Origin: Gemmatimonadota bacterium
Lineage (GTDB): Bacteria; Gemmatimonadota; Gemmatimonadetes; Gemmatimonadales; GWC2-71-9
Assembly: GCA_003169895.1 (NCBI GenBank)
Contig: PNAE01000011.1
Location: 5,001 to 45,333 of the forward strand
Length of the DNA: 40,333 bases
Direction of reading: 5' to 3'
Shown here: positions 1-40,333 of the stretch, piece after piece
How positions within the stretch are numbered: the first letter of the stretch is position 1
How the letters are laid out: every line of letters begins with the position of its first letter
Program-made: the position numbers and the translations under genes
The notes under the pieces: generated by a model
Told to the model about the DNA's origin: nothing
The model's input: only the letters and a program-made list of their open reading frames with translations
The model's database searches: none

Positions 1-301
1 CGTTACGCGTTCCGGTGGCCATCCGGTAGTCCTGACTGAACGCGACCTGGCAGCCGGGAGCAGCCGTGGCTTCCTCCGGCGAGAACAGGCAGGCCCCCAG
101 GTCGAGCACCGGCAGGGCGCGCGAGTCCGCCCGCACCAGGCCCGACGGCAGATCGCGGGCTGGCGCGCCGATCGCCGCCCCGGTGTCATCGCGCGACAAG
201 GTGGGGCGACCACGGAAGCGGGCCGGCAACGACACGTCGCGGTCGGGGAATTCCGATGTCGGCGTGCCCTGCATCAGGCGGGTGCGAAACAGGTCGAGCA
301 T
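1..301 (-). CDS. HycF/HyfI-like Fe-S subunit of the Ehr complex (N-terminal part, runs off window)
   Basis: The last visible gene of the operon; only about 100 N-terminal residues lie in the window. It starts at ATG 301-299, sharing one base with the TGA of the large-subunit gene (TGATG), so translation is probably coupled. The beginning (MLDLFRTRL, then ARFRGRPTL) resembles fused ferredoxin/NuoB-type small subunits of group 4 hydrogenase-like complexes. The ferredoxin-like part is degenerate: where relatives carry CxxCxxC, this protein has CLFSPEEA, followed by a lone Cys in APGCQVAF. The NuoB-like part, if present, is outside the window. The subunit would sit on the cytoplasmic arm of the membrane complex, passing electrons. 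Identification rests on position and N-terminal resemblance; loss of the clusters is directly visible for the part shown. Confidence 0.6.
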   Translation of the reverse strand, partial: MLDLFRTRLMQGTPTSEFPDRDVSLPARFRGRPTLSRDDTGAAIGAPARDLPSGLVRADSRALPVLDLGACLFSPEEATAAPGCQVAFSQDYRMATGTRN

Positions 302-1815
302 CAGAGATCGTGACCCGCGTACGAGAGGTTGAAGCTCTTGTTGCAAAGCGGGAAGTCGGAGATCTGGCCGCCGCGCATGGCGAGCGCGACCGCATCCCAA
401 TTTCGGAACGACGGGTCGGTGACCTTGTGACGGCGGATTCGTCCCGCGTCGTCGGTCACCGCGACATGCACGACCTCGCCCCGCCAGCCTTCCTCGAGCG
501 CGACGACCAGTTCGCCCGGTGCGAGTGCCCCGCACGGCACTCGGCACTCGCCCCTGGGCAGGGCACGGAGTTGCTCCGTCACGAACTCGAGCGACCGTTG
601 AATCTCGAGCCAACGCACCAGCGCGCGGGCGAACACGTCGCCCGCCCACGCCGACGCAACCGGGATCTGCACGAAGCGGTAGACGCCGTAGGGATAGTCG
701 TGGCGGACGTCGCGCAACACCCCCGCGCTCCGCGCCACCGGTCCCACGAATCCGTGCACGCCGCACAACTCCGCCGAGACGACGCCCGTGCCTTCGAAGC
801 GTGACTGCACCGACGGTGCGTCCAGCAGCAGGCTCGCGACGGGCGGAAGCGCTTCGCGCAGTTGCCCGACCCGCAGGCCGATCTCTGCCGCCATCTCCGC
901 CGGCACATCGAAGCCGACGCCGCCGGGCCGCACCAGGCCGCGCCCGTACCGGTTCCCCGACACCAGCATCAGCAAGTTGAGGCACTCGCCGCGCAGCCTG
1001 CCGAAGTAGGCCGCGGCCGGCTGATAGGCCACGTCGCCCGCCAGCGTGCCGAGATCCCCGATGTGATTCGCCAGACGTTCGAGCTCGAGCGCGATGCCGC
1101 GGAGCGCCTGTGCGCGCGGACTCTTCTGGCAGCGCGCCAGCGCCTCGATCGCGCCGCACCAGGCGCTGGTGTGGGCGATGACGGTATCGCCCGCAATCGA
1201 TTCGGCAACCAGCACCGCGCGCCGCCGGTCGAGGGCCTCCAGCAGTCGCTCCACGCCGCGGTGCTGGTAACCGAGCATGATGTCGAGCGAGAGCACCTCC
1301 TCGCCGTGCGCCTGGAAACGAAAGTGCCCCGGCTCGATCACACCGGCGTGCACCGGCCCGACGGCGACCTCGTGCACTTCTTCACCGGCGATGCTGGTGA
1401 ACGGGAACCAGTCGCGATCGTGCGGGCGAGCAGGCCAGCCGGACGGCGCGTGGTCCGGCGGGTGACGGCGGACCGGCTTTGGCGCCTGGAATCCCGCGAC
1501 GGCCGCGCCGCATTGCTCGGCGATTTCACGTTCGAACCGAGCCGCCTGTGGACAGCCACGTGACAGCGGCGGCAGCTGTTGCGAGACGAGGCTCGAGATC
1601 GCGCGCAACTGGCCCTGTTCATCGTCGCCGAGGACGGCCACGAGTCGCAGCGTGTCGGGCGTCTCGACGAGGCCAAAGAGCGAGATGATCCGGTCGCCGC
1701 CTGACACCGCGTCCGCAATCGTCTCGGCGAACCGGTCGCCGTCGAGCACGGGTACGCGGGCGAGCGGAGCCGCGCGCCGGTTCCGGAGCCGCAGCGCCTC
1801 GTCACGCCCGCTCAC
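301..1815 (-). CDS. HycE/HyfG-like (NuoC-NuoD fused) large subunit lacking Ni-Fe ligands
   Basis: A protein of 504 residues from GTG 1815, whose start overlaps the upstream stop (GTGA). Residues 1 to about 115 are a NuoC-like 30-kDa domain; the rest is NuoD/HycE-like, recognisable by EVAVGPVHAGVIEPGHFRF, by LGYQHRGVERL and by the C-terminal KSFNLSYAGHDL. In catalytic [NiFe] hydrogenases the segment after the HRG motif carries CGIC; here it reads ESIAGDTVIAHTSAWCG. The C-terminal DPCxxC is replaced by TDPSFRNW. The active-site metal therefore cannot be bound in the usual way. This matches energy-converting hydrogenase-related (Ehr) complexes and not a hydrogen-evolving enzyme. Its electron donor or acceptor is unknown. 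A longer in-frame start upstream is unlikely because it would overlap hyfF deeply. Confidence 0.85.
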   Translation of the reverse strand: MSGRDEALRLRNRRAAPLARVPVLDGDRFAETIADAVSGGDRIISLFGLVETPDTLRLVAVLGDDEQGQLRAISSLVSQQLPPLSRGCPQAARFEREIAEQCGAAVAGFQAPKPVRRHPPDHAPSGWPARPHDRDWFPFTSIAGEEVHEVAVGPVHAGVIEPGHFRFQAHGEEVLSLDIMLGYQHRGVERLLEALDRRRAVLVAESIAGDTVIAHTSAWCGAIEALARCQKSPRAQALRGIALELERLANHIGDLGTLAGDVAYQPAAAYFGRLRGECLNLLMLVSGNRYGRGLVRPGGVGFDVPAEMAAEIGLRVGQLREALPPVASLLLDAPSVQSRFEGTGVVSAELCGVHGFVGPVARSAGVLRDVRHDYPYGVYRFVQIPVASAWAGDVFARALVRWLEIQRSLEFVTEQLRALPRGECRVPCGALAPGELVVALEEGWRGEVVHVAVTDDAGRIRRHKVTDPSFRNWDAVALAMRGGQISDFPLCNKSFNLSYAGHDL

Positions 1816-3251
1816 GGTGCGCTCCCGCCAAGCGCCGTCGCGGCACGCGCCAGTTGCTGCTGCAGCGCCGATGGGATGTAGCTCCCCAGCATCAGTACGA
1901 TCCCGGCCAGCACCAACGGGCCGAGGACCATCCACGGCCGCTCGCGGTCGATCGCCACGAGCGGCGCCGCCGGACGTGCTCCGAGCACGATCTCGAGAAT
2001 CATGCGGGCGATGCCGACGAAGATCACCGCAAGCAATGCGAGCGCCACGATGGCGACTACGGGATGATGCTGTTGGACGGCGCCGCTCACGATCGCGAAC
2101 TCACTGAGGAACATCCCGAATGGCGGCGAACCGGTGATGGCGAACAGTCCCAGCACGGCGAGCATGGCCGAAACCGGACGCGCGCGCAACATGCCCCGCA
2201 TGTCGGCCGCCGCCGACGACCCCGCGGCCAGCACCAGGTTGCCAACGACAAGAAACAGCAGTCCCTTCACCAGGCCGTTGTTGAGCACATGAAGCACGGC
2301 ACCGTAGGTGCCGAGCCCACCGAGGCCGAGGCCGAGCGCAAGCAGCCCCATGTGCTCGACGCTGGAGTAGGCGAGGAGGCGCTTGACGTCGGCCTGCCCG
2401 ATGATGAACGCGGCAGCCACAACAAGGGAGAACAGTCCAAATGCGAGCAGGAGTGGGCGCGCAAATCCTTCGAGGCCGGCGGCCACGAGGATCTGCGTGA
2501 AGCGCGCCAATCCCAGGAAGGCGCAGCTCGTGATGCCGCCCGCCATGAGCGCCCCCACCAGGCTCGGCGCCTCGCCGTAGGTATCCGGCTTCCACGTGTG
2601 CATCGGCGCGAGTCCCATCTTCGTGCCGAAGCCGACGATGGCGAACACAAACGACGCCCGCAACCACCAGTGATCGAGGGAGCCCGCTCCAGCCACGAGA
2701 TCATCGAGCACCAGTGGCCGCGTGCCGGCCACGGAGGGCTGGGCGGTGGCGAGCAGGAACACCGCCAGCAGCGCCAATGCGATCCCGACCGACGATAGCA
2801 CCAGGTATTTCCACACCGCTTCCAGCGAACGGCGGTCGTGACGATCGTAGATCAGCGGTGCCAGGGACAGCGTGGTCGCCTCCATCCCCACCCACAGCAG
2901 CGCCAGGTGATGGCTGAGCGCGACCAGCGACGCAGCGCCGAGGAAAACGAGCATTCCGCTGGCGAGGACGCGACCTTCGCGCGCGCGTTGGGCGCGGAGG
3001 AAGCCGACCGCGTAGGACACCACGACGATGAACAACACGCTGTTCACGGTGAGCACGATCAGCCCCAGTCCGTCCACACCGAGCCAACCACCCAGCGCCG
3101 CCGTGCCCACCATGGTCCAGAGACGCGCCACCAGCATGACATGCACCGTCGCGCAGCCGAGCAGGAGCGCAGTCCGTGCACCGGGCCGTGTCACGAAGAA
3201 CGCCGGCACGGCGGCCAGCACCGGCATCAGGATGAGCGCGAGGAGAATCAC
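1812..3251 (-). CDS. hyfF: HyfF-like proton-translocating membrane subunit (NuoN/MrpD family)
   Basis: A 479-residue, strongly hydrophobic protein with about 14 membrane segments, a member of the antiporter-like subunit family of complex I and group 4 hydrogenases. GTG 3251 is chosen because it lies 13 bases after the hyfE stop with an AGGA run upstream and gives a membrane segment at once. Ion-channel residues of the family are present: a Glu in GMEATTL, Lys in WKYLVL and GTKMGLAPMHTW, and Lys in DVKRLLAYSSVEHMG, the last being typical of HyfF. It would translocate protons or sodium across the cytoplasmic membrane. It lies between hyfE and the large-subunit gene, the E. coli hyf order. A separate HyfD is absent, so the complex has two antiporter-like subunits. 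Confidence 0.88.
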   Translation of the reverse strand: MILLALILMPVLAAVPAFFVTRPGARTALLLGCATVHVMLVARLWTMVGTAALGGWLGVDGLGLIVLTVNSVLFIVVVSYAVGFLRAQRAREGRVLASGMLVFLGAASLVALSHHLALLWVGMEATTLSLAPLIYDRHDRRSLEAVWKYLVLSSVGIALALLAVFLLATAQPSVAGTRPLVLDDLVAGAGSLDHWWLRASFVFAIVGFGTKMGLAPMHTWKPDTYGEAPSLVGALMAGGITSCAFLGLARFTQILVAAGLEGFARPLLLAFGLFSLVVAAAFIIGQADVKRLLAYSSVEHMGLLALGLGLGGLGTYGAVLHVLNNGLVKGLLFLVVGNLVLAAGSSAAADMRGMLRARPVSAMLAVLGLFAITGSPPFGMFLSEFAIVSGAVQQHHPVVAIVALALLAVIFVGIARMILEIVLGARPAAPLVAIDRERPWMVLGPLVLAGIVLMLGSYIPSALQQQLARAATALGGSAP

Positions 3252-3264
3252 GTCGCCGGACGTC

Positions 3265-3903
3265 CTACGATTCCCGTAGTTCGCTGAGGTTGGTCGCCGA
3301 GATCGAATCGAACTCCCGGTTGATGTGGAACACGACGATGCCCATGACGAACACGCCGACGAACACGTCAAGGAGCACGCCGGCTTCGACCAGGAACGGG
3401 ACGCGGCGCGCCTGGGTGAGGCCGAACAGGTAGATCCCGTTCTCGAGCATGAGGTATCCCACGACCTGGCTGATCGCCTTCGTCCTGGTGATCAGCACGA
3501 CGAGACCGATCATGACGGTCACGAGTGCAACCGGCACGAGCAACGGGCCGCTTCCCGTGGCGGGAAGCCGCGCAGCCACGGCGAACGAGACGACCAGCGC
3601 CGCGGCTCCGAGCAGGAACGATGGCATGTAGCCGACCAGCGGCTCGACCTCGCGCCGTACCGATGCCTCGCGAATCGCCCAGCGCAGAAACCACGGCAGC
3701 AGCATCGCCTTGATCGCGATCGTGCCGAGCGCCAGCGCAATGGCATGGATCGACCAGGCACCGTCGACGACCAGCGACAGCGTGCCGAGGAGGACGCCCT
3801 GTGAGGCAATGGCGCGAATGCATGCGCTCAGGCGCGACGTCGCGAGCACGGCGAAATCCGTCAGGACGACGAGCAGCAGGATGGGTTCCGCGAGCGAGTG
3901 CAT
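3265..3903 (-). CDS. hyfE: HyfE-like membrane subunit
   Basis: A 212-residue membrane protein, the usual length of the family. It corresponds to HyfE, whose N- and C-terminal parts relate to MrpC/NuoK-like small subunits. The start at ATG 3903 (MHSLAEPILLL) is 7 bases after the hyfC stop; longer frames upstream would overlap hyfC. Hydrophobic segments fill most of the protein, and the stretch VVLITRTKAISQVVGYLMLE followed by NGIYLF is the conserved NuoK-like signature with a buried Glu. It would help form the ion path between the antiporter-like subunits and the HyfC quinone or heel region. No unusual features were seen. Confidence 0.85.
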   Translation of the reverse strand: MHSLAEPILLLVVLTDFAVLATSRLSACIRAIASQGVLLGTLSLVVDGAWSIHAIALALGTIAIKAMLLPWFLRWAIREASVRREVEPLVGYMPSFLLGAAALVVSFAVAARLPATGSGPLLVPVALVTVMIGLVVLITRTKAISQVVGYLMLENGIYLFGLTQARRVPFLVEAGVLLDVFVGVFVMGIVVFHINREFDSISATNLSELRES

Positions 3904-3910
3904 CGTCGGC

Positions 3911-4819
3911 TCAGCGAACCACGAGGACGAGACCGAACCCAGCGAGCGCAGCGGCCCCGGCGAGGTAGAGCGGCACCGTGGGCAACCGGAGCCGGGCCGT
4001 CGCCGACTCGACCACCCCCACGGCAATGGCCACCCCGACCGTCCCGGCAACCAGGATCGCGAGCGCGACCGGCAGGGACCGCGCCGGCGCGGGCACGATC
4101 AGTGCGACGACCAGCGCGCTGAAGACGGCGAGCTTGGCGGCGCCGGCGAAGAGCAGCAGCGCAAGATCGGGCCCGCCATGGTCGAGCACCATCACCTCGT
4201 GAATCATGGTGAGCTCGAGATGCGTGCTCGGATCATCGACCGGCACGCGCGCGCATTCCGCCAGCAACAGCGAGAACAGTCCGAGCGCAACCATCACGAG
4301 CGACGGTGCGGCCTGCGCCCAGTGCCGGCCGAGCGGCGCGCCAAGCATCCCCGAGAGCGACAATTCCTGCGTTGCGACGGCCAGTGTGGCGATGGCGAAG
4401 AACAGCCCCAGTTCCACGATGCTCGCGAAGGTGACCTCGCGGCTGGCCCCCATGCCTTCGAAGCTGGATCCCGTGTCGAGCGCTCCAAGTACCAACAGGA
4501 AGCGGCCGAGCCCAAGGAGATAGGCGAAGGCGACGGCATCGCCGGAAAACCGCAGCACGCTACTGGTTCGGTCGAGGGGCACCAGCGTGGCCGCGATCAC
4601 GACGGTCGCCGCGACCACGATTGGAGCGAGGCGGAAAATCGGCGTTGTCGTCTCGCTGTAGACCACGCCCCGCCGCATCAGCTTCCAGAGGTCGATGTAG
4701 AGTTGGTGTACCGGCGGCCCGCGGCGGCCGGTCAGCAGCGAGCGCGTCCGCGCGGCGACACCGGGGAGGAGCGGCGCGAGCATGAGAAGCAGGGCCAGCG
4801 ACAGGATGGCGGAGAGCAT
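3911..4819 (-). CDS. hyfC: HyfC-like (NuoH family) membrane anchor subunit
   Basis: A 302-residue protein of the NuoH/HycD/HyfC family, which anchors the hydrophilic arm to the membrane domain. ATG 4819 (MLSAILSLALLL) is 11 bases after the hyfB stop. A first membrane segment is followed by the family loop GRRGPPVHQLYIDLWKLMRR and VYSETTTPIFRLAP. Cytoplasmic-loop acidic residues are present in PVDDPSTHLELTMIHEVMVL, another HyfC/HycD signature. Eight or so membrane segments are expected. The gene sits between hyfB and hyfE as in other hyf-type operons. A longer open frame continues upstream but overlaps hyfB and has no membrane character. Confidence 0.88.
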   Translation of the reverse strand: MLSAILSLALLLMLAPLLPGVAARTRSLLTGRRGPPVHQLYIDLWKLMRRGVVYSETTTPIFRLAPIVVAATVVIAATLVPLDRTSSVLRFSGDAVAFAYLLGLGRFLLVLGALDTGSSFEGMGASREVTFASIVELGLFFAIATLAVATQELSLSGMLGAPLGRHWAQAAPSLVMVALGLFSLLLAECARVPVDDPSTHLELTMIHEVMVLDHGGPDLALLLFAGAAKLAVFSALVVALIVPAPARSLPVALAILVAGTVGVAIAVGVVESATARLRLPTVPLYLAGAAALAGFGLVLVVR

Positions 4820-4830
4820 CGGCGCGGTCG

Positions 4831-6798
4831 CTAGCGGGTCGGGGCGAGAACGAGATAGCCGAGCACCAGCACGACCGTCACGACCACGTAGATGAGATAG
4901 ACGTGCAAGCGTCCCTGCTGCATCGGTCGCAGGCGCAGGGCCGCCCGCTCGACGCGCGCCCAGAGCGGCAGCACGGCCGCATCGAGCACGAGATCGACCG
5001 GCGTGGAGTGGAAAACGGTGGCACCGCGATGCTCGCGCACGCCGGCCAGCCGGCCGAAGACCGACGCCAGCGGCGCGGCGAAGGACGACGCCGTGTACTG
5101 CATCCGCGGCGTCGGATGAGGGTAGCCGCACGCCCAGGTCGGGCCCGTGCGAACGACCTGGCGTCGCAGCGCGGCGCGACGCGCCAGCCAGAGGATCGCG
5201 CCAACGAGCAGGAGCCCGATCGCCAGCCACGAAATGCGCCCGGCGTCGGCGAAGACATCACTCAACGCCGCCGCGATTGGCACCCAGTGTTCCCCGGCCA
5301 CCGTTGCGCCGACGACCATCACGGGGCGCATGACCAGCGCCGGGACGGTTCCGATGACGACACAGGCGAACGCGAGCACCAGCACCGGCGCGAGTAGCCC
5401 GGCGCCGGCTTCGCGTGCCTCGGCGGCTTGGCTGCTGCGTGGATGTCCCAAGAAAACGATTCCGGCGACCTTGGCGAAGCAGGCCAGCGCCAGACCGCCG
5501 ACCAGTGCGAGCGCGGGTGCCGCGAACACGACGAGCCGGAGCGCCTCGGCCGACTGCCCCGCGCGCAACAGTCCTTGAAATACCAGCCATTCGCTCACGA
5601 AACCATTCAGCGGCGGTACCCCGATAATCGCCACAGCTGCGACGAGAAAGCCGAGCCAGGTCAGCGGCATGCGCCGCGCGAGTCCGCCGAGTTGCTCCAG
5701 GTCGCGCGTCCCCGTCGCGCGATAGATGGCGCCCGCCGCGAGGAAGAGCGCGCCCTTGAAGAGCGCATGGTTCAGGCTGTGCAGCGCCGCCGCGCCATAG
5801 CCGATGACGGCAATGATCGGATGTCCAGAGGCCGCGCCGAGCGCGCCAACGCCGACACCGATCAGGATGATCCCGATGTTCTCGACACTGTGATACGCGA
5901 GCAGACGTTTCACGTCGTGCTGCACCAGCGCCCAGAGAACGCCGAGCACCGCGGAAGCGACGCCAATCGCAAGCACCACCCACCCCCACCACGCCGGCGG
6001 CGGCCCAAGGAGCGCGACCACGCGCAGAATACCGTAGATCCCCATCTTGATTACGACGCCGGACATCAATGCGGACACGTGACTCGGTGCCGACGCGTGC
6101 GCCGCAGGCAGCCAGAAGTGCAAGGGGACCAAGCCGGCCTTGGCACCGAAGCCAACGAGTGCGAGCGCGAGCACCACGCCGCCGCCGAGTGCGAGCCGGG
6201 GCCCGTTGGCGGCGAGCGCCGCAAAGGTCCAGTCGCGGCTGCCGCTCGTCCAGATCGCGAACATCGCGAGCAACGCCAGCGTCCCGGCATGAGTCGTCAC
6301 GAGGTAGATCAGCCCGGCTCGCCGCACCGTCGGGTGTTCGTGTTCCGTTACGATGAGGACATAGGAGCCGAGCGCCATCAGCTCCCACGCGCCAAGAAAG
6401 AGCAGGACGGATCGGGCGGTTACGACGAGGGCCATGGCGGCGAGGACCAGCGCGAACGCGGCATGACTCAACCAGACCGCACGATGACCCCGCTCCCGCG
6501 CCTGGTAGGCCGCGCCGAAGGCCGCGCTCGCCGCGCCGACGACCAGAATCGCCAGCAGGAAGATCGCCGACAGCGGATCGATCCCGAGAACCCAGTCACC
6601 GCCGGGAACACCCGCCCGCCACCGAAGCTGCGGCAGTGTGGCGCCGAGCAGCACCTGAACCGCGGGGACGCTGGCGACCGCCGCACCGGCAATGACGCAC
6701 GCGGTGAAGACCCCGTCGCCGAAGCTCCGTCGCCGGAACGCCGCGCAACTCGCGGCGGCGACGAGCAGCAGCGCCATGCCGGCCAGGAAAGCCGTCAC
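4831..6798 (-). CDS. hyfB: HyfB-like antiporter-type membrane subunit (NuoL family)
   Basis: A 655-residue NuoL/HyfB family protein. GTG 6798 overlaps the TGA of the upstream HTH-EIIA gene (GTGA); an ATG seven codons inside is an alternative. Channel residues of the family are visible: Glu in LFLGAWELMALGSY, Lys in GAKAGLVPLHFWLP, Lys in HDVKRLLAYHSVENIG and Lys in NHALFKGALFL. The C-terminal part contains WACGYPHPTPRMQYTASSFA, typical of HyfB and HycC, and ends in a further membrane helix. It would pump ions in the membrane arm, driven by electron transfer in the hydrophilic arm. The translational coupling ties its synthesis to the EIIA-like protein. Confidence 0.9.
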   Translation of the reverse strand: MTAFLAGMALLLVAAASCAAFRRRSFGDGVFTACVIAGAAVASVPAVQVLLGATLPQLRWRAGVPGGDWVLGIDPLSAIFLLAILVVGAASAAFGAAYQARERGHRAVWLSHAAFALVLAAMALVVTARSVLLFLGAWELMALGSYVLIVTEHEHPTVRRAGLIYLVTTHAGTLALLAMFAIWTSGSRDWTFAALAANGPRLALGGGVVLALALVGFGAKAGLVPLHFWLPAAHASAPSHVSALMSGVVIKMGIYGILRVVALLGPPPAWWGWVVLAIGVASAVLGVLWALVQHDVKRLLAYHSVENIGIILIGVGVGALGAASGHPIIAVIGYGAAALHSLNHALFKGALFLAAGAIYRATGTRDLEQLGGLARRMPLTWLGFLVAAVAIIGVPPLNGFVSEWLVFQGLLRAGQSAEALRLVVFAAPALALVGGLALACFAKVAGIVFLGHPRSSQAAEAREAGAGLLAPVLVLAFACVVIGTVPALVMRPVMVVGATVAGEHWVPIAAALSDVFADAGRISWLAIGLLLVGAILWLARRAALRRQVVRTGPTWACGYPHPTPRMQYTASSFAAPLASVFGRLAGVREHRGATVFHSTPVDLVLDAAVLPLWARVERAALRLRPMQQGRLHVYLIYVVVTVVLVLGYLVLAPTR

Positions 6799-7505
6799 CC
6801 GATGGGGCTCTTGCTCGCGGCGTACGAGCCGGTGCGATAGTTGGTCTCCACCAGTTCGATGCGGCCGAGAATTTCGTCCGCGGCAGCACTGGCGAGCAGC
6901 AGCCGGCGCAGCGTCGCGTCCCGCAGCACGAATGCCAGCTGTCCCAGGATCCGGAGGTGCCCGGGCACGGTGGTGCTCACCACCAGGAACACGGCGTGCA
7001 CCGGCCGGCCATCGGGTGCATCGAAGTCCACCGGATGACGCAGCAGGCCCAACGTGACGAACGGTTCCTCGACGTGCAGGACGATGGGATTGCGGACATG
7101 CGGGATGGCGATGCCGTCTCCGATCGCGGTCGAACCCATGGCTTCGCGCGCCTCGAGCACGCTGAGGACGAATGCCCGGTCCTGTTCCGGCGGAAGGGGC
7201 AATCGATCGACGAACGCCCGCAGTGCATCCGGCTTCGTTGCGCCCTCGACATCGTGAAAGATGCCGCCGGCGCGCAGCAGGTCGACGAGCCGCGGCGGTT
7301 CGTCGGGCGACCGCCTGGCCGTCTCAAGCAGCCCGCGAGACACCGGGATGCCGTGTTCGACGGCCCACTCCCAGAGCTCGAGTGGGTTCAGGTAGATCCG
7401 CTCGTAGACCTCATGCACGGGGAGACCGCGCTGGCTGATCCAGCGCCGCAGCGTCGGCTCGTTGACTCCGAAGTAGGACGCGGCTTCGCGAACCGTGAGT
7501 TGCAC
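6795..7505 (-). CDS. HTH-EIIA(Ntr) fusion protein at the head of the Ehr operon
   Basis: A protein of 236 residues. Residues 1-55 are an excisionase/MerR-like helix-turn-helix (LTVREAASYFGVNEPTLRRW). Residues about 85-230 are a PTS EIIA domain of the fructose/Ntr type, with the phosphorylatable His in GIAIPHVR and the later HLRILGQLAFVLRD. Such a protein could act as a phosphorylation-responsive regulator and not as a sugar transporter part; no EIIB, EIIC, HPr or EI gene is nearby. The start is GTG 7505, 30 bases after hmgA, without a clear Shine-Dalgarno run; TAGATT just upstream could be a -10 element giving a nearly leaderless message (weak). Its stop overlaps hyfB, so it is co-transcribed with the membrane complex. 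Domain calls are firm; the role is inferred. Confidence 0.82.
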   Translation of the reverse strand: MQLTVREAASYFGVNEPTLRRWISQRGLPVHEVYERIYLNPLELWEWAVEHGIPVSRGLLETARRSPDEPPRLVDLLRAGGIFHDVEGATKPDALRAFVDRLPLPPEQDRAFVLSVLEAREAMGSTAIGDGIAIPHVRNPIVLHVEEPFVTLGLLRHPVDFDAPDGRPVHAVFLVVSTTVPGHLRILGQLAFVLRDATLRRLLLASAAADEILGRIELVETNYRTGSYAASKSPIG

Positions 7506-7535
7506 GAAGGAGAATCTAAACGACCAAGAGAGAAG

Positions 7536-8729
7536 TCAGCTCGTGGGCGGGCTGAACGCCGCGTGCTGCTGATCCAGCCACGACTTGTGGTAGGTTGGAT
7601 CCTCGAACGCTTCAGCCGCCTTGGCGACGTGCAGCGGCCGGAACGAATCCATCATCACCGCCAGTTCGTTGGTGTACTTGGCGCCGATGCTGGCCTCGGC
7701 GCGCCCGGGATGCGGGCCGTGGGGCAGTCCATCGGGATGATGCGTGATCGACCCGTACTCGATGCCCTTGCGGCTCATGAACTCGCTCGAGGCATAGAAG
7801 AGCACCTCGTCGGAATCGACATTGCTGTGGTTGTACGGTGCGGGGACGGCGTTGGGATCGAAGTCGTATGGGCGGGGGCAAAACGAGCAGATGACGAAGC
7901 CATCGCCCTGGAACGTCTGGTGCACCGGCGGCGGCTGGTGAATGCGTCCCACGATCGGCTCGAAGTCGTGGATGCTGAACGCCCAGGGATAGTAGTACCC
8001 ATCCCACCCCACGACGTCGAACGGATGGTGGTCGAGCATCAGTTCATTGATGGCATCGTATTGCTTGACGAGCACCGGAAAATCGCCGGCCTCGTCGTGC
8101 GCATTCAGCTCGAGCGGGCGGCGGATATCGCGTTCGGAATACGGGGCACCCTCGAGCAGCTGGCCGAACTCGTTGCGATAGCGCTTGGGCCACCGGACGT
8201 GGCCCCGGCTCTCGAACACGACGAACTTCGCCGGACCCTTGCCGTAGTCGATCACCCACCGATGCGTGATATTGCGATGGATGACCACGTAGTCACCCGA
8301 GCGGAACGGCAAGTTGCCGAACACCGACTCGAGCATCCCCTCGCCCTCAACCACATAGATCACCTCGTCCGCCTGCGAGTTGCGGTACGCATGCACATCC
8401 TGCTGGTCGGGTGCGACGTACAGCATGGCGATGTCAGTGTTGAAGAGGATCGGCGTGCGGTCGAGCGTCGGCGAGCCGCCCGCACGTGCCGCGGCGGTGC
8501 GGAAGTGCCGGTGCCGCAGCGACGTGTCCTCATCGGCGTCCCAGCGGATCAGCTTCACCCGCCGAGCCGCCTTCACCGTGGTCGGCGGCCTGGTGTGATA
8601 CAGGAGCGACGACGTGCCGGTAAAGCCATCGTGGCCCATCAGCTCTTCGGCGTAGAGGCCGCCGTCAGGCCGCCGGAAGACGGTGTGGCGTTTGCGAGGC
8701 ACCTGGCCGAGGGTGTGGTAGATCGGCAT
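7536..8729 (-). CDS. hmgA: Homogentisate 1,2-dioxygenase
   Basis: A 397-residue enzyme of the cupin-type homogentisate dioxygenase family. It opens the aromatic ring of homogentisate with O2 to give maleylacetoacetate and needs Fe(II). The N-terminal region (MPIYHTLGQVPRKRHTVF) and a central NHSNVDSDEVLFYASSEF, followed by HHPDGLPHGPHPG, are conserved; they hold the expected His/Glu/His iron ligands. ATG 8729 lies two bases after the hppD stop, so the two genes form one unit. It is the last aromatic-pathway gene here; maleylacetoacetate isomerase and fumarylacetoacetase are not in the window. Length is close to the shorter bacterial members. Identification is confident. Confidence 0.93.
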   Translation of the reverse strand: MPIYHTLGQVPRKRHTVFRRPDGGLYAEELMGHDGFTGTSSLLYHTRPPTTVKAARRVKLIRWDADEDTSLRHRHFRTAAARAGGSPTLDRTPILFNTDIAMLYVAPDQQDVHAYRNSQADEVIYVVEGEGMLESVFGNLPFRSGDYVVIHRNITHRWVIDYGKGPAKFVVFESRGHVRWPKRYRNEFGQLLEGAPYSERDIRRPLELNAHDEAGDFPVLVKQYDAINELMLDHHPFDVVGWDGYYYPWAFSIHDFEPIVGRIHQPPPVHQTFQGDGFVICSFCPRPYDFDPNAVPAPYNHSNVDSDEVLFYASSEFMSRKGIEYGSITHHPDGLPHGPHPGRAEASIGAKYTNELAVMMDSFRPLHVAKAAEAFEDPTYHKSWLDQQHAAFSPPTS

Positions 8730-8731
8730 CG

Positions 8732-9859
8732 TCAGAGATTCCCTCGCAGCGCCTGCTCTCGCTCGATCGCCTCGAACAGGGCCTTGAAGTTCCCTGCCCC
8801 GAAGCTCTTGGCGCCCTTGCGCTGGATGATCTCGTAGAACAGCGTCGGCCGGTCCTGCACCGGCTTGGTGAAGATCTGCAGCAGGTACCCTTCGTCATCG
8901 CGGTCGACAAGGACGCCAAGCTCGGCCAGCGGCGCGAGATCCTCGTCAATCCGGCCCACGCGGTCGAGCACGGTGTCGTAGTAGGTCTGCGGCACCTTGA
9001 GGAACTCGATGCCCCGGCTCCGCAGCTCCCGCACGGTCTTGACGATGTCGTCGGTGGCGATGGCGATGTGCTGCACCCCGGGTCCGCGATAGAAGTCGAG
9101 GTATTCCTCGATCTGCGACTTCTTCTTCCCGGGCGCCGGCTCATTGATGGGGAACTTGATGCGGCCGTTGCCGTTCGACATGACCTTGGACATCAGCGCC
9201 GAGTATTCGGTGGTGATCGTCTTGTCGTCAAAGGTGAGGATGTTGGTGAAACCGAGAACGTCCTCGTAGAACTTGACCCAGACGTTCATCTTGCCAAGCT
9301 CGACGTTGCCGACGCAGTGGTCGACGTACTTGAGTCCGGTGCCGACCGGCTGGTACGGCGACGCCACCGGGACAAATCCCGGGAAGAACAGGCCGTGGTA
9401 ATTGGTCCGTTCGACGATCGAGTGAATCGTGTCGCCATAGGTTCGGATCGCCGCGGTGACAATCTCGCCATGCTCGTCGCGGTGCACCGTTGGTTCCTGG
9501 TAGCTCTGCGCGCCGCGGTCCATCGCGGCCTGGTATGCGGTGCGGGCGTCGGGCACCCAGAACGCCATGTCGTGCACGCCGTCGCCGTGCTTGTGGAGGT
9601 GCGCCGCGATCTCACCCTCGGGGCCCATCGGCGACGTGAGCACGATGCGGAGCTTGTCCTGCACCAGCAGATACGACGCGCGATCCCGGACACCGGTCTC
9701 GGGCCCGCGATAACCGACGAGCTGGTGGCCCCACGCGGCGCGATAATAGTGGGCCGATTGCTTGGCGTTGCCGCAATAGAACTCGATGTAGTCGGTACCG
9801 TTGATCGGGAAAGCGTCGTGCGTCACGGCCGGCGCCGCCGATGTCAAGGTGGATGTCAT
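8732..9859 (-). CDS. hppD: 4-hydroxyphenylpyruvate dioxygenase
   Basis: A 375-residue vicinal-oxygen-chelate enzyme that converts 4-hydroxyphenylpyruvate and O2 to homogentisate and CO2. Two VOC halves are visible. The N-terminal one begins at about residue 18 (NGTDYIEFYCGNAKQSA). The C-terminal one carries the first iron His in KYVDHCVGNVELG, the second in GPGVQHIAIATDDI, and the Glu in RPTLFYEIIQRKGAKSFGAG, so all three Fe(II) ligands are present. ATG 9859 overlaps the phhA stop (ATGA); a longer frame upstream would run into phhA. The order phhA-hppD-hmgA follows the reaction order except for the transamination step, whose gene is not here. Confidence 0.95.
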   Translation of the reverse strand: MTSTLTSAAPAVTHDAFPINGTDYIEFYCGNAKQSAHYYRAAWGHQLVGYRGPETGVRDRASYLLVQDKLRIVLTSPMGPEGEIAAHLHKHGDGVHDMAFWVPDARTAYQAAMDRGAQSYQEPTVHRDEHGEIVTAAIRTYGDTIHSIVERTNYHGLFFPGFVPVASPYQPVGTGLKYVDHCVGNVELGKMNVWVKFYEDVLGFTNILTFDDKTITTEYSALMSKVMSNGNGRIKFPINEPAPGKKKSQIEEYLDFYRGPGVQHIAIATDDIVKTVRELRSRGIEFLKVPQTYYDTVLDRVGRIDEDLAPLAELGVLVDRDDEGYLLQIFTKPVQDRPTLFYEIIQRKGAKSFGAGNFKALFEAIEREQALRGNL

Positions 9860-10791
9860 GTTGCCGCTCCGAGGAAGGAAGCCAGGTCGGTCGCGCTGAT
9901 GGCGGGTTCGCCGGGGCTGACATTGTCGAGCTTGCCCGCCGTGACCCAATCCGCCAGCCGACCGACCTCACTGAACAGATGATCGAATGAATCAACCACA
10001 AAGAGCAGCGGCTGATAGTGATCGATTTCGAAGGACTGGTTGACCACCCACTCGAGCTGGAACGGCCAGCGCTGGACGTCGGGAGACTCGATGCAATGCT
10101 CCAGTTCGCCATACGACGAGAGCAGGCCGCTGCCGTACGCCTTGAGTTCCCCGGGTCGGGTGCCTTTCATCAGGCCGAACTCGATCGTGAACCAGAAAAA
10201 GCGGGCCATGGCCTTGATCACGCTGGTCATGCGGCGCACCCGCTCGTGCTCATCGGCGACAACTTGCGCGCGTTCAGCCGCGGCGCGCGCGCACTCGCCG
10301 AACAGGACCAGCGTGTCGGCGAAGGCCTTGTCGGTATGCATCGGCACATGACCGGCGATGTCGTGGAAGATGTCCGGTTCGGGCAGATAGTCGAGCACCT
10401 CGCCGTCGCGGATCGTGATGGTCGTGGGAAACTCACGCTGCCGGAGGCAATCAAAGAACATGTACGCCGGGACGTAGCCGCTGACGGCCTTGGCGCGAAA
10501 CCCGGTCAGCGGCGCCATGAATCGGTTGACGGCTTCGAGGGGTGGCACGTGCATGGGATCGAGGCAGAGATTCTCGATGCCCTGGAGAAAACGGTGGTTG
10601 GCGTATTTTTGCCACCGATCGGCCATCCGCGCGTACAGTCGCCGCCAAGCGTCGTGGTTGGCGGGCGTGTACAACTCGTACGGCTGCTCGATGTACAGCC
10701 GTCCCTCCGACTTGGCCTGTTCGATGAACGGCGCTCGGGTAGTGGTCAACCCCGCCGAGGTCTCACGCGGATTCGAGGCGGTCGTCGTCAT
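9856..10791 (-). CDS. phhA: Phenylalanine 4-monooxygenase
   Basis: A 311-residue pterin-dependent aromatic amino acid hydroxylase, which makes tyrosine from phenylalanine. The Fe(II) site is intact: HDIAGH in PDIFHDIAGHVPMH gives two His, and the Glu is in FWFTIEFGL. A well-placed GGAGG lies 5 bases before ATG 10791, which fixes the start. It is the first gene of the phhA-hppD-hmgA unit, so a promoter should lie in 10792-10975, the intergenic region behind aacS. The length is near that of bacterial enzymes (about 260-310 residues), with a modest N-terminal extension. No regulatory ACT domain is present. A tryptophan or tyrosine hydroxylase is unlikely given the operon context. Confidence 0.93.
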   Translation of the reverse strand: MTTTASNPRETSAGLTTTRAPFIEQAKSEGRLYIEQPYELYTPANHDAWRRLYARMADRWQKYANHRFLQGIENLCLDPMHVPPLEAVNRFMAPLTGFRAKAVSGYVPAYMFFDCLRQREFPTTITIRDGEVLDYLPEPDIFHDIAGHVPMHTDKAFADTLVLFGECARAAAERAQVVADEHERVRRMTSVIKAMARFFWFTIEFGLMKGTRPGELKAYGSGLLSSYGELEHCIESPDVQRWPFQLEWVVNQSFEIDHYQPLLFVVDSFDHLFSEVGRLADWVTAGKLDNVSPGEPAISATDLASFLGAAT

Positions 10792-10837
10792 CGTTGCCTC
10801 CGGCTCCGTTCGGGTCGGTTACGGCGCGCACCGAACC

Positions 10838-10876
10838 GGAAAACTAATACGCTGGCGGCCGGGAGCGGCCGCAGCG
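10838..10876 (-). terminator. Possible terminator after the acetoacetyl-CoA synthetase gene
   Basis: A 7-bp perfect hairpin, GCGGCCG-CTCC-CGGCCGC on the minus strand (10872 to 10855), is followed by CAGCGTATTAGTTTTCC. The T-rich part starts several bases after the stem, so this is only a weak intrinsic terminator. It lies where transcription from aacS would end and ahead of the probable phhA promoter. Confidence 0.3.
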
Positions 10877-10975
10877 CCCCACGGCATCCCGCTCCGGCCC
10901 GCTGCCCCCTTCGGTGGCGAAGCCAGGTGGGCCTACAGGGACACCGCGGGTCGCTACGAGCTGTTGCTCGCCGGC

Positions 10976-12994
10976 CTACTCCAGCTCCGGTCGATTCCTG
11001 AACTGTTCCAGAGACTCCGGATTGGCGAGCGCCCCCACGTTCTTGACCGGACGACCTGCCATGACGTCCCGGATGGCGAGTTCGCTCAATTTTCCGTTGC
11101 GCGTCCGCGGGATGTCGGTGACCTGCACGATCACGCCGGGTACGTGGTGCGGTGACGTGCCGGCGCGAATCTTCCGTCGGATCCGCTCGGCCAGTTCGTT
11201 CGTGAGGATGACGCCGTCGCGCAGCTGCACGAACAGCACGATGCGCTCGTCCCTGCCGGGCGCCCGCGGGACGCGTTGGGCGACGACGACGCTCTCGACG
11301 ACGTCCGGTAGCGCTTCGACTTGCCGGTAGATTTCAGCGGTTCCGATTCGCACGCCGCCCGGATTGAGCGTCGCGTCACTCCGACCGCTGATGACAAACC
11401 CGCCATGTGTCGTGCGCGCGACCCAGTCGCCGTGCCGCCATACTCCCGGAAACGTGTCGAAGTAGGCGGTGCGATACCTGGCGCCGTCGGTGTCATTCCA
11501 GAACCGGATCGGCATGGAGGGAAACGGCCGCGTGCAGACCAGTTCGCCCGGCTCATCGACCGGACACGGCACACCGCTATCGTTGAACACCTCGACCGCC
11601 ATGCCGAGCCCGGGGCCCTGGATTTCGCCGCGGTACACCGGCGACAGCGGATTGCCGAGCACGAAGCACGACACGATGTCGGTGCCCCCGGAAATGCTTG
11701 CCGCCTGCACCGCGGAGCTGACGTCGTTGCGAATCCAGTCGAAGCTTTCGGACGCGAGCGGACTCCCCGTCGACAGGATTGCGCGCAACGTGTCAAGCCG
11801 GTATTCACGCCCGGGCTGGAGCCCGCGCTTTTCAGCGAGGCTCAGATACTTGGCGCTGGTGCCAAAGACCTCGATGCGTTCCTCCGCCGCCATCCGCCAG
11901 AGCACGCCTGGCTCCGCCAGCGGCAATGGCGCGCCGTCGTACAACACCAGCGTTGCACCGGTGGCGAGCGCGGTCACCTGCCAGTTCCACATCATCCAGC
12001 CACACGTGGTGAAGTAGAACAGGCGCTCGGCGCGCCGGAGGTCCACATGCAGCCGATGTTCCTTGAGGTGCTGCAGGAGCGTGCCGCCGGCCGAGTGCAC
12101 CATGCATTTGGGCAAGCCGGTCGTGCCCGAGGAATACAGGATGTAGAGCGGGTGATCAAACGGAAACCGCTCCCAGGTGAGCCTCGGCTGCCCGAGCGGA
12201 CGGGCGAGATCCGCCCACCGCATGGCGCGGCGATCGGTCGGGAGGTCGCCAGCGCCGAGATACTCGATCATCACCGCTTGGCGCACCGATGGCAATCGCG
12301 TGAGCAACTCCGCGGCGCGCGCCGTGCAATCGTGCGCCCGGCCGTCGTACCGGTATCCATCACAGAAGAGCAGTACGACCGGCTCGGTTTGGCCGAACCG
12401 GTCGACAATGCCGTCAACGCCGAAATCAGGCGAGCACGATGTCCAGACCGCGCCGAGCGATGCGGTGGCGAGCATCGCGATAACTGTCTCGGGAATATTT
12501 GGCAGCCATCCCGCAACGCGGTCGCCAGCGACGACGCCAAGGGCGCGGAGCCCAGCGGCCGTACGGGCAACCTCCTCCCGCAGCGCCGACCAGCTGCGTT
12601 CGGAGGCACGGCCGCGCTCGTCCCACGCAACGATCGCGAGTTCATCACCGTCGCGACGCAGCAAATTCTCGGCGAAGTTGAGCCGGGCGCCAACGAACCA
12701 TTTCGGGCCCAGCACCGGATCGGGTGGCGCCATGCGATCGGCACCGAGGAGCGGCGTCTCCCACGTGGTACCGTTGGGCAACGTGTCGGCGATCACGTCC
12801 GCGTGCCGCCAGACCGCCGACCAGAAATCCGCCGGGTGTGCGATGGACCAGGCGTGCAGCGCACGAAATGCGGCCGCGTCATTGCCCGGGGGAAGCGACA
12901 CGCCGGTGACGCGAACGTCAGTGATGAAATGTGCCAGGTGGGAGGAGCGCGTCCTGGCCGGATCGGGACGCCATAGGACGGTGTCGTCGGGCAT
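10976..12994 (-). CDS. Acetoacetyl-CoA synthetase (acetoacetate-CoA ligase)
   Basis: A 672-residue ANL-superfamily ligase that activates acetoacetate to acetoacetyl-CoA with ATP. The adenylate motif is LYSSGTTGLPKCMVHS, and the C-terminal catalytic Lys is in TRNGKLSELAIRD. The stretch WQVTALATGATLVLYDG and the sequence FGTSAKYLSLAEK are characteristic of acetoacetate ligases and argue against an acetyl-CoA synthetase. Location next to phhA-hppD-hmgA fits: homogentisate catabolism yields fumarate and acetoacetate, and this enzyme would bring the latter into central metabolism. ATG 12994 is 12 bases after the stop of the TonB-like gene; no strong ribosome-binding run is seen. The usual symbols are aacS or acsA. 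Confidence 0.88.
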   Translation of the reverse strand: MPDDTVLWRPDPARTRSSHLAHFITDVRVTGVSLPPGNDAAAFRALHAWSIAHPADFWSAVWRHADVIADTLPNGTTWETPLLGADRMAPPDPVLGPKWFVGARLNFAENLLRRDGDELAIVAWDERGRASERSWSALREEVARTAAGLRALGVVAGDRVAGWLPNIPETVIAMLATASLGAVWTSCSPDFGVDGIVDRFGQTEPVVLLFCDGYRYDGRAHDCTARAAELLTRLPSVRQAVMIEYLGAGDLPTDRRAMRWADLARPLGQPRLTWERFPFDHPLYILYSSGTTGLPKCMVHSAGGTLLQHLKEHRLHVDLRRAERLFYFTTCGWMMWNWQVTALATGATLVLYDGAPLPLAEPGVLWRMAAEERIEVFGTSAKYLSLAEKRGLQPGREYRLDTLRAILSTGSPLASESFDWIRNDVSSAVQAASISGGTDIVSCFVLGNPLSPVYRGEIQGPGLGMAVEVFNDSGVPCPVDEPGELVCTRPFPSMPIRFWNDTDGARYRTAYFDTFPGVWRHGDWVARTTHGGFVISGRSDATLNPGGVRIGTAEIYRQVEALPDVVESVVVAQRVPRAPGRDERIVLFVQLRDGVILTNELAERIRRKIRAGTSPHHVPGVIVQVTDIPRTRNGKLSELAIRDVMAGRPVKNVGALANPESLEQFRNRPELE

Positions 12995-13006
12995 CGGATC
13001 CGGCGA

Positions 13007-13984
13007 TCAGTGGCGGCGCAGGACGACATCGTCGCTGCGAACCCTGGGACCGATCATCAGCGTCAGCGTCTCGCCGCGGTAGCCGGGTGCAACCACGTTG
13101 ACGTACTGCTTGCGACACTTGGCCAGCAACCGCGGGTCGAATTCGAGGCGATACTCGCCGCGACTGTCGCTGAACGTGCCGAACGACGTGCCCATGATCT
13201 GCAGATGCGCGCCGCTCAATGGCGTCTTGCCGTCGGTGTCCAGCACGCGGCCGATGACCGTCGCGAGGACCGGCGTCCCATCGGGATTCTTCCCGAGATC
13301 GGGAATATCGACGCACCGGCCCGCGGTCTCGTCGTCGAATGAGTTCTCCCATTTCTGCGGGTCGCGGTTGGAGAGTCCGGTGCGCCCCATAGAGCTCGAG
13401 GATGGTTCGGCGGGCGCGCTGGCGGGAGCGCCGCTCGCCGAATCCAGCTTGGGGGGGCCCCACGGCGAGGTGGTCGGCAGCAGCGGGATCGCACCGACGC
13501 CGGTATAGTCGCCCGGTCTCGGAACCTGGATCCGCTGGGGGGCTGGTGGCTCAACTTCGGGCTTCGGCGGCTCCGAGGACGGCGGCGAGGGAGCCGGCTT
13601 GGGGTCGGGTGCCGTCGCGGCATTCGCCGGCTCCGCGTCGGATTGCTTGGCGGCCGCTTCCTTGGCGGGGGCATCGGGCTTCTTCGAATTCGGCCCGAGC
13701 TCGACCTCCTTCATCGGCGGCGGCGGCGGTGGTGCGGGCGGCTGCGGTGTCGGCCGGGTCGGGCGTGGCGGCGTCTTGAAACGCGGCACCGAGCGCGGTA
13801 TGGCGATTGGCTGCGAGACCTCATCGCCGGCGACCCGACCGGGCGGTAATGTGCTGGACGATGGCACGCCAAAAATCAGCAACAGGATGATGACAACGTG
13901 CACGGCCGCGCTCGTAGCGAGCGCCGCCCAGTTCCGCGTTGCCGCCGGTCGCGGGCCAACCTCGAACTCAATGGGTCTCGCCAC
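13007..13984 (-). CDS. TonB-like N-terminus joined to a carboxypeptidase-regulatory-like domain
   Basis: A protein of 325 residues, product not known. Residues 22-45 form one membrane segment (AVHVVIILLLIFGV). Residues about 60-170 are rich in Pro, Ala and Lys, including a run of seven prolines before MKEVE, like the periplasmic linker of TonB. The C-terminal 95 residues (VIGRVLDTDGKTPLSGAHL, then GTFSDSRGEYRLEF) are a carboxypeptidase-regulatory-like beta-sandwich, as in TonB-dependent receptors and not the usual TonB C-terminal domain. Inner-membrane anchoring with a periplasmic tail is expected. The start is GTG 13984 (VARPIEFEV); no good ribosome-binding site is visible. It precedes aacS by 12 bases and may be co-transcribed. 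A role in envelope energisation is speculation. Confidence 0.7.
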   Translation of the reverse strand: MARPIEFEVGPRPAATRNWAALATSAAVHVVIILLLIFGVPSSSTLPPGRVAGDEVSQPIAIPRSVPRFKTPPRPTRPTPQPPAPPPPPPMKEVELGPNSKKPDAPAKEAAAKQSDAEPANAATAPDPKPAPSPPSSEPPKPEVEPPAPQRIQVPRPGDYTGVGAIPLLPTTSPWGPPKLDSASGAPASAPAEPSSSSMGRTGLSNRDPQKWENSFDDETAGRCVDIPDLGKNPDGTPVLATVIGRVLDTDGKTPLSGAHLQIMGTSFGTFSDSRGEYRLEFDPRLLAKCRKQYVNVVAPGYRGETLTLMIGPRVRSDDVVLRRH

Positions 13985-14108
13985 GCCTACAGATTAGCCC
14001 TGACCGGGCTCAATCGGGATGGCTGGAGTGATGGAAATCGGTCGGCACTACAGCAGATACGCCGGGCGTCGATCCGGAGTTGCAGCGTCAGGGCGGCCAT
14101 ATTGCAGC

Positions 14109-15140
14109 ATGAGCGACCTCGAACATGTCCCTGCCCTGATCGCCGGTGCCGGACCGATCGGCCTCGCCTGTGCGATTTCCGCTCGCCGACGCGGCATCCG
14201 CCACCTGATCGTCGATGCTGGAGCGATCGCCCATTCGATCGTTCGATATCCGGTCGGCATGAACTTCTTCACGACCCCCGAACGCCTGGAAATCGGCGGG
14301 CACCCGCTGAGCTGTTCCGGCGCCAAGGCGACCCGGGAAGAAGCCCTGAAGTATTATCGGGGCGTGGTGCGCACCGAAGGCCTCAATGTGCGGACCTTCA
14401 CCCGACTGGTCGCCGCGGAACGGCGCGAGGGTCGCCTCATTTGTCGCCTGATTACCGCGGCGAGGCCGGAACTGGTGAGCTGTGACCGGTTGATTGTCGC
14501 GACCGGCTACTTCGACCATGCCAATCGGCTCGAGGTGCTCGGGGAGAACCTTCCTCATGTCCGGCATTGGTTCGACGAGGCGCACCTCTCCTTCGGCCTC
14601 GACGTGGTTGTCATCGGTGGCAAGAACTCAGCGGTGGAGGCCGCCCTCCAGTGCTTCCGGGCCGGCGGACGGGTAACACTGGTGTATCGGGGCGCCGCAC
14701 TGAAGCCGAGCGTCAAGTATTGGTTGCGGCCGGACCTGGAAAACCGGGTCGCAGCGGGCGAGATCGCGACGCGGTTCGGTGCGGAAGTGGTCGAAATCAC
14801 GGCGCAGCACGTGGTGGTGCGCACCACGCACGGCTCAGTCGAGCTCTTGCCGGCCACGCGGGTCTACGCGCTCACGGGCTATCATCCCGATTTCGATCTG
14901 CTGGAAGCCGTCGGCGTCAGCTGCGATGCGGCCACCGGGCGTCCAGGCCTCGATCCCGAAACACTGCAGACCAACGCCCCGGGGATCTATCTCGCCGGCA
15001 GCGTGGGTGCCGGTCGCAATATTTCGGAAGTGTTCATCGAGAACGGGCGGTTCGACGGGGAAAAGATTTTCGGGGACGCGGCGAGCCGGCAGCAGGCTGA
15101 ACGACAGTATACGGAGTCGCCGCGACCGGTCGGCGAGTAG
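14109..15140 (+). CDS. YpdA-family FAD/NAD(P)-dependent oxidoreductase (bacillithiol disulfide reductase-like)
   Basis: A 343-residue flavoprotein with an N-terminal FAD Rossmann motif (GAGPIGLACAISARRRG) and a second nucleotide motif near residue 165 (VVIGGKNSAVEAALQCF). Family markers include VRYPVGMNFFTTPERLEIGG, ALTGYHPDFDLLEAVGV and the C-terminal SEVFIENGRFDG. YpdA enzymes reduce oxidised bacillithiol. The firmicute enzyme has a conserved Cys in GGGPCGL; here that position is Ile (GPIGL), so the same redox chemistry is uncertain. ATG 14109 (MSDLEHVPAL) is chosen since the flavin motif follows within 15 residues; the frame extends further upstream. It is transcribed divergently from the TonB-like gene. 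Confidence 0.82.
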   Translation: MSDLEHVPALIAGAGPIGLACAISARRRGIRHLIVDAGAIAHSIVRYPVGMNFFTTPERLEIGGHPLSCSGAKATREEALKYYRGVVRTEGLNVRTFTRLVAAERREGRLICRLITAARPELVSCDRLIVATGYFDHANRLEVLGENLPHVRHWFDEAHLSFGLDVVVIGGKNSAVEAALQCFRAGGRVTLVYRGAALKPSVKYWLRPDLENRVAAGEIATRFGAEVVEITAQHVVVRTTHGSVELLPATRVYALTGYHPDFDLLEAVGVSCDAATGRPGLDPETLQTNAPGIYLAGSVGAGRNISEVFIENGRFDGEKIFGDAASRQQAERQYTESPRPVGE

Positions 15141-15145
15141 GGCGA

Positions 15146-15532
15146 TCAGTCGGGATTCGCGGTCCGGTGAGACGGATCGGCCAGCAACCGCTCCGTGAAC
15201 TCGACCCGTTCGTGCAGTTCGCCGACCTCGGCGCGCAGCGCGTCGAGCTCATCGAGAATCGAGGCCGCCGTGCCCGACGTGACGAGATGGTCGCTCTCCG
15301 GCTCCCAACTGCTCACCAGCCGGCCTTCGGCGTCCCGGAACGAGCCGGATCCGACCAACACCAGGTCATACAACCACCACAAGCCAAGGCCGCCGAAAGT
15401 GCACAACTGCAGCACGGCCGAGCCGGTCTTGCCGGTGTAGAATCGGTGCGCGCCGAAGACGCCGAGGAAGAAGGCGAGCACCAGAGCGACGGTCCGCGAT
15501 TTCGGCGAGGCGAACAGCTCGTCATCAGGCAT
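15146..15532 (-). CDS. TM2-domain membrane protein
   Basis: A 128-residue protein with a TM2 domain at residues about 10-60: KSRTVALVLAFFLGVFGAHR, FYTGKTGSAVLQL, then WWLYDLVLVGSGSFRDAEGR. These are two membrane helices joined by a short turn. The C-terminal half is soluble and heptad-like (ILDELDALRAEVGELHERV), probably a short coiled coil. Function is unknown; TM2 proteins are usually small accessory membrane proteins. Two starts are possible: ATG 15532 (MPDDELF), used here because GGTAG lies upstream at a usable distance, and ATG 15547 (MVDCHMPDD). The gene converges with the YpdA-like gene and lies just downstream of tRNA-Arg on the same strand. Confidence 0.75.
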   Translation of the reverse strand: MPDDELFASPKSRTVALVLAFFLGVFGAHRFYTGKTGSAVLQLCTFGGLGLWWLYDLVLVGSGSFRDAEGRLVSSWEPESDHLVTSGTAASILDELDALRAEVGELHERVEFTERLLADPSHRTANPD

Positions 15533-15565
15533 GTGACAATCTACCATTCCTGGCTCTGCTGCCAG

Positions 15566-15639
15566 CGCGCCCGGCAGGACTCGAACCTGCGGCCAATAGC
15601 TTAGAAGGCTATCGCTCTATCCAGCTGAGCTACGGGCGC
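15566..15639 (-). tRNA. tRNA-Arg (anticodon TCT)
   Basis: Complete cloverleaf on the minus strand. The acceptor is GCGCCCG with CGGGCGC, the D arm is GCTC-AGCTGGATA-GAGC, the anticodon arm is ATAGC-CTTCTAA-GCTAT with TCT at 15605-15603, and the T arm is GCAGG-TTCGAGT-CCTGC. The discriminator is G. No CCA is encoded. It reads AGA codons, which should be rare in this GC-rich genome. Confidence 0.96.
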
Positions 15640-15881
15640 CAGTGTTGGACGGCAACCACCTGCCAGCGCGCGCACCGCCGCGTGATCACCCGCCGTTTCG
15701 ATCGCCGGCACGCTGCCACGCCGCCGATGATGACGCCGACGGCGCAATCCATTACGTTCCCGGCCGACTCCGTGAACTCGCTCAGCATCGGCACGGTTTC
15801 GGTCCGGCGCGTCCTGGTTCTTCAAGCTAGCGCCGTGACACCTGATGCTGCCATAGCACTGTCATCCTGACGGGTCCAGGC

Positions 15882-16673
15882 ATGTTACCTATCATTCCCT
15901 TGCTGGTCATGCTCGCTGGCGTCCGGTCATCGCCGCCGGTTCCGTTGCCAGGCGAGGCGGTCGTGCGATCCGCGTACAACAAGTACGCCGGCAAGTGGTT
16001 CAAGAATGCGCTGTTCGTCCAGCGGACCGTATTCGCGCTCGAGAAGCGGACCGAGACCTGGTACGAAGCGCTCCAGCCGCCGGGCCTGCTCCGCATCGAC
16101 GTCGCGCCGGCCGTCACCGGGCGCGCGGTCATTTATCGCAACGACTCAACCTACGAGTTCGGCAGGCGCCAACTGCGCTCGGCGGGTCCCGGCGTCCTGC
16201 CACTGCTGGTGCTGTTGCACGATCTGCATTCCGCACCGCCGGGGAAAACGATCGGGATGCTGAAGCAGTTCGGCTTCGACCTGCGCAGGACGCACGAAAC
16301 GATGTGGGACGGCGCACCGGTGATCGTCGTCGGCGCCGTGGCGGGCGATACGGTGTCCAACCAGTTTTGGCTGGAAAAGAAGCGGATGATCCTGGTGCGA
16401 CTCCTCGAGCAGAACCGGTCCGATCCGCGCCGACCGCTCGACGCGCGCATCACCGGGTATGAGCGTGCCGGCAATGGCTGGCTCGAGCGAAGCGTGCGGA
16501 TGTACCTCGGCGGCCAGCTGTCGACGGTCGAGGATTACACCAATGTGAAGGTGGACGTGGCGCTGGAGCCCGGACTGTTCGAACCCACGCCGTACCACCT
16601 GCCCCAATGGGTCGGACCCGCCGCCGACCTGTTCGGCGGCCTGCCCAACGCGCCGCTGCCGGGCGGACCCTGA
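15882..16673 (+). CDS. Exported protein of unknown function, outer-membrane lipoprotein-sorting-like
   Basis: A 263-residue protein with a short signal peptide (MLPIIPLLVMLAGVRSS) and a mature part resembling LolA/LolB-like or DUF-type sorting proteins: a run of beta-strand-like segments with many aromatic residues (VQRTVFALEKRTETWYEALQ, then PPGLLRIDV), which would form an open barrel. A typical late sequence is VDVALEPGLFEPTPYHLPQW. Such proteins are periplasmic and may bind lipid, but the family call is based on general pattern only. The start at ATG 15882 has only a weak CCAGG upstream. It stands alone between tRNA-Arg and the NTF2-like gene, on the plus strand. Cleavage site and lipid modification are not clear, as no lipobox Cys is present. 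Confidence 0.65.
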   Translation: MLPIIPLLVMLAGVRSSPPVPLPGEAVVRSAYNKYAGKWFKNALFVQRTVFALEKRTETWYEALQPPGLLRIDVAPAVTGRAVIYRNDSTYEFGRRQLRSAGPGVLPLLVLLHDLHSAPPGKTIGMLKQFGFDLRRTHETMWDGAPVIVVGAVAGDTVSNQFWLEKKRMILVRLLEQNRSDPRRPLDARITGYERAGNGWLERSVRMYLGGQLSTVEDYTNVKVDVALEPGLFEPTPYHLPQWVGPAADLFGGLPNAPLPGGP

Positions 16674-16757
16674 AGGCCTTTGCGGTGCCCCTAGCGCCGT
16701 GCCATCTAGGCGGTAGGATAGTGGGTTCCCGGCGTTCCCCCTTTACAAGGAGAGTTC

Positions 16758-17234
16758 ATGTCGCGTCATCCCTGGTACCGTCATGCGGTCCCGCTGGCAA
16801 TGGCACTGAGTCTGTACGTCCCGGCCGTCGCCGCGGGCCAAGGCGTTCCGGAGCCCCACGTTCCGATCAGCACTACGCTCGGTGACATCGCCGAGCTCCG
16901 TGCCGCCTACGTTGACGCGTTCAACGCCAAGGACGCCAAGGCGGTGGCCGCGATGTACACCGCTGACGCGATCTCGATCGGGGTCGATGGCAGCCAGACG
17001 GTGGGTGCGCGTGCGATCGGCAAGATGTTCGCGGACTCGGCAGCGAACTGGCCGCACGCGGTGATCAGCTCCGTCAGCCTCAAGGTGTACGGCGCCACGG
17101 CCGTGGATGTCGGCACGTGGACGGTGCATCCCAAGGCAGGTGGCGAGATGGTGAGTCGGTACCTCGCCGTGCTGCGGCACGACGTCAAGGGTTGGAAGCT
17201 CCAGTACGTGGCGAATGTGCCGGTGCCGAAGTAA
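16758..17234 (+). CDS. Secreted NTF2-like (SnoaL/DUF4440 type) protein
   Basis: A 158-residue protein with a signal peptide ending near VAAGQG (residue about 29) and an NTF2-like domain after it. Typical features are LRAAYVDAFNAKDAKAVAAM at the start of the domain, YTADAISIGVDG, and the C-terminal YLAVLRHDVKGWKLQYVANV. These domains form a cone with a hydrophobic pocket, and in ketosteroid-isomerase-like members act as small enzymes or binding proteins; no specific substrate can be inferred. A strong ribosome-binding site (AAGGAGAG) lies 5-8 bases before ATG 16758. It is monocistronic; a 9-bp hairpin follows downstream at 17267. Confidence 0.85.
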   Translation: MSRHPWYRHAVPLAMALSLYVPAVAAGQGVPEPHVPISTTLGDIAELRAAYVDAFNAKDAKAVAAMYTADAISIGVDGSQTVGARAIGKMFADSAANWPHAVISSVSLKVYGATAVDVGTWTVHPKAGGEMVSRYLAVLRHDVKGWKLQYVANVPVPK

Positions 17235-17266
17235 GGATGGCATGAAGCATCGGATCTAAGCGGTGC

Positions 17267-17288
17267 GGCGTCGCCTGACGGCGACGCC
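17267..17288. terminator. Hairpin downstream of the NTF2-like gene
   Basis: A perfect 9-bp stem GGCGTCGCC with GGCGACGCC and a TGAC loop, 33 bases after the stop codon at 17234. No T tract follows directly; a T5 run occurs about 45 bases later. Position favours a terminator or 3'-end stabiliser, but the missing T tract leaves this open. Confidence 0.4.
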
Positions 17289-17366
17289 GTCACCCGTCCG
17301 GCCGACGAAGGTATGCGGATGAGCCCCGGAGGTCTTTTTCCCCGCTTTAGCTAGTACAACCCCCAC

Positions 17367-17441
17367 GTCGTCCGGGTGACGGGATGCAGCCCAAGTCAGC
17401 CTGAGTGTCCCTGGGACGATTGCCACCTCGACTCGGACGAC
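17367..17441 (+). promoter_or_regulatory. Possible structured 5' leader before the lipoprotein gene
   Basis: GTCGTCCG at 17367-17374 pairs perfectly with CGGACGAC at 17434-17441, six bases before ATG 17447. It encloses about 59 nt that include further short complementary runs. The closing arm overlaps the place where a ribosome-binding site should be; none is visible. It does not match any riboswitch consensus I know. An 8-bp repeat at this spacing can occur by chance in GC-rich DNA. Confidence 0.25.
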
Positions 17442-17446
17442 CAGCT

Positions 17447-19336
17447 ATGCGTCGCAACTCCCTGGCAGCGATCCTCGCCCTTACCGTCATGTTCGTGGCT
17501 GGGTGCAGTAGTTCCGGCGGCGGCACGACCGTCACCGTCCTGGGCTACGCGGTGACCATCAAGACCGCCCCGCCCACGACCGCGCCGGTGGGGGCGTCGA
17601 TTCCCATCGCGTTCACCGTCACCGAGAACGAGAGTGATGGGAGCTCCAAGCCCGCCAGCGGCAAGACCTTCACGGTCGCGGTCACGGCAGGCGGGGGGAC
17701 GGTCAGTGGCGCGGCGTCGACCACGCTCACCACCGCGGCGGACGGATCCGCGTCGCTGACGTGGATCCTCGGACCGACGGTGGGGGCGCAAACCGTGCGC
17801 GGATCGGTGTCGTCCGATCATTTCCTGGATATCAGCGTGACCGCCACCGCAATACCGGTGAGCAGTGTGGCGGTGACGCTCGCCACGCCGTCAATCCCCC
17901 TTGGTACCGCCGGCGACCAAGCCACCGCGGTGCTGAAGGATGCCGGCGGCAATGTGCTGGTCGGTCGTACGGTGACCTGGCAATCGTCGAACACCACGGT
18001 CGCCACGGTCAGTGGCACCGGCGTCATCACCACGGTGGGCATCGGGACGAGCACCATTACGGCGACCAGCGAGGGCCAGAGTGGCGGCGCGCAGCTGACC
18101 GTGACCGCGGTGCCCGTCAGCACGGTCACCGCGACACTTGCCGCCAGCTCCATCACGTTGGGGACGGCCGGCGACCAAGCCACCGCGGTGCTGAAGGATG
18201 CCGGCGGCAACGTGCTGGTCGGTCGTACGGTGACCTGGCAGTCGTCGAGCACCACGGTGGCCACGGTCAGTGGCACCGGCGTCATCACCACGGTGGGCGT
18301 TGGCACGAGCACGATCACCGCGACCAGCGAGGGCCAGAGCGGCGGCGCGTTGCTGACCGTGACGCAGAGCACCTGGAACGCCGCCTGGACGCTCAGAAAG
18401 CAGATCACCGTCACAACCACGACGGCGGCGTCGGCGGGGTACTCCGTCGCGGTGCTACTGGACCATGCTTCGCTGGTGACGGCTGGGAAGGCGCTCGCGT
18501 CGGGCAATGACGTCCGGGTGCTGTATTGGACCGGATCGAGCTGGGTCGAACTCGACCGGGTGCTCGACGCCGGCTCGGCGTGGAATGGCGGAACGACCAC
18601 GATCTGGTTCAAGCTGCAGGCGGCGATCGGTGCAGCGAGTTCGGACAACAATTACTACATCTACTACCACAATTCGGCCGCCGGCGGGCCGCCGGCGGAT
18701 CGCTCGAATGTCTTCCTGTTCGCCGATGACTTCGAAGCCGGCAACCTCAACAAGTGGACGCAGCTCCTGGGACTCTGGACGATCGATAACACGCGTTCCC
18801 ATTCTGGGACCTTCGCGCTCATGTATCCCGTCGAGGGTGATGTCGATGGTCTGACGCGCATGCTGGTTGCCAATCCAGCCCTCAATGTCGCCGACGTCTA
18901 TGTCGAGTCGTGGTGGTACCTGAACAGTGCGTCGACGGACTACAATCTCGCGCAGGGTCTGCGGATGACCGGCGTGCAGCCAACCAGCAATGGCTATTAC
19001 ACGAAGCTGTACAACAACTCGCCATTCGGGTGGGTGAATGGCAAGGTGATCGGTGGAACGTTCTTCCAGCTCAGTGCCGCTCCGGTGGGGCCGCTCCTCT
19101 CAAATAGCTGGATTCGCGTCGGAACCGGCATGGTCGGAACGACGATGACGACCTTTGTGAATGGCGCCAATATCGGCTCCATCGCTGGACTGACCGAGCT
19201 GGCGTCGGGAAACATCGCATTCAGAAAATTTGTGGTGCCGACCGGAGCGTCCTGGTGGGTCGACGACGTCATCGCCCGGCGGTACGTGACGCCGGAGCCG
19301 ACGGCCGCGGGCGGAGCCGAGGAGATAGCACCGTAG
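17447..19336 (+). CDS. Surface lipoprotein with BIG-like, two BIG2 and DUF2341 domains
   Basis: A 629-residue protein. The signal peptide ends in a lipobox (VAGC, Cys20), so the mature protein is lipid-anchored. Residues about 33-135 are an Ig-like (BIG1-type) domain. Residues about 136-221 and 222-307 are two BIG2 domains almost identical to each other (GDQATAVLKDAGGNVLVGRT, then VTWQSS, in both). Residues about 312-430 match DUF2341 (LRKQITVTTT, ending YYIYYHNSAA). The remaining 200 residues are LamG/concanavalin-like (FADDFEAGNLNKW, ending SWWVDDVIARR). The layout suggests a secreted carbohydrate-binding or adhesive protein exposed on the outer membrane. The start at ATG 17447 is chosen for the signal peptide. 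Confidence 0.82.
   Translation: MRRNSLAAILALTVMFVAGCSSSGGGTTVTVLGYAVTIKTAPPTTAPVGASIPIAFTVTENESDGSSKPASGKTFTVAVTAGGGTVSGAASTTLTTAADGSASLTWILGPTVGAQTVRGSVSSDHFLDISVTATAIPVSSVAVTLATPSIPLGTAGDQATAVLKDAGGNVLVGRTVTWQSSNTTVATVSGTGVITTVGIGTSTITATSEGQSGGAQLTVTAVPVSTVTATLAASSITLGTAGDQATAVLKDAGGNVLVGRTVTWQSSSTTVATVSGTGVITTVGVGTSTITATSEGQSGGALLTVTQSTWNAAWTLRKQITVTTTTAASAGYSVAVLLDHASLVTAGKALASGNDVRVLYWTGSSWVELDRVLDAGSAWNGGTTTIWFKLQAAIGAASSDNNYYIYYHNSAAGGPPADRSNVFLFADDFEAGNLNKWTQLLGLWTIDNTRSHSGTFALMYPVEGDVDGLTRMLVANPALNVADVYVESWWYLNSASTDYNLAQGLRMTGVQPTSNGYYTKLYNNSPFGWVNGKVIGGTFFQLSAAPVGPLLSNSWIRVGTGMVGTTMTTFVNGANIGSIAGLTELASGNIAFRKFVVPTGASWWVDDVIARRYVTPEPTAAGGAEEIAP
17853..18368 (+). repeat. Two tandem 258-bp repeats encoding BIG2 domains
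   Basis: The unit at 17853-18110 is repeated at 18111-18368 in the same frame (86 codons each). The region 17911-18096 is nearly identical to 18169-18354 at the DNA level, with only scattered substitutions such as AATGTG/AACGTG and TCGAAC/TCGAGC. The first about 55 bases of each unit are more divergent. This suggests recent duplication or gene conversion of one domain and could allow copy-number change by recombination. Confidence 0.92.
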
Positions 19337-19473
19337 GGTGGTGCCTGTGGGCAGCGGCAGGCGGCGAGCGTCCCCTATTTGGTGCCACTAGTGGTCACCG
19401 GAAAACGACGCCCCGCATGGCGTTCCCAATGTCGCGGCGATCGTTGTCAACCCTTTACTGCGGAGCGCTTTCA

Positions 19474-19935
19474 ATGTCACCTCGTATCCTCGGCCTCGCC
19501 GCCGGCGCTGTTATGGTAGCGGCATGGGCCCCGGCCTCCAGATCGGTCCCCTATGTCGCCCGGATGACTGGCGCGCAGGAGACGCCGGCGAACAACACCA
19601 AGGGCACCGGCACCGCGACCTTCACCCTCGATGGTACCAAGCTTCAGTACGCGGTCGAGATCCACGACCTGAGCGGGCCACCGACGATGGCGCATATCCA
19701 CGTCGGCGCGATGGGCGTCGCCGGACCGCCGGTCTATACCTTCGCGATCAAGGCCAATGCCGGCGCGAGCGGGACGATTTCGGAGGGCACCATCGATCTC
19801 ACCAAGGACGCAAGTACCGGCGTGTCCGGCGACTCGCTCAAGATGCTTCTGAACACTGGCAAGGCATACGTGAACGTGCACTCGAAGAACTTTCCCGGCG
19901 GCGAGATTCGCGGGCAAATAGCGATGAAGCCATAA
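19474..19935 (+). CDS. Secreted CHRD-domain protein
   Basis: A 153-residue protein. The signal peptide covers residues 1 to about 22 (MSPRILGLAAGAVMVAAWAP). A CHRD domain fills the rest: YVARMTGAQETPANNTKGTG at its start, AHIHVGAMGVAGPPVYTF in the middle, and the closing KAYVNVHSKNFPGGEIRGQI. CHRD domains occur in chordin and in many small bacterial secreted proteins; the two conserved His patches suggest metal binding, but no function is established. ATG 19474 is preceded by GGAG at about 10 bases; an earlier in-frame ATG is possible. It is monocistronic, on the plus strand, and converges with the next gene. Confidence 0.88.
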   Translation: MSPRILGLAAGAVMVAAWAPASRSVPYVARMTGAQETPANNTKGTGTATFTLDGTKLQYAVEIHDLSGPPTMAHIHVGAMGVAGPPVYTFAIKANAGASGTISEGTIDLTKDASTGVSGDSLKMLLNTGKAYVNVHSKNFPGGEIRGQIAMKP

Positions 19936-19966
19936 CGGGCAGGGCTACTGTCGTGGCGATTCCAGC

Positions 19967-20359
19967 CTACAGAAAGGTGATCTCCTTCGCCGCTCCACTG
20001 ACAACGAAGCAGCGGTCATTGTTCGATGCGATATCCGCAGGAAACAACACGAACCCCGCTCTGCGAGGATCGTATCCGTTGGTCGTGCCAGTCATCACTT
20101 CACCGTCTGCGAATACCACACGGATCTTGCGACCCGGCAGGGGGCGATCAAACACATTGGACTTCTTGTGCTCGGGGAACCCCTTCAAGTCGAACACGAA
20201 GAAGACCGCCTTCAGGCTCGAGATGAGAACCTCGATAGCTGGTGCTCCCGGCTCGCTTCCAGCCGGGAGCAGATGGAATCGGTCCTTCGCGGGCAGGAAA
20301 TCACTGGTGACACCCTTCACAATGCGTCCGTCTCGGTAGTGAGCAACCACCTGTTTCAT
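19967..20359 (-). CDS. Conserved protein of unknown function (DUF6982-like)
   Basis: A 130-residue soluble protein without signal peptide or membrane segment. It has two similar halves. The first begins VVAHYRDGRIVKGVTSDF and the second begins IRVVFADGEVMTGTTNGY, each a small beta-rich module in which a DG turn is followed by a strand. The protein ends NDRCFVVSGAAKEITFL. I recall close relatives across Gemmatimonadota and Acidobacteriota, annotated at best as a domain of unknown function (probably DUF6982); I could not check this. The ATG at 20359 has GGAGAG about 8 bases upstream. The internal repetition suggests a PilZ- or SH3-like fold, which is a guess. Confidence 0.7.
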   Translation of the reverse strand: MKQVVAHYRDGRIVKGVTSDFLPAKDRFHLLPAGSEPGAPAIEVLISSLKAVFFVFDLKGFPEHKKSNVFDRPLPGRKIRVVFADGEVMTGTTNGYDPRRAGFVLFPADIASNNDRCFVVSGAAKEITFL

Positions 20360-20638
20360 GAATGGCTCTCCGGAGTGCGAAGATGCGAAGGGAGAAGAGA
20401 ATCGGCCATGTCACGGCCAAGCGAGACGAAGTTGAAGTATTGGGCCACGTCGCGCAAGCACCTGTCGCTCGATCACACGGCAGCGGCCGGGAGCAGGCAC
20501 AGCTCCACTCGGGACCTTCCGGTCTCAAAGCTCGCGAGCGCTCGCCAGCACTCGCCTCTCTTGCACCATTCTCTGTACCATTCACCGGCGCCACGGCGGT
20601 CAACTCGATAGGTAGCGGCGTGACTGCGTGTCGCGCGA

Positions 20639-20669
20639 AAGAGGCCAGCGCGTGTTGCGCTGGCCTCTT
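20639..20669 (+). terminator. Perfect 13-bp hairpin, terminator-like
   Basis: The stem AAGAGGCCAGCGC pairs without mismatch with GCGCTGGCCTCTT around a GTGTT loop, followed on the plus strand by AGTTGTT. The A-T ends give it a bidirectional terminator appearance. No gene reads into it closely from the plus side; on the minus side the small Cys-rich gene ends at 20874, 205 bases away, so it may end that transcript. Confidence 0.5.
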
Positions 20670-20676
20670 AGTTGTT

Positions 20677-20763
20677 CCGCCGACTTGTGGCGCCGTGCGC
20701 TAGGCCTTCCGCCACCGCCGCTTACGACGGGTGTCCGATCGGACGCCACAAGTTGATGGGCGG
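20677..20763. repeat. Long imperfect inverted repeat
   Basis: ACTTGTGGCG at 20683-20692 is mirrored exactly by CGCCACAAGT at 20744-20753. The arms extend outward through one G-T and one C-G pair and then through CCGC/GCGG near the ends. The 51-nt interior contains the palindrome CCGATCGG. It could be an RNA structure, a remnant mobile-element end or a chance arrangement next to the hairpin at 20639. Confidence 0.5.
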
Positions 20764-20873
20764 GAGCGGCGCGGAGCCGAACACCGGAGAGCACCTGATC
20801 ACTGAAACGAGCCATGGCACGGCGCGGAGACAGCCACTCCGTCCGGAGGGGATGTCCTCCTGATGTCGATGGG

Positions 20874-21077
20874 TCAACTACGCGCGGCGGAAAGCTGCTC
20901 GCGAAGTGCCGGGAGATCGGCGTCGAACGCCAATCGAGCCTTTTTGGAGGTATTGTCGGTGCAGCAGGTACACGCCGTGACGCCGTCAGGTGCCGCACAT
21001 TCCTGCGTATGGCCCGGTGCGTCGCCCACCTCGCTGAGACTGACGAATGACAATTCCCGGCTGGCAAAACGTGTCAT
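20874..21077 (-). CDS. Small Cys-rich protein of unknown function
   Basis: A 67-residue frame that looks real because GGAGG lies about 6 bases before ATG 21077. The N-terminal part (MTRFASRELSFVSLSEVGDA) is hydrophilic and leader-like. A middle cluster has four cysteines in 13 residues (ECAAPDGVTACTCC) followed by TDNTSKK. The C-terminal part (FDADLPALREQLSAA) is a predicted helix. There is no signal peptide. The layout of leader plus Cys/Thr/Ser core could be a ribosomally made, modified peptide precursor, or a small metal-binding protein. No modification, protease or export gene lies nearby, so neither is supported by context. Too short for a confident family call. Confidence 0.5.
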   Translation of the reverse strand: MTRFASRELSFVSLSEVGDAPGHTQECAAPDGVTACTCCTDNTSKKARLAFDADLPALREQLSAARS

Positions 21078-21352
21078 GAGCGCCTCCGTAACGGGTTCAC
21101 CCGGCGCGGATTAGGGACGGTACGACGAGCGTATCGACAAGGCTACCGACGGACCGGCATTCGGTCAATCCAACCCCCAAGCTTGGTAGCGAGCCCGTGG
21201 GCTTACCGCTCTGTCCGATGCCACTGCAGACTCAGGCGGGCGTCGCCTGGCGCAAGGACTCGTGATACGCTCCAAGGTCATGGCCGTCTGTGGCATCACC
21301 AGTTGCGGTTTCTGCTCGTCGAAGTTGGTTACAACAGGGTTTCGTTGCCCAA

Positions 21353-21595
21353 ATGCCGCTTCGGTTCATTGCACCGATCCCGAAACCACATTACCCCAAG
21401 CAATTCAAGCACTTAGGGGATCACCTGAGGGCCAAACGTATCGATCGCGGCCTATTTCAGAAGGAAGTGGCGGCTCGGATCGGCGTGGACACGGCAACTG
21501 TGACCAACTGGGAGTTGGGCAACACCGAACCGGAGGAACGGTTCATCCCGGCCCTCATCCGGTTCCTCGGGTACAACCCGCTCCCCCGAGAGTGA
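21353..21595 (+). CDS. XRE-type helix-turn-helix protein, first half of a broken tandem-HTH regulator
   Basis: An 80-residue product ending soon after its first HTH domain (HLRAKRIDRGLFQKEVAARI, then GVDTATVTNWELGNTEPEER, then FIPALIRFLGYNPLP). Relatives of this family continue after the LGYxPxP motif into a second HTH. Here the reading frame ends at TGA 21593-21595, directly after a run of five C (21583-21587). One base less in that run would join the frame to the second HTH, which follows at once. So this is either a frameshifted gene, an assembly error in the homopolymer, or a true short DNA-binding protein. ATG 21353 (MPLRFIAPIP) is the likely start, since the family often begins this way. 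Confidence 0.6.
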   Translation: MPLRFIAPIPKPHYPKQFKHLGDHLRAKRIDRGLFQKEVAARIGVDTATVTNWELGNTEPEERFIPALIRFLGYNPLPRE

Positions 21596-21755
21596 GGCAC
21601 CCGGCGAGGAGGTTCGCCGCGCCCGGCTGACCCGCGGACTCTCCGTCCGTGCCCTCGCGGACTTGGCCGGGGTGGACGAAGCGAGCGTCGGTCGCATAGA
21701 GAAGGGCAACGCCCAGGTGTACACGGGCGTCGCTCCCGACCCCTTAACCGACGCA
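21594..21755 (+). pseudogene. Second HTH of the tandem-HTH regulator, out of frame
   Basis: In the next frame, without its own start codon, the DNA encodes GEEVRRARLTRGLSVRALAD followed by LAGVDEASVGRIEKGNA, a clear second XRE-like helix-turn-helix. It abuts the stop of the preceding frame and continues it if one C of the C5 tract at 21583-21587 is removed. Beyond about 21730 the sequence no longer looks like the family. The end point given is approximate. Confidence 0.6.
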
Positions 21756-21805
21756 AACGGACGCGCGACGAGCGTAACCTGCGGGCGGAACGGCCCATGG
21801 CAACG

Positions 21806-23188
21806 CTACCGATGCGGGTCCACGGTGCGGACCGAAAGCCATTCAACCACCCGCTCTCCCGTCTGCACCCCATGGGCCACCGCCGCTGGGAACGCGATGC
21901 CGTGTAACGCCGAACCGGTGATGAATACCCCGGGAAGTGCCACGGTCGCCTCGTCGATGCGTGCGATGCGCGCCGAGTGCCCAAGTTCATATTGCGGGAT
22001 GGCCCGAGGCCATTGCACGACCTGCTCGAAACATGGCGCTGCGTCAATGCCGTACAGCCGTGCCACCTCGGCGCGAGCAAGCGCCGCGAGTTCGCCGGGC
22101 GGCAGCATGGCGGCTGCCGGATCGACCCCGCCGCCATACATCGCCCGGATCAACACATGGCCGTCGGGACACCGGCCGGGAAAGAGATGGCTGTCCCAGA
22201 GGTTGCCCAGCATGCGAAACCCTTCGCCGCGGGCGATCAAGACCCCAAATCCGTTGGGAATCCGCTCGCGCGCTTCCGGTCCGTAGCCAAGGGCGACGAC
22301 GCCGACCGGTGGAGAAGGGATTGCTTCCAGGTCGGCGGCGAGTGCTGGACTGTGTTCGCGAAGCAATGCCGCCGCCGGTGCGGAGTCCAAGGCCAGGATG
22401 ATCGCATCCGCGGTGATCGTCGCACCGGCATGGCCGACGCGGATCTCCCAGCCTGATTGCATTCGCGCGATTCCGTCCACCGCAGAACGACAGCTGACGC
22501 GAAAGCCGCCTCGCGTCGCGAGCGCGCGCGGCAGTTCCTGCATGCCACCAGCGAATGACGTCATGGTGCCCGATCGCATCTTGCCACGGCGCGCAAGCAA
22601 TCCGCGGATGAGCGAACCGTGGTCATGTTCCAACGCCGCCATCTGCGGGAACGAGGCGACGAGCGACAGCCGGCGTGCGTCGCCGGCGAACACACCAAGC
22701 GTCATCGGTGCAATGAGTCGGTCGGCAGCCTCCGCACCGAGTCGCCGTGCTGCGAAGTCCCAGATGGATTCGTCGCCGCCACCCCGCCGCCGCGGAACAA
22801 CCATGTCGGCCAGCAAGCGCAATGCGCCCCGGCCGCTCAGTAATCCCGACCGCACCAATCCGATGGGATTTGCCGCCACGCGCCGCATCCGGCCGCCGTG
22901 ATAGATGAACCGGTGCGCGGCCGCGGGGTTGGCGGTGACCACTTCCGAGGCCAACCCGGCACCGGTCACGAGCCGGTCCATCTCGGTGCGACCACTCAGG
23001 AATCCAGTCGGACCAGCCTCGACGAGCCAGCCGTCACGGAGAATCGTACGCGCCTTGCCGCCGACATCATCGGCGCGCTCCAGCACCAGGACGTCGAGGC
23101 CGCCCCGGACGCGCCCGGCCGCCGCATGAGCGGCCCAGGCCGCGGCGAGGCCCGCGATGCCGCCGCCAATAACGACGACTCGGCGCAT
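21806..23188 (-). CDS. hemY: Protoporphyrinogen oxidase (HemY/HemG-type, FAD-dependent)
   Basis: A 460-residue flavoprotein that oxidises protoporphyrinogen IX, or coproporphyrinogen in the coproporphyrin branch, with O2. The FAD motif VVVIGGGIAGLAAAWAA is at residues 4-20, followed by LERADDVGGKARTILRDGWL, and the C-terminal ALPGVFITGSALHGI closes the flavin site. Because HemN and a classical HemH order are present, the protoporphyrin branch is the likely one. ATG 23188 is 2 bases after the hemN stop; a longer frame upstream overlaps hemN. It is the last gene of the heme operon and converges with the HTH remnant. The enzyme is oxygen-dependent, unlike HemN just upstream. Confidence 0.9.
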   Translation of the reverse strand: MRRVVVIGGGIAGLAAAWAAHAAAGRVRGGLDVLVLERADDVGGKARTILRDGWLVEAGPTGFLSGRTEMDRLVTGAGLASEVVTANPAAAHRFIYHGGRMRRVAANPIGLVRSGLLSGRGALRLLADMVVPRRRGGGDESIWDFAARRLGAEAADRLIAPMTLGVFAGDARRLSLVASFPQMAALEHDHGSLIRGLLARRGKMRSGTMTSFAGGMQELPRALATRGGFRVSCRSAVDGIARMQSGWEIRVGHAGATITADAIILALDSAPAAALLREHSPALAADLEAIPSPPVGVVALGYGPEARERIPNGFGVLIARGEGFRMLGNLWDSHLFPGRCPDGHVLIRAMYGGGVDPAAAMLPPGELAALARAEVARLYGIDAAPCFEQVVQWPRAIPQYELGHSARIARIDEATVALPGVFITGSALHGIAFPAAVAHGVQTGERVVEWLSVRTVDPHR

Positions 23189-23190
23189 GG

Positions 23191-24618
23191 TTATACCGTG
23201 CGACTGAAGACCGGATGCCCATCTGCGGCGTGCGCCTCTCGCTGATACCTGTCGAAGCACATCGCCAGGTTGCGCACGAAGAGCTCCCCGATCGGTGTCG
23301 CGGTGATCGCGGTCGGCGTGATCTCCACCAGACCTTCGCCCTCGTATTCTGCAAGCAGTGCAAGATCATCGGCGAAGTAGGTGGCGAAGTCGATCGCGTA
23401 TTCGCAGGCGATGGTGTCGCAGTCGATCCGGAAGTTGCACATCAGCTGATGGATCACCGTGCGGCGCACTTCGTCGTCGGCACTGCGGCGAACGCCGCGG
23501 GCCACCGGAAGTTCTCCGGCGCGGACCCGCTCGCCGTACACCGACAGCTTCTTTTCGTTTTGTACATAGGCACCGCGTACATCGCCGATGGCCGAAATGC
23601 CGAGGCCGATGACGTCGTCTCCGGGAATGACGGCGTATCCCTGGAAGTTTCGCCGGAGCCGCCCCTCGCTCTTGGCGCGCGCGAGTTCGTCGTCCGGGCG
23701 AGCGAAGTGATCCATGCCGATCGGCTCGTAGCCCTCTTGGAGGAAGCGCTCGCGCGCAATGGCGAACAGCGCGACCTTGGTCACAGGATCGGGGAGTTGA
23801 CTGGTCTCGATGCCCTTCTGGTGCCCACGCACCCACGGCACGAATGCAAACGAATAGACCGCGGCGCGATCCACACCCAGCTCAACGATCGCATCAACCG
23901 TCCGCTCGAAGGTCTCCGGCGTCTGCAGCGGCAAGCCGTAGATGAGATCCACATTGATACCTCGAAAGCCGCGGGCCCGCGCGTGGGCAATGAGGCTGGC
24001 CGTCTGTTCGAGGGACTGGACCCGGTTAACGGCCTGTTGCACGGCCGGCGTCAGGTCCTGCACCCCCAGCGAGATCCGATTGAATCCCAGGTCCGCGAGT
24101 GCATCGATGTGCTCCGCCGTCGTGACTCTTGGGTCGACTTCGACAGCGAGCTCCGCACCAGGAAGCGGGTGAAAGTGCCCGAGCAGATGCGTCAGGAATC
24201 CGGTGAGCTCCGCCGGCGTGTAATAGGTCGGCGTACCACCGCCGAGATGAAGCTGCGCAAAACCGCGTCGATGGGGCAGTCGCCCGGCAACCAGCTCCAC
24301 CTCGCGTTGGAGCAACTCCAGATATGGGATCGCGGCGTTACGATGCCGCGTCACGATCACGTGGCAACCGCAGAACAGGCATCGCTCCTCGCAGAACGGC
24401 AGGTGGACGTACAGCGACAACGGCGCGTCGCCAAGTGCGTCCGCCGCGGCGAGACGGGCACCGTAGTCGTCCGCGGTGATCCCGTCGTGGAATTCAACCG
24501 CCGTTGGGTAACTCGTGTAGCGAGGGCCGGGACGGTCGTAGCGAGCCAGCAACTCGGCGGTGACGCCGCGACCGACCGGCCGGGAGGACGGCTTCGCCGG
24601 AATCACCTGGCCCGTCAT
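23191..24618 (-). CDS. hemN: Oxygen-independent coproporphyrinogen III dehydrogenase
   Basis: A 475-residue radical-SAM enzyme. The motif FCEERCLFCGC carries the three cluster Cys plus the fourth Cys typical of true HemN, and GGGTPTYYTPAEL follows as SAM-binding region. The early YDRPGPRYTSYPTAVEFHDG is diagnostic of HemN and not of the heme chaperone HemW. It decarboxylates coproporphyrinogen III to protoporphyrinogen IX without oxygen. ATG 24618 overlaps the hemE stop (ATGA); the open frame continues upstream only inside hemE. It is part of the heme operon between hemE and hemY. Confidence 0.94.
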   Translation of the reverse strand: MTGQVIPAKPSSRPVGRGVTAELLARYDRPGPRYTSYPTAVEFHDGITADDYGARLAAADALGDAPLSLYVHLPFCEERCLFCGCHVIVTRHRNAAIPYLELLQREVELVAGRLPHRRGFAQLHLGGGTPTYYTPAELTGFLTHLLGHFHPLPGAELAVEVDPRVTTAEHIDALADLGFNRISLGVQDLTPAVQQAVNRVQSLEQTASLIAHARARGFRGINVDLIYGLPLQTPETFERTVDAIVELGVDRAAVYSFAFVPWVRGHQKGIETSQLPDPVTKVALFAIARERFLQEGYEPIGMDHFARPDDELARAKSEGRLRRNFQGYAVIPGDDVIGLGISAIGDVRGAYVQNEKKLSVYGERVRAGELPVARGVRRSADDEVRRTVIHQLMCNFRIDCDTIACEYAIDFATYFADDLALLAEYEGEGLVEITPTAITATPIGELFVRNLAMCFDRYQREAHAADGHPVFSRTV

Positions 24619-25634
24619 GACGGCACCTCTTGATGGACGACGTCGATCATGGCTTGCACACTCTCGATCGGGGTTTCCGGCAGGATACCGTGCCCGAGAT
24701 TCACCACGTGGCCGAGGGCCGGGAGAGAGCCGAGCAGCGCGATCGCGCCGCGCCGCGTCGCCTCGGGGCCCGCGAGCAGGGTCGCCGGATCGAGGTTGCC
24801 CTGGATCGCGCGACTCGTGCCCAGACGCGTTCGCAGCGCACCCAGATCTTCCCGCCAATCCACAGCAATCGCCTCGGCATCCAGCGCGGCGTACGCTTCG
24901 ACCAGGTGCGGCGCATCCTGGACGAAGAGGATGCGTGGCACACCGAGGGTCCGTGTCTCGGCGAGGAGACGCACCAGGTGTGGTCGAACCGTGCGTGTCC
25001 ACTCGGCAAGGGGGAGCAATCCGGCCCAGGTGTCGAAGATCTGGATCGCATCCGCACCGGCCGCAACCTGCGCTCCGAGATACCGCACGGCCAGGGTGGT
25101 CAGCTTGCCCAGTAACGCGGCGACCAGACCGGCATCTTGTGCCACTAAAGCCCGCAACGCTGGAAACCCGGGAGCTCCCTGTCCTTGCACGAGATACGCC
25201 GCCAGTGACCAGGGCGAGCCAGCAAAGCCGAGCAACGCGGCACGTCCGTTCAACTCGCGCTTGACGTGCCGGAGCGCGACCATCACCTCGGGCGCGATTT
25301 CGTCGCTGACCGGCTCACGTAACCCGTCCACATCGCCGGCACTCCGCACCGGCGTCGACAGCACAGGACCGGGATCAAACCGCACGCCAAGTCCCAACGC
25401 CGGAATCGGACTCATCAGATCCGCAAAGATGATGGCGGCATCGAGCGGGAAACGCGCCAACGGCAGCATGGTCACTTCCGCCGCGAGCTGTGGGTTGCCG
25501 GCGAGATCCTTGAAGCGGTGCTGCGTGCGCAGCGCCCGGTATTCGGGCAGGTAGCGCCCGGCCTGGCGCATGATCCAGAGCGGGCGGCGTGGTGTCGGCT
25601 CGCCCCGGAGTGCGCGCAAGATCAGGTCGTTCAC
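24615..25634 (-). CDS. hemE: Uroporphyrinogen decarboxylase
   Basis: A 339-residue enzyme converting uroporphyrinogen III to coproporphyrinogen III. The active-site N-terminal motif RPLWIMRQAGRYLPEYR is intact, and LLGFAGSPWSLAAYLVQG is the second family signature. It starts at GTG 25634, overlapping the response-regulator stop (GTGA), and its own stop overlaps hemN. The catalytic Asp is in FADLMSPIPALG. Length is typical (about 340-355). No unusual features apart from its placement downstream of a two-component system. Confidence 0.95.
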   Translation of the reverse strand: MNDLILRALRGEPTPRRPLWIMRQAGRYLPEYRALRTQHRFKDLAGNPQLAAEVTMLPLARFPLDAAIIFADLMSPIPALGLGVRFDPGPVLSTPVRSAGDVDGLREPVSDEIAPEVMVALRHVKRELNGRAALLGFAGSPWSLAAYLVQGQGAPGFPALRALVAQDAGLVAALLGKLTTLAVRYLGAQVAAGADAIQIFDTWAGLLPLAEWTRTVRPHLVRLLAETRTLGVPRILFVQDAPHLVEAYAALDAEAIAVDWREDLGALRTRLGTSRAIQGNLDPATLLAGPEATRRGAIALLGSLPALGHVVNLGHGILPETPIESVQAMIDVVHQEVPS

Positions 25635-26353
25635 TGGTCACTCTCGGCGGTCGTCGTAAATCGGTAGCCAATGCCGCGCACGGTATGGAAATGCGCCGGT
25701 CGCTCCGGATCCGGCTCGAATCGTTTGCGCAGGCGCAGCACAAAATTATCGACCGTGCGCGAGGAGGGCAGCACATCGTCGCCCCATACCTTCTCCAGGA
25801 TTTCCTCGCGCCACACCATCTCGCCCTCGCGCGCCACCAGCACCTTCAGGATCATGGCTTCCTTCTGCGTGAGCAGCTGGTCGGCGCCGTTCCACGAGCG
25901 CCCACGAAAGCTGCGGAAGTCAAACTCATTGTCACCAAATCGCACCATGGGCTCCAACGCCGTCATGGCATCGTAGCGCGTGCGCCGACGCACGATTGCG
26001 GCGACGCGGAGCAGCAACTCCCGCAACTGGAACGGCTTGGTGAGGTAGTCGTCACCACCGGCCTCGAGGCCACGAATACGATCCTGGCCACCGCCCTTCG
26101 CCGTGAGAAACAGGATTGGAGTGTCCCGGCCTTCTCGCCGTGCCGTTTCGCACACCGTGTATCCGTCCATGCGCGGCAGCATGACATCGAGAATGACCAG
26201 ACTGAATTCCTTGTGGCGAATACTGTTCAGCGCCGACATACCATCCGTGACCACCTCGACGGTATAGCCCTCGGCCTCGAGATTCTCCCGAATCCCGCGG
26301 GCGAGATTCACCTCGTCCTCGACCAGCAGGATCCGCCCGATCGTGGAATTCAT
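25631..26353 (-). CDS. OmpR/PhoB-type response regulator embedded in the heme operon
   Basis: A 240-residue protein with a receiver domain at residues 7-120 (acidic pair in LLVEDEVN, phospho-Asp in LVILDVMLPRMDG, Lys in LTKPF) and a winged-helix DNA-binding domain at about 140-232 (LTQKEAMILKVLVAREGEMV, then SSRTVDNFVLRLRKRFEPD and GIGYRF). ATG 26353 overlaps the stop of the histidine kinase gene (ATGA), so the pair is co-translated. Downstream it overlaps hemE. Such an embedded pair probably controls this operon or related genes in response to a periplasmic signal; the target is not shown by the sequence. Confidence 0.93.
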   Translation of the reverse strand: MNSTIGRILLVEDEVNLARGIRENLEAEGYTVEVVTDGMSALNSIRHKEFSLVILDVMLPRMDGYTVCETARREGRDTPILFLTAKGGGQDRIRGLEAGGDDYLTKPFQLRELLLRVAAIVRRRTRYDAMTALEPMVRFGDNEFDFRSFRGRSWNGADQLLTQKEAMILKVLVAREGEMVWREEILEKVWGDDVLPSSRTVDNFVLRLRKRFEPDPERPAHFHTVRGIGYRFTTTAESDQ

Positions 26354-27447
26354 ATGGTGGGAGCGGCCGCGAGGGGCCAGGTCACGATAAAAGCTGCGCC
26401 TTGGCCCGGGCCGGGGCTCGCGGCGACAACGGTGCCCGCATCCAGTTCGACGCACTTGCGCACGAGATACAGGCCCAGGCCGGTACCACCCATCCGCGCG
26501 GGCTCATTCCCTTCGATACGGTAGAACTTCGTGAACAGCTGCGACGCGGCCTCGGACGAAAAACCGATCCCGTCGTCCCGAACCTCGAGGCGCATGCGCC
26601 CGTCGGCGGCCACCGCGTGAAGCGCCACGTGACCACCCCGCGACGCGGCGCGGACCGCGTTGTGTAACAGGTTGCGCAGCACGGTCCGCACCCGCTCGTC
26701 ATCGGCGACAATGACGAGAGACTCCGGGATGTCGGTGGCGATCGCCACGCTGGCTTCGTTCGCCTGCTCGAGCACTTCCGCGACAACGTCGGCGACCGCC
26801 TCGGCGACAGGGACCGCGCCGGCGGCCTCGACGCCGTCGCCGGTCTCCAGACGGGTGGCGTCGAGGACGTTGCTATCCATGCGCTCGAGTCGGCGGAGGT
26901 CCGCGAGCATCCGCTGAATCAACTCCGCCCGCCGCTCCGGTGGCGGATCGCGGAGCGCCAGTGTCTCGGCCGAAAGCCGGAGGCTCGCCAGCGGGCTCTT
27001 CAACTCATGGGACACCGCGTCTAGAAAGTGTTCCTGTCGCGCGCGCAGCGCGGCCTCGTCGCGCAGCGCACGGTACACCACTGCCATCGCGCCCAGGAGG
27101 ACCGTGAGGAAGAAACCACCCTCCCAGACATAGCGGTTGAGTCGGTGGAATCGCTGGGCATCAAGCGCCGCCAACGCGCTGGGTTTCACCGACACGATGG
27201 AATCTGCGCCGATCATCAGGTCCGGATACGTCGCCGAGAGCGTGCTCCACCGCGAGCCTTCGCCCAGCATGACCTGCGCGGCCTCGGCGTCGACCCGGTA
27301 CGCGGCACGCAACTGTGTGCGAGTGGCTGCCGTGTACGCCGCCTCGTCGGCCAGCCAGTACGCCAGTTGCGCAATGCACACTGCCAGCAGGATGAGAAAG
27401 CCGACCTGGCGCGATCGCGTGAATTTCAGCCGACGTGCGACCCTCAC
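26350..27447 (-). CDS. Sensor histidine kinase embedded in the heme operon
   Basis: A 365-residue membrane kinase. TM1 is at about residues 15-33 (VGFLILLAVCIAQLAYWLA), an extracytoplasmic sensor of about 75 residues follows, TM2 is at about 108-128 (WEGGFFLTVLLGAMAVVYRA), and there is no obvious HAMP domain. The HisKA domain has the phospho-acceptor in FLDAVSHELKSPLASLRLSA. The ATPase domain shows NLLHNAVRAA, VRDDGIGF and GTGLGLYLVRK. The start is GTG 27447, overlapping the hemL stop (GTGA). The sensor is of no known type and has no Cys or CxxCH; His in the loop (RFHRLNRYVW) could be of interest. Its signal is unknown; heme, redox or envelope stress are guesses. Confidence 0.93.
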   Translation of the reverse strand: MRVARRLKFTRSRQVGFLILLAVCIAQLAYWLADEAAYTAATRTQLRAAYRVDAEAAQVMLGEGSRWSTLSATYPDLMIGADSIVSVKPSALAALDAQRFHRLNRYVWEGGFFLTVLLGAMAVVYRALRDEAALRARQEHFLDAVSHELKSPLASLRLSAETLALRDPPPERRAELIQRMLADLRRLERMDSNVLDATRLETGDGVEAAGAVPVAEAVADVVAEVLEQANEASVAIATDIPESLVIVADDERVRTVLRNLLHNAVRAASRGGHVALHAVAADGRMRLEVRDDGIGFSSEAASQLFTKFYRIEGNEPARMGGTGLGLYLVRKCVELDAGTVVAASPGPGQGAAFIVTWPLAAAPTI

Positions 27448-28745
27448 GCCCGCACCACCGCCGGATGCAACGCCGCTGCGAGCGCATCGCGCAACCGCGC
27501 GAGGTGCACCGGCTGATGCGCGAGTGACAGGAACCCGACCTCATACGCCGACGGCGCCAGCGCGACGCCGTGATCGAGCAACGCGTGGAAAATGGGACGG
27601 TATCGCGCGGCCGCTTCGGGGTCGATCGCTGCGGCAGACCGAGGCGGTGGGCCCGCCTGCAGCGCGAGCCAGAACAGCGAGCCGAGTCGCACAAGCGTCG
27701 CCGGGAAAGGTGCGGTGTCGAGTACGGGTGCAATCAACGTGGCGAGGGAGTGACCGATGGCCTCGAGCCGTTGCCAGGCGTGGTCGCGTTCCAGGACGGT
27801 CAACGTCGCCAAACCAGCCGCCATGGCCACCGCATTGCCGGAGAGTGTGCCGGCCTGATATACCGGGCCATCGGGGGCCAGGTGGCGCATGAGGTCGCGC
27901 CGGCCGCCGAATGCACCGACCGGCAGGCCGCCACCGACGATCTTGCCGAATGTGACGAGATCCGGGGTGATACCGAACAGCTCCGCTGCCCCGCCGCGAG
28001 CGACCCTGAATCCGGAAATCACCTCGTCAAATATGAGCACCGTGCCGACACGCTCGGTCTCCCGGCGGAGCGTGGCCAGAAACTCCGGCCGCTGAATGAG
28101 CAAGCCATTGTTCGCAGGAATGGGCTCGATGATCACCGCGGCGATGCGATCGCCCTCGCGGCGGAGCAGCTCGGTCAGGCGCGCTTCATCGTCCAGTGGC
28201 AGAACGATCGTCTCACGAGCGAACGCTTCCGGCACGCCAGCCGATGACGGTTGTCCGAACGTTACGAGTCCTGAGCCCGCAGCCACGAGCAGGTGGTCCG
28301 CGTGTCCGTGGTAACATCCCGCAAATTTGACAATCTGATCACGGCCCGTTGCGCCGCGCGCGAGCCGGATCGCACTCATCGTCGCTTCGGTCCCCGACGA
28401 GACGAACCGCACCTGATCGAGGCCTGGATACGACGACACGATCCGTTCGGCCAGCTCGATTTCCTTCTCGCCCGGAGCGCCGAACGTCGTGCCGCGACTG
28501 GCCGCATCGGCAATTGCGCGGACTACTTCGGGATGTGCGTGCCCGAGGATCAGTGGTCCCCATGACCCGACGAAGTCCGTGTACCAGCGCCCATCAACGT
28601 CCTCGATCTCCGCACCAGCACCGCGTTGCATGACAAGCGGCGTGCCGCCGACCGCACGAAAGGCGCGAACCGGCGAACTCACGCCGCCCGGCATCGCCCG
28701 TTCCGCGCGAGCCATCCAGGCGACTGACACAGGGCCGGCGCTCAC
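27444..28745 (-). CDS. hemL: Glutamate-1-semialdehyde 2,1-aminomutase
   Basis: A 433-residue PLP enzyme that makes 5-aminolevulinate from glutamate-1-semialdehyde, second step of the C5 pathway. Family signatures are PGGVSSPVRAFRAVGGTP near the start, VRFVSSGTEATMSAIRLAR, and the PLP Lys in LVTFGKIVGGGLPVGAFGG. It begins at GTG 28745 overlapping the hemB stop (GTGA) and ends overlapping the kinase gene. The C-terminal part is normal in length. Together with hemA it shows that heme is made by the C5 route and not from glycine. Confidence 0.95.
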   Translation of the reverse strand: MSAGPVSVAWMARAERAMPGGVSSPVRAFRAVGGTPLVMQRGAGAEIEDVDGRWYTDFVGSWGPLILGHAHPEVVRAIADAASRGTTFGAPGEKEIELAERIVSSYPGLDQVRFVSSGTEATMSAIRLARGATGRDQIVKFAGCYHGHADHLLVAAGSGLVTFGQPSSAGVPEAFARETIVLPLDDEARLTELLRREGDRIAAVIIEPIPANNGLLIQRPEFLATLRRETERVGTVLIFDEVISGFRVARGGAAELFGITPDLVTFGKIVGGGLPVGAFGGRRDLMRHLAPDGPVYQAGTLSGNAVAMAAGLATLTVLERDHAWQRLEAIGHSLATLIAPVLDTAPFPATLVRLGSLFWLALQAGPPPRSAAAIDPEAAARYRPIFHALLDHGVALAPSAYEVGFLSLAHQPVHLARLRDALAAALHPAVVRA

Positions 28746-29728
28746 AGCCAGCGTCCCCTGAGTGCGTCGCGCGCATGATACGTGATCACCACATCTGCGC
28801 CGGCGCGGACCATCGCCTGCAGGTTTTCGCGCACGATGGCCGCCTCATCGAGCCAACCCTGCGCCGCGGCGGCCTTCACGGCCGAGTATTCACCCGAGAC
28901 ATTGTACGCTGCGAGCGGTAGTGTCGTCGCCGCGCGGACGCGCTGGATGACGTCGAGGTACGCGAGCGCCGGCTTGACCATGAGCATATCGGCGCCCTCG
29001 CGCTCGTCCAGCCGTGCTTCGCGGATCGCCTCGGCGGCGTTGCGCGGATCCATCTGGTAGCCCCGACGATCGCCGTGCTGCGGCGCAGAGTCCGCCGCCT
29101 CGCGAAACGGACCGTAATATGCCGAAGCATACTTTACGGCGTAGGACAGTATCCCGACGCCAGTATGCCCCGCGTGGTCGAGCGCGTCGCGAATGGCCGC
29201 GACGCGTCCGTCCATCATGTCCGATGGCGCCACGAGATCGGCCCCCGCCTCCGCATGGGCAAGCGCCATGTTGGCAAGCGGCAGCAAGGATCGGTCGTTG
29301 TCCACCTCGCCGTCCGTGATCACGCCACAGTGGCCATGATCGGTGTAACCGCAAAGGCACACGTCGGTGATCGTGACAATGTCGGAGCCCAGCGCATCCC
29401 GGAGCGCGCGGACCGCGCGTGGCACCGTTCCCTCCGGGTCATGGGCGCAGGCGCCCTCCGGATCCTTGGCGCCCTCTGCGGGAGAACCGAACAGCAGCAC
29501 GGCGCGGATGCCAAGCTCACGGTCCGCGACGACGGTGCGCACCAGATCCTCAATCCCGAGACGAGCGAGTCCCGGCATGGACGCGATGGGCTCCACACCG
29601 CGCGCGGCGGGTAGCACGAAATGTGGCATCACCAGCTGCTGTGGGCGCACCCACGTGTCGGCCACGAGGTCACGCAGGGCCTCGCTGCGCCGCAACCGGC
29701 GGGGCCGTATGCGACCCGGTGTCACCAC
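28742..29728 (-). CDS. hemB: Delta-aminolevulinic acid dehydratase (porphobilinogen synthase)
   Basis: A 328-residue enzyme condensing two 5-aminolevulinates to porphobilinogen. The zinc-type metal site is visible as DVCLCGYTDHGHCG with its three Cys. Schiff-base lysines are in SYAVKYASAYYGPFREA and MLMVKPALAYLD. GTG 29728 is the first start (VVTPGRIRPRR) and a second GTG follows directly; 11 bases separate it from the hemD stop. Start choice is therefore uncertain by one codon. The product acts in the cytoplasm as an octamer in the family. Confidence 0.95.
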   Translation of the reverse strand: MVTPGRIRPRRLRRSEALRDLVADTWVRPQQLVMPHFVLPAARGVEPIASMPGLARLGIEDLVRTVVADRELGIRAVLLFGSPAEGAKDPEGACAHDPEGTVPRAVRALRDALGSDIVTITDVCLCGYTDHGHCGVITDGEVDNDRSLLPLANMALAHAEAGADLVAPSDMMDGRVAAIRDALDHAGHTGVGILSYAVKYASAYYGPFREAADSAPQHGDRRGYQMDPRNAAEAIREARLDEREGADMLMVKPALAYLDVIQRVRAATTLPLAAYNVSGEYSAVKAAAAQGWLDEAAIVRENLQAMVRAGADVVITYHARDALRGRWL

Positions 29729-29739
29729 AGGGTGGTCGG

Positions 29740-30489
29740 TCAGGCGATCGCCTCCAGTATTCCCTCGAACGTTGGTTGCTTGGCTTCGCCGGCGACGACC
29801 AGACCTGCCGCGGTCGCCGCCTTCGATGTGGTCGGACCGATCGTGATGACCCGGGCCGATGCTGGTGGTACGGCGAGGTGCATCAACCCGATGACCGCCG
29901 AAGGCGACGCCAGCAAAATGATCTCAATACCCTCAGCGGCAAGATCGCGCTTGGTCGCAGCTGCCGGCGCCGGCACGGTGCGGTACACAGCGACCTGGGT
30001 CACCATCATTCCGGCGGCGCCGAGCAGGGCGGCCGCGTCATCATTGCCAGTCGCGGTCGCCGCCATCACGACGCGCACCTGCTTCGTTGCGGCATCATTC
30101 CGAAACATCTCGGCAAGGTTATTGGCGAGTCCAACGGACGTGTTCTCCCGAGCGACGAAATCGACGCGACCGAATTGGGTGGTACAGGCTGCAGCGGTTG
30201 CCGGGCCCACCGCCGCGATTCTCAGACCGACGGGCAACGGCGCGCCGCGTTCCAGCAGTTGCCCGACCGCCTGAACACCGCGCGCCGAGGTCAGCAGCAA
30301 CCAATCAGCGGCCGTCACCGCGTCGCGGAGCAGCTGCACCGTCGCGTCGTCGGTGATTGGCTCGCAGATGAGGCATGACAGGGTGAGCGGCTGCGCACCC
30401 ACCGCGGTCAATTGCGCCGCCCAACGATCCGCATCGTCGGCCGCGCGCGTCACCAGGATTCGGCGCCCCTCAAGGTGTCGCCGGCTCAC
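29740..30489 (-). CDS. hemD: Uroporphyrinogen-III synthase
   Basis: A 249-residue protein with the two-domain pattern of HemD, a weakly conserved family: LEGRRILVTRAADDADRWAA at the start, TSARGVQAVGQLLERG, AAVGPATAAACTTQFG, and the C-terminal LLASPSAVIGLMHLAVP and ITIGPTTSKAATAAGL. It closes and inverts ring D of hydroxymethylbilane. GTG 30489 overlaps the hemC stop (GTGA). Identification is supported by its position between hemC and hemB. No fused methyltransferase domain is present, so siroheme synthesis is not indicated here. Confidence 0.9.
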   Translation of the reverse strand: MSRRHLEGRRILVTRAADDADRWAAQLTAVGAQPLTLSCLICEPITDDATVQLLRDAVTAADWLLLTSARGVQAVGQLLERGAPLPVGLRIAAVGPATAAACTTQFGRVDFVARENTSVGLANNLAEMFRNDAATKQVRVVMAATATGNDDAAALLGAAGMMVTQVAVYRTVPAPAAATKRDLAAEGIEIILLASPSAVIGLMHLAVPPASARVITIGPTTSKAATAAGLVVAGEAKQPTFEGILEAIA

Positions 30490-31484
30490 GCGGGCGTCGC
30501 TCCGGCCGATGGAACCAGGTCACCGCCGGAGGTCGGCGCGGCCGCGCCGATGTGATTGTGTCGGCCGGACGCGCGCGCCAAGTCGGCCCAGACCGACGCG
30601 GCGAGCGCGTCCGGTTCGCCATTACCAGCCTGGGCGCGAACCATTGTGCCGTCATCGCAACCCAGCGCGGCAAGCAACGTCAGCCCACTATCTGGATCCT
30701 CGCGGCACCATGCCCCGAACGGCAGCGTACAGCCGCCCTCGGCGAGGCGCAACGCCGCACGCTCCGCTTGGAGCGCGCTGGCCGTCGACGGATCGTTGAT
30801 GCCGGCAACCGCCAAGTGCACCGCCGTCGCGGCGCGGCGCACCTGCAGGGCAATCGCGCCCTGGGATGGCGCCGGAACGAAGCGCTCCGGATCGAGTCGC
30901 ACGCGCGCGATGCCCGTCGGGAGCGTCAGGCGATCGTCGCCGGTCGCACGCTCGAGGCGAGCCAGGCCGGCGGCCGCCAGCACGATGGCGTCGAACCGAC
31001 CATCGACGAGAGCCCGGACCCGCGTCGGCACATTGCCGCGGAGCAGATCGATGACCAGATCCGGCTGCAGCGCACGCAACCACGCCGTGCGTCGCGCGGC
31101 CGACGTCCCGACGCGCGCACCGGCGCGCAACGGGAGCGCCCCGCCTGATGATTCCAGGACGTCCTCGCGGACCAGAAGCACATCGGCCGCGTCGAGGCGC
31201 TCGGGTACCGCAGCAATCACGAGTTCCTCAGGACCTTGCGAGGGGAGGTCCTTGTACGAGTGCACGGCAAGATCCACGTGGCCCGCCATGAGCGCGGCCT
31301 CGATTTCCCGCACGAAGATGCCAAACGCGCCGACGTCGGTGAACGCACGGTCGGACGCCTGATCGCCCAGGGTTGTAATGATCACCAATTCGGTGGAGTG
31401 GCCCGCGGACTCCAGGCGGCGCGCGACGTCGCTTGCCTGCGCCCGTGCCAGCGCCGATCCCCGCGTGCCAATGCGCAAGATCAT
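30486..31484 (-). CDS. hemC: Hydroxymethylbilane synthase (porphobilinogen deaminase)
   Basis: A 332-residue enzyme polymerising four porphobilinogens. The catalytic Asp is in VHSYKDLPSQ, and the dipyrromethane-binding Cys is in EGGCTLPFGAW, with the Arg-rich cofactor site in GTSAARRTAWLRALQPDL. ATG 31484 overlaps the hemA stop (ATGA). The C-terminus has an extra roughly 20-residue Gly/Ala-rich tail (GAAAPTSGGDLVPSAGATPA) beyond the usual end. The gene is co-translated with hemA and hemD. Confidence 0.95.
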   Translation of the reverse strand: MILRIGTRGSALARAQASDVARRLESAGHSTELVIITTLGDQASDRAFTDVGAFGIFVREIEAALMAGHVDLAVHSYKDLPSQGPEELVIAAVPERLDAADVLLVREDVLESSGGALPLRAGARVGTSAARRTAWLRALQPDLVIDLLRGNVPTRVRALVDGRFDAIVLAAAGLARLERATGDDRLTLPTGIARVRLDPERFVPAPSQGAIALQVRRAATAVHLAVAGINDPSTASALQAERAALRLAEGGCTLPFGAWCREDPDSGLTLLAALGCDDGTMVRAQAGNGEPDALAASVWADLARASGRHNHIGAAAPTSGGDLVPSAGATPA

Positions 31485-32818
31485 GCGTCCTCGAGCTCGC
31501 CGATGAGTCCGGCGTCAGCGGGGTCCGCCGCGGTACGCAGGGCGAGCGCGAGTTCCGGCTCAGCGCTCGCGAAGAACGCTTCCACCGCGCCCGGGCCAAC
31601 CTGGAACGCAAGATCGCGCAGCCCGACCGACGGCACGTGCGCAAACCGTCGCGCGAGCGTCTCGGCCCAGCGCCGGATCGCCTCGCGCTCCGATTCGCCC
31701 AGTCCCGCCAGATCGCGCTCGAACAGTCGCTCGATTCCTTCCAGCGCGGTGTGTCGATACCGGAGCCGCAATTGTGCAATCAGCGGCCCGACCAGACGCT
31801 CGGCTGCCTGGCGGCGCAAGGCCGTCAGTGCCTCATCGACGATCGCCCGGGCGTCGGCCACCTCAAGCAACAGCCGCTCCCGATCGTGCGCGGCTTCCTC
31901 ATTGATCTCGTTCATGCCGAGGCGCGGGACATCGGCGGCAGCCGCGTCCTCCGGCGTCACATTGGGCGGCAGCGCCAGATCAATCACCAGGGGCGACTCA
32001 CCCGACGGCGCACGCGCCGCGATCCGCTCGAGGTCGCCGCGCCCCAGCACCGGCTCGGGTGATCCCGTTGACGCAATGATCGCCTCGATCCCCGGCGGCT
32101 GGTCTCGAAACGCATCGAGCGACATGCTCTCCCCCGCACAACTCTCCGCCAGCGCCTCGGCGCGCTCCAGTGTGCGATTGACGATCACCACTTCGACGCC
32201 CCGCGACGCCAGCTCACGAGCGCATCGCTCGGTCATCGGCGAGACGCCGACAAGCGCCACGCGCCCGGGGGTGCGTGCGAGACGCTCGAACACATGCCGC
32301 AGCGCGACGTCCGCAAGCGAGACGCGCCCGACGCACGCATCGGTGACGGGGCGCACCCGCTTGGCCGCCTTGAGTGCCTCACCAAAGACGCGCTCGAGGC
32401 GGGGCGACAGCAATCCGAGCGTCTGCGATTGTTCCACCGCGTCGCGCACCTGTCCGGCGACTTCGGCTTCACCCACCTGCGCGGAATCGAGACCGGTAGC
32501 CACGAGGAAGAGATGTTCCGCAGCGCCTTCACCCTGCCACACCCGCAAGGTGTGTTCTGCCTCGCCGGCGCGCGGCTCTCGGCCCGCGAACGCGGCAAAC
32601 ACCCGGCGCCGGACGACCGAGATGGGAAGGGACGCGTCGGTTGCGAATGTCACTTCGACGCGATTGCACGTCGCCACGTACACCAGCTCCTGGACACCCA
32701 TCGCGAGGGCCAGTCCTGGCAGCCGCTCGGCCCGCTCGGCCCGCGGAATCGTGAACGCGGCGAGCGCTTCAGGCTGGTGGTGCCGCCATGAGACTCCGAC
32801 GACGCCGATTCGATGCAT
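31481..32818 (-). CDS. hemA: Glutamyl-tRNA reductase
   Basis: A 445-residue NADPH-dependent enzyme, first committed step of the C5 pathway. The catalytic Cys is in VYVATCNRVEVTF. An NADPH Rossmann motif near residue 175 reads RVALVGVSPMTERCARELAS, slightly different from the usual GAGEMG form. GLN-type helical dimerisation residues follow in the C-terminal third. ATG 32818 (MHRIGVVGVSW) is used; an in-frame ATG at 32854 is an alternative, and no clear ribosome-binding site is seen. A gap of 78 bases separates it from hemH, the largest in the heme run, so an internal promoter is possible here. Confidence 0.92.
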   Translation of the reverse strand: MHRIGVVGVSWRHHQPEALAAFTIPRAERAERLPGLALAMGVQELVYVATCNRVEVTFATDASLPISVVRRRVFAAFAGREPRAGEAEHTLRVWQGEGAAEHLFLVATGLDSAQVGEAEVAGQVRDAVEQSQTLGLLSPRLERVFGEALKAAKRVRPVTDACVGRVSLADVALRHVFERLARTPGRVALVGVSPMTERCARELASRGVEVVIVNRTLERAEALAESCAGESMSLDAFRDQPPGIEAIIASTGSPEPVLGRGDLERIAARAPSGESPLVIDLALPPNVTPEDAAAADVPRLGMNEINEEAAHDRERLLLEVADARAIVDEALTALRRQAAERLVGPLIAQLRLRYRHTALEGIERLFERDLAGLGESEREAIRRWAETLARRFAHVPSVGLRDLAFQVGPGAVEAFFASAEPELALALRTAADPADAGLIGELEDA

Positions 32819-32896
32819 GCCAGATCTTACTCGGGTGGCCGACGCGTATGTCATGGTTGTGTCACGGCCACCAGCACGAACGGCGGATTCTTCGTC

Positions 32897-33865
32897 TCAG
32901 CTCTCGACCAATCCCAGCAGGGCCCGAAGGAAGGCCGGGTGGTGCCCGACTGCCGGGACATAGAGGAGCGACTCGCCACCAGCCGCCAGGAACGTCTCCC
33001 GGCCGCGGATGCCGAGCTCTTCGAGTGTTTCCAGGCCCTCGGTGACGAATCCAGGGGCAATCACCGCCACGTGGCGCACACCGGTCGTGGGCAGGCGGGT
33101 GAGCATGTCGGCGGTCGCCGGCGTGAGCCAGGGCTCGGGGCCGAACTTCGACTGGTATGCAACGGTGGTCCGGTCACGCGGCCAGTCGATGGCCCGAAGC
33201 AATGCGGCGGTCGTCTGCTCGCAGTCCCGCGTATACACTTGCCCTTCGCGATTGGCGTAGCGGACTGGCAGGCCATGGAATGACACCACGAAATGATCCG
33301 GCTGGTGCGGCGCCGTGGCGAGCGCCTCGTTCCATTGGTGCGCCAGTGCCTCGATGTACCCGGGATCGTCGGCCGGAATCACCCGTTCGACGAGACGGAT
33401 CGTTGCGCCGGCACGCGCGGCTGCCTCGCGCGCCGTCCGGAACACCGTGCCGGTGGTCGCGTCGGTCCGCTGGGGAAAGAGTGGCACGACGATGATCTGT
33501 CCGGTCGCCTCGCGGGCGATCCGCCGGATCATCGCATCAATCGATGGTTTGCCGTAGCGGTATGCGCAATGCACGCGACAGCGGCCGGCGGCGAGTGCCG
33601 CCGCGCTCGCGGTGATGGCTTCGGTCTCAACCCGCAGCGGCGAGCCGGACGGCGTCCAGATCGCGGCATACTGGTGCGCGACGCGTTCCGGGCGAGTGCG
33701 CAGAATGATGCCGTAGAGAATCGGCAGCCAGATGAAGCGCGGCAGGTCGACCACGGCGGGATCACCGAGGAACTCTTCGAGAAACGCGCGCACTGAGGCG
33801 GGCGTTGCCGCCTCGGGCGTCCCGAGGTTCACCAGCAGCAGATCGGCGACTGGTTGAGTAGTCAT
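32897..33865 (-). CDS. hemH: Ferrochelatase
   Basis: A 322-residue enzyme inserting Fe(II) into protoporphyrin IX. The metal-binding His is in VVSFHGLPVRYANREG and the conserved Glu in PGFVTEGLETLEELGI, with the N-terminal LLLVNLGTPEAATP typical of the family. ATG 33865 is 18 bases after the stop of the BtuF-like gene, so it may be read from the B12 block. The absence of a Cys-rich C-terminus indicates a form without an iron-sulfur cluster. Whether the substrate is protoporphyrin or coproporphyrin cannot be settled by sequence alone; HemN favours protoporphyrin. Confidence 0.93.
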   Translation of the reverse strand: MTTQPVADLLLVNLGTPEAATPASVRAFLEEFLGDPAVVDLPRFIWLPILYGIILRTRPERVAHQYAAIWTPSGSPLRVETEAITASAAALAAGRCRVHCAYRYGKPSIDAMIRRIAREATGQIIVVPLFPQRTDATTGTVFRTAREAAARAGATIRLVERVIPADDPGYIEALAHQWNEALATAPHQPDHFVVSFHGLPVRYANREGQVYTRDCEQTTAALLRAIDWPRDRTTVAYQSKFGPEPWLTPATADMLTRLPTTGVRHVAVIAPGFVTEGLETLEELGIRGRETFLAAGGESLLYVPAVGHHPAFLRALLGLVES

Positions 33866-33883
33866 GTCCAGAGAATAATCCGA

Positions 33884-34873
33884 TCAGTGCGCCGAGGATG
33901 CGTCCTCGGTGCCGCAGAGAAACGGGAGGTTGCAGGACTCACACGTTTTCGTTTTCACTTGAGCATATGATTGCGGCGGACCCATCCACGGAAACCCATC
34001 CGGGTGAATCAGGTGCGCGAGGAGCTCGACGCCATCGACCACGCGTGGGCCGGGCCGGGCGAAATACGAGTCCGCATCGACAGCGAAGACGCGCCCGGAC
34101 TGTACAGCGGGAAGCTCGTTCCACTGCCGCAGCGCCGGAAGAGACTGCGCAAGTCGCATGGTTCGTTCCAGGTGATAACCGCACGGCGATACAATGATGA
34201 CCTCGGGCGCCCATGCCAGGACATCGGCCCACGCGATCCGAACCGAGTCCGACCCGGTCCGGCCAAGGGCATCCTCACCGCCTGCCATTTCCACCATCTC
34301 TGGCAACCAGTGCCCACCGCAATAGATCGGGTCGAGCCATTCCATGCAGAAGACGCGCGTTCGGGGGAACTGGCGAGCCATCTCCGTCACTCGATCGAGC
34401 CGGCTGCGCCCCTCAGCGATCAAGTTCGCCGCTGCCGCTTCACGACCCGTTGCGGCAGCCAGTTCACCGACGTTCTGAAAAATACCGGCGACCGATCTAG
34501 GGGTCAGCCAGAGAATCTGCGGTGGTTCGCGCAACGACCGCAACACCTGCGCCACCTCGTTACCGGATGGCGCGCACACCTGACACAAATCCTGGGTGAG
34601 AATCAGGTTGGGCGCGATCTCGCGCAGCAACGTCTCGTCGACCTGGTACAGACTCGCGCCGCTGCGAATCCGCTCGCTGACGACAATGTCGATTTCCGGG
34701 GAACTCAGACCTTCCAACGGAATCGCGGGACGGACGACGACCGGTTTGCGACGGGCCTCAGGCGGCCAGTCGCACTCGTGCGATCGACCCACGAGTTGCT
34801 CGCCGAGGCCGAGCGCGAACACCATTTCGGTCGCGGATGGCAGAAAGGACACGATCCTCCGCGCATCGCTCAT
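33884..34873 (-). CDS. BtuF-like cobalamin-binding protein without signal peptide
   Basis: A 329-residue helical-backbone periplasmic-binding-fold protein. The first residues (RIVSFLPSATEMVFALGLGE) and QLVGRSHECDWPPEARRKP match the cobalamin/iron-complex binding family. ATG 34873 overlaps the DUF1289 stop (ATGA); an upstream ATG at 34897 gives eight more residues. Neither start provides a signal peptide, so the protein would stay in the cytoplasm unless mis-started. An odd C-terminal tail has four Cys (KTCESCNLPFLCGTED is the core), possibly a metal site or an iron-sulfur site. No BtuC or BtuD gene is near. Its place under a B12 riboswitch operon supports a B12 role. Confidence 0.83.
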   Translation of the reverse strand: MSDARRIVSFLPSATEMVFALGLGEQLVGRSHECDWPPEARRKPVVVRPAIPLEGLSSPEIDIVVSERIRSGASLYQVDETLLREIAPNLILTQDLCQVCAPSGNEVAQVLRSLREPPQILWLTPRSVAGIFQNVGELAAATGREAAAANLIAEGRSRLDRVTEMARQFPRTRVFCMEWLDPIYCGGHWLPEMVEMAGGEDALGRTGSDSVRIAWADVLAWAPEVIIVSPCGYHLERTMRLAQSLPALRQWNELPAVQSGRVFAVDADSYFARPGPRVVDGVELLAHLIHPDGFPWMGPPQSYAQVKTKTCESCNLPFLCGTEDASSAH

Positions 34874-35067
34874 CTCGGTCGCTCCATTGTTTCGCATTCA
34901 CCGCGGCGCGCGCTTCGAACAGACAACTCAGCGATCACCCTGGCCTTTTCGCGGTCGTTCATTCCATTCCATCTTGCGATTTCATCGAGCGTGCGAGCAC
35001 AGCCCACGCAGAACCCACCCGCCTCGTCCATCCGACAGACATTAATGCAGGGCGAACCTACGATCAT
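34870..35067 (-). CDS. DUF1289 small Cys-rich protein
   Basis: A 65-residue protein matching DUF1289: SPCINVCRMDEAGGFCVGCA with four Cys, then RTLDEIARW and the WNGMNDREKARVIAEL that ends the domain. Members are small, probably Zn- or iron-sulfur-binding, of unknown function. ATG 35067 overlaps the stop of the DUF71 gene (ATGA), and its own stop overlaps the BtuF-like start, so it is firmly in the B12 operon. Nothing else is known of its job here. Confidence 0.9.
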   Translation of the reverse strand: MIVGSPCINVCRMDEAGGFCVGCARTLDEIARWNGMNDREKARVIAELSVRSARRGECETMERPR

Positions 35068-35831
35068 GGCGGCGGTGCCTCACCATCAGCTTCCGTCAAA
35101 TCACAAAACCAAAAACCTCTCGTCGGCGAGCGAACGGACGCGTGGGTGGATGACGGCGGGCAAACGATGCTCCCCGGATGCGTTTGCTCCACGGGGCGAT
35201 ACACCTTCTCACCGACGCGAACCCGCAGCGACTCACGAAAAATGGGTCCCGCGAACGCAAACGAATGATACTCGCCGTTCTCGCCGCAAGGATCAACGTT
35301 GGGAGGCAGGGCCTTCACGAAGGCCGCACCGAGTTCGCTTCCAACGTGGGTTTCGTCGAGATACGCGTCGTTGACGCAGCAAACGACGGCCCGGAAGCCA
35401 AGCGACACAAATTCAGCCATGAGCTGCCCCGTGTCAATTTGCCAGAGCGGGAAGAGGCCGTGCATGCCAGCTTGCGCCAGGTTGTCCTCACGCCATCGCC
35501 GCAAGTCTTGGAGGAAGATATCGCCGTATACAACGTGGTCGACCCCGAGTGCTTTGTAGCGCAGGAGAATTGCACGCATTCGTTCAGCATACTCCTCGTT
35601 CGTGCTGCGCAGGCTGACGAACATTTTGTCGAGCGGCAGACCGATGTGGCGCGCCTGCGCTTCGAGCAACTCCTCGCGCACCCCGTGCATGGAAACGCGG
35701 CGGTAATGCTGATTAAGCGTCGTGAGCAGCGCGACCACTTCGTAGTGGCCTGATACGAGTACGCGGTGCAGGCACAGCGCGGAATCCTTCCCGCCACTCC
35801 AGCACAACAGCACGCGTTGTTTGGCACTCAT
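35064..35831 (-). CDS. DUF71/COG2102 PP-loop ATPase, probable B12-salvage type
   Basis: A 255-residue enzyme of the adenine nucleotide alpha-hydrolase fold. The PP-loop is LCWSGGKDSALCLHR; other family marks are HGVREELLEAQARHIGLPL, VVYGDIFLQDLRRWRED and DPCGENGEYHSFAFAGPIF. Eukaryotic and archaeal relatives are diphthine-ammonia ligases, but bacteria have no diphthamide. Comparative genomics has proposed a bacterial branch of DUF71 with a role in B12 salvage. Here it lies in an operon behind a B12 riboswitch and btuB, ahead of a BtuF-like gene, matching that branch. A likely job is ATP-dependent amidation of a corrinoid. ATG 35831 is adequate; no strong ribosome-binding site is seen. Confidence 0.86.
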   Translation of the reverse strand: MSAKQRVLLCWSGGKDSALCLHRVLVSGHYEVVALLTTLNQHYRRVSMHGVREELLEAQARHIGLPLDKMFVSLRSTNEEYAERMRAILLRYKALGVDHVVYGDIFLQDLRRWREDNLAQAGMHGLFPLWQIDTGQLMAEFVSLGFRAVVCCVNDAYLDETHVGSELGAAFVKALPPNVDPCGENGEYHSFAFAGPIFRESLRVRVGEKVYRPVEQTHPGSIVCPPSSTHASVRSPTRGFWFCDLTEADGEAPPP

Positions 35832-36113
35832 GTCGATACGATGCGCGCGACGTCAATGCGCGGACACGCCGGGCAACTCAGGCTGGCGCAACACGGAACA
35901 CTGTTGTTGCGCGAGGACGCAACCGCCGAACAGTGCCCCGCAATACGCTGCATCGCCCAGTGGAGTGTTCCTGAAGAACGGAATGGCCGAAGCTCTCGGA
36001 TAAGAGCCGCCTTAATACATACGTTCGGTTCCGGAGCGCCTGCCCAGGACCGTACCCTTCCGGCAACACCCCGCATTCTGAACGCCCAGCGCATCAACCG
36101 CCCCCATATGTGG
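35832..36113 (-). other. Intergenic region between btuB and the DUF71 gene
   Basis: 282 bases without a convincing gene. A minus-strand frame ends in an ATGA overlap with the DUF71 start; its last 41 codons would give a Cys-containing peptide (HCSAVASSRNN to CPACPRIDVARIV) but there is no ribosome-binding site. The region also contains a stable hairpin at 35899-35935: outer CACTGTT/AACAGTG, inner GTTGCG/CGCAAC. It may be a processing or attenuation site. Confidence 0.4.
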
Positions 36114-38114
36114 TCAGAACCGCAGGCGGCCTCCGGCGAGCAGGGTACGACCGCGGCCCGCAAAGCCGACTGTCTGCTGATACGCCGCGTTCAGCAGGTT
36201 TTCGCCGCGCAGCGTGAGATCGACACCGGGCGACCGGCCGATGGCCCGGCGCACCGGAGCATCCAGGGCGAGGTCCAAGGTCGTGTACGTTGGTAGAGTA
36301 ACCCGGGCCGCCGTCACACCGGAGAAGTCGACATCGTCGCGAGGGCCGATGCGCAGGACCGTCGCCGCCAGGGCAACGCCCTGCCAGCGGTACGTGACCG
36401 TCCCGCCGCCGCTCACGCCCGGCCGGCGGATTAGGGACGAACCCTGCTGGAAGGTCGGCGACGAAGCGACTCCGGTGTCGGTCACCTCGGTGTGCAGCCA
36501 GGTCCAGTGCGCGCCGAGCGTGATCCGGGCCGACACGTTGACCGTGGCCGTCGCCTCGACGCCGCGGCTGTCGGCACCGCCGAGGTTGACGTATGTCGGC
36601 TGCCCGGGCGCTGCGCTCACGTACTGGATGAGATCGCGGAACTCCTGCCAGAACACCGTCACGCCGAGGTGCACGCGCCGCTGCACGCATGCGGTCTCCG
36701 CACCGACGTCGGCGCTGCGGCTTCGCTCGGGTGCGAGCGCGGGGTTGCCCACCTCGAACGCACTCTGGGCAAAGAGCTGGGGGAACGTCGGTGCCTTGAA
36801 CGCCGTTCCGACGTCGGCCCAGAGACGGGCATCGGTGGTCAGGTGCCAGGCCGCGCCGACTCGCCAGGTCCCGAACGTGCCGAACGCCGAGTTGTTGTCA
36901 ACCCGAGCGCCGGCCTGCAGCGACACCGCTCCACTCGGATTGGACAGTACCTGCACGTACCCGTTGCGGGTGGTGCGTACGGCGCTGAACAGCGCCGTGT
37001 CATTGGAGACACCGAAGCCGAAGTTGGACACGCCAATGTCATGCTCGTCGTCGGTTTCGTGCTCGATGCCAGCGCCGGCCGACAGCAACGTGGCCGGGTG
37101 CACGCGCCAGTCGAGCCGGGTGTCGACTCCGCGTCGCCAGGTGATGCCGGTGCGATCATCGACGTAGTCGAATCCGAGGGTATCGGCCGACGTGTCGGAA
37201 CGGTTGGTGTAACCTTCGTTCAGGCGCGAAGCGAAGCCCTGCAGGTGGATCGAGGTGGTCCGCCCCAACGGCCGCGACGCATCGAGTCCGCCCGCGAAAG
37301 TCTTCTCGGTCGAGAACTGATTGTGATCGACCGGATTGCCTCCGTCATCGGTCGGGAAGTGAGCCGTCGCGTCACCGTACCGCAGCGTCAACGCCGCTTG
37401 GCCCTTGCGTCCGCCGTCGAAACCCAGTTGCATCGAGCCGACGGCGTTGCGATGGCCGTCGTTGAAGGAGTACGTCCCGTCGCTCGCCGATTGCGAGCCC
37501 GTGGCGCTGAACGACCACACCCGCCCGGCGACGCCCATGTGCCCGCTCAGGTCGCTGGTGCCGAAGCTGCCGCCGCGCGCGCTGAGGTCGACGTTGCCGC
37601 GGTCGCCCATCCTGCGGGTGAACAGCTGTACCACTCCACTCACGGCGTCGGCCCCATACAGCACACTCACCGGCCCGCGCACTACCTCGATCCGGTCGAT
37701 GTCATCGGTGGTCAGGTTGGCCAGGTTGATGCTTCCGCCTGGCAGGTTGAGCGGCACGCCGTCGAGTAGCACCTTGACGTCGTCGCTCTCGCCGCCGCGT
37801 AGGAACAGCGACGTCACCCCTCCGTAGGAGCCGGTCTGCACCACCATTATGCCCGGGACGTCACGCAGCGCGTCGAGGACGTAGTGGACGCCGTGCTCTC
37901 GCAGGTCGTCGCCCCAGATCACCGTAGTAGCCGCAGGTATCGCGGATTCCGGCGTCGGGATGCGGGTGGCAGTGACCACGAGGTCGCCGAGACGGGCGGT
38001 GTCCAACGGCGTTTGCGCAGCAGCGCGGGGCATGCCGAACAGCCCGAGGACGAGGGCCGCGAGTACGGGTATCGGCAGCGCGACGCGCGAACTGGTGACA
38101 TGGGATGCGGTCAT
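36114..38114 (-). CDS. btuB: TonB-dependent vitamin B12 receptor (BtuB-like)
   Basis: A 666-residue outer-membrane receptor. The signal peptide covers about residues 1-34 (ALPIPVLAALVLGLFGMPRA). The plug domain (about 45-150) includes LGDLVVTATRIPTPESAIPA, LRGGESDDVKVLLDGVPLN and IDRIEVVRGPVSVLYGADAV. The rest is a 22-strand barrel ending in Phe (AGGRLRF), as outer-membrane proteins need. It takes up cobalamin with TonB energy. The gene follows a cobalamin riboswitch, which supports the substrate. ATG 38114 (MTASHVTSS) is chosen; the longer frame would read through the riboswitch. Confidence 0.92.
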   Translation of the reverse strand: MTASHVTSSRVALPIPVLAALVLGLFGMPRAAAQTPLDTARLGDLVVTATRIPTPESAIPAATTVIWGDDLREHGVHYVLDALRDVPGIMVVQTGSYGGVTSLFLRGGESDDVKVLLDGVPLNLPGGSINLANLTTDDIDRIEVVRGPVSVLYGADAVSGVVQLFTRRMGDRGNVDLSARGGSFGTSDLSGHMGVAGRVWSFSATGSQSASDGTYSFNDGHRNAVGSMQLGFDGGRKGQAALTLRYGDATAHFPTDDGGNPVDHNQFSTEKTFAGGLDASRPLGRTTSIHLQGFASRLNEGYTNRSDTSADTLGFDYVDDRTGITWRRGVDTRLDWRVHPATLLSAGAGIEHETDDEHDIGVSNFGFGVSNDTALFSAVRTTRNGYVQVLSNPSGAVSLQAGARVDNNSAFGTFGTWRVGAAWHLTTDARLWADVGTAFKAPTFPQLFAQSAFEVGNPALAPERSRSADVGAETACVQRRVHLGVTVFWQEFRDLIQYVSAAPGQPTYVNLGGADSRGVEATATVNVSARITLGAHWTWLHTEVTDTGVASSPTFQQGSSLIRRPGVSGGGTVTYRWQGVALAATVLRIGPRDDVDFSGVTAARVTLPTYTTLDLALDAPVRRAIGRSPGVDLTLRGENLLNAAYQQTVGFAGRGRTLLAGGRLRF

Positions 38115-38119
38115 GAGAA

Positions 38120-38149
38120 TCGCCCGTCTCCGAGAGGGCGAGACGGGCG
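38120..38149 (-). promoter_or_regulatory. Hairpin overlapping the btuB ribosome-binding site (expression platform)
   Basis: On the minus strand CGCCCGTCTC (38149-38140) pairs perfectly with GAGACGGGCG (38130-38121) around a 9-nt loop, and ATG follows after 6 more bases. The only Shine-Dalgarno-like run, GGAG at 38131-38128, sits in the 3' arm and would be hidden. There is no T tract, so translational control is favoured over termination. Confidence 0.6.
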
Positions 38150-38195
38150 AGGAAGCGGGAGCGGACCGCACGCTGGCGGCAACTCTGCACGACCA

Positions 38196-38382
38196 CGCCA
38201 CCGTTCCCTCCCCCGAGGGATTGCTGGTGGCGCGAACGGAGAGGTCTCCTGGCTCCGGGCTTTCGTCGCGCGCCTTCCCGGGACGGATCCCAGTGGCATG
38301 GTGCGCGACGGTGATGCAACTGCCCGTTACAGTGGCGGGGCCGCGCCGGCGTTACACCGGTCTTCCGAGCGTCCCCGTTCGC
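38196..38382 (-). promoter_or_regulatory. Cobalamin riboswitch
   Basis: Conserved elements appear in order on the minus strand: GACCGGTGTAACGCCGGC, GCGGCCCCGCCACTGT, GCCACTGGGA, CGGGAAGGCG, and the B12 box GAGCCAGGAGACCTC at about 38255-38241. An 11-bp P1 is visible: GCGAACGGGGA (38382-38372) with TCTCCGTTCGC (38242-38232), with one G-T pair. A downstream hairpin (CGCCACC/GGTGGCG, 38232-38196) is placed as the P13/L13 kissing-loop element. The ribosome-binding-site hairpin and btuB follow. Bound cobalamin should lower btuB expression. Confidence 0.95.
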
Positions 38383-38453
38383 AAGCGAACAACGATTGTA
38401 CCAGCGAAACTATGATGGTGGTTTGGCGCTGGCAAGGTGGGCGCCGGGACCGA

Positions 38454-38560
38454 TCAGCGGCGCAGCAACCAATGCAGCCGGCGCCATCCCCGGCGCGGCT
38501 TGAGCGCCGCCAGCGTCCGCAACCGCTCGTTCAGGGGCAAGCACCGGCCGGCGCGCGCAC
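38454..38560 (-). pseudogene. IS3-family transposase (OrfB) remnant
   Basis: A minus-strand frame reads LNERLRTLAALKPRRGWRRL and then HWLLRR before TGA (38456-38454). This is the beginning of an IS3-family OrfB (HTH_21-type segment, usually R-L-x-x-L-A-x-x-x-P-R-x-G-Y-R-R). No start, DDE catalytic residues or terminal repeats are present. It sits just upstream of the riboswitch. The right end is approximate. Confidence 0.55.
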
Positions 38561-38662
38561 CGAGCGGGCCTCGCTGGCGGGATGCTCGCGGGCGACGCGC
38601 TAGTAGCTACAGATTGCGTCGCTAGACCCCGCGTGCTTTGGCTCCCAGGCCAACGGTCGCCA

Positions 38663-38785
38663 ACAGGGATTCATGCTCGCGATCAGCAGGAACCGCGCTG
38701 GATATCCCAGCGTCATTGCGGCACGCGAGATTGTGACGTGTCCATCCTCGAGCGCTTGCCGGAGCACCTCGAGCACGTTGCTCGG
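38663..38785 (-). pseudogene. ComM/YifB Mg-chelatase-like ATPase fragment
   Basis: About 41 residues match the AAA core of ComM/Yif[21 protein letters not shown] followed by [19 protein letters not shown]. The flanks do not continue: the MNPCPCG motif breaks after the first Cys, and the upstream part runs into tRNA-like sequence. No start or full domain is present, so this is a fragment left by rearrangement. Confidence 0.75.
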
Positions 38786-38862
38786 CCGATTCTGCACCAT
38801 TCGGTTCGCACGATTGCCGAAACGAGAAGCCCCACCGCGACCTAAGTCGTTGTGGGGCTTGA

Positions 38863-38909
38863 TCGGGGCGCCGGGATTTGAACCCGGGACCTTCCGCTCC
38901 CAAAGCGGC
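38863..38909 (-). other. 3' half of a tRNA-Pro (anticodon TGG), probable attachment-site scar
   Basis: On the minus strand the sequence gives the anticodon arm (CCGC-TTTGGGA-GCGG, TGG at 38902-38900), the T arm CCGGG-TTCAAAT-CCCGG and the acceptor end CGCCCCGA. The 5' half (acceptor 5' strand and D arm) is missing: upstream DNA does not pair. This is what remains when an element integrates at the 3' part of a tRNA gene. It should not be called a functional tRNA. Confidence 0.75.
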
Positions 38910-39007
38910 CCGTTCTGATTCGCAATCGCGTTGAAATGCCGGAGTTTCCTAGAAAAACCCGCCCGTCTGCCGGGAAGCGGTCTTCTCACTTTGGCATCGA
39001 AACGTAT

Positions 39008-39144
39008 CTGAATGGACACCTGAACGGACACCAGAAACGATTTGCCTACCTTGTAGGATGTCTTGCGGTTTTCACGTCCGAACTAACCGAGATGGCAGCC
39101 TGAACGGACAACTGAATTGTGGTGTCCGCTCAGGTGTCCGTTCG
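39008..39144. repeat. Cluster of short direct and inverted repeats (CTGAACGGACAC type)
   Basis: CTGAATGGACACC (39008), CCTGAACGGACACC (39019) and CCTGAACGGACAAC (39099) are direct copies. GGTGTCCGCTCAGGTGTCCG at 39121-39140 carries two inverted copies. They lie between the tRNA-Pro scar and the molybdopterin pseudogene and may be recombinase-binding or element-end repeats. Confidence 0.55.
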
Positions 39145-39594
39145 CACCCGTGGGGCCACAACCACATGCGCGCTACGGGCGTGGCGCCCGTCCTCCGGGA
39201 TGACTATTCGCCATGTGCCGTCCGCCGCAGGAAGCGGCTTCCCATCCTCGCAATCCACCAGCAGAGTTCTTCGGTGGCCGAGCGTCGAGTCGAGTTCGCC
39301 GAGTGCGAAAACAACCTTGTCGCCGTCGCTCGCCTCGACAACGAGCCGCTGCGCGAGATCCTTGCCTCGCGGGCTGTCGGTCTTGACCCCGATCTACAGC
39401 ACAACAACGGAAAACGGGACCCCCACAAAAACGTGCATCGTTCCGGCGTGGGTCTTGGATTTCCCGGTTTCGCTGGGAGGAGCCGCCACGTCTTCGATGT
39501 GCAGTACGACGGTCTTTCCCCCACCGTTCACGATGAGTGAATTCATCGACGCTCGGGCCACGGCTATGAACATCGATACGACTGACAGCACCGT
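39130..39594 (-). pseudogene. Molybdopterin-dependent oxidoreductase-like protein, broken by an in-frame TAG
   Basis: In one minus-strand frame the DNA encodes a signal-like segment (LSVVSMFIAVARA), then SLIVNGGGKTVVLHIEDVAA, GTMHVFVGVPFSVVVL, a TAG stop at 39396-39394, then IGVKTDSPRGKDLAQRLVVE, SDGDKVVFALGELDSTL and DGKPLPAADGTWRIVIPEDG before TGA at 39132-39130. This resembles small exported sulfite-oxidase-fold molybdopterin-binding proteins of about 150 residues. The TAG replaces what is often a Gln in VVLQ. No normal start codon is certain; GTG near 39594 is a guess. The rest of the frame is well preserved, so inactivation appears recent. Confidence 0.7.
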
Positions 39595-39646
39595 AGTCTC
39601 CGTGCTGCGCGAAGGGTGAGCCGCTGCCGGTTCGGTGGACAGAGAG

Positions 39647-39754
39647 CTAAGCGACCTGTGCCTGCAGTTCGAAGTTGACCCAGCTTTGCTAGCCCGGGGT
39701 GGAGTAGCTCGGAATCGGGTTGTAGAAGCGTTCGATGTAATCGAAGACATCCAC
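39647..39754 (-). pseudogene. IS3-family transposase C-terminal remnant
   Basis: The minus strand encodes VDVFDYIERFYNPIPSYSTP, G, a TAG stop, then QSWVNFELQAQVA and TAG (39649-39647). The pattern is the end of IS3-family OrfB, normally FDYIExFYNxxRxHSxLGYxSPxxFE. Internal stop and missing upstream domains show it is dead. It lies just upstream of the molybdopterin pseudogene. Confidence 0.72.
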
Positions 39755-40333
39755 TCAAGGTTGCTACATACGGGATTGAGATGGGTCGCGGAGCGCTACA
39801 TTCGATCGATTACCGCGGGATCGGTTAGTCGCACGCCGCGCCGAACAACGAAAGTGAGTTGCATGACGGCCGCCATAAGTGTGGCCTCGCGAACCGGCGC
39901 AAGGGTGCGACCTGCTGCACCGGCGTCAACTGCGATGAGTCAGAGCGAGCAAAGATGGTACGGATGGGTTCGCGATTCTGAACGAAGCGCAAGGCACACG
40001 TACTGCGCTTCCGAATATGAATGCCGGCGAGACGGATGAGACGGCAGCCATGGGCTAAACAGTGACCGCCGAACTTGCGTTCCAAGCCCAGCGGCTCGCA
40101 GGAGCCGGGTAGCCTCGGTGCCCCTATGTCGAGGCAACGCCGGAGCTAAACCAAGGCTAAATACGCAACAAGCTGCGCCTGAATGGAAGCGCAGCTCCTG
40201 TTGTGACAAGCGCCGTGGCGCCGTACCGACAAAGTGAAGCCAACTACGGACAGATCCGCGGTGGCGGCGGGCCGTTTTGGAAACTTGGCTTCGGTGCCGA
40301 GCCAATAGTGGGACGCGTCGTACCCCCCGGTTG
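39755..40333. other. Unassigned right end of the window
   Basis: About 580 bases in which I recognise no gene, RNA or complete repeat. A minus-strand frame of 22 codons (MQLTFVVRRGVRLTDPAVID, 39864-39796) is of unknown meaning. It follows the pseudogene cluster and may be more decayed mobile DNA. Confidence 0.4.

Follow-up and report, generated by a model that had tools for sequence, protein, structure and literature searches.

The window (the whole 40,333-nucleotide stretch of Gemmatimonadota DNA analysed here) encodes a complex that belongs to the Geobacter-type family of Ehr (energy-converting hydrogenase-related) complexes. Its ion-translocating membrane arm and coupling loops are complete, and its electron-transfer parts have been stripped. 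The Ni-Fe site and the ferredoxin clusters are gone, which leaves, to judge from relatives, one N2-type [4Fe-4S] cluster. At roughly even odds (about 0.5), and reading from sequence, we propose that the complex is a cation/proton translocator, with a peripheral arm that would serve as a gate or as a ligand or redox sensor and not as an engine driven by electrons, and with a PtsN-like EIIA protein that may control it. Translocation would most likely resemble that of an antiporter or a channel, for which Mrp and DAB are the parallels. On this reading the complex receives no electrons by way of its own ferredoxin domain, and redox drive is perhaps absent altogether; since the Ni-Fe site and the iron-sulfur relay are lost and the ion-channel part is intact, ion movement may occur without electron chemistry.

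HyfG-, F-, E-, C- and B-like subunits are encoded at 301-6798 on the minus strand (ORF check; Table 1), and the group 4 hydrogenase/complex I core (large and small subunits, NuoH-like, NuoL/M-like and HyfE) is present, with the small subunit lying partly in the window. Pfam matches in the subunit ORFs comprise Complex1_49kDa, two Proton_antipo_M and NADHdh, with an Oxidored_q2 match slightly under its cut-off; among NCBIfam models, hydrogenase 4 F and B fit the two antiporter subunits best, both scoring under their cut-offs. The true start of the large subunit probably lies inside its ORF. A preliminary description of this DNA had the place of the module right but its extent too small, as the PtsN-like gene and the small subunit from position 301 belong to it. 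The small-subunit gene shares one base with the HyfG stop codon, and the PtsN-like gene shares 4 bp with the start of hyfB.

Table 1. Features of the Ehr locus, in window coordinates.
Feature	Coordinates	Strand	Basis
Small subunit, N-terminal part (fused HyfH-like ferredoxin and HyfI-like)	1..301	-	Alignment with relatives; remainder beyond window
Degenerate ferredoxin domain, TIPL/CSEA	50..202	-	Cys in 1/8 ligand columns, alignment with relatives
Large subunit, HyfG/EhrL-like	301..1935	-	ORF; alignment; AlphaFold2 model
SYAG replacing CYSC, second Ni-Fe ligand pair	313..324	-	Alignment with HycE
Asn536 replacing canopy Asp (HycE D529)	328..330	-	Alignment
AGDT replacing CGIC, first Ni-Fe ligand pair	1183..1194	-	Alignment with HycE
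Glu201, kept equivalent of proton-donating HycE E193, beta1-beta2 loop	1333..1335	-	Alignment
HyfF-like antiporter subunit	1812..3371	-	Profile matches, alignment
HyfE-like subunit	3265..3921	-	Profile matches, alignment
HyfC/NuoH-like subunit	3911..4834	-	Profile match, alignment
HyfB/NuoL-like antiporter subunit	4831..6798	-	Profile matches, alignment
PtsN-like regulator, HTH_17 and PTS EIIA domains	6795..7505	-	Pfam, alignment

The Ehr assignment, already made in the preliminary description, is supported by the tree, the architecture and the absent Ni-Fe ligands. In the large-subunit tree the window falls with Geobacter/Geomonas in one 93-row clade (support 100/100), outside which lie HycE/HyfG and the four-Cys L051, and the Ni-Fe ligands are missing in every Ehr row of the alignment. 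HycE C241/C244/C531/C534 correspond to A, T, S and G in the window protein. AGDT does align with HycE CGIC, as had been claimed, and the second Cys pair is likewise absent; TDPSFRNW, however, had been misplaced as the DPCxxC equivalent, as it pairs with HycE ATYANW, and HycE SLDPCYSC pairs with SFNLSYAG. An AlphaFold2 model of the subunit (pLDDT 89.8) superposes on HycE of FHL with a Z score of 42.6. The canopy residue D529 of HycE, described as strictly conserved (PMC9474812), is replaced. The cavity residues AGD, SFNLSY, E201 and R485 are conserved, and the proton-path residues E201, R485, H291, E444 and R402 are retained; the latter would fit chemistry in the cavity, an observation that speaks against a non-redox reading. 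Identification as the NuoD of respiratory complex I was rejected, as the beta1-beta2 loop (HAGVIEPGHFR) is as in hydrogenases and not of the HPxTHG type; a separate NuoD with HPATHG is encoded in the same genome.

We give next to no credence to a functional group 4 hydrogenase or formate hydrogenlyase. Automated models do say hydrogenase 4, and hyp genes are present, but all four Ni-Fe cysteines are missing from the alignment, which refutes a group 4 [NiFe] hydrogenase. The preliminary description had set H2 chemistry aside and had suggested a search for hyp genes as a check on this; HypD was found, yet the genome also encodes another large subunit, which has all four cysteines (CGVC...DPCMAC), and this catalytic hydrogenase explains the hyp genes.

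Both [4Fe-4S] ligand sets are gone from the ferredoxin domain fused to the small subunit. This loss is common to the whole Gemmatimonadota clade, occurred separately in an Omnitrophota clade, which lost the domain, and shows graded intermediates among relatives; identity is 19% in the Fd1 region versus 74% in the N2 domain. The ferredoxin is intact in many other Ehr. Its ligand loss marks an Ehr variant, and the clusters beside N2 are typical of the subfamily and not family-defining. Loss of the ferredoxin is not coupled to the second Ni-Fe motif, which is SYAG in the window clade and SYCG in most other Ehr members: SYAG looks ancestral, with two changes on the tree, and a coupled change from SYCG to SYAG was rejected, as ferredoxin-intact SYAG members exist and L228 combines SYCG with a lost ferredoxin. 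Literature searches for Fe-S loss in Ehr returned nothing, which does not prove novelty; the founding Ehr paper, Marreiros 2013, lay outside their scope.

The membrane arm, in contrast, is strongly constrained. Equivalents of HycC E135, K239, E294, H328, H332, K336 and E391 are kept in the HyfB-like subunit, which also has the TM7 Lys (K220), a residue lost from HycC; HyfF E164, K251, K330 and K369 are kept in the HyfF-like subunit, and HycD E130, E138, E189, E203 and E206 in the HyfC-like one. The earlier claim that the channel Glu and Lys are retained thus stands, apart from HycD E201, now H205, and E199, now S203. These membrane-arm residues otherwise do not vary, and purifying selection acts on the subunits, with relaxation only in the ferredoxin region: among three close ferredoxin-lost relatives (L037, L038, L056), dN/dS is 0.11-0.18 for HyfG, HyfB, HyfC and the N2 domain and 0.40-0.63 for the ferredoxin region, which indicates that the complex is in use as its electron inlet decays.

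N2 ligands are complete (4/4) in 111 of the 116 small subunits scored and in nearly all close relatives of the window complex, from which we infer that it would hold a single N2-type [4Fe-4S] cluster. The cluster thus matters in most members, and electrons may still reach it, which also tells against a non-redox reading. Nevertheless, at least three lineages have lost the ligands from ORFs that are intact, as represented by L118 (NEEW), by L131 (DVCW), L134 (CACW) and L281 (SEEW), and by L181 (SDEF), loss counts on the tree being approximate because the small-subunit tree is poorly resolved; five loci treated as duplicates (L058, L059, L170, L172, L177) lie outside the counts. Frameshifts were ruled out for L118, L131, L134 and L181 by ORF reading, and L281 is located within a 5.96-Mb contig. 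L181 has lost ferredoxin and N2 ligands alike, so that no known redox cofactor is left, and membrane-arm residues are intact in all N2-lost members with a readable subunit. The N2-less arm of L281 adjoins another arm whose N2 site is intact, which counts against a non-redox reading.

The PtsN-like gene lies in the operon at 54 of the 67 loci with enough upstream sequence; its phospho-acceptor His (window codon 7098-7100) is present in nearly all relatives, and EI is encoded in the same genome. In several lineages a SulP/BicA-like transporter adjoins the Ehr locus. It does so at 9/17 ferredoxin-lost versus 1/49 other loci (Fisher 5.7e-6), a comparison for which a phylogenetic pair test has no power because the sample contains only two independent ferredoxin losses. 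A strict tie to ferredoxin loss was rejected, since the ferredoxin-intact Verrucomicrobia member L133 also has SulP; in L284, SulP stands beside a more distant variant, and SulP gave no match in the window genome. More broadly, and tentatively, at a shade under an even chance, some Ehr may have abandoned electron transfer altogether, the peripheral arm becoming a non-redox ion gate that kept its PtsN-type regulator and in places was paired with a SulP/BicA-like anion transporter. No Ehr is known to have transport activity, a further point against the proposed translocator.

Ion pumping by an unidentified redox reaction, as proposed in the preliminary description, is weakened by these results, given that the clade lost its ferredoxin clusters, some relatives lost N2 too, and channel residues were kept. 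In its best form, a soluble donor (ferredoxin, flavodoxin, a thiol or a small molecule) would reduce N2 directly at the place of the former ferredoxin domain, and the cavity that once held Ni-Fe would be where a substrate is reduced, a scheme proposed for MBS/Mbx. The near-universal N2 ligands, the conserved cavity and the intact ferredoxin of many other Ehr fit such a pump. Yet ferredoxin ligands are wholly lost in two clades, three lineages dispensed with N2 and kept the membrane arm, and clustering the flanks of 93 loci found no conserved oxidoreductase or redox partner (FDH, NuoE/F, flavoprotein), so we consider it possible and rather doubtful. A purely redox or O2/NO sensor at N2, gating an otherwise passive antiporter, seems improbable: most ferredoxin-lost members retain no cofactor site but this one isolated cluster, and PtsN-type regulators govern E. 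coli K+ transport, but N2-less lineages exist, and N2 sensing therefore cannot be universal. Very improbable is a decaying relic on its way to pseudogenes, which the patchy distribution would suit (a match in 36/395 genomes of the phylum and in none of nine same-genus genomes), as the overlapping ORFs are intact, dN/dS is low and the channel residues do not vary.

In complex I, the link between redox chemistry and the movement of ions has long been in question. Relatives that shed redox cofactors stepwise to none, as in L181, under strong constraint on the membrane arm, constitute a natural experiment that asks whether complex I-type machinery runs, and is gated, without electrons. For Ehr complexes, the non-redox translocator proposed here is a concrete hypothesis with two genetic leads, the PtsN-like regulator and the SulP transporter.

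Pyrococcus MBS/Mbx (6u8y) shares with the window complex a hydrogenase-like arm that has no functional Ni-Fe site, and MBS takes electrons from ferredoxin; MbxL matches at 68 bits, much more weakly than FHL. Mrp antiporters and DAB/MpsAB have NuoL-like subunits that work without an electron chain. They differ in being without a NuoD/NuoB-like peripheral arm (MpsAB precedent: PMC6689103). E. coli FHL-1/Hyf (7z0s) resembles the window complex in large-subunit fold, proton path and membrane residues, and differs in its four Ni-Fe cysteines, its canopy Asp and its separately encoded ferredoxin-like subunit HycF/HyfH. Mycobacterium tuberculosis Rv0081-Rv0087 (PMC6728331), likened here by description, is an Ehr of undetermined function, and Ehr function is stated as unknown in the papers that we covered. 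Geobacter EhrA/C/L/S (PMC7894505; also PMC6349859, PMC10284858) is alike in HyfB/C/E/F/G/I architecture and absent Ni-Fe ligands, and the window clade differs from it in having additionally lost the ferredoxin ligands.

The window encodes an energy-converting hydrogenase-related (Ehr) complex whose ion-translocating arm is intact and from which the Ni-Fe site and the ferredoxin ligand sets are absent. The N2 [4Fe-4S] cluster probably remains, judging from relatives; the window's own small subunit is readable for about 100 residues because the contig reads N over its initial 5 kb, downstream of the operon (G000:C4:1-5000; the window is G000:C4:5001-45333, in a genome of 3.42 Mb that is 98% complete). 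Adjoining ORFs of the operon overlap one another. The tyrosine-degradation genes directly upstream lie 30 bp before the PtsN-like gene, a linkage not seen among the 19 relatives' loci first compared.

Layout of the Ehr operon and its upstream neighbours
Feature	Window position	Strand
Divergent homogentisate-dioxygenase-like gene, 4-hydroxyphenylpyruvate dioxygenase, phenylalanine hydroxylase	7536-10791	operon's strand
PtsN-like regulator	7505-6795	minus
HyfB	6798-4831	minus
HyfC	4834-3911	minus
HyfE	3921-3265	minus
HyfF	3371-1812	minus
HyfG, large subunit	1935-301	minus
Small subunit, start only	301-1	minus

Alignment with E. coli HycE confirms that all four Ni-Fe cysteines are missing from the window HyfG, with C241, C244, C531, and C534 corresponding to A248, T251, S538, and G541. 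The preliminary description had placed the second ligand motif at TDPSFRNW, which is out of register; that segment pairs with ATYANW, and the true site reads SFNLSYAG. The canopy aspartate D529 is described as strictly conserved across hydrogenases and complex I (PMC9474812). Its equivalent is asparagine in the window (N536) and in 18/18 relatives aligned with the window HyfG, and the aspartate is retained in a more distant variant, L282-L284. The gene order in this variant is small subunit, PtsN-like gene, HyfB-C-E-F-G.

Large-subunit homologues above 60% identity come from Gemmatimonadota MAGs and one MAG filed under Eisenbacteria, which makes Gemmatimonadota the most likely phylum of the window organism. 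The proposed Ehr membership is borne out by a tree of 100 large subunits, in which the window falls with Geobacter and Geomonas in a 93-row Ehr clade (100/100), outside which lie E. coli HycE and HyfG and the four-cysteine homologue L051 (CGVC, LCYSC). The L051 locus (L051:1-7325, G120:C236) is hydrogenase-like, stands near the Ehr clade, and belongs to the window organism's order; the ligand set of its fused ferredoxin domain is incomplete (4/8). A search for hyp maturation genes found HypD at C8:1729722, which does not contradict the Ehr placement because the same genome carries a separate, full group-1-like hydrogenase large subunit with four cysteines at C8:1735590. L240-L244 and L125:12470-19889 represent another type of Ehr, with SFDLSYSGND or a similar motif; the L240-L244 small subunits match only in the N2 part, and for most operons of this type no adjoining ORF with a ferredoxin motif was found.

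The earlier claim that the membrane subunits keep their channel residues stood for all those checked from the FHL structure paper except HycD E199 and E201, which are S and H in the window. The HycC D354 equivalent is Asp in the window and variable among relatives. Five close relatives (L041, L042, L044, L060, and L173) carry a tandem pair of HyfB-like subunits, possibly a longer membrane arm.

The small subunit of the window's Ehr family fuses a two-cluster ferredoxin domain to a HyfI-like N2 domain. All eight ferredoxin cysteines are present in 66 of 123 small subunits, and the window has Cys at one of the eight ligand columns. Throughout the clade of Gemmatimonadota and the Eisenbacteria MAG the full set is missing, in a graded manner from 5/8 to 0/8, and nearly all members read CLFSPEE or a close variant where CLFCxxC is expected. 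The domain was lost separately in Omnitrophota, often through outright deletion, and part of the ligand set has gone repeatedly elsewhere, in Elusimicrobia and Geobacter among others. Pairwise identity in the first ferredoxin stretch (Fd1) is 19% in Gemmatimonadota members versus 39% in intact members, whereas the N2 domain gives 74% versus 71%. Among three close relatives (L037, L038, and L056), dN/dS is 0.40-0.63 for the ferredoxin region versus 0.11-0.18 for HyfG, HyfB, HyfC, and the N2 domain; more distant pairs differ in the same direction, by less. An AlphaFold2 model of the L056 small subunit has a well-defined N2 domain and pLDDT below 50 at residues 45-57, the former place of Fd1.

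The main rival reading is that a donor reduces N2 directly; clustering of the flanks of 93 loci revealed no conserved oxidoreductase. N2 ligands deviate in 5 of 116 scored small subunits, in L062 by one residue and in four substantially, with intact ORFs (NAAE, GAEA, PGW in L118; DGSV, GTCA, PGW in L131; CGAA, GACA, PGW in L134; SGAD, GTEA, PGF in L181). A further survey beyond these 116 added L281, on a 5.96-Mb contig (SGAE, GAEA, PGW). In a quick tree on few columns, L134, L131, and L281 form one clade, having lost two, three, and four ligands, respectively, and since L118 and L181 fall separately, there were at least three losses. In L181, on a contig of only 4.5 kb, the ferredoxin ligands are also gone, and thus no known cofactor site remains. 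L281 calls for caution, as its N2-less arm adjoins a second HyfG/small-subunit pair with the site intact. There (L281:1-9053), a single membrane-arm operon precedes two distinct pairs of large and small subunits, the N2 ligands being intact in the first and missing in the second; possibly two peripheral arms serve one membrane arm. Wherever the subunit is readable, N2-lost members retain the membrane-arm residues. With the electron inlet decaying under relaxed constraint, N2 lost in places, and the membrane arm constrained, we infer that the conserved function is ion movement and not catalysis of electron transfer. The peripheral arm would then probably gate this movement, and the PtsN-like protein probably controls it.

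Sequence extends 3 kb or more upstream of the operon in 67 loci, and in 54 of these the operon includes this PtsN-like gene (HTH and EIIA). Of 76 copies, 71 showed its phospho-acceptor His, in an IPH motif; among the other five are some that only the pattern overlooked (L115 and L057 have IPH). The window's genome encodes PTS enzyme I and a second EIIA. A SulP/SLC26 transporter gene adjoins the operon in Gemmatimonadaceae (L037, L038, L056, L178, and L180) and, at 55-58% identity to these, in Omnitrophota (L101, L224, L228, and L237); another SulP gene does so in L133 (Verrucomicrobia) and L284. The best solved relative of the SulP/SLC26 transporter is 6ki1 (BicA), whose entry name is low affinity sulfate transporter. 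The transporter has no match in the window's genome.

Ehr function has been called unknown, or formate-linked redox roles have been suggested, in the available portions of PMC6349859, PMC7894505, PMC10284858, and PMC6728331. Those portions do not describe Fe-S ligand loss in Ehr; the founding 2013 paper lies outside this comparison. The AlphaFold2 model of the window HyfG (pLDDT 89.8) has HycE of FHL as its best structural match (Z 42.6, rmsd 2.6 over 477 residues), and the proton-path residues E193, R478, H284, E437, and R395 (HycE numbering) are retained. The window HyfG thus resembles HycE of E. coli FHL in its predicted fold and its proton path, but is without the Ni-Fe cysteines.
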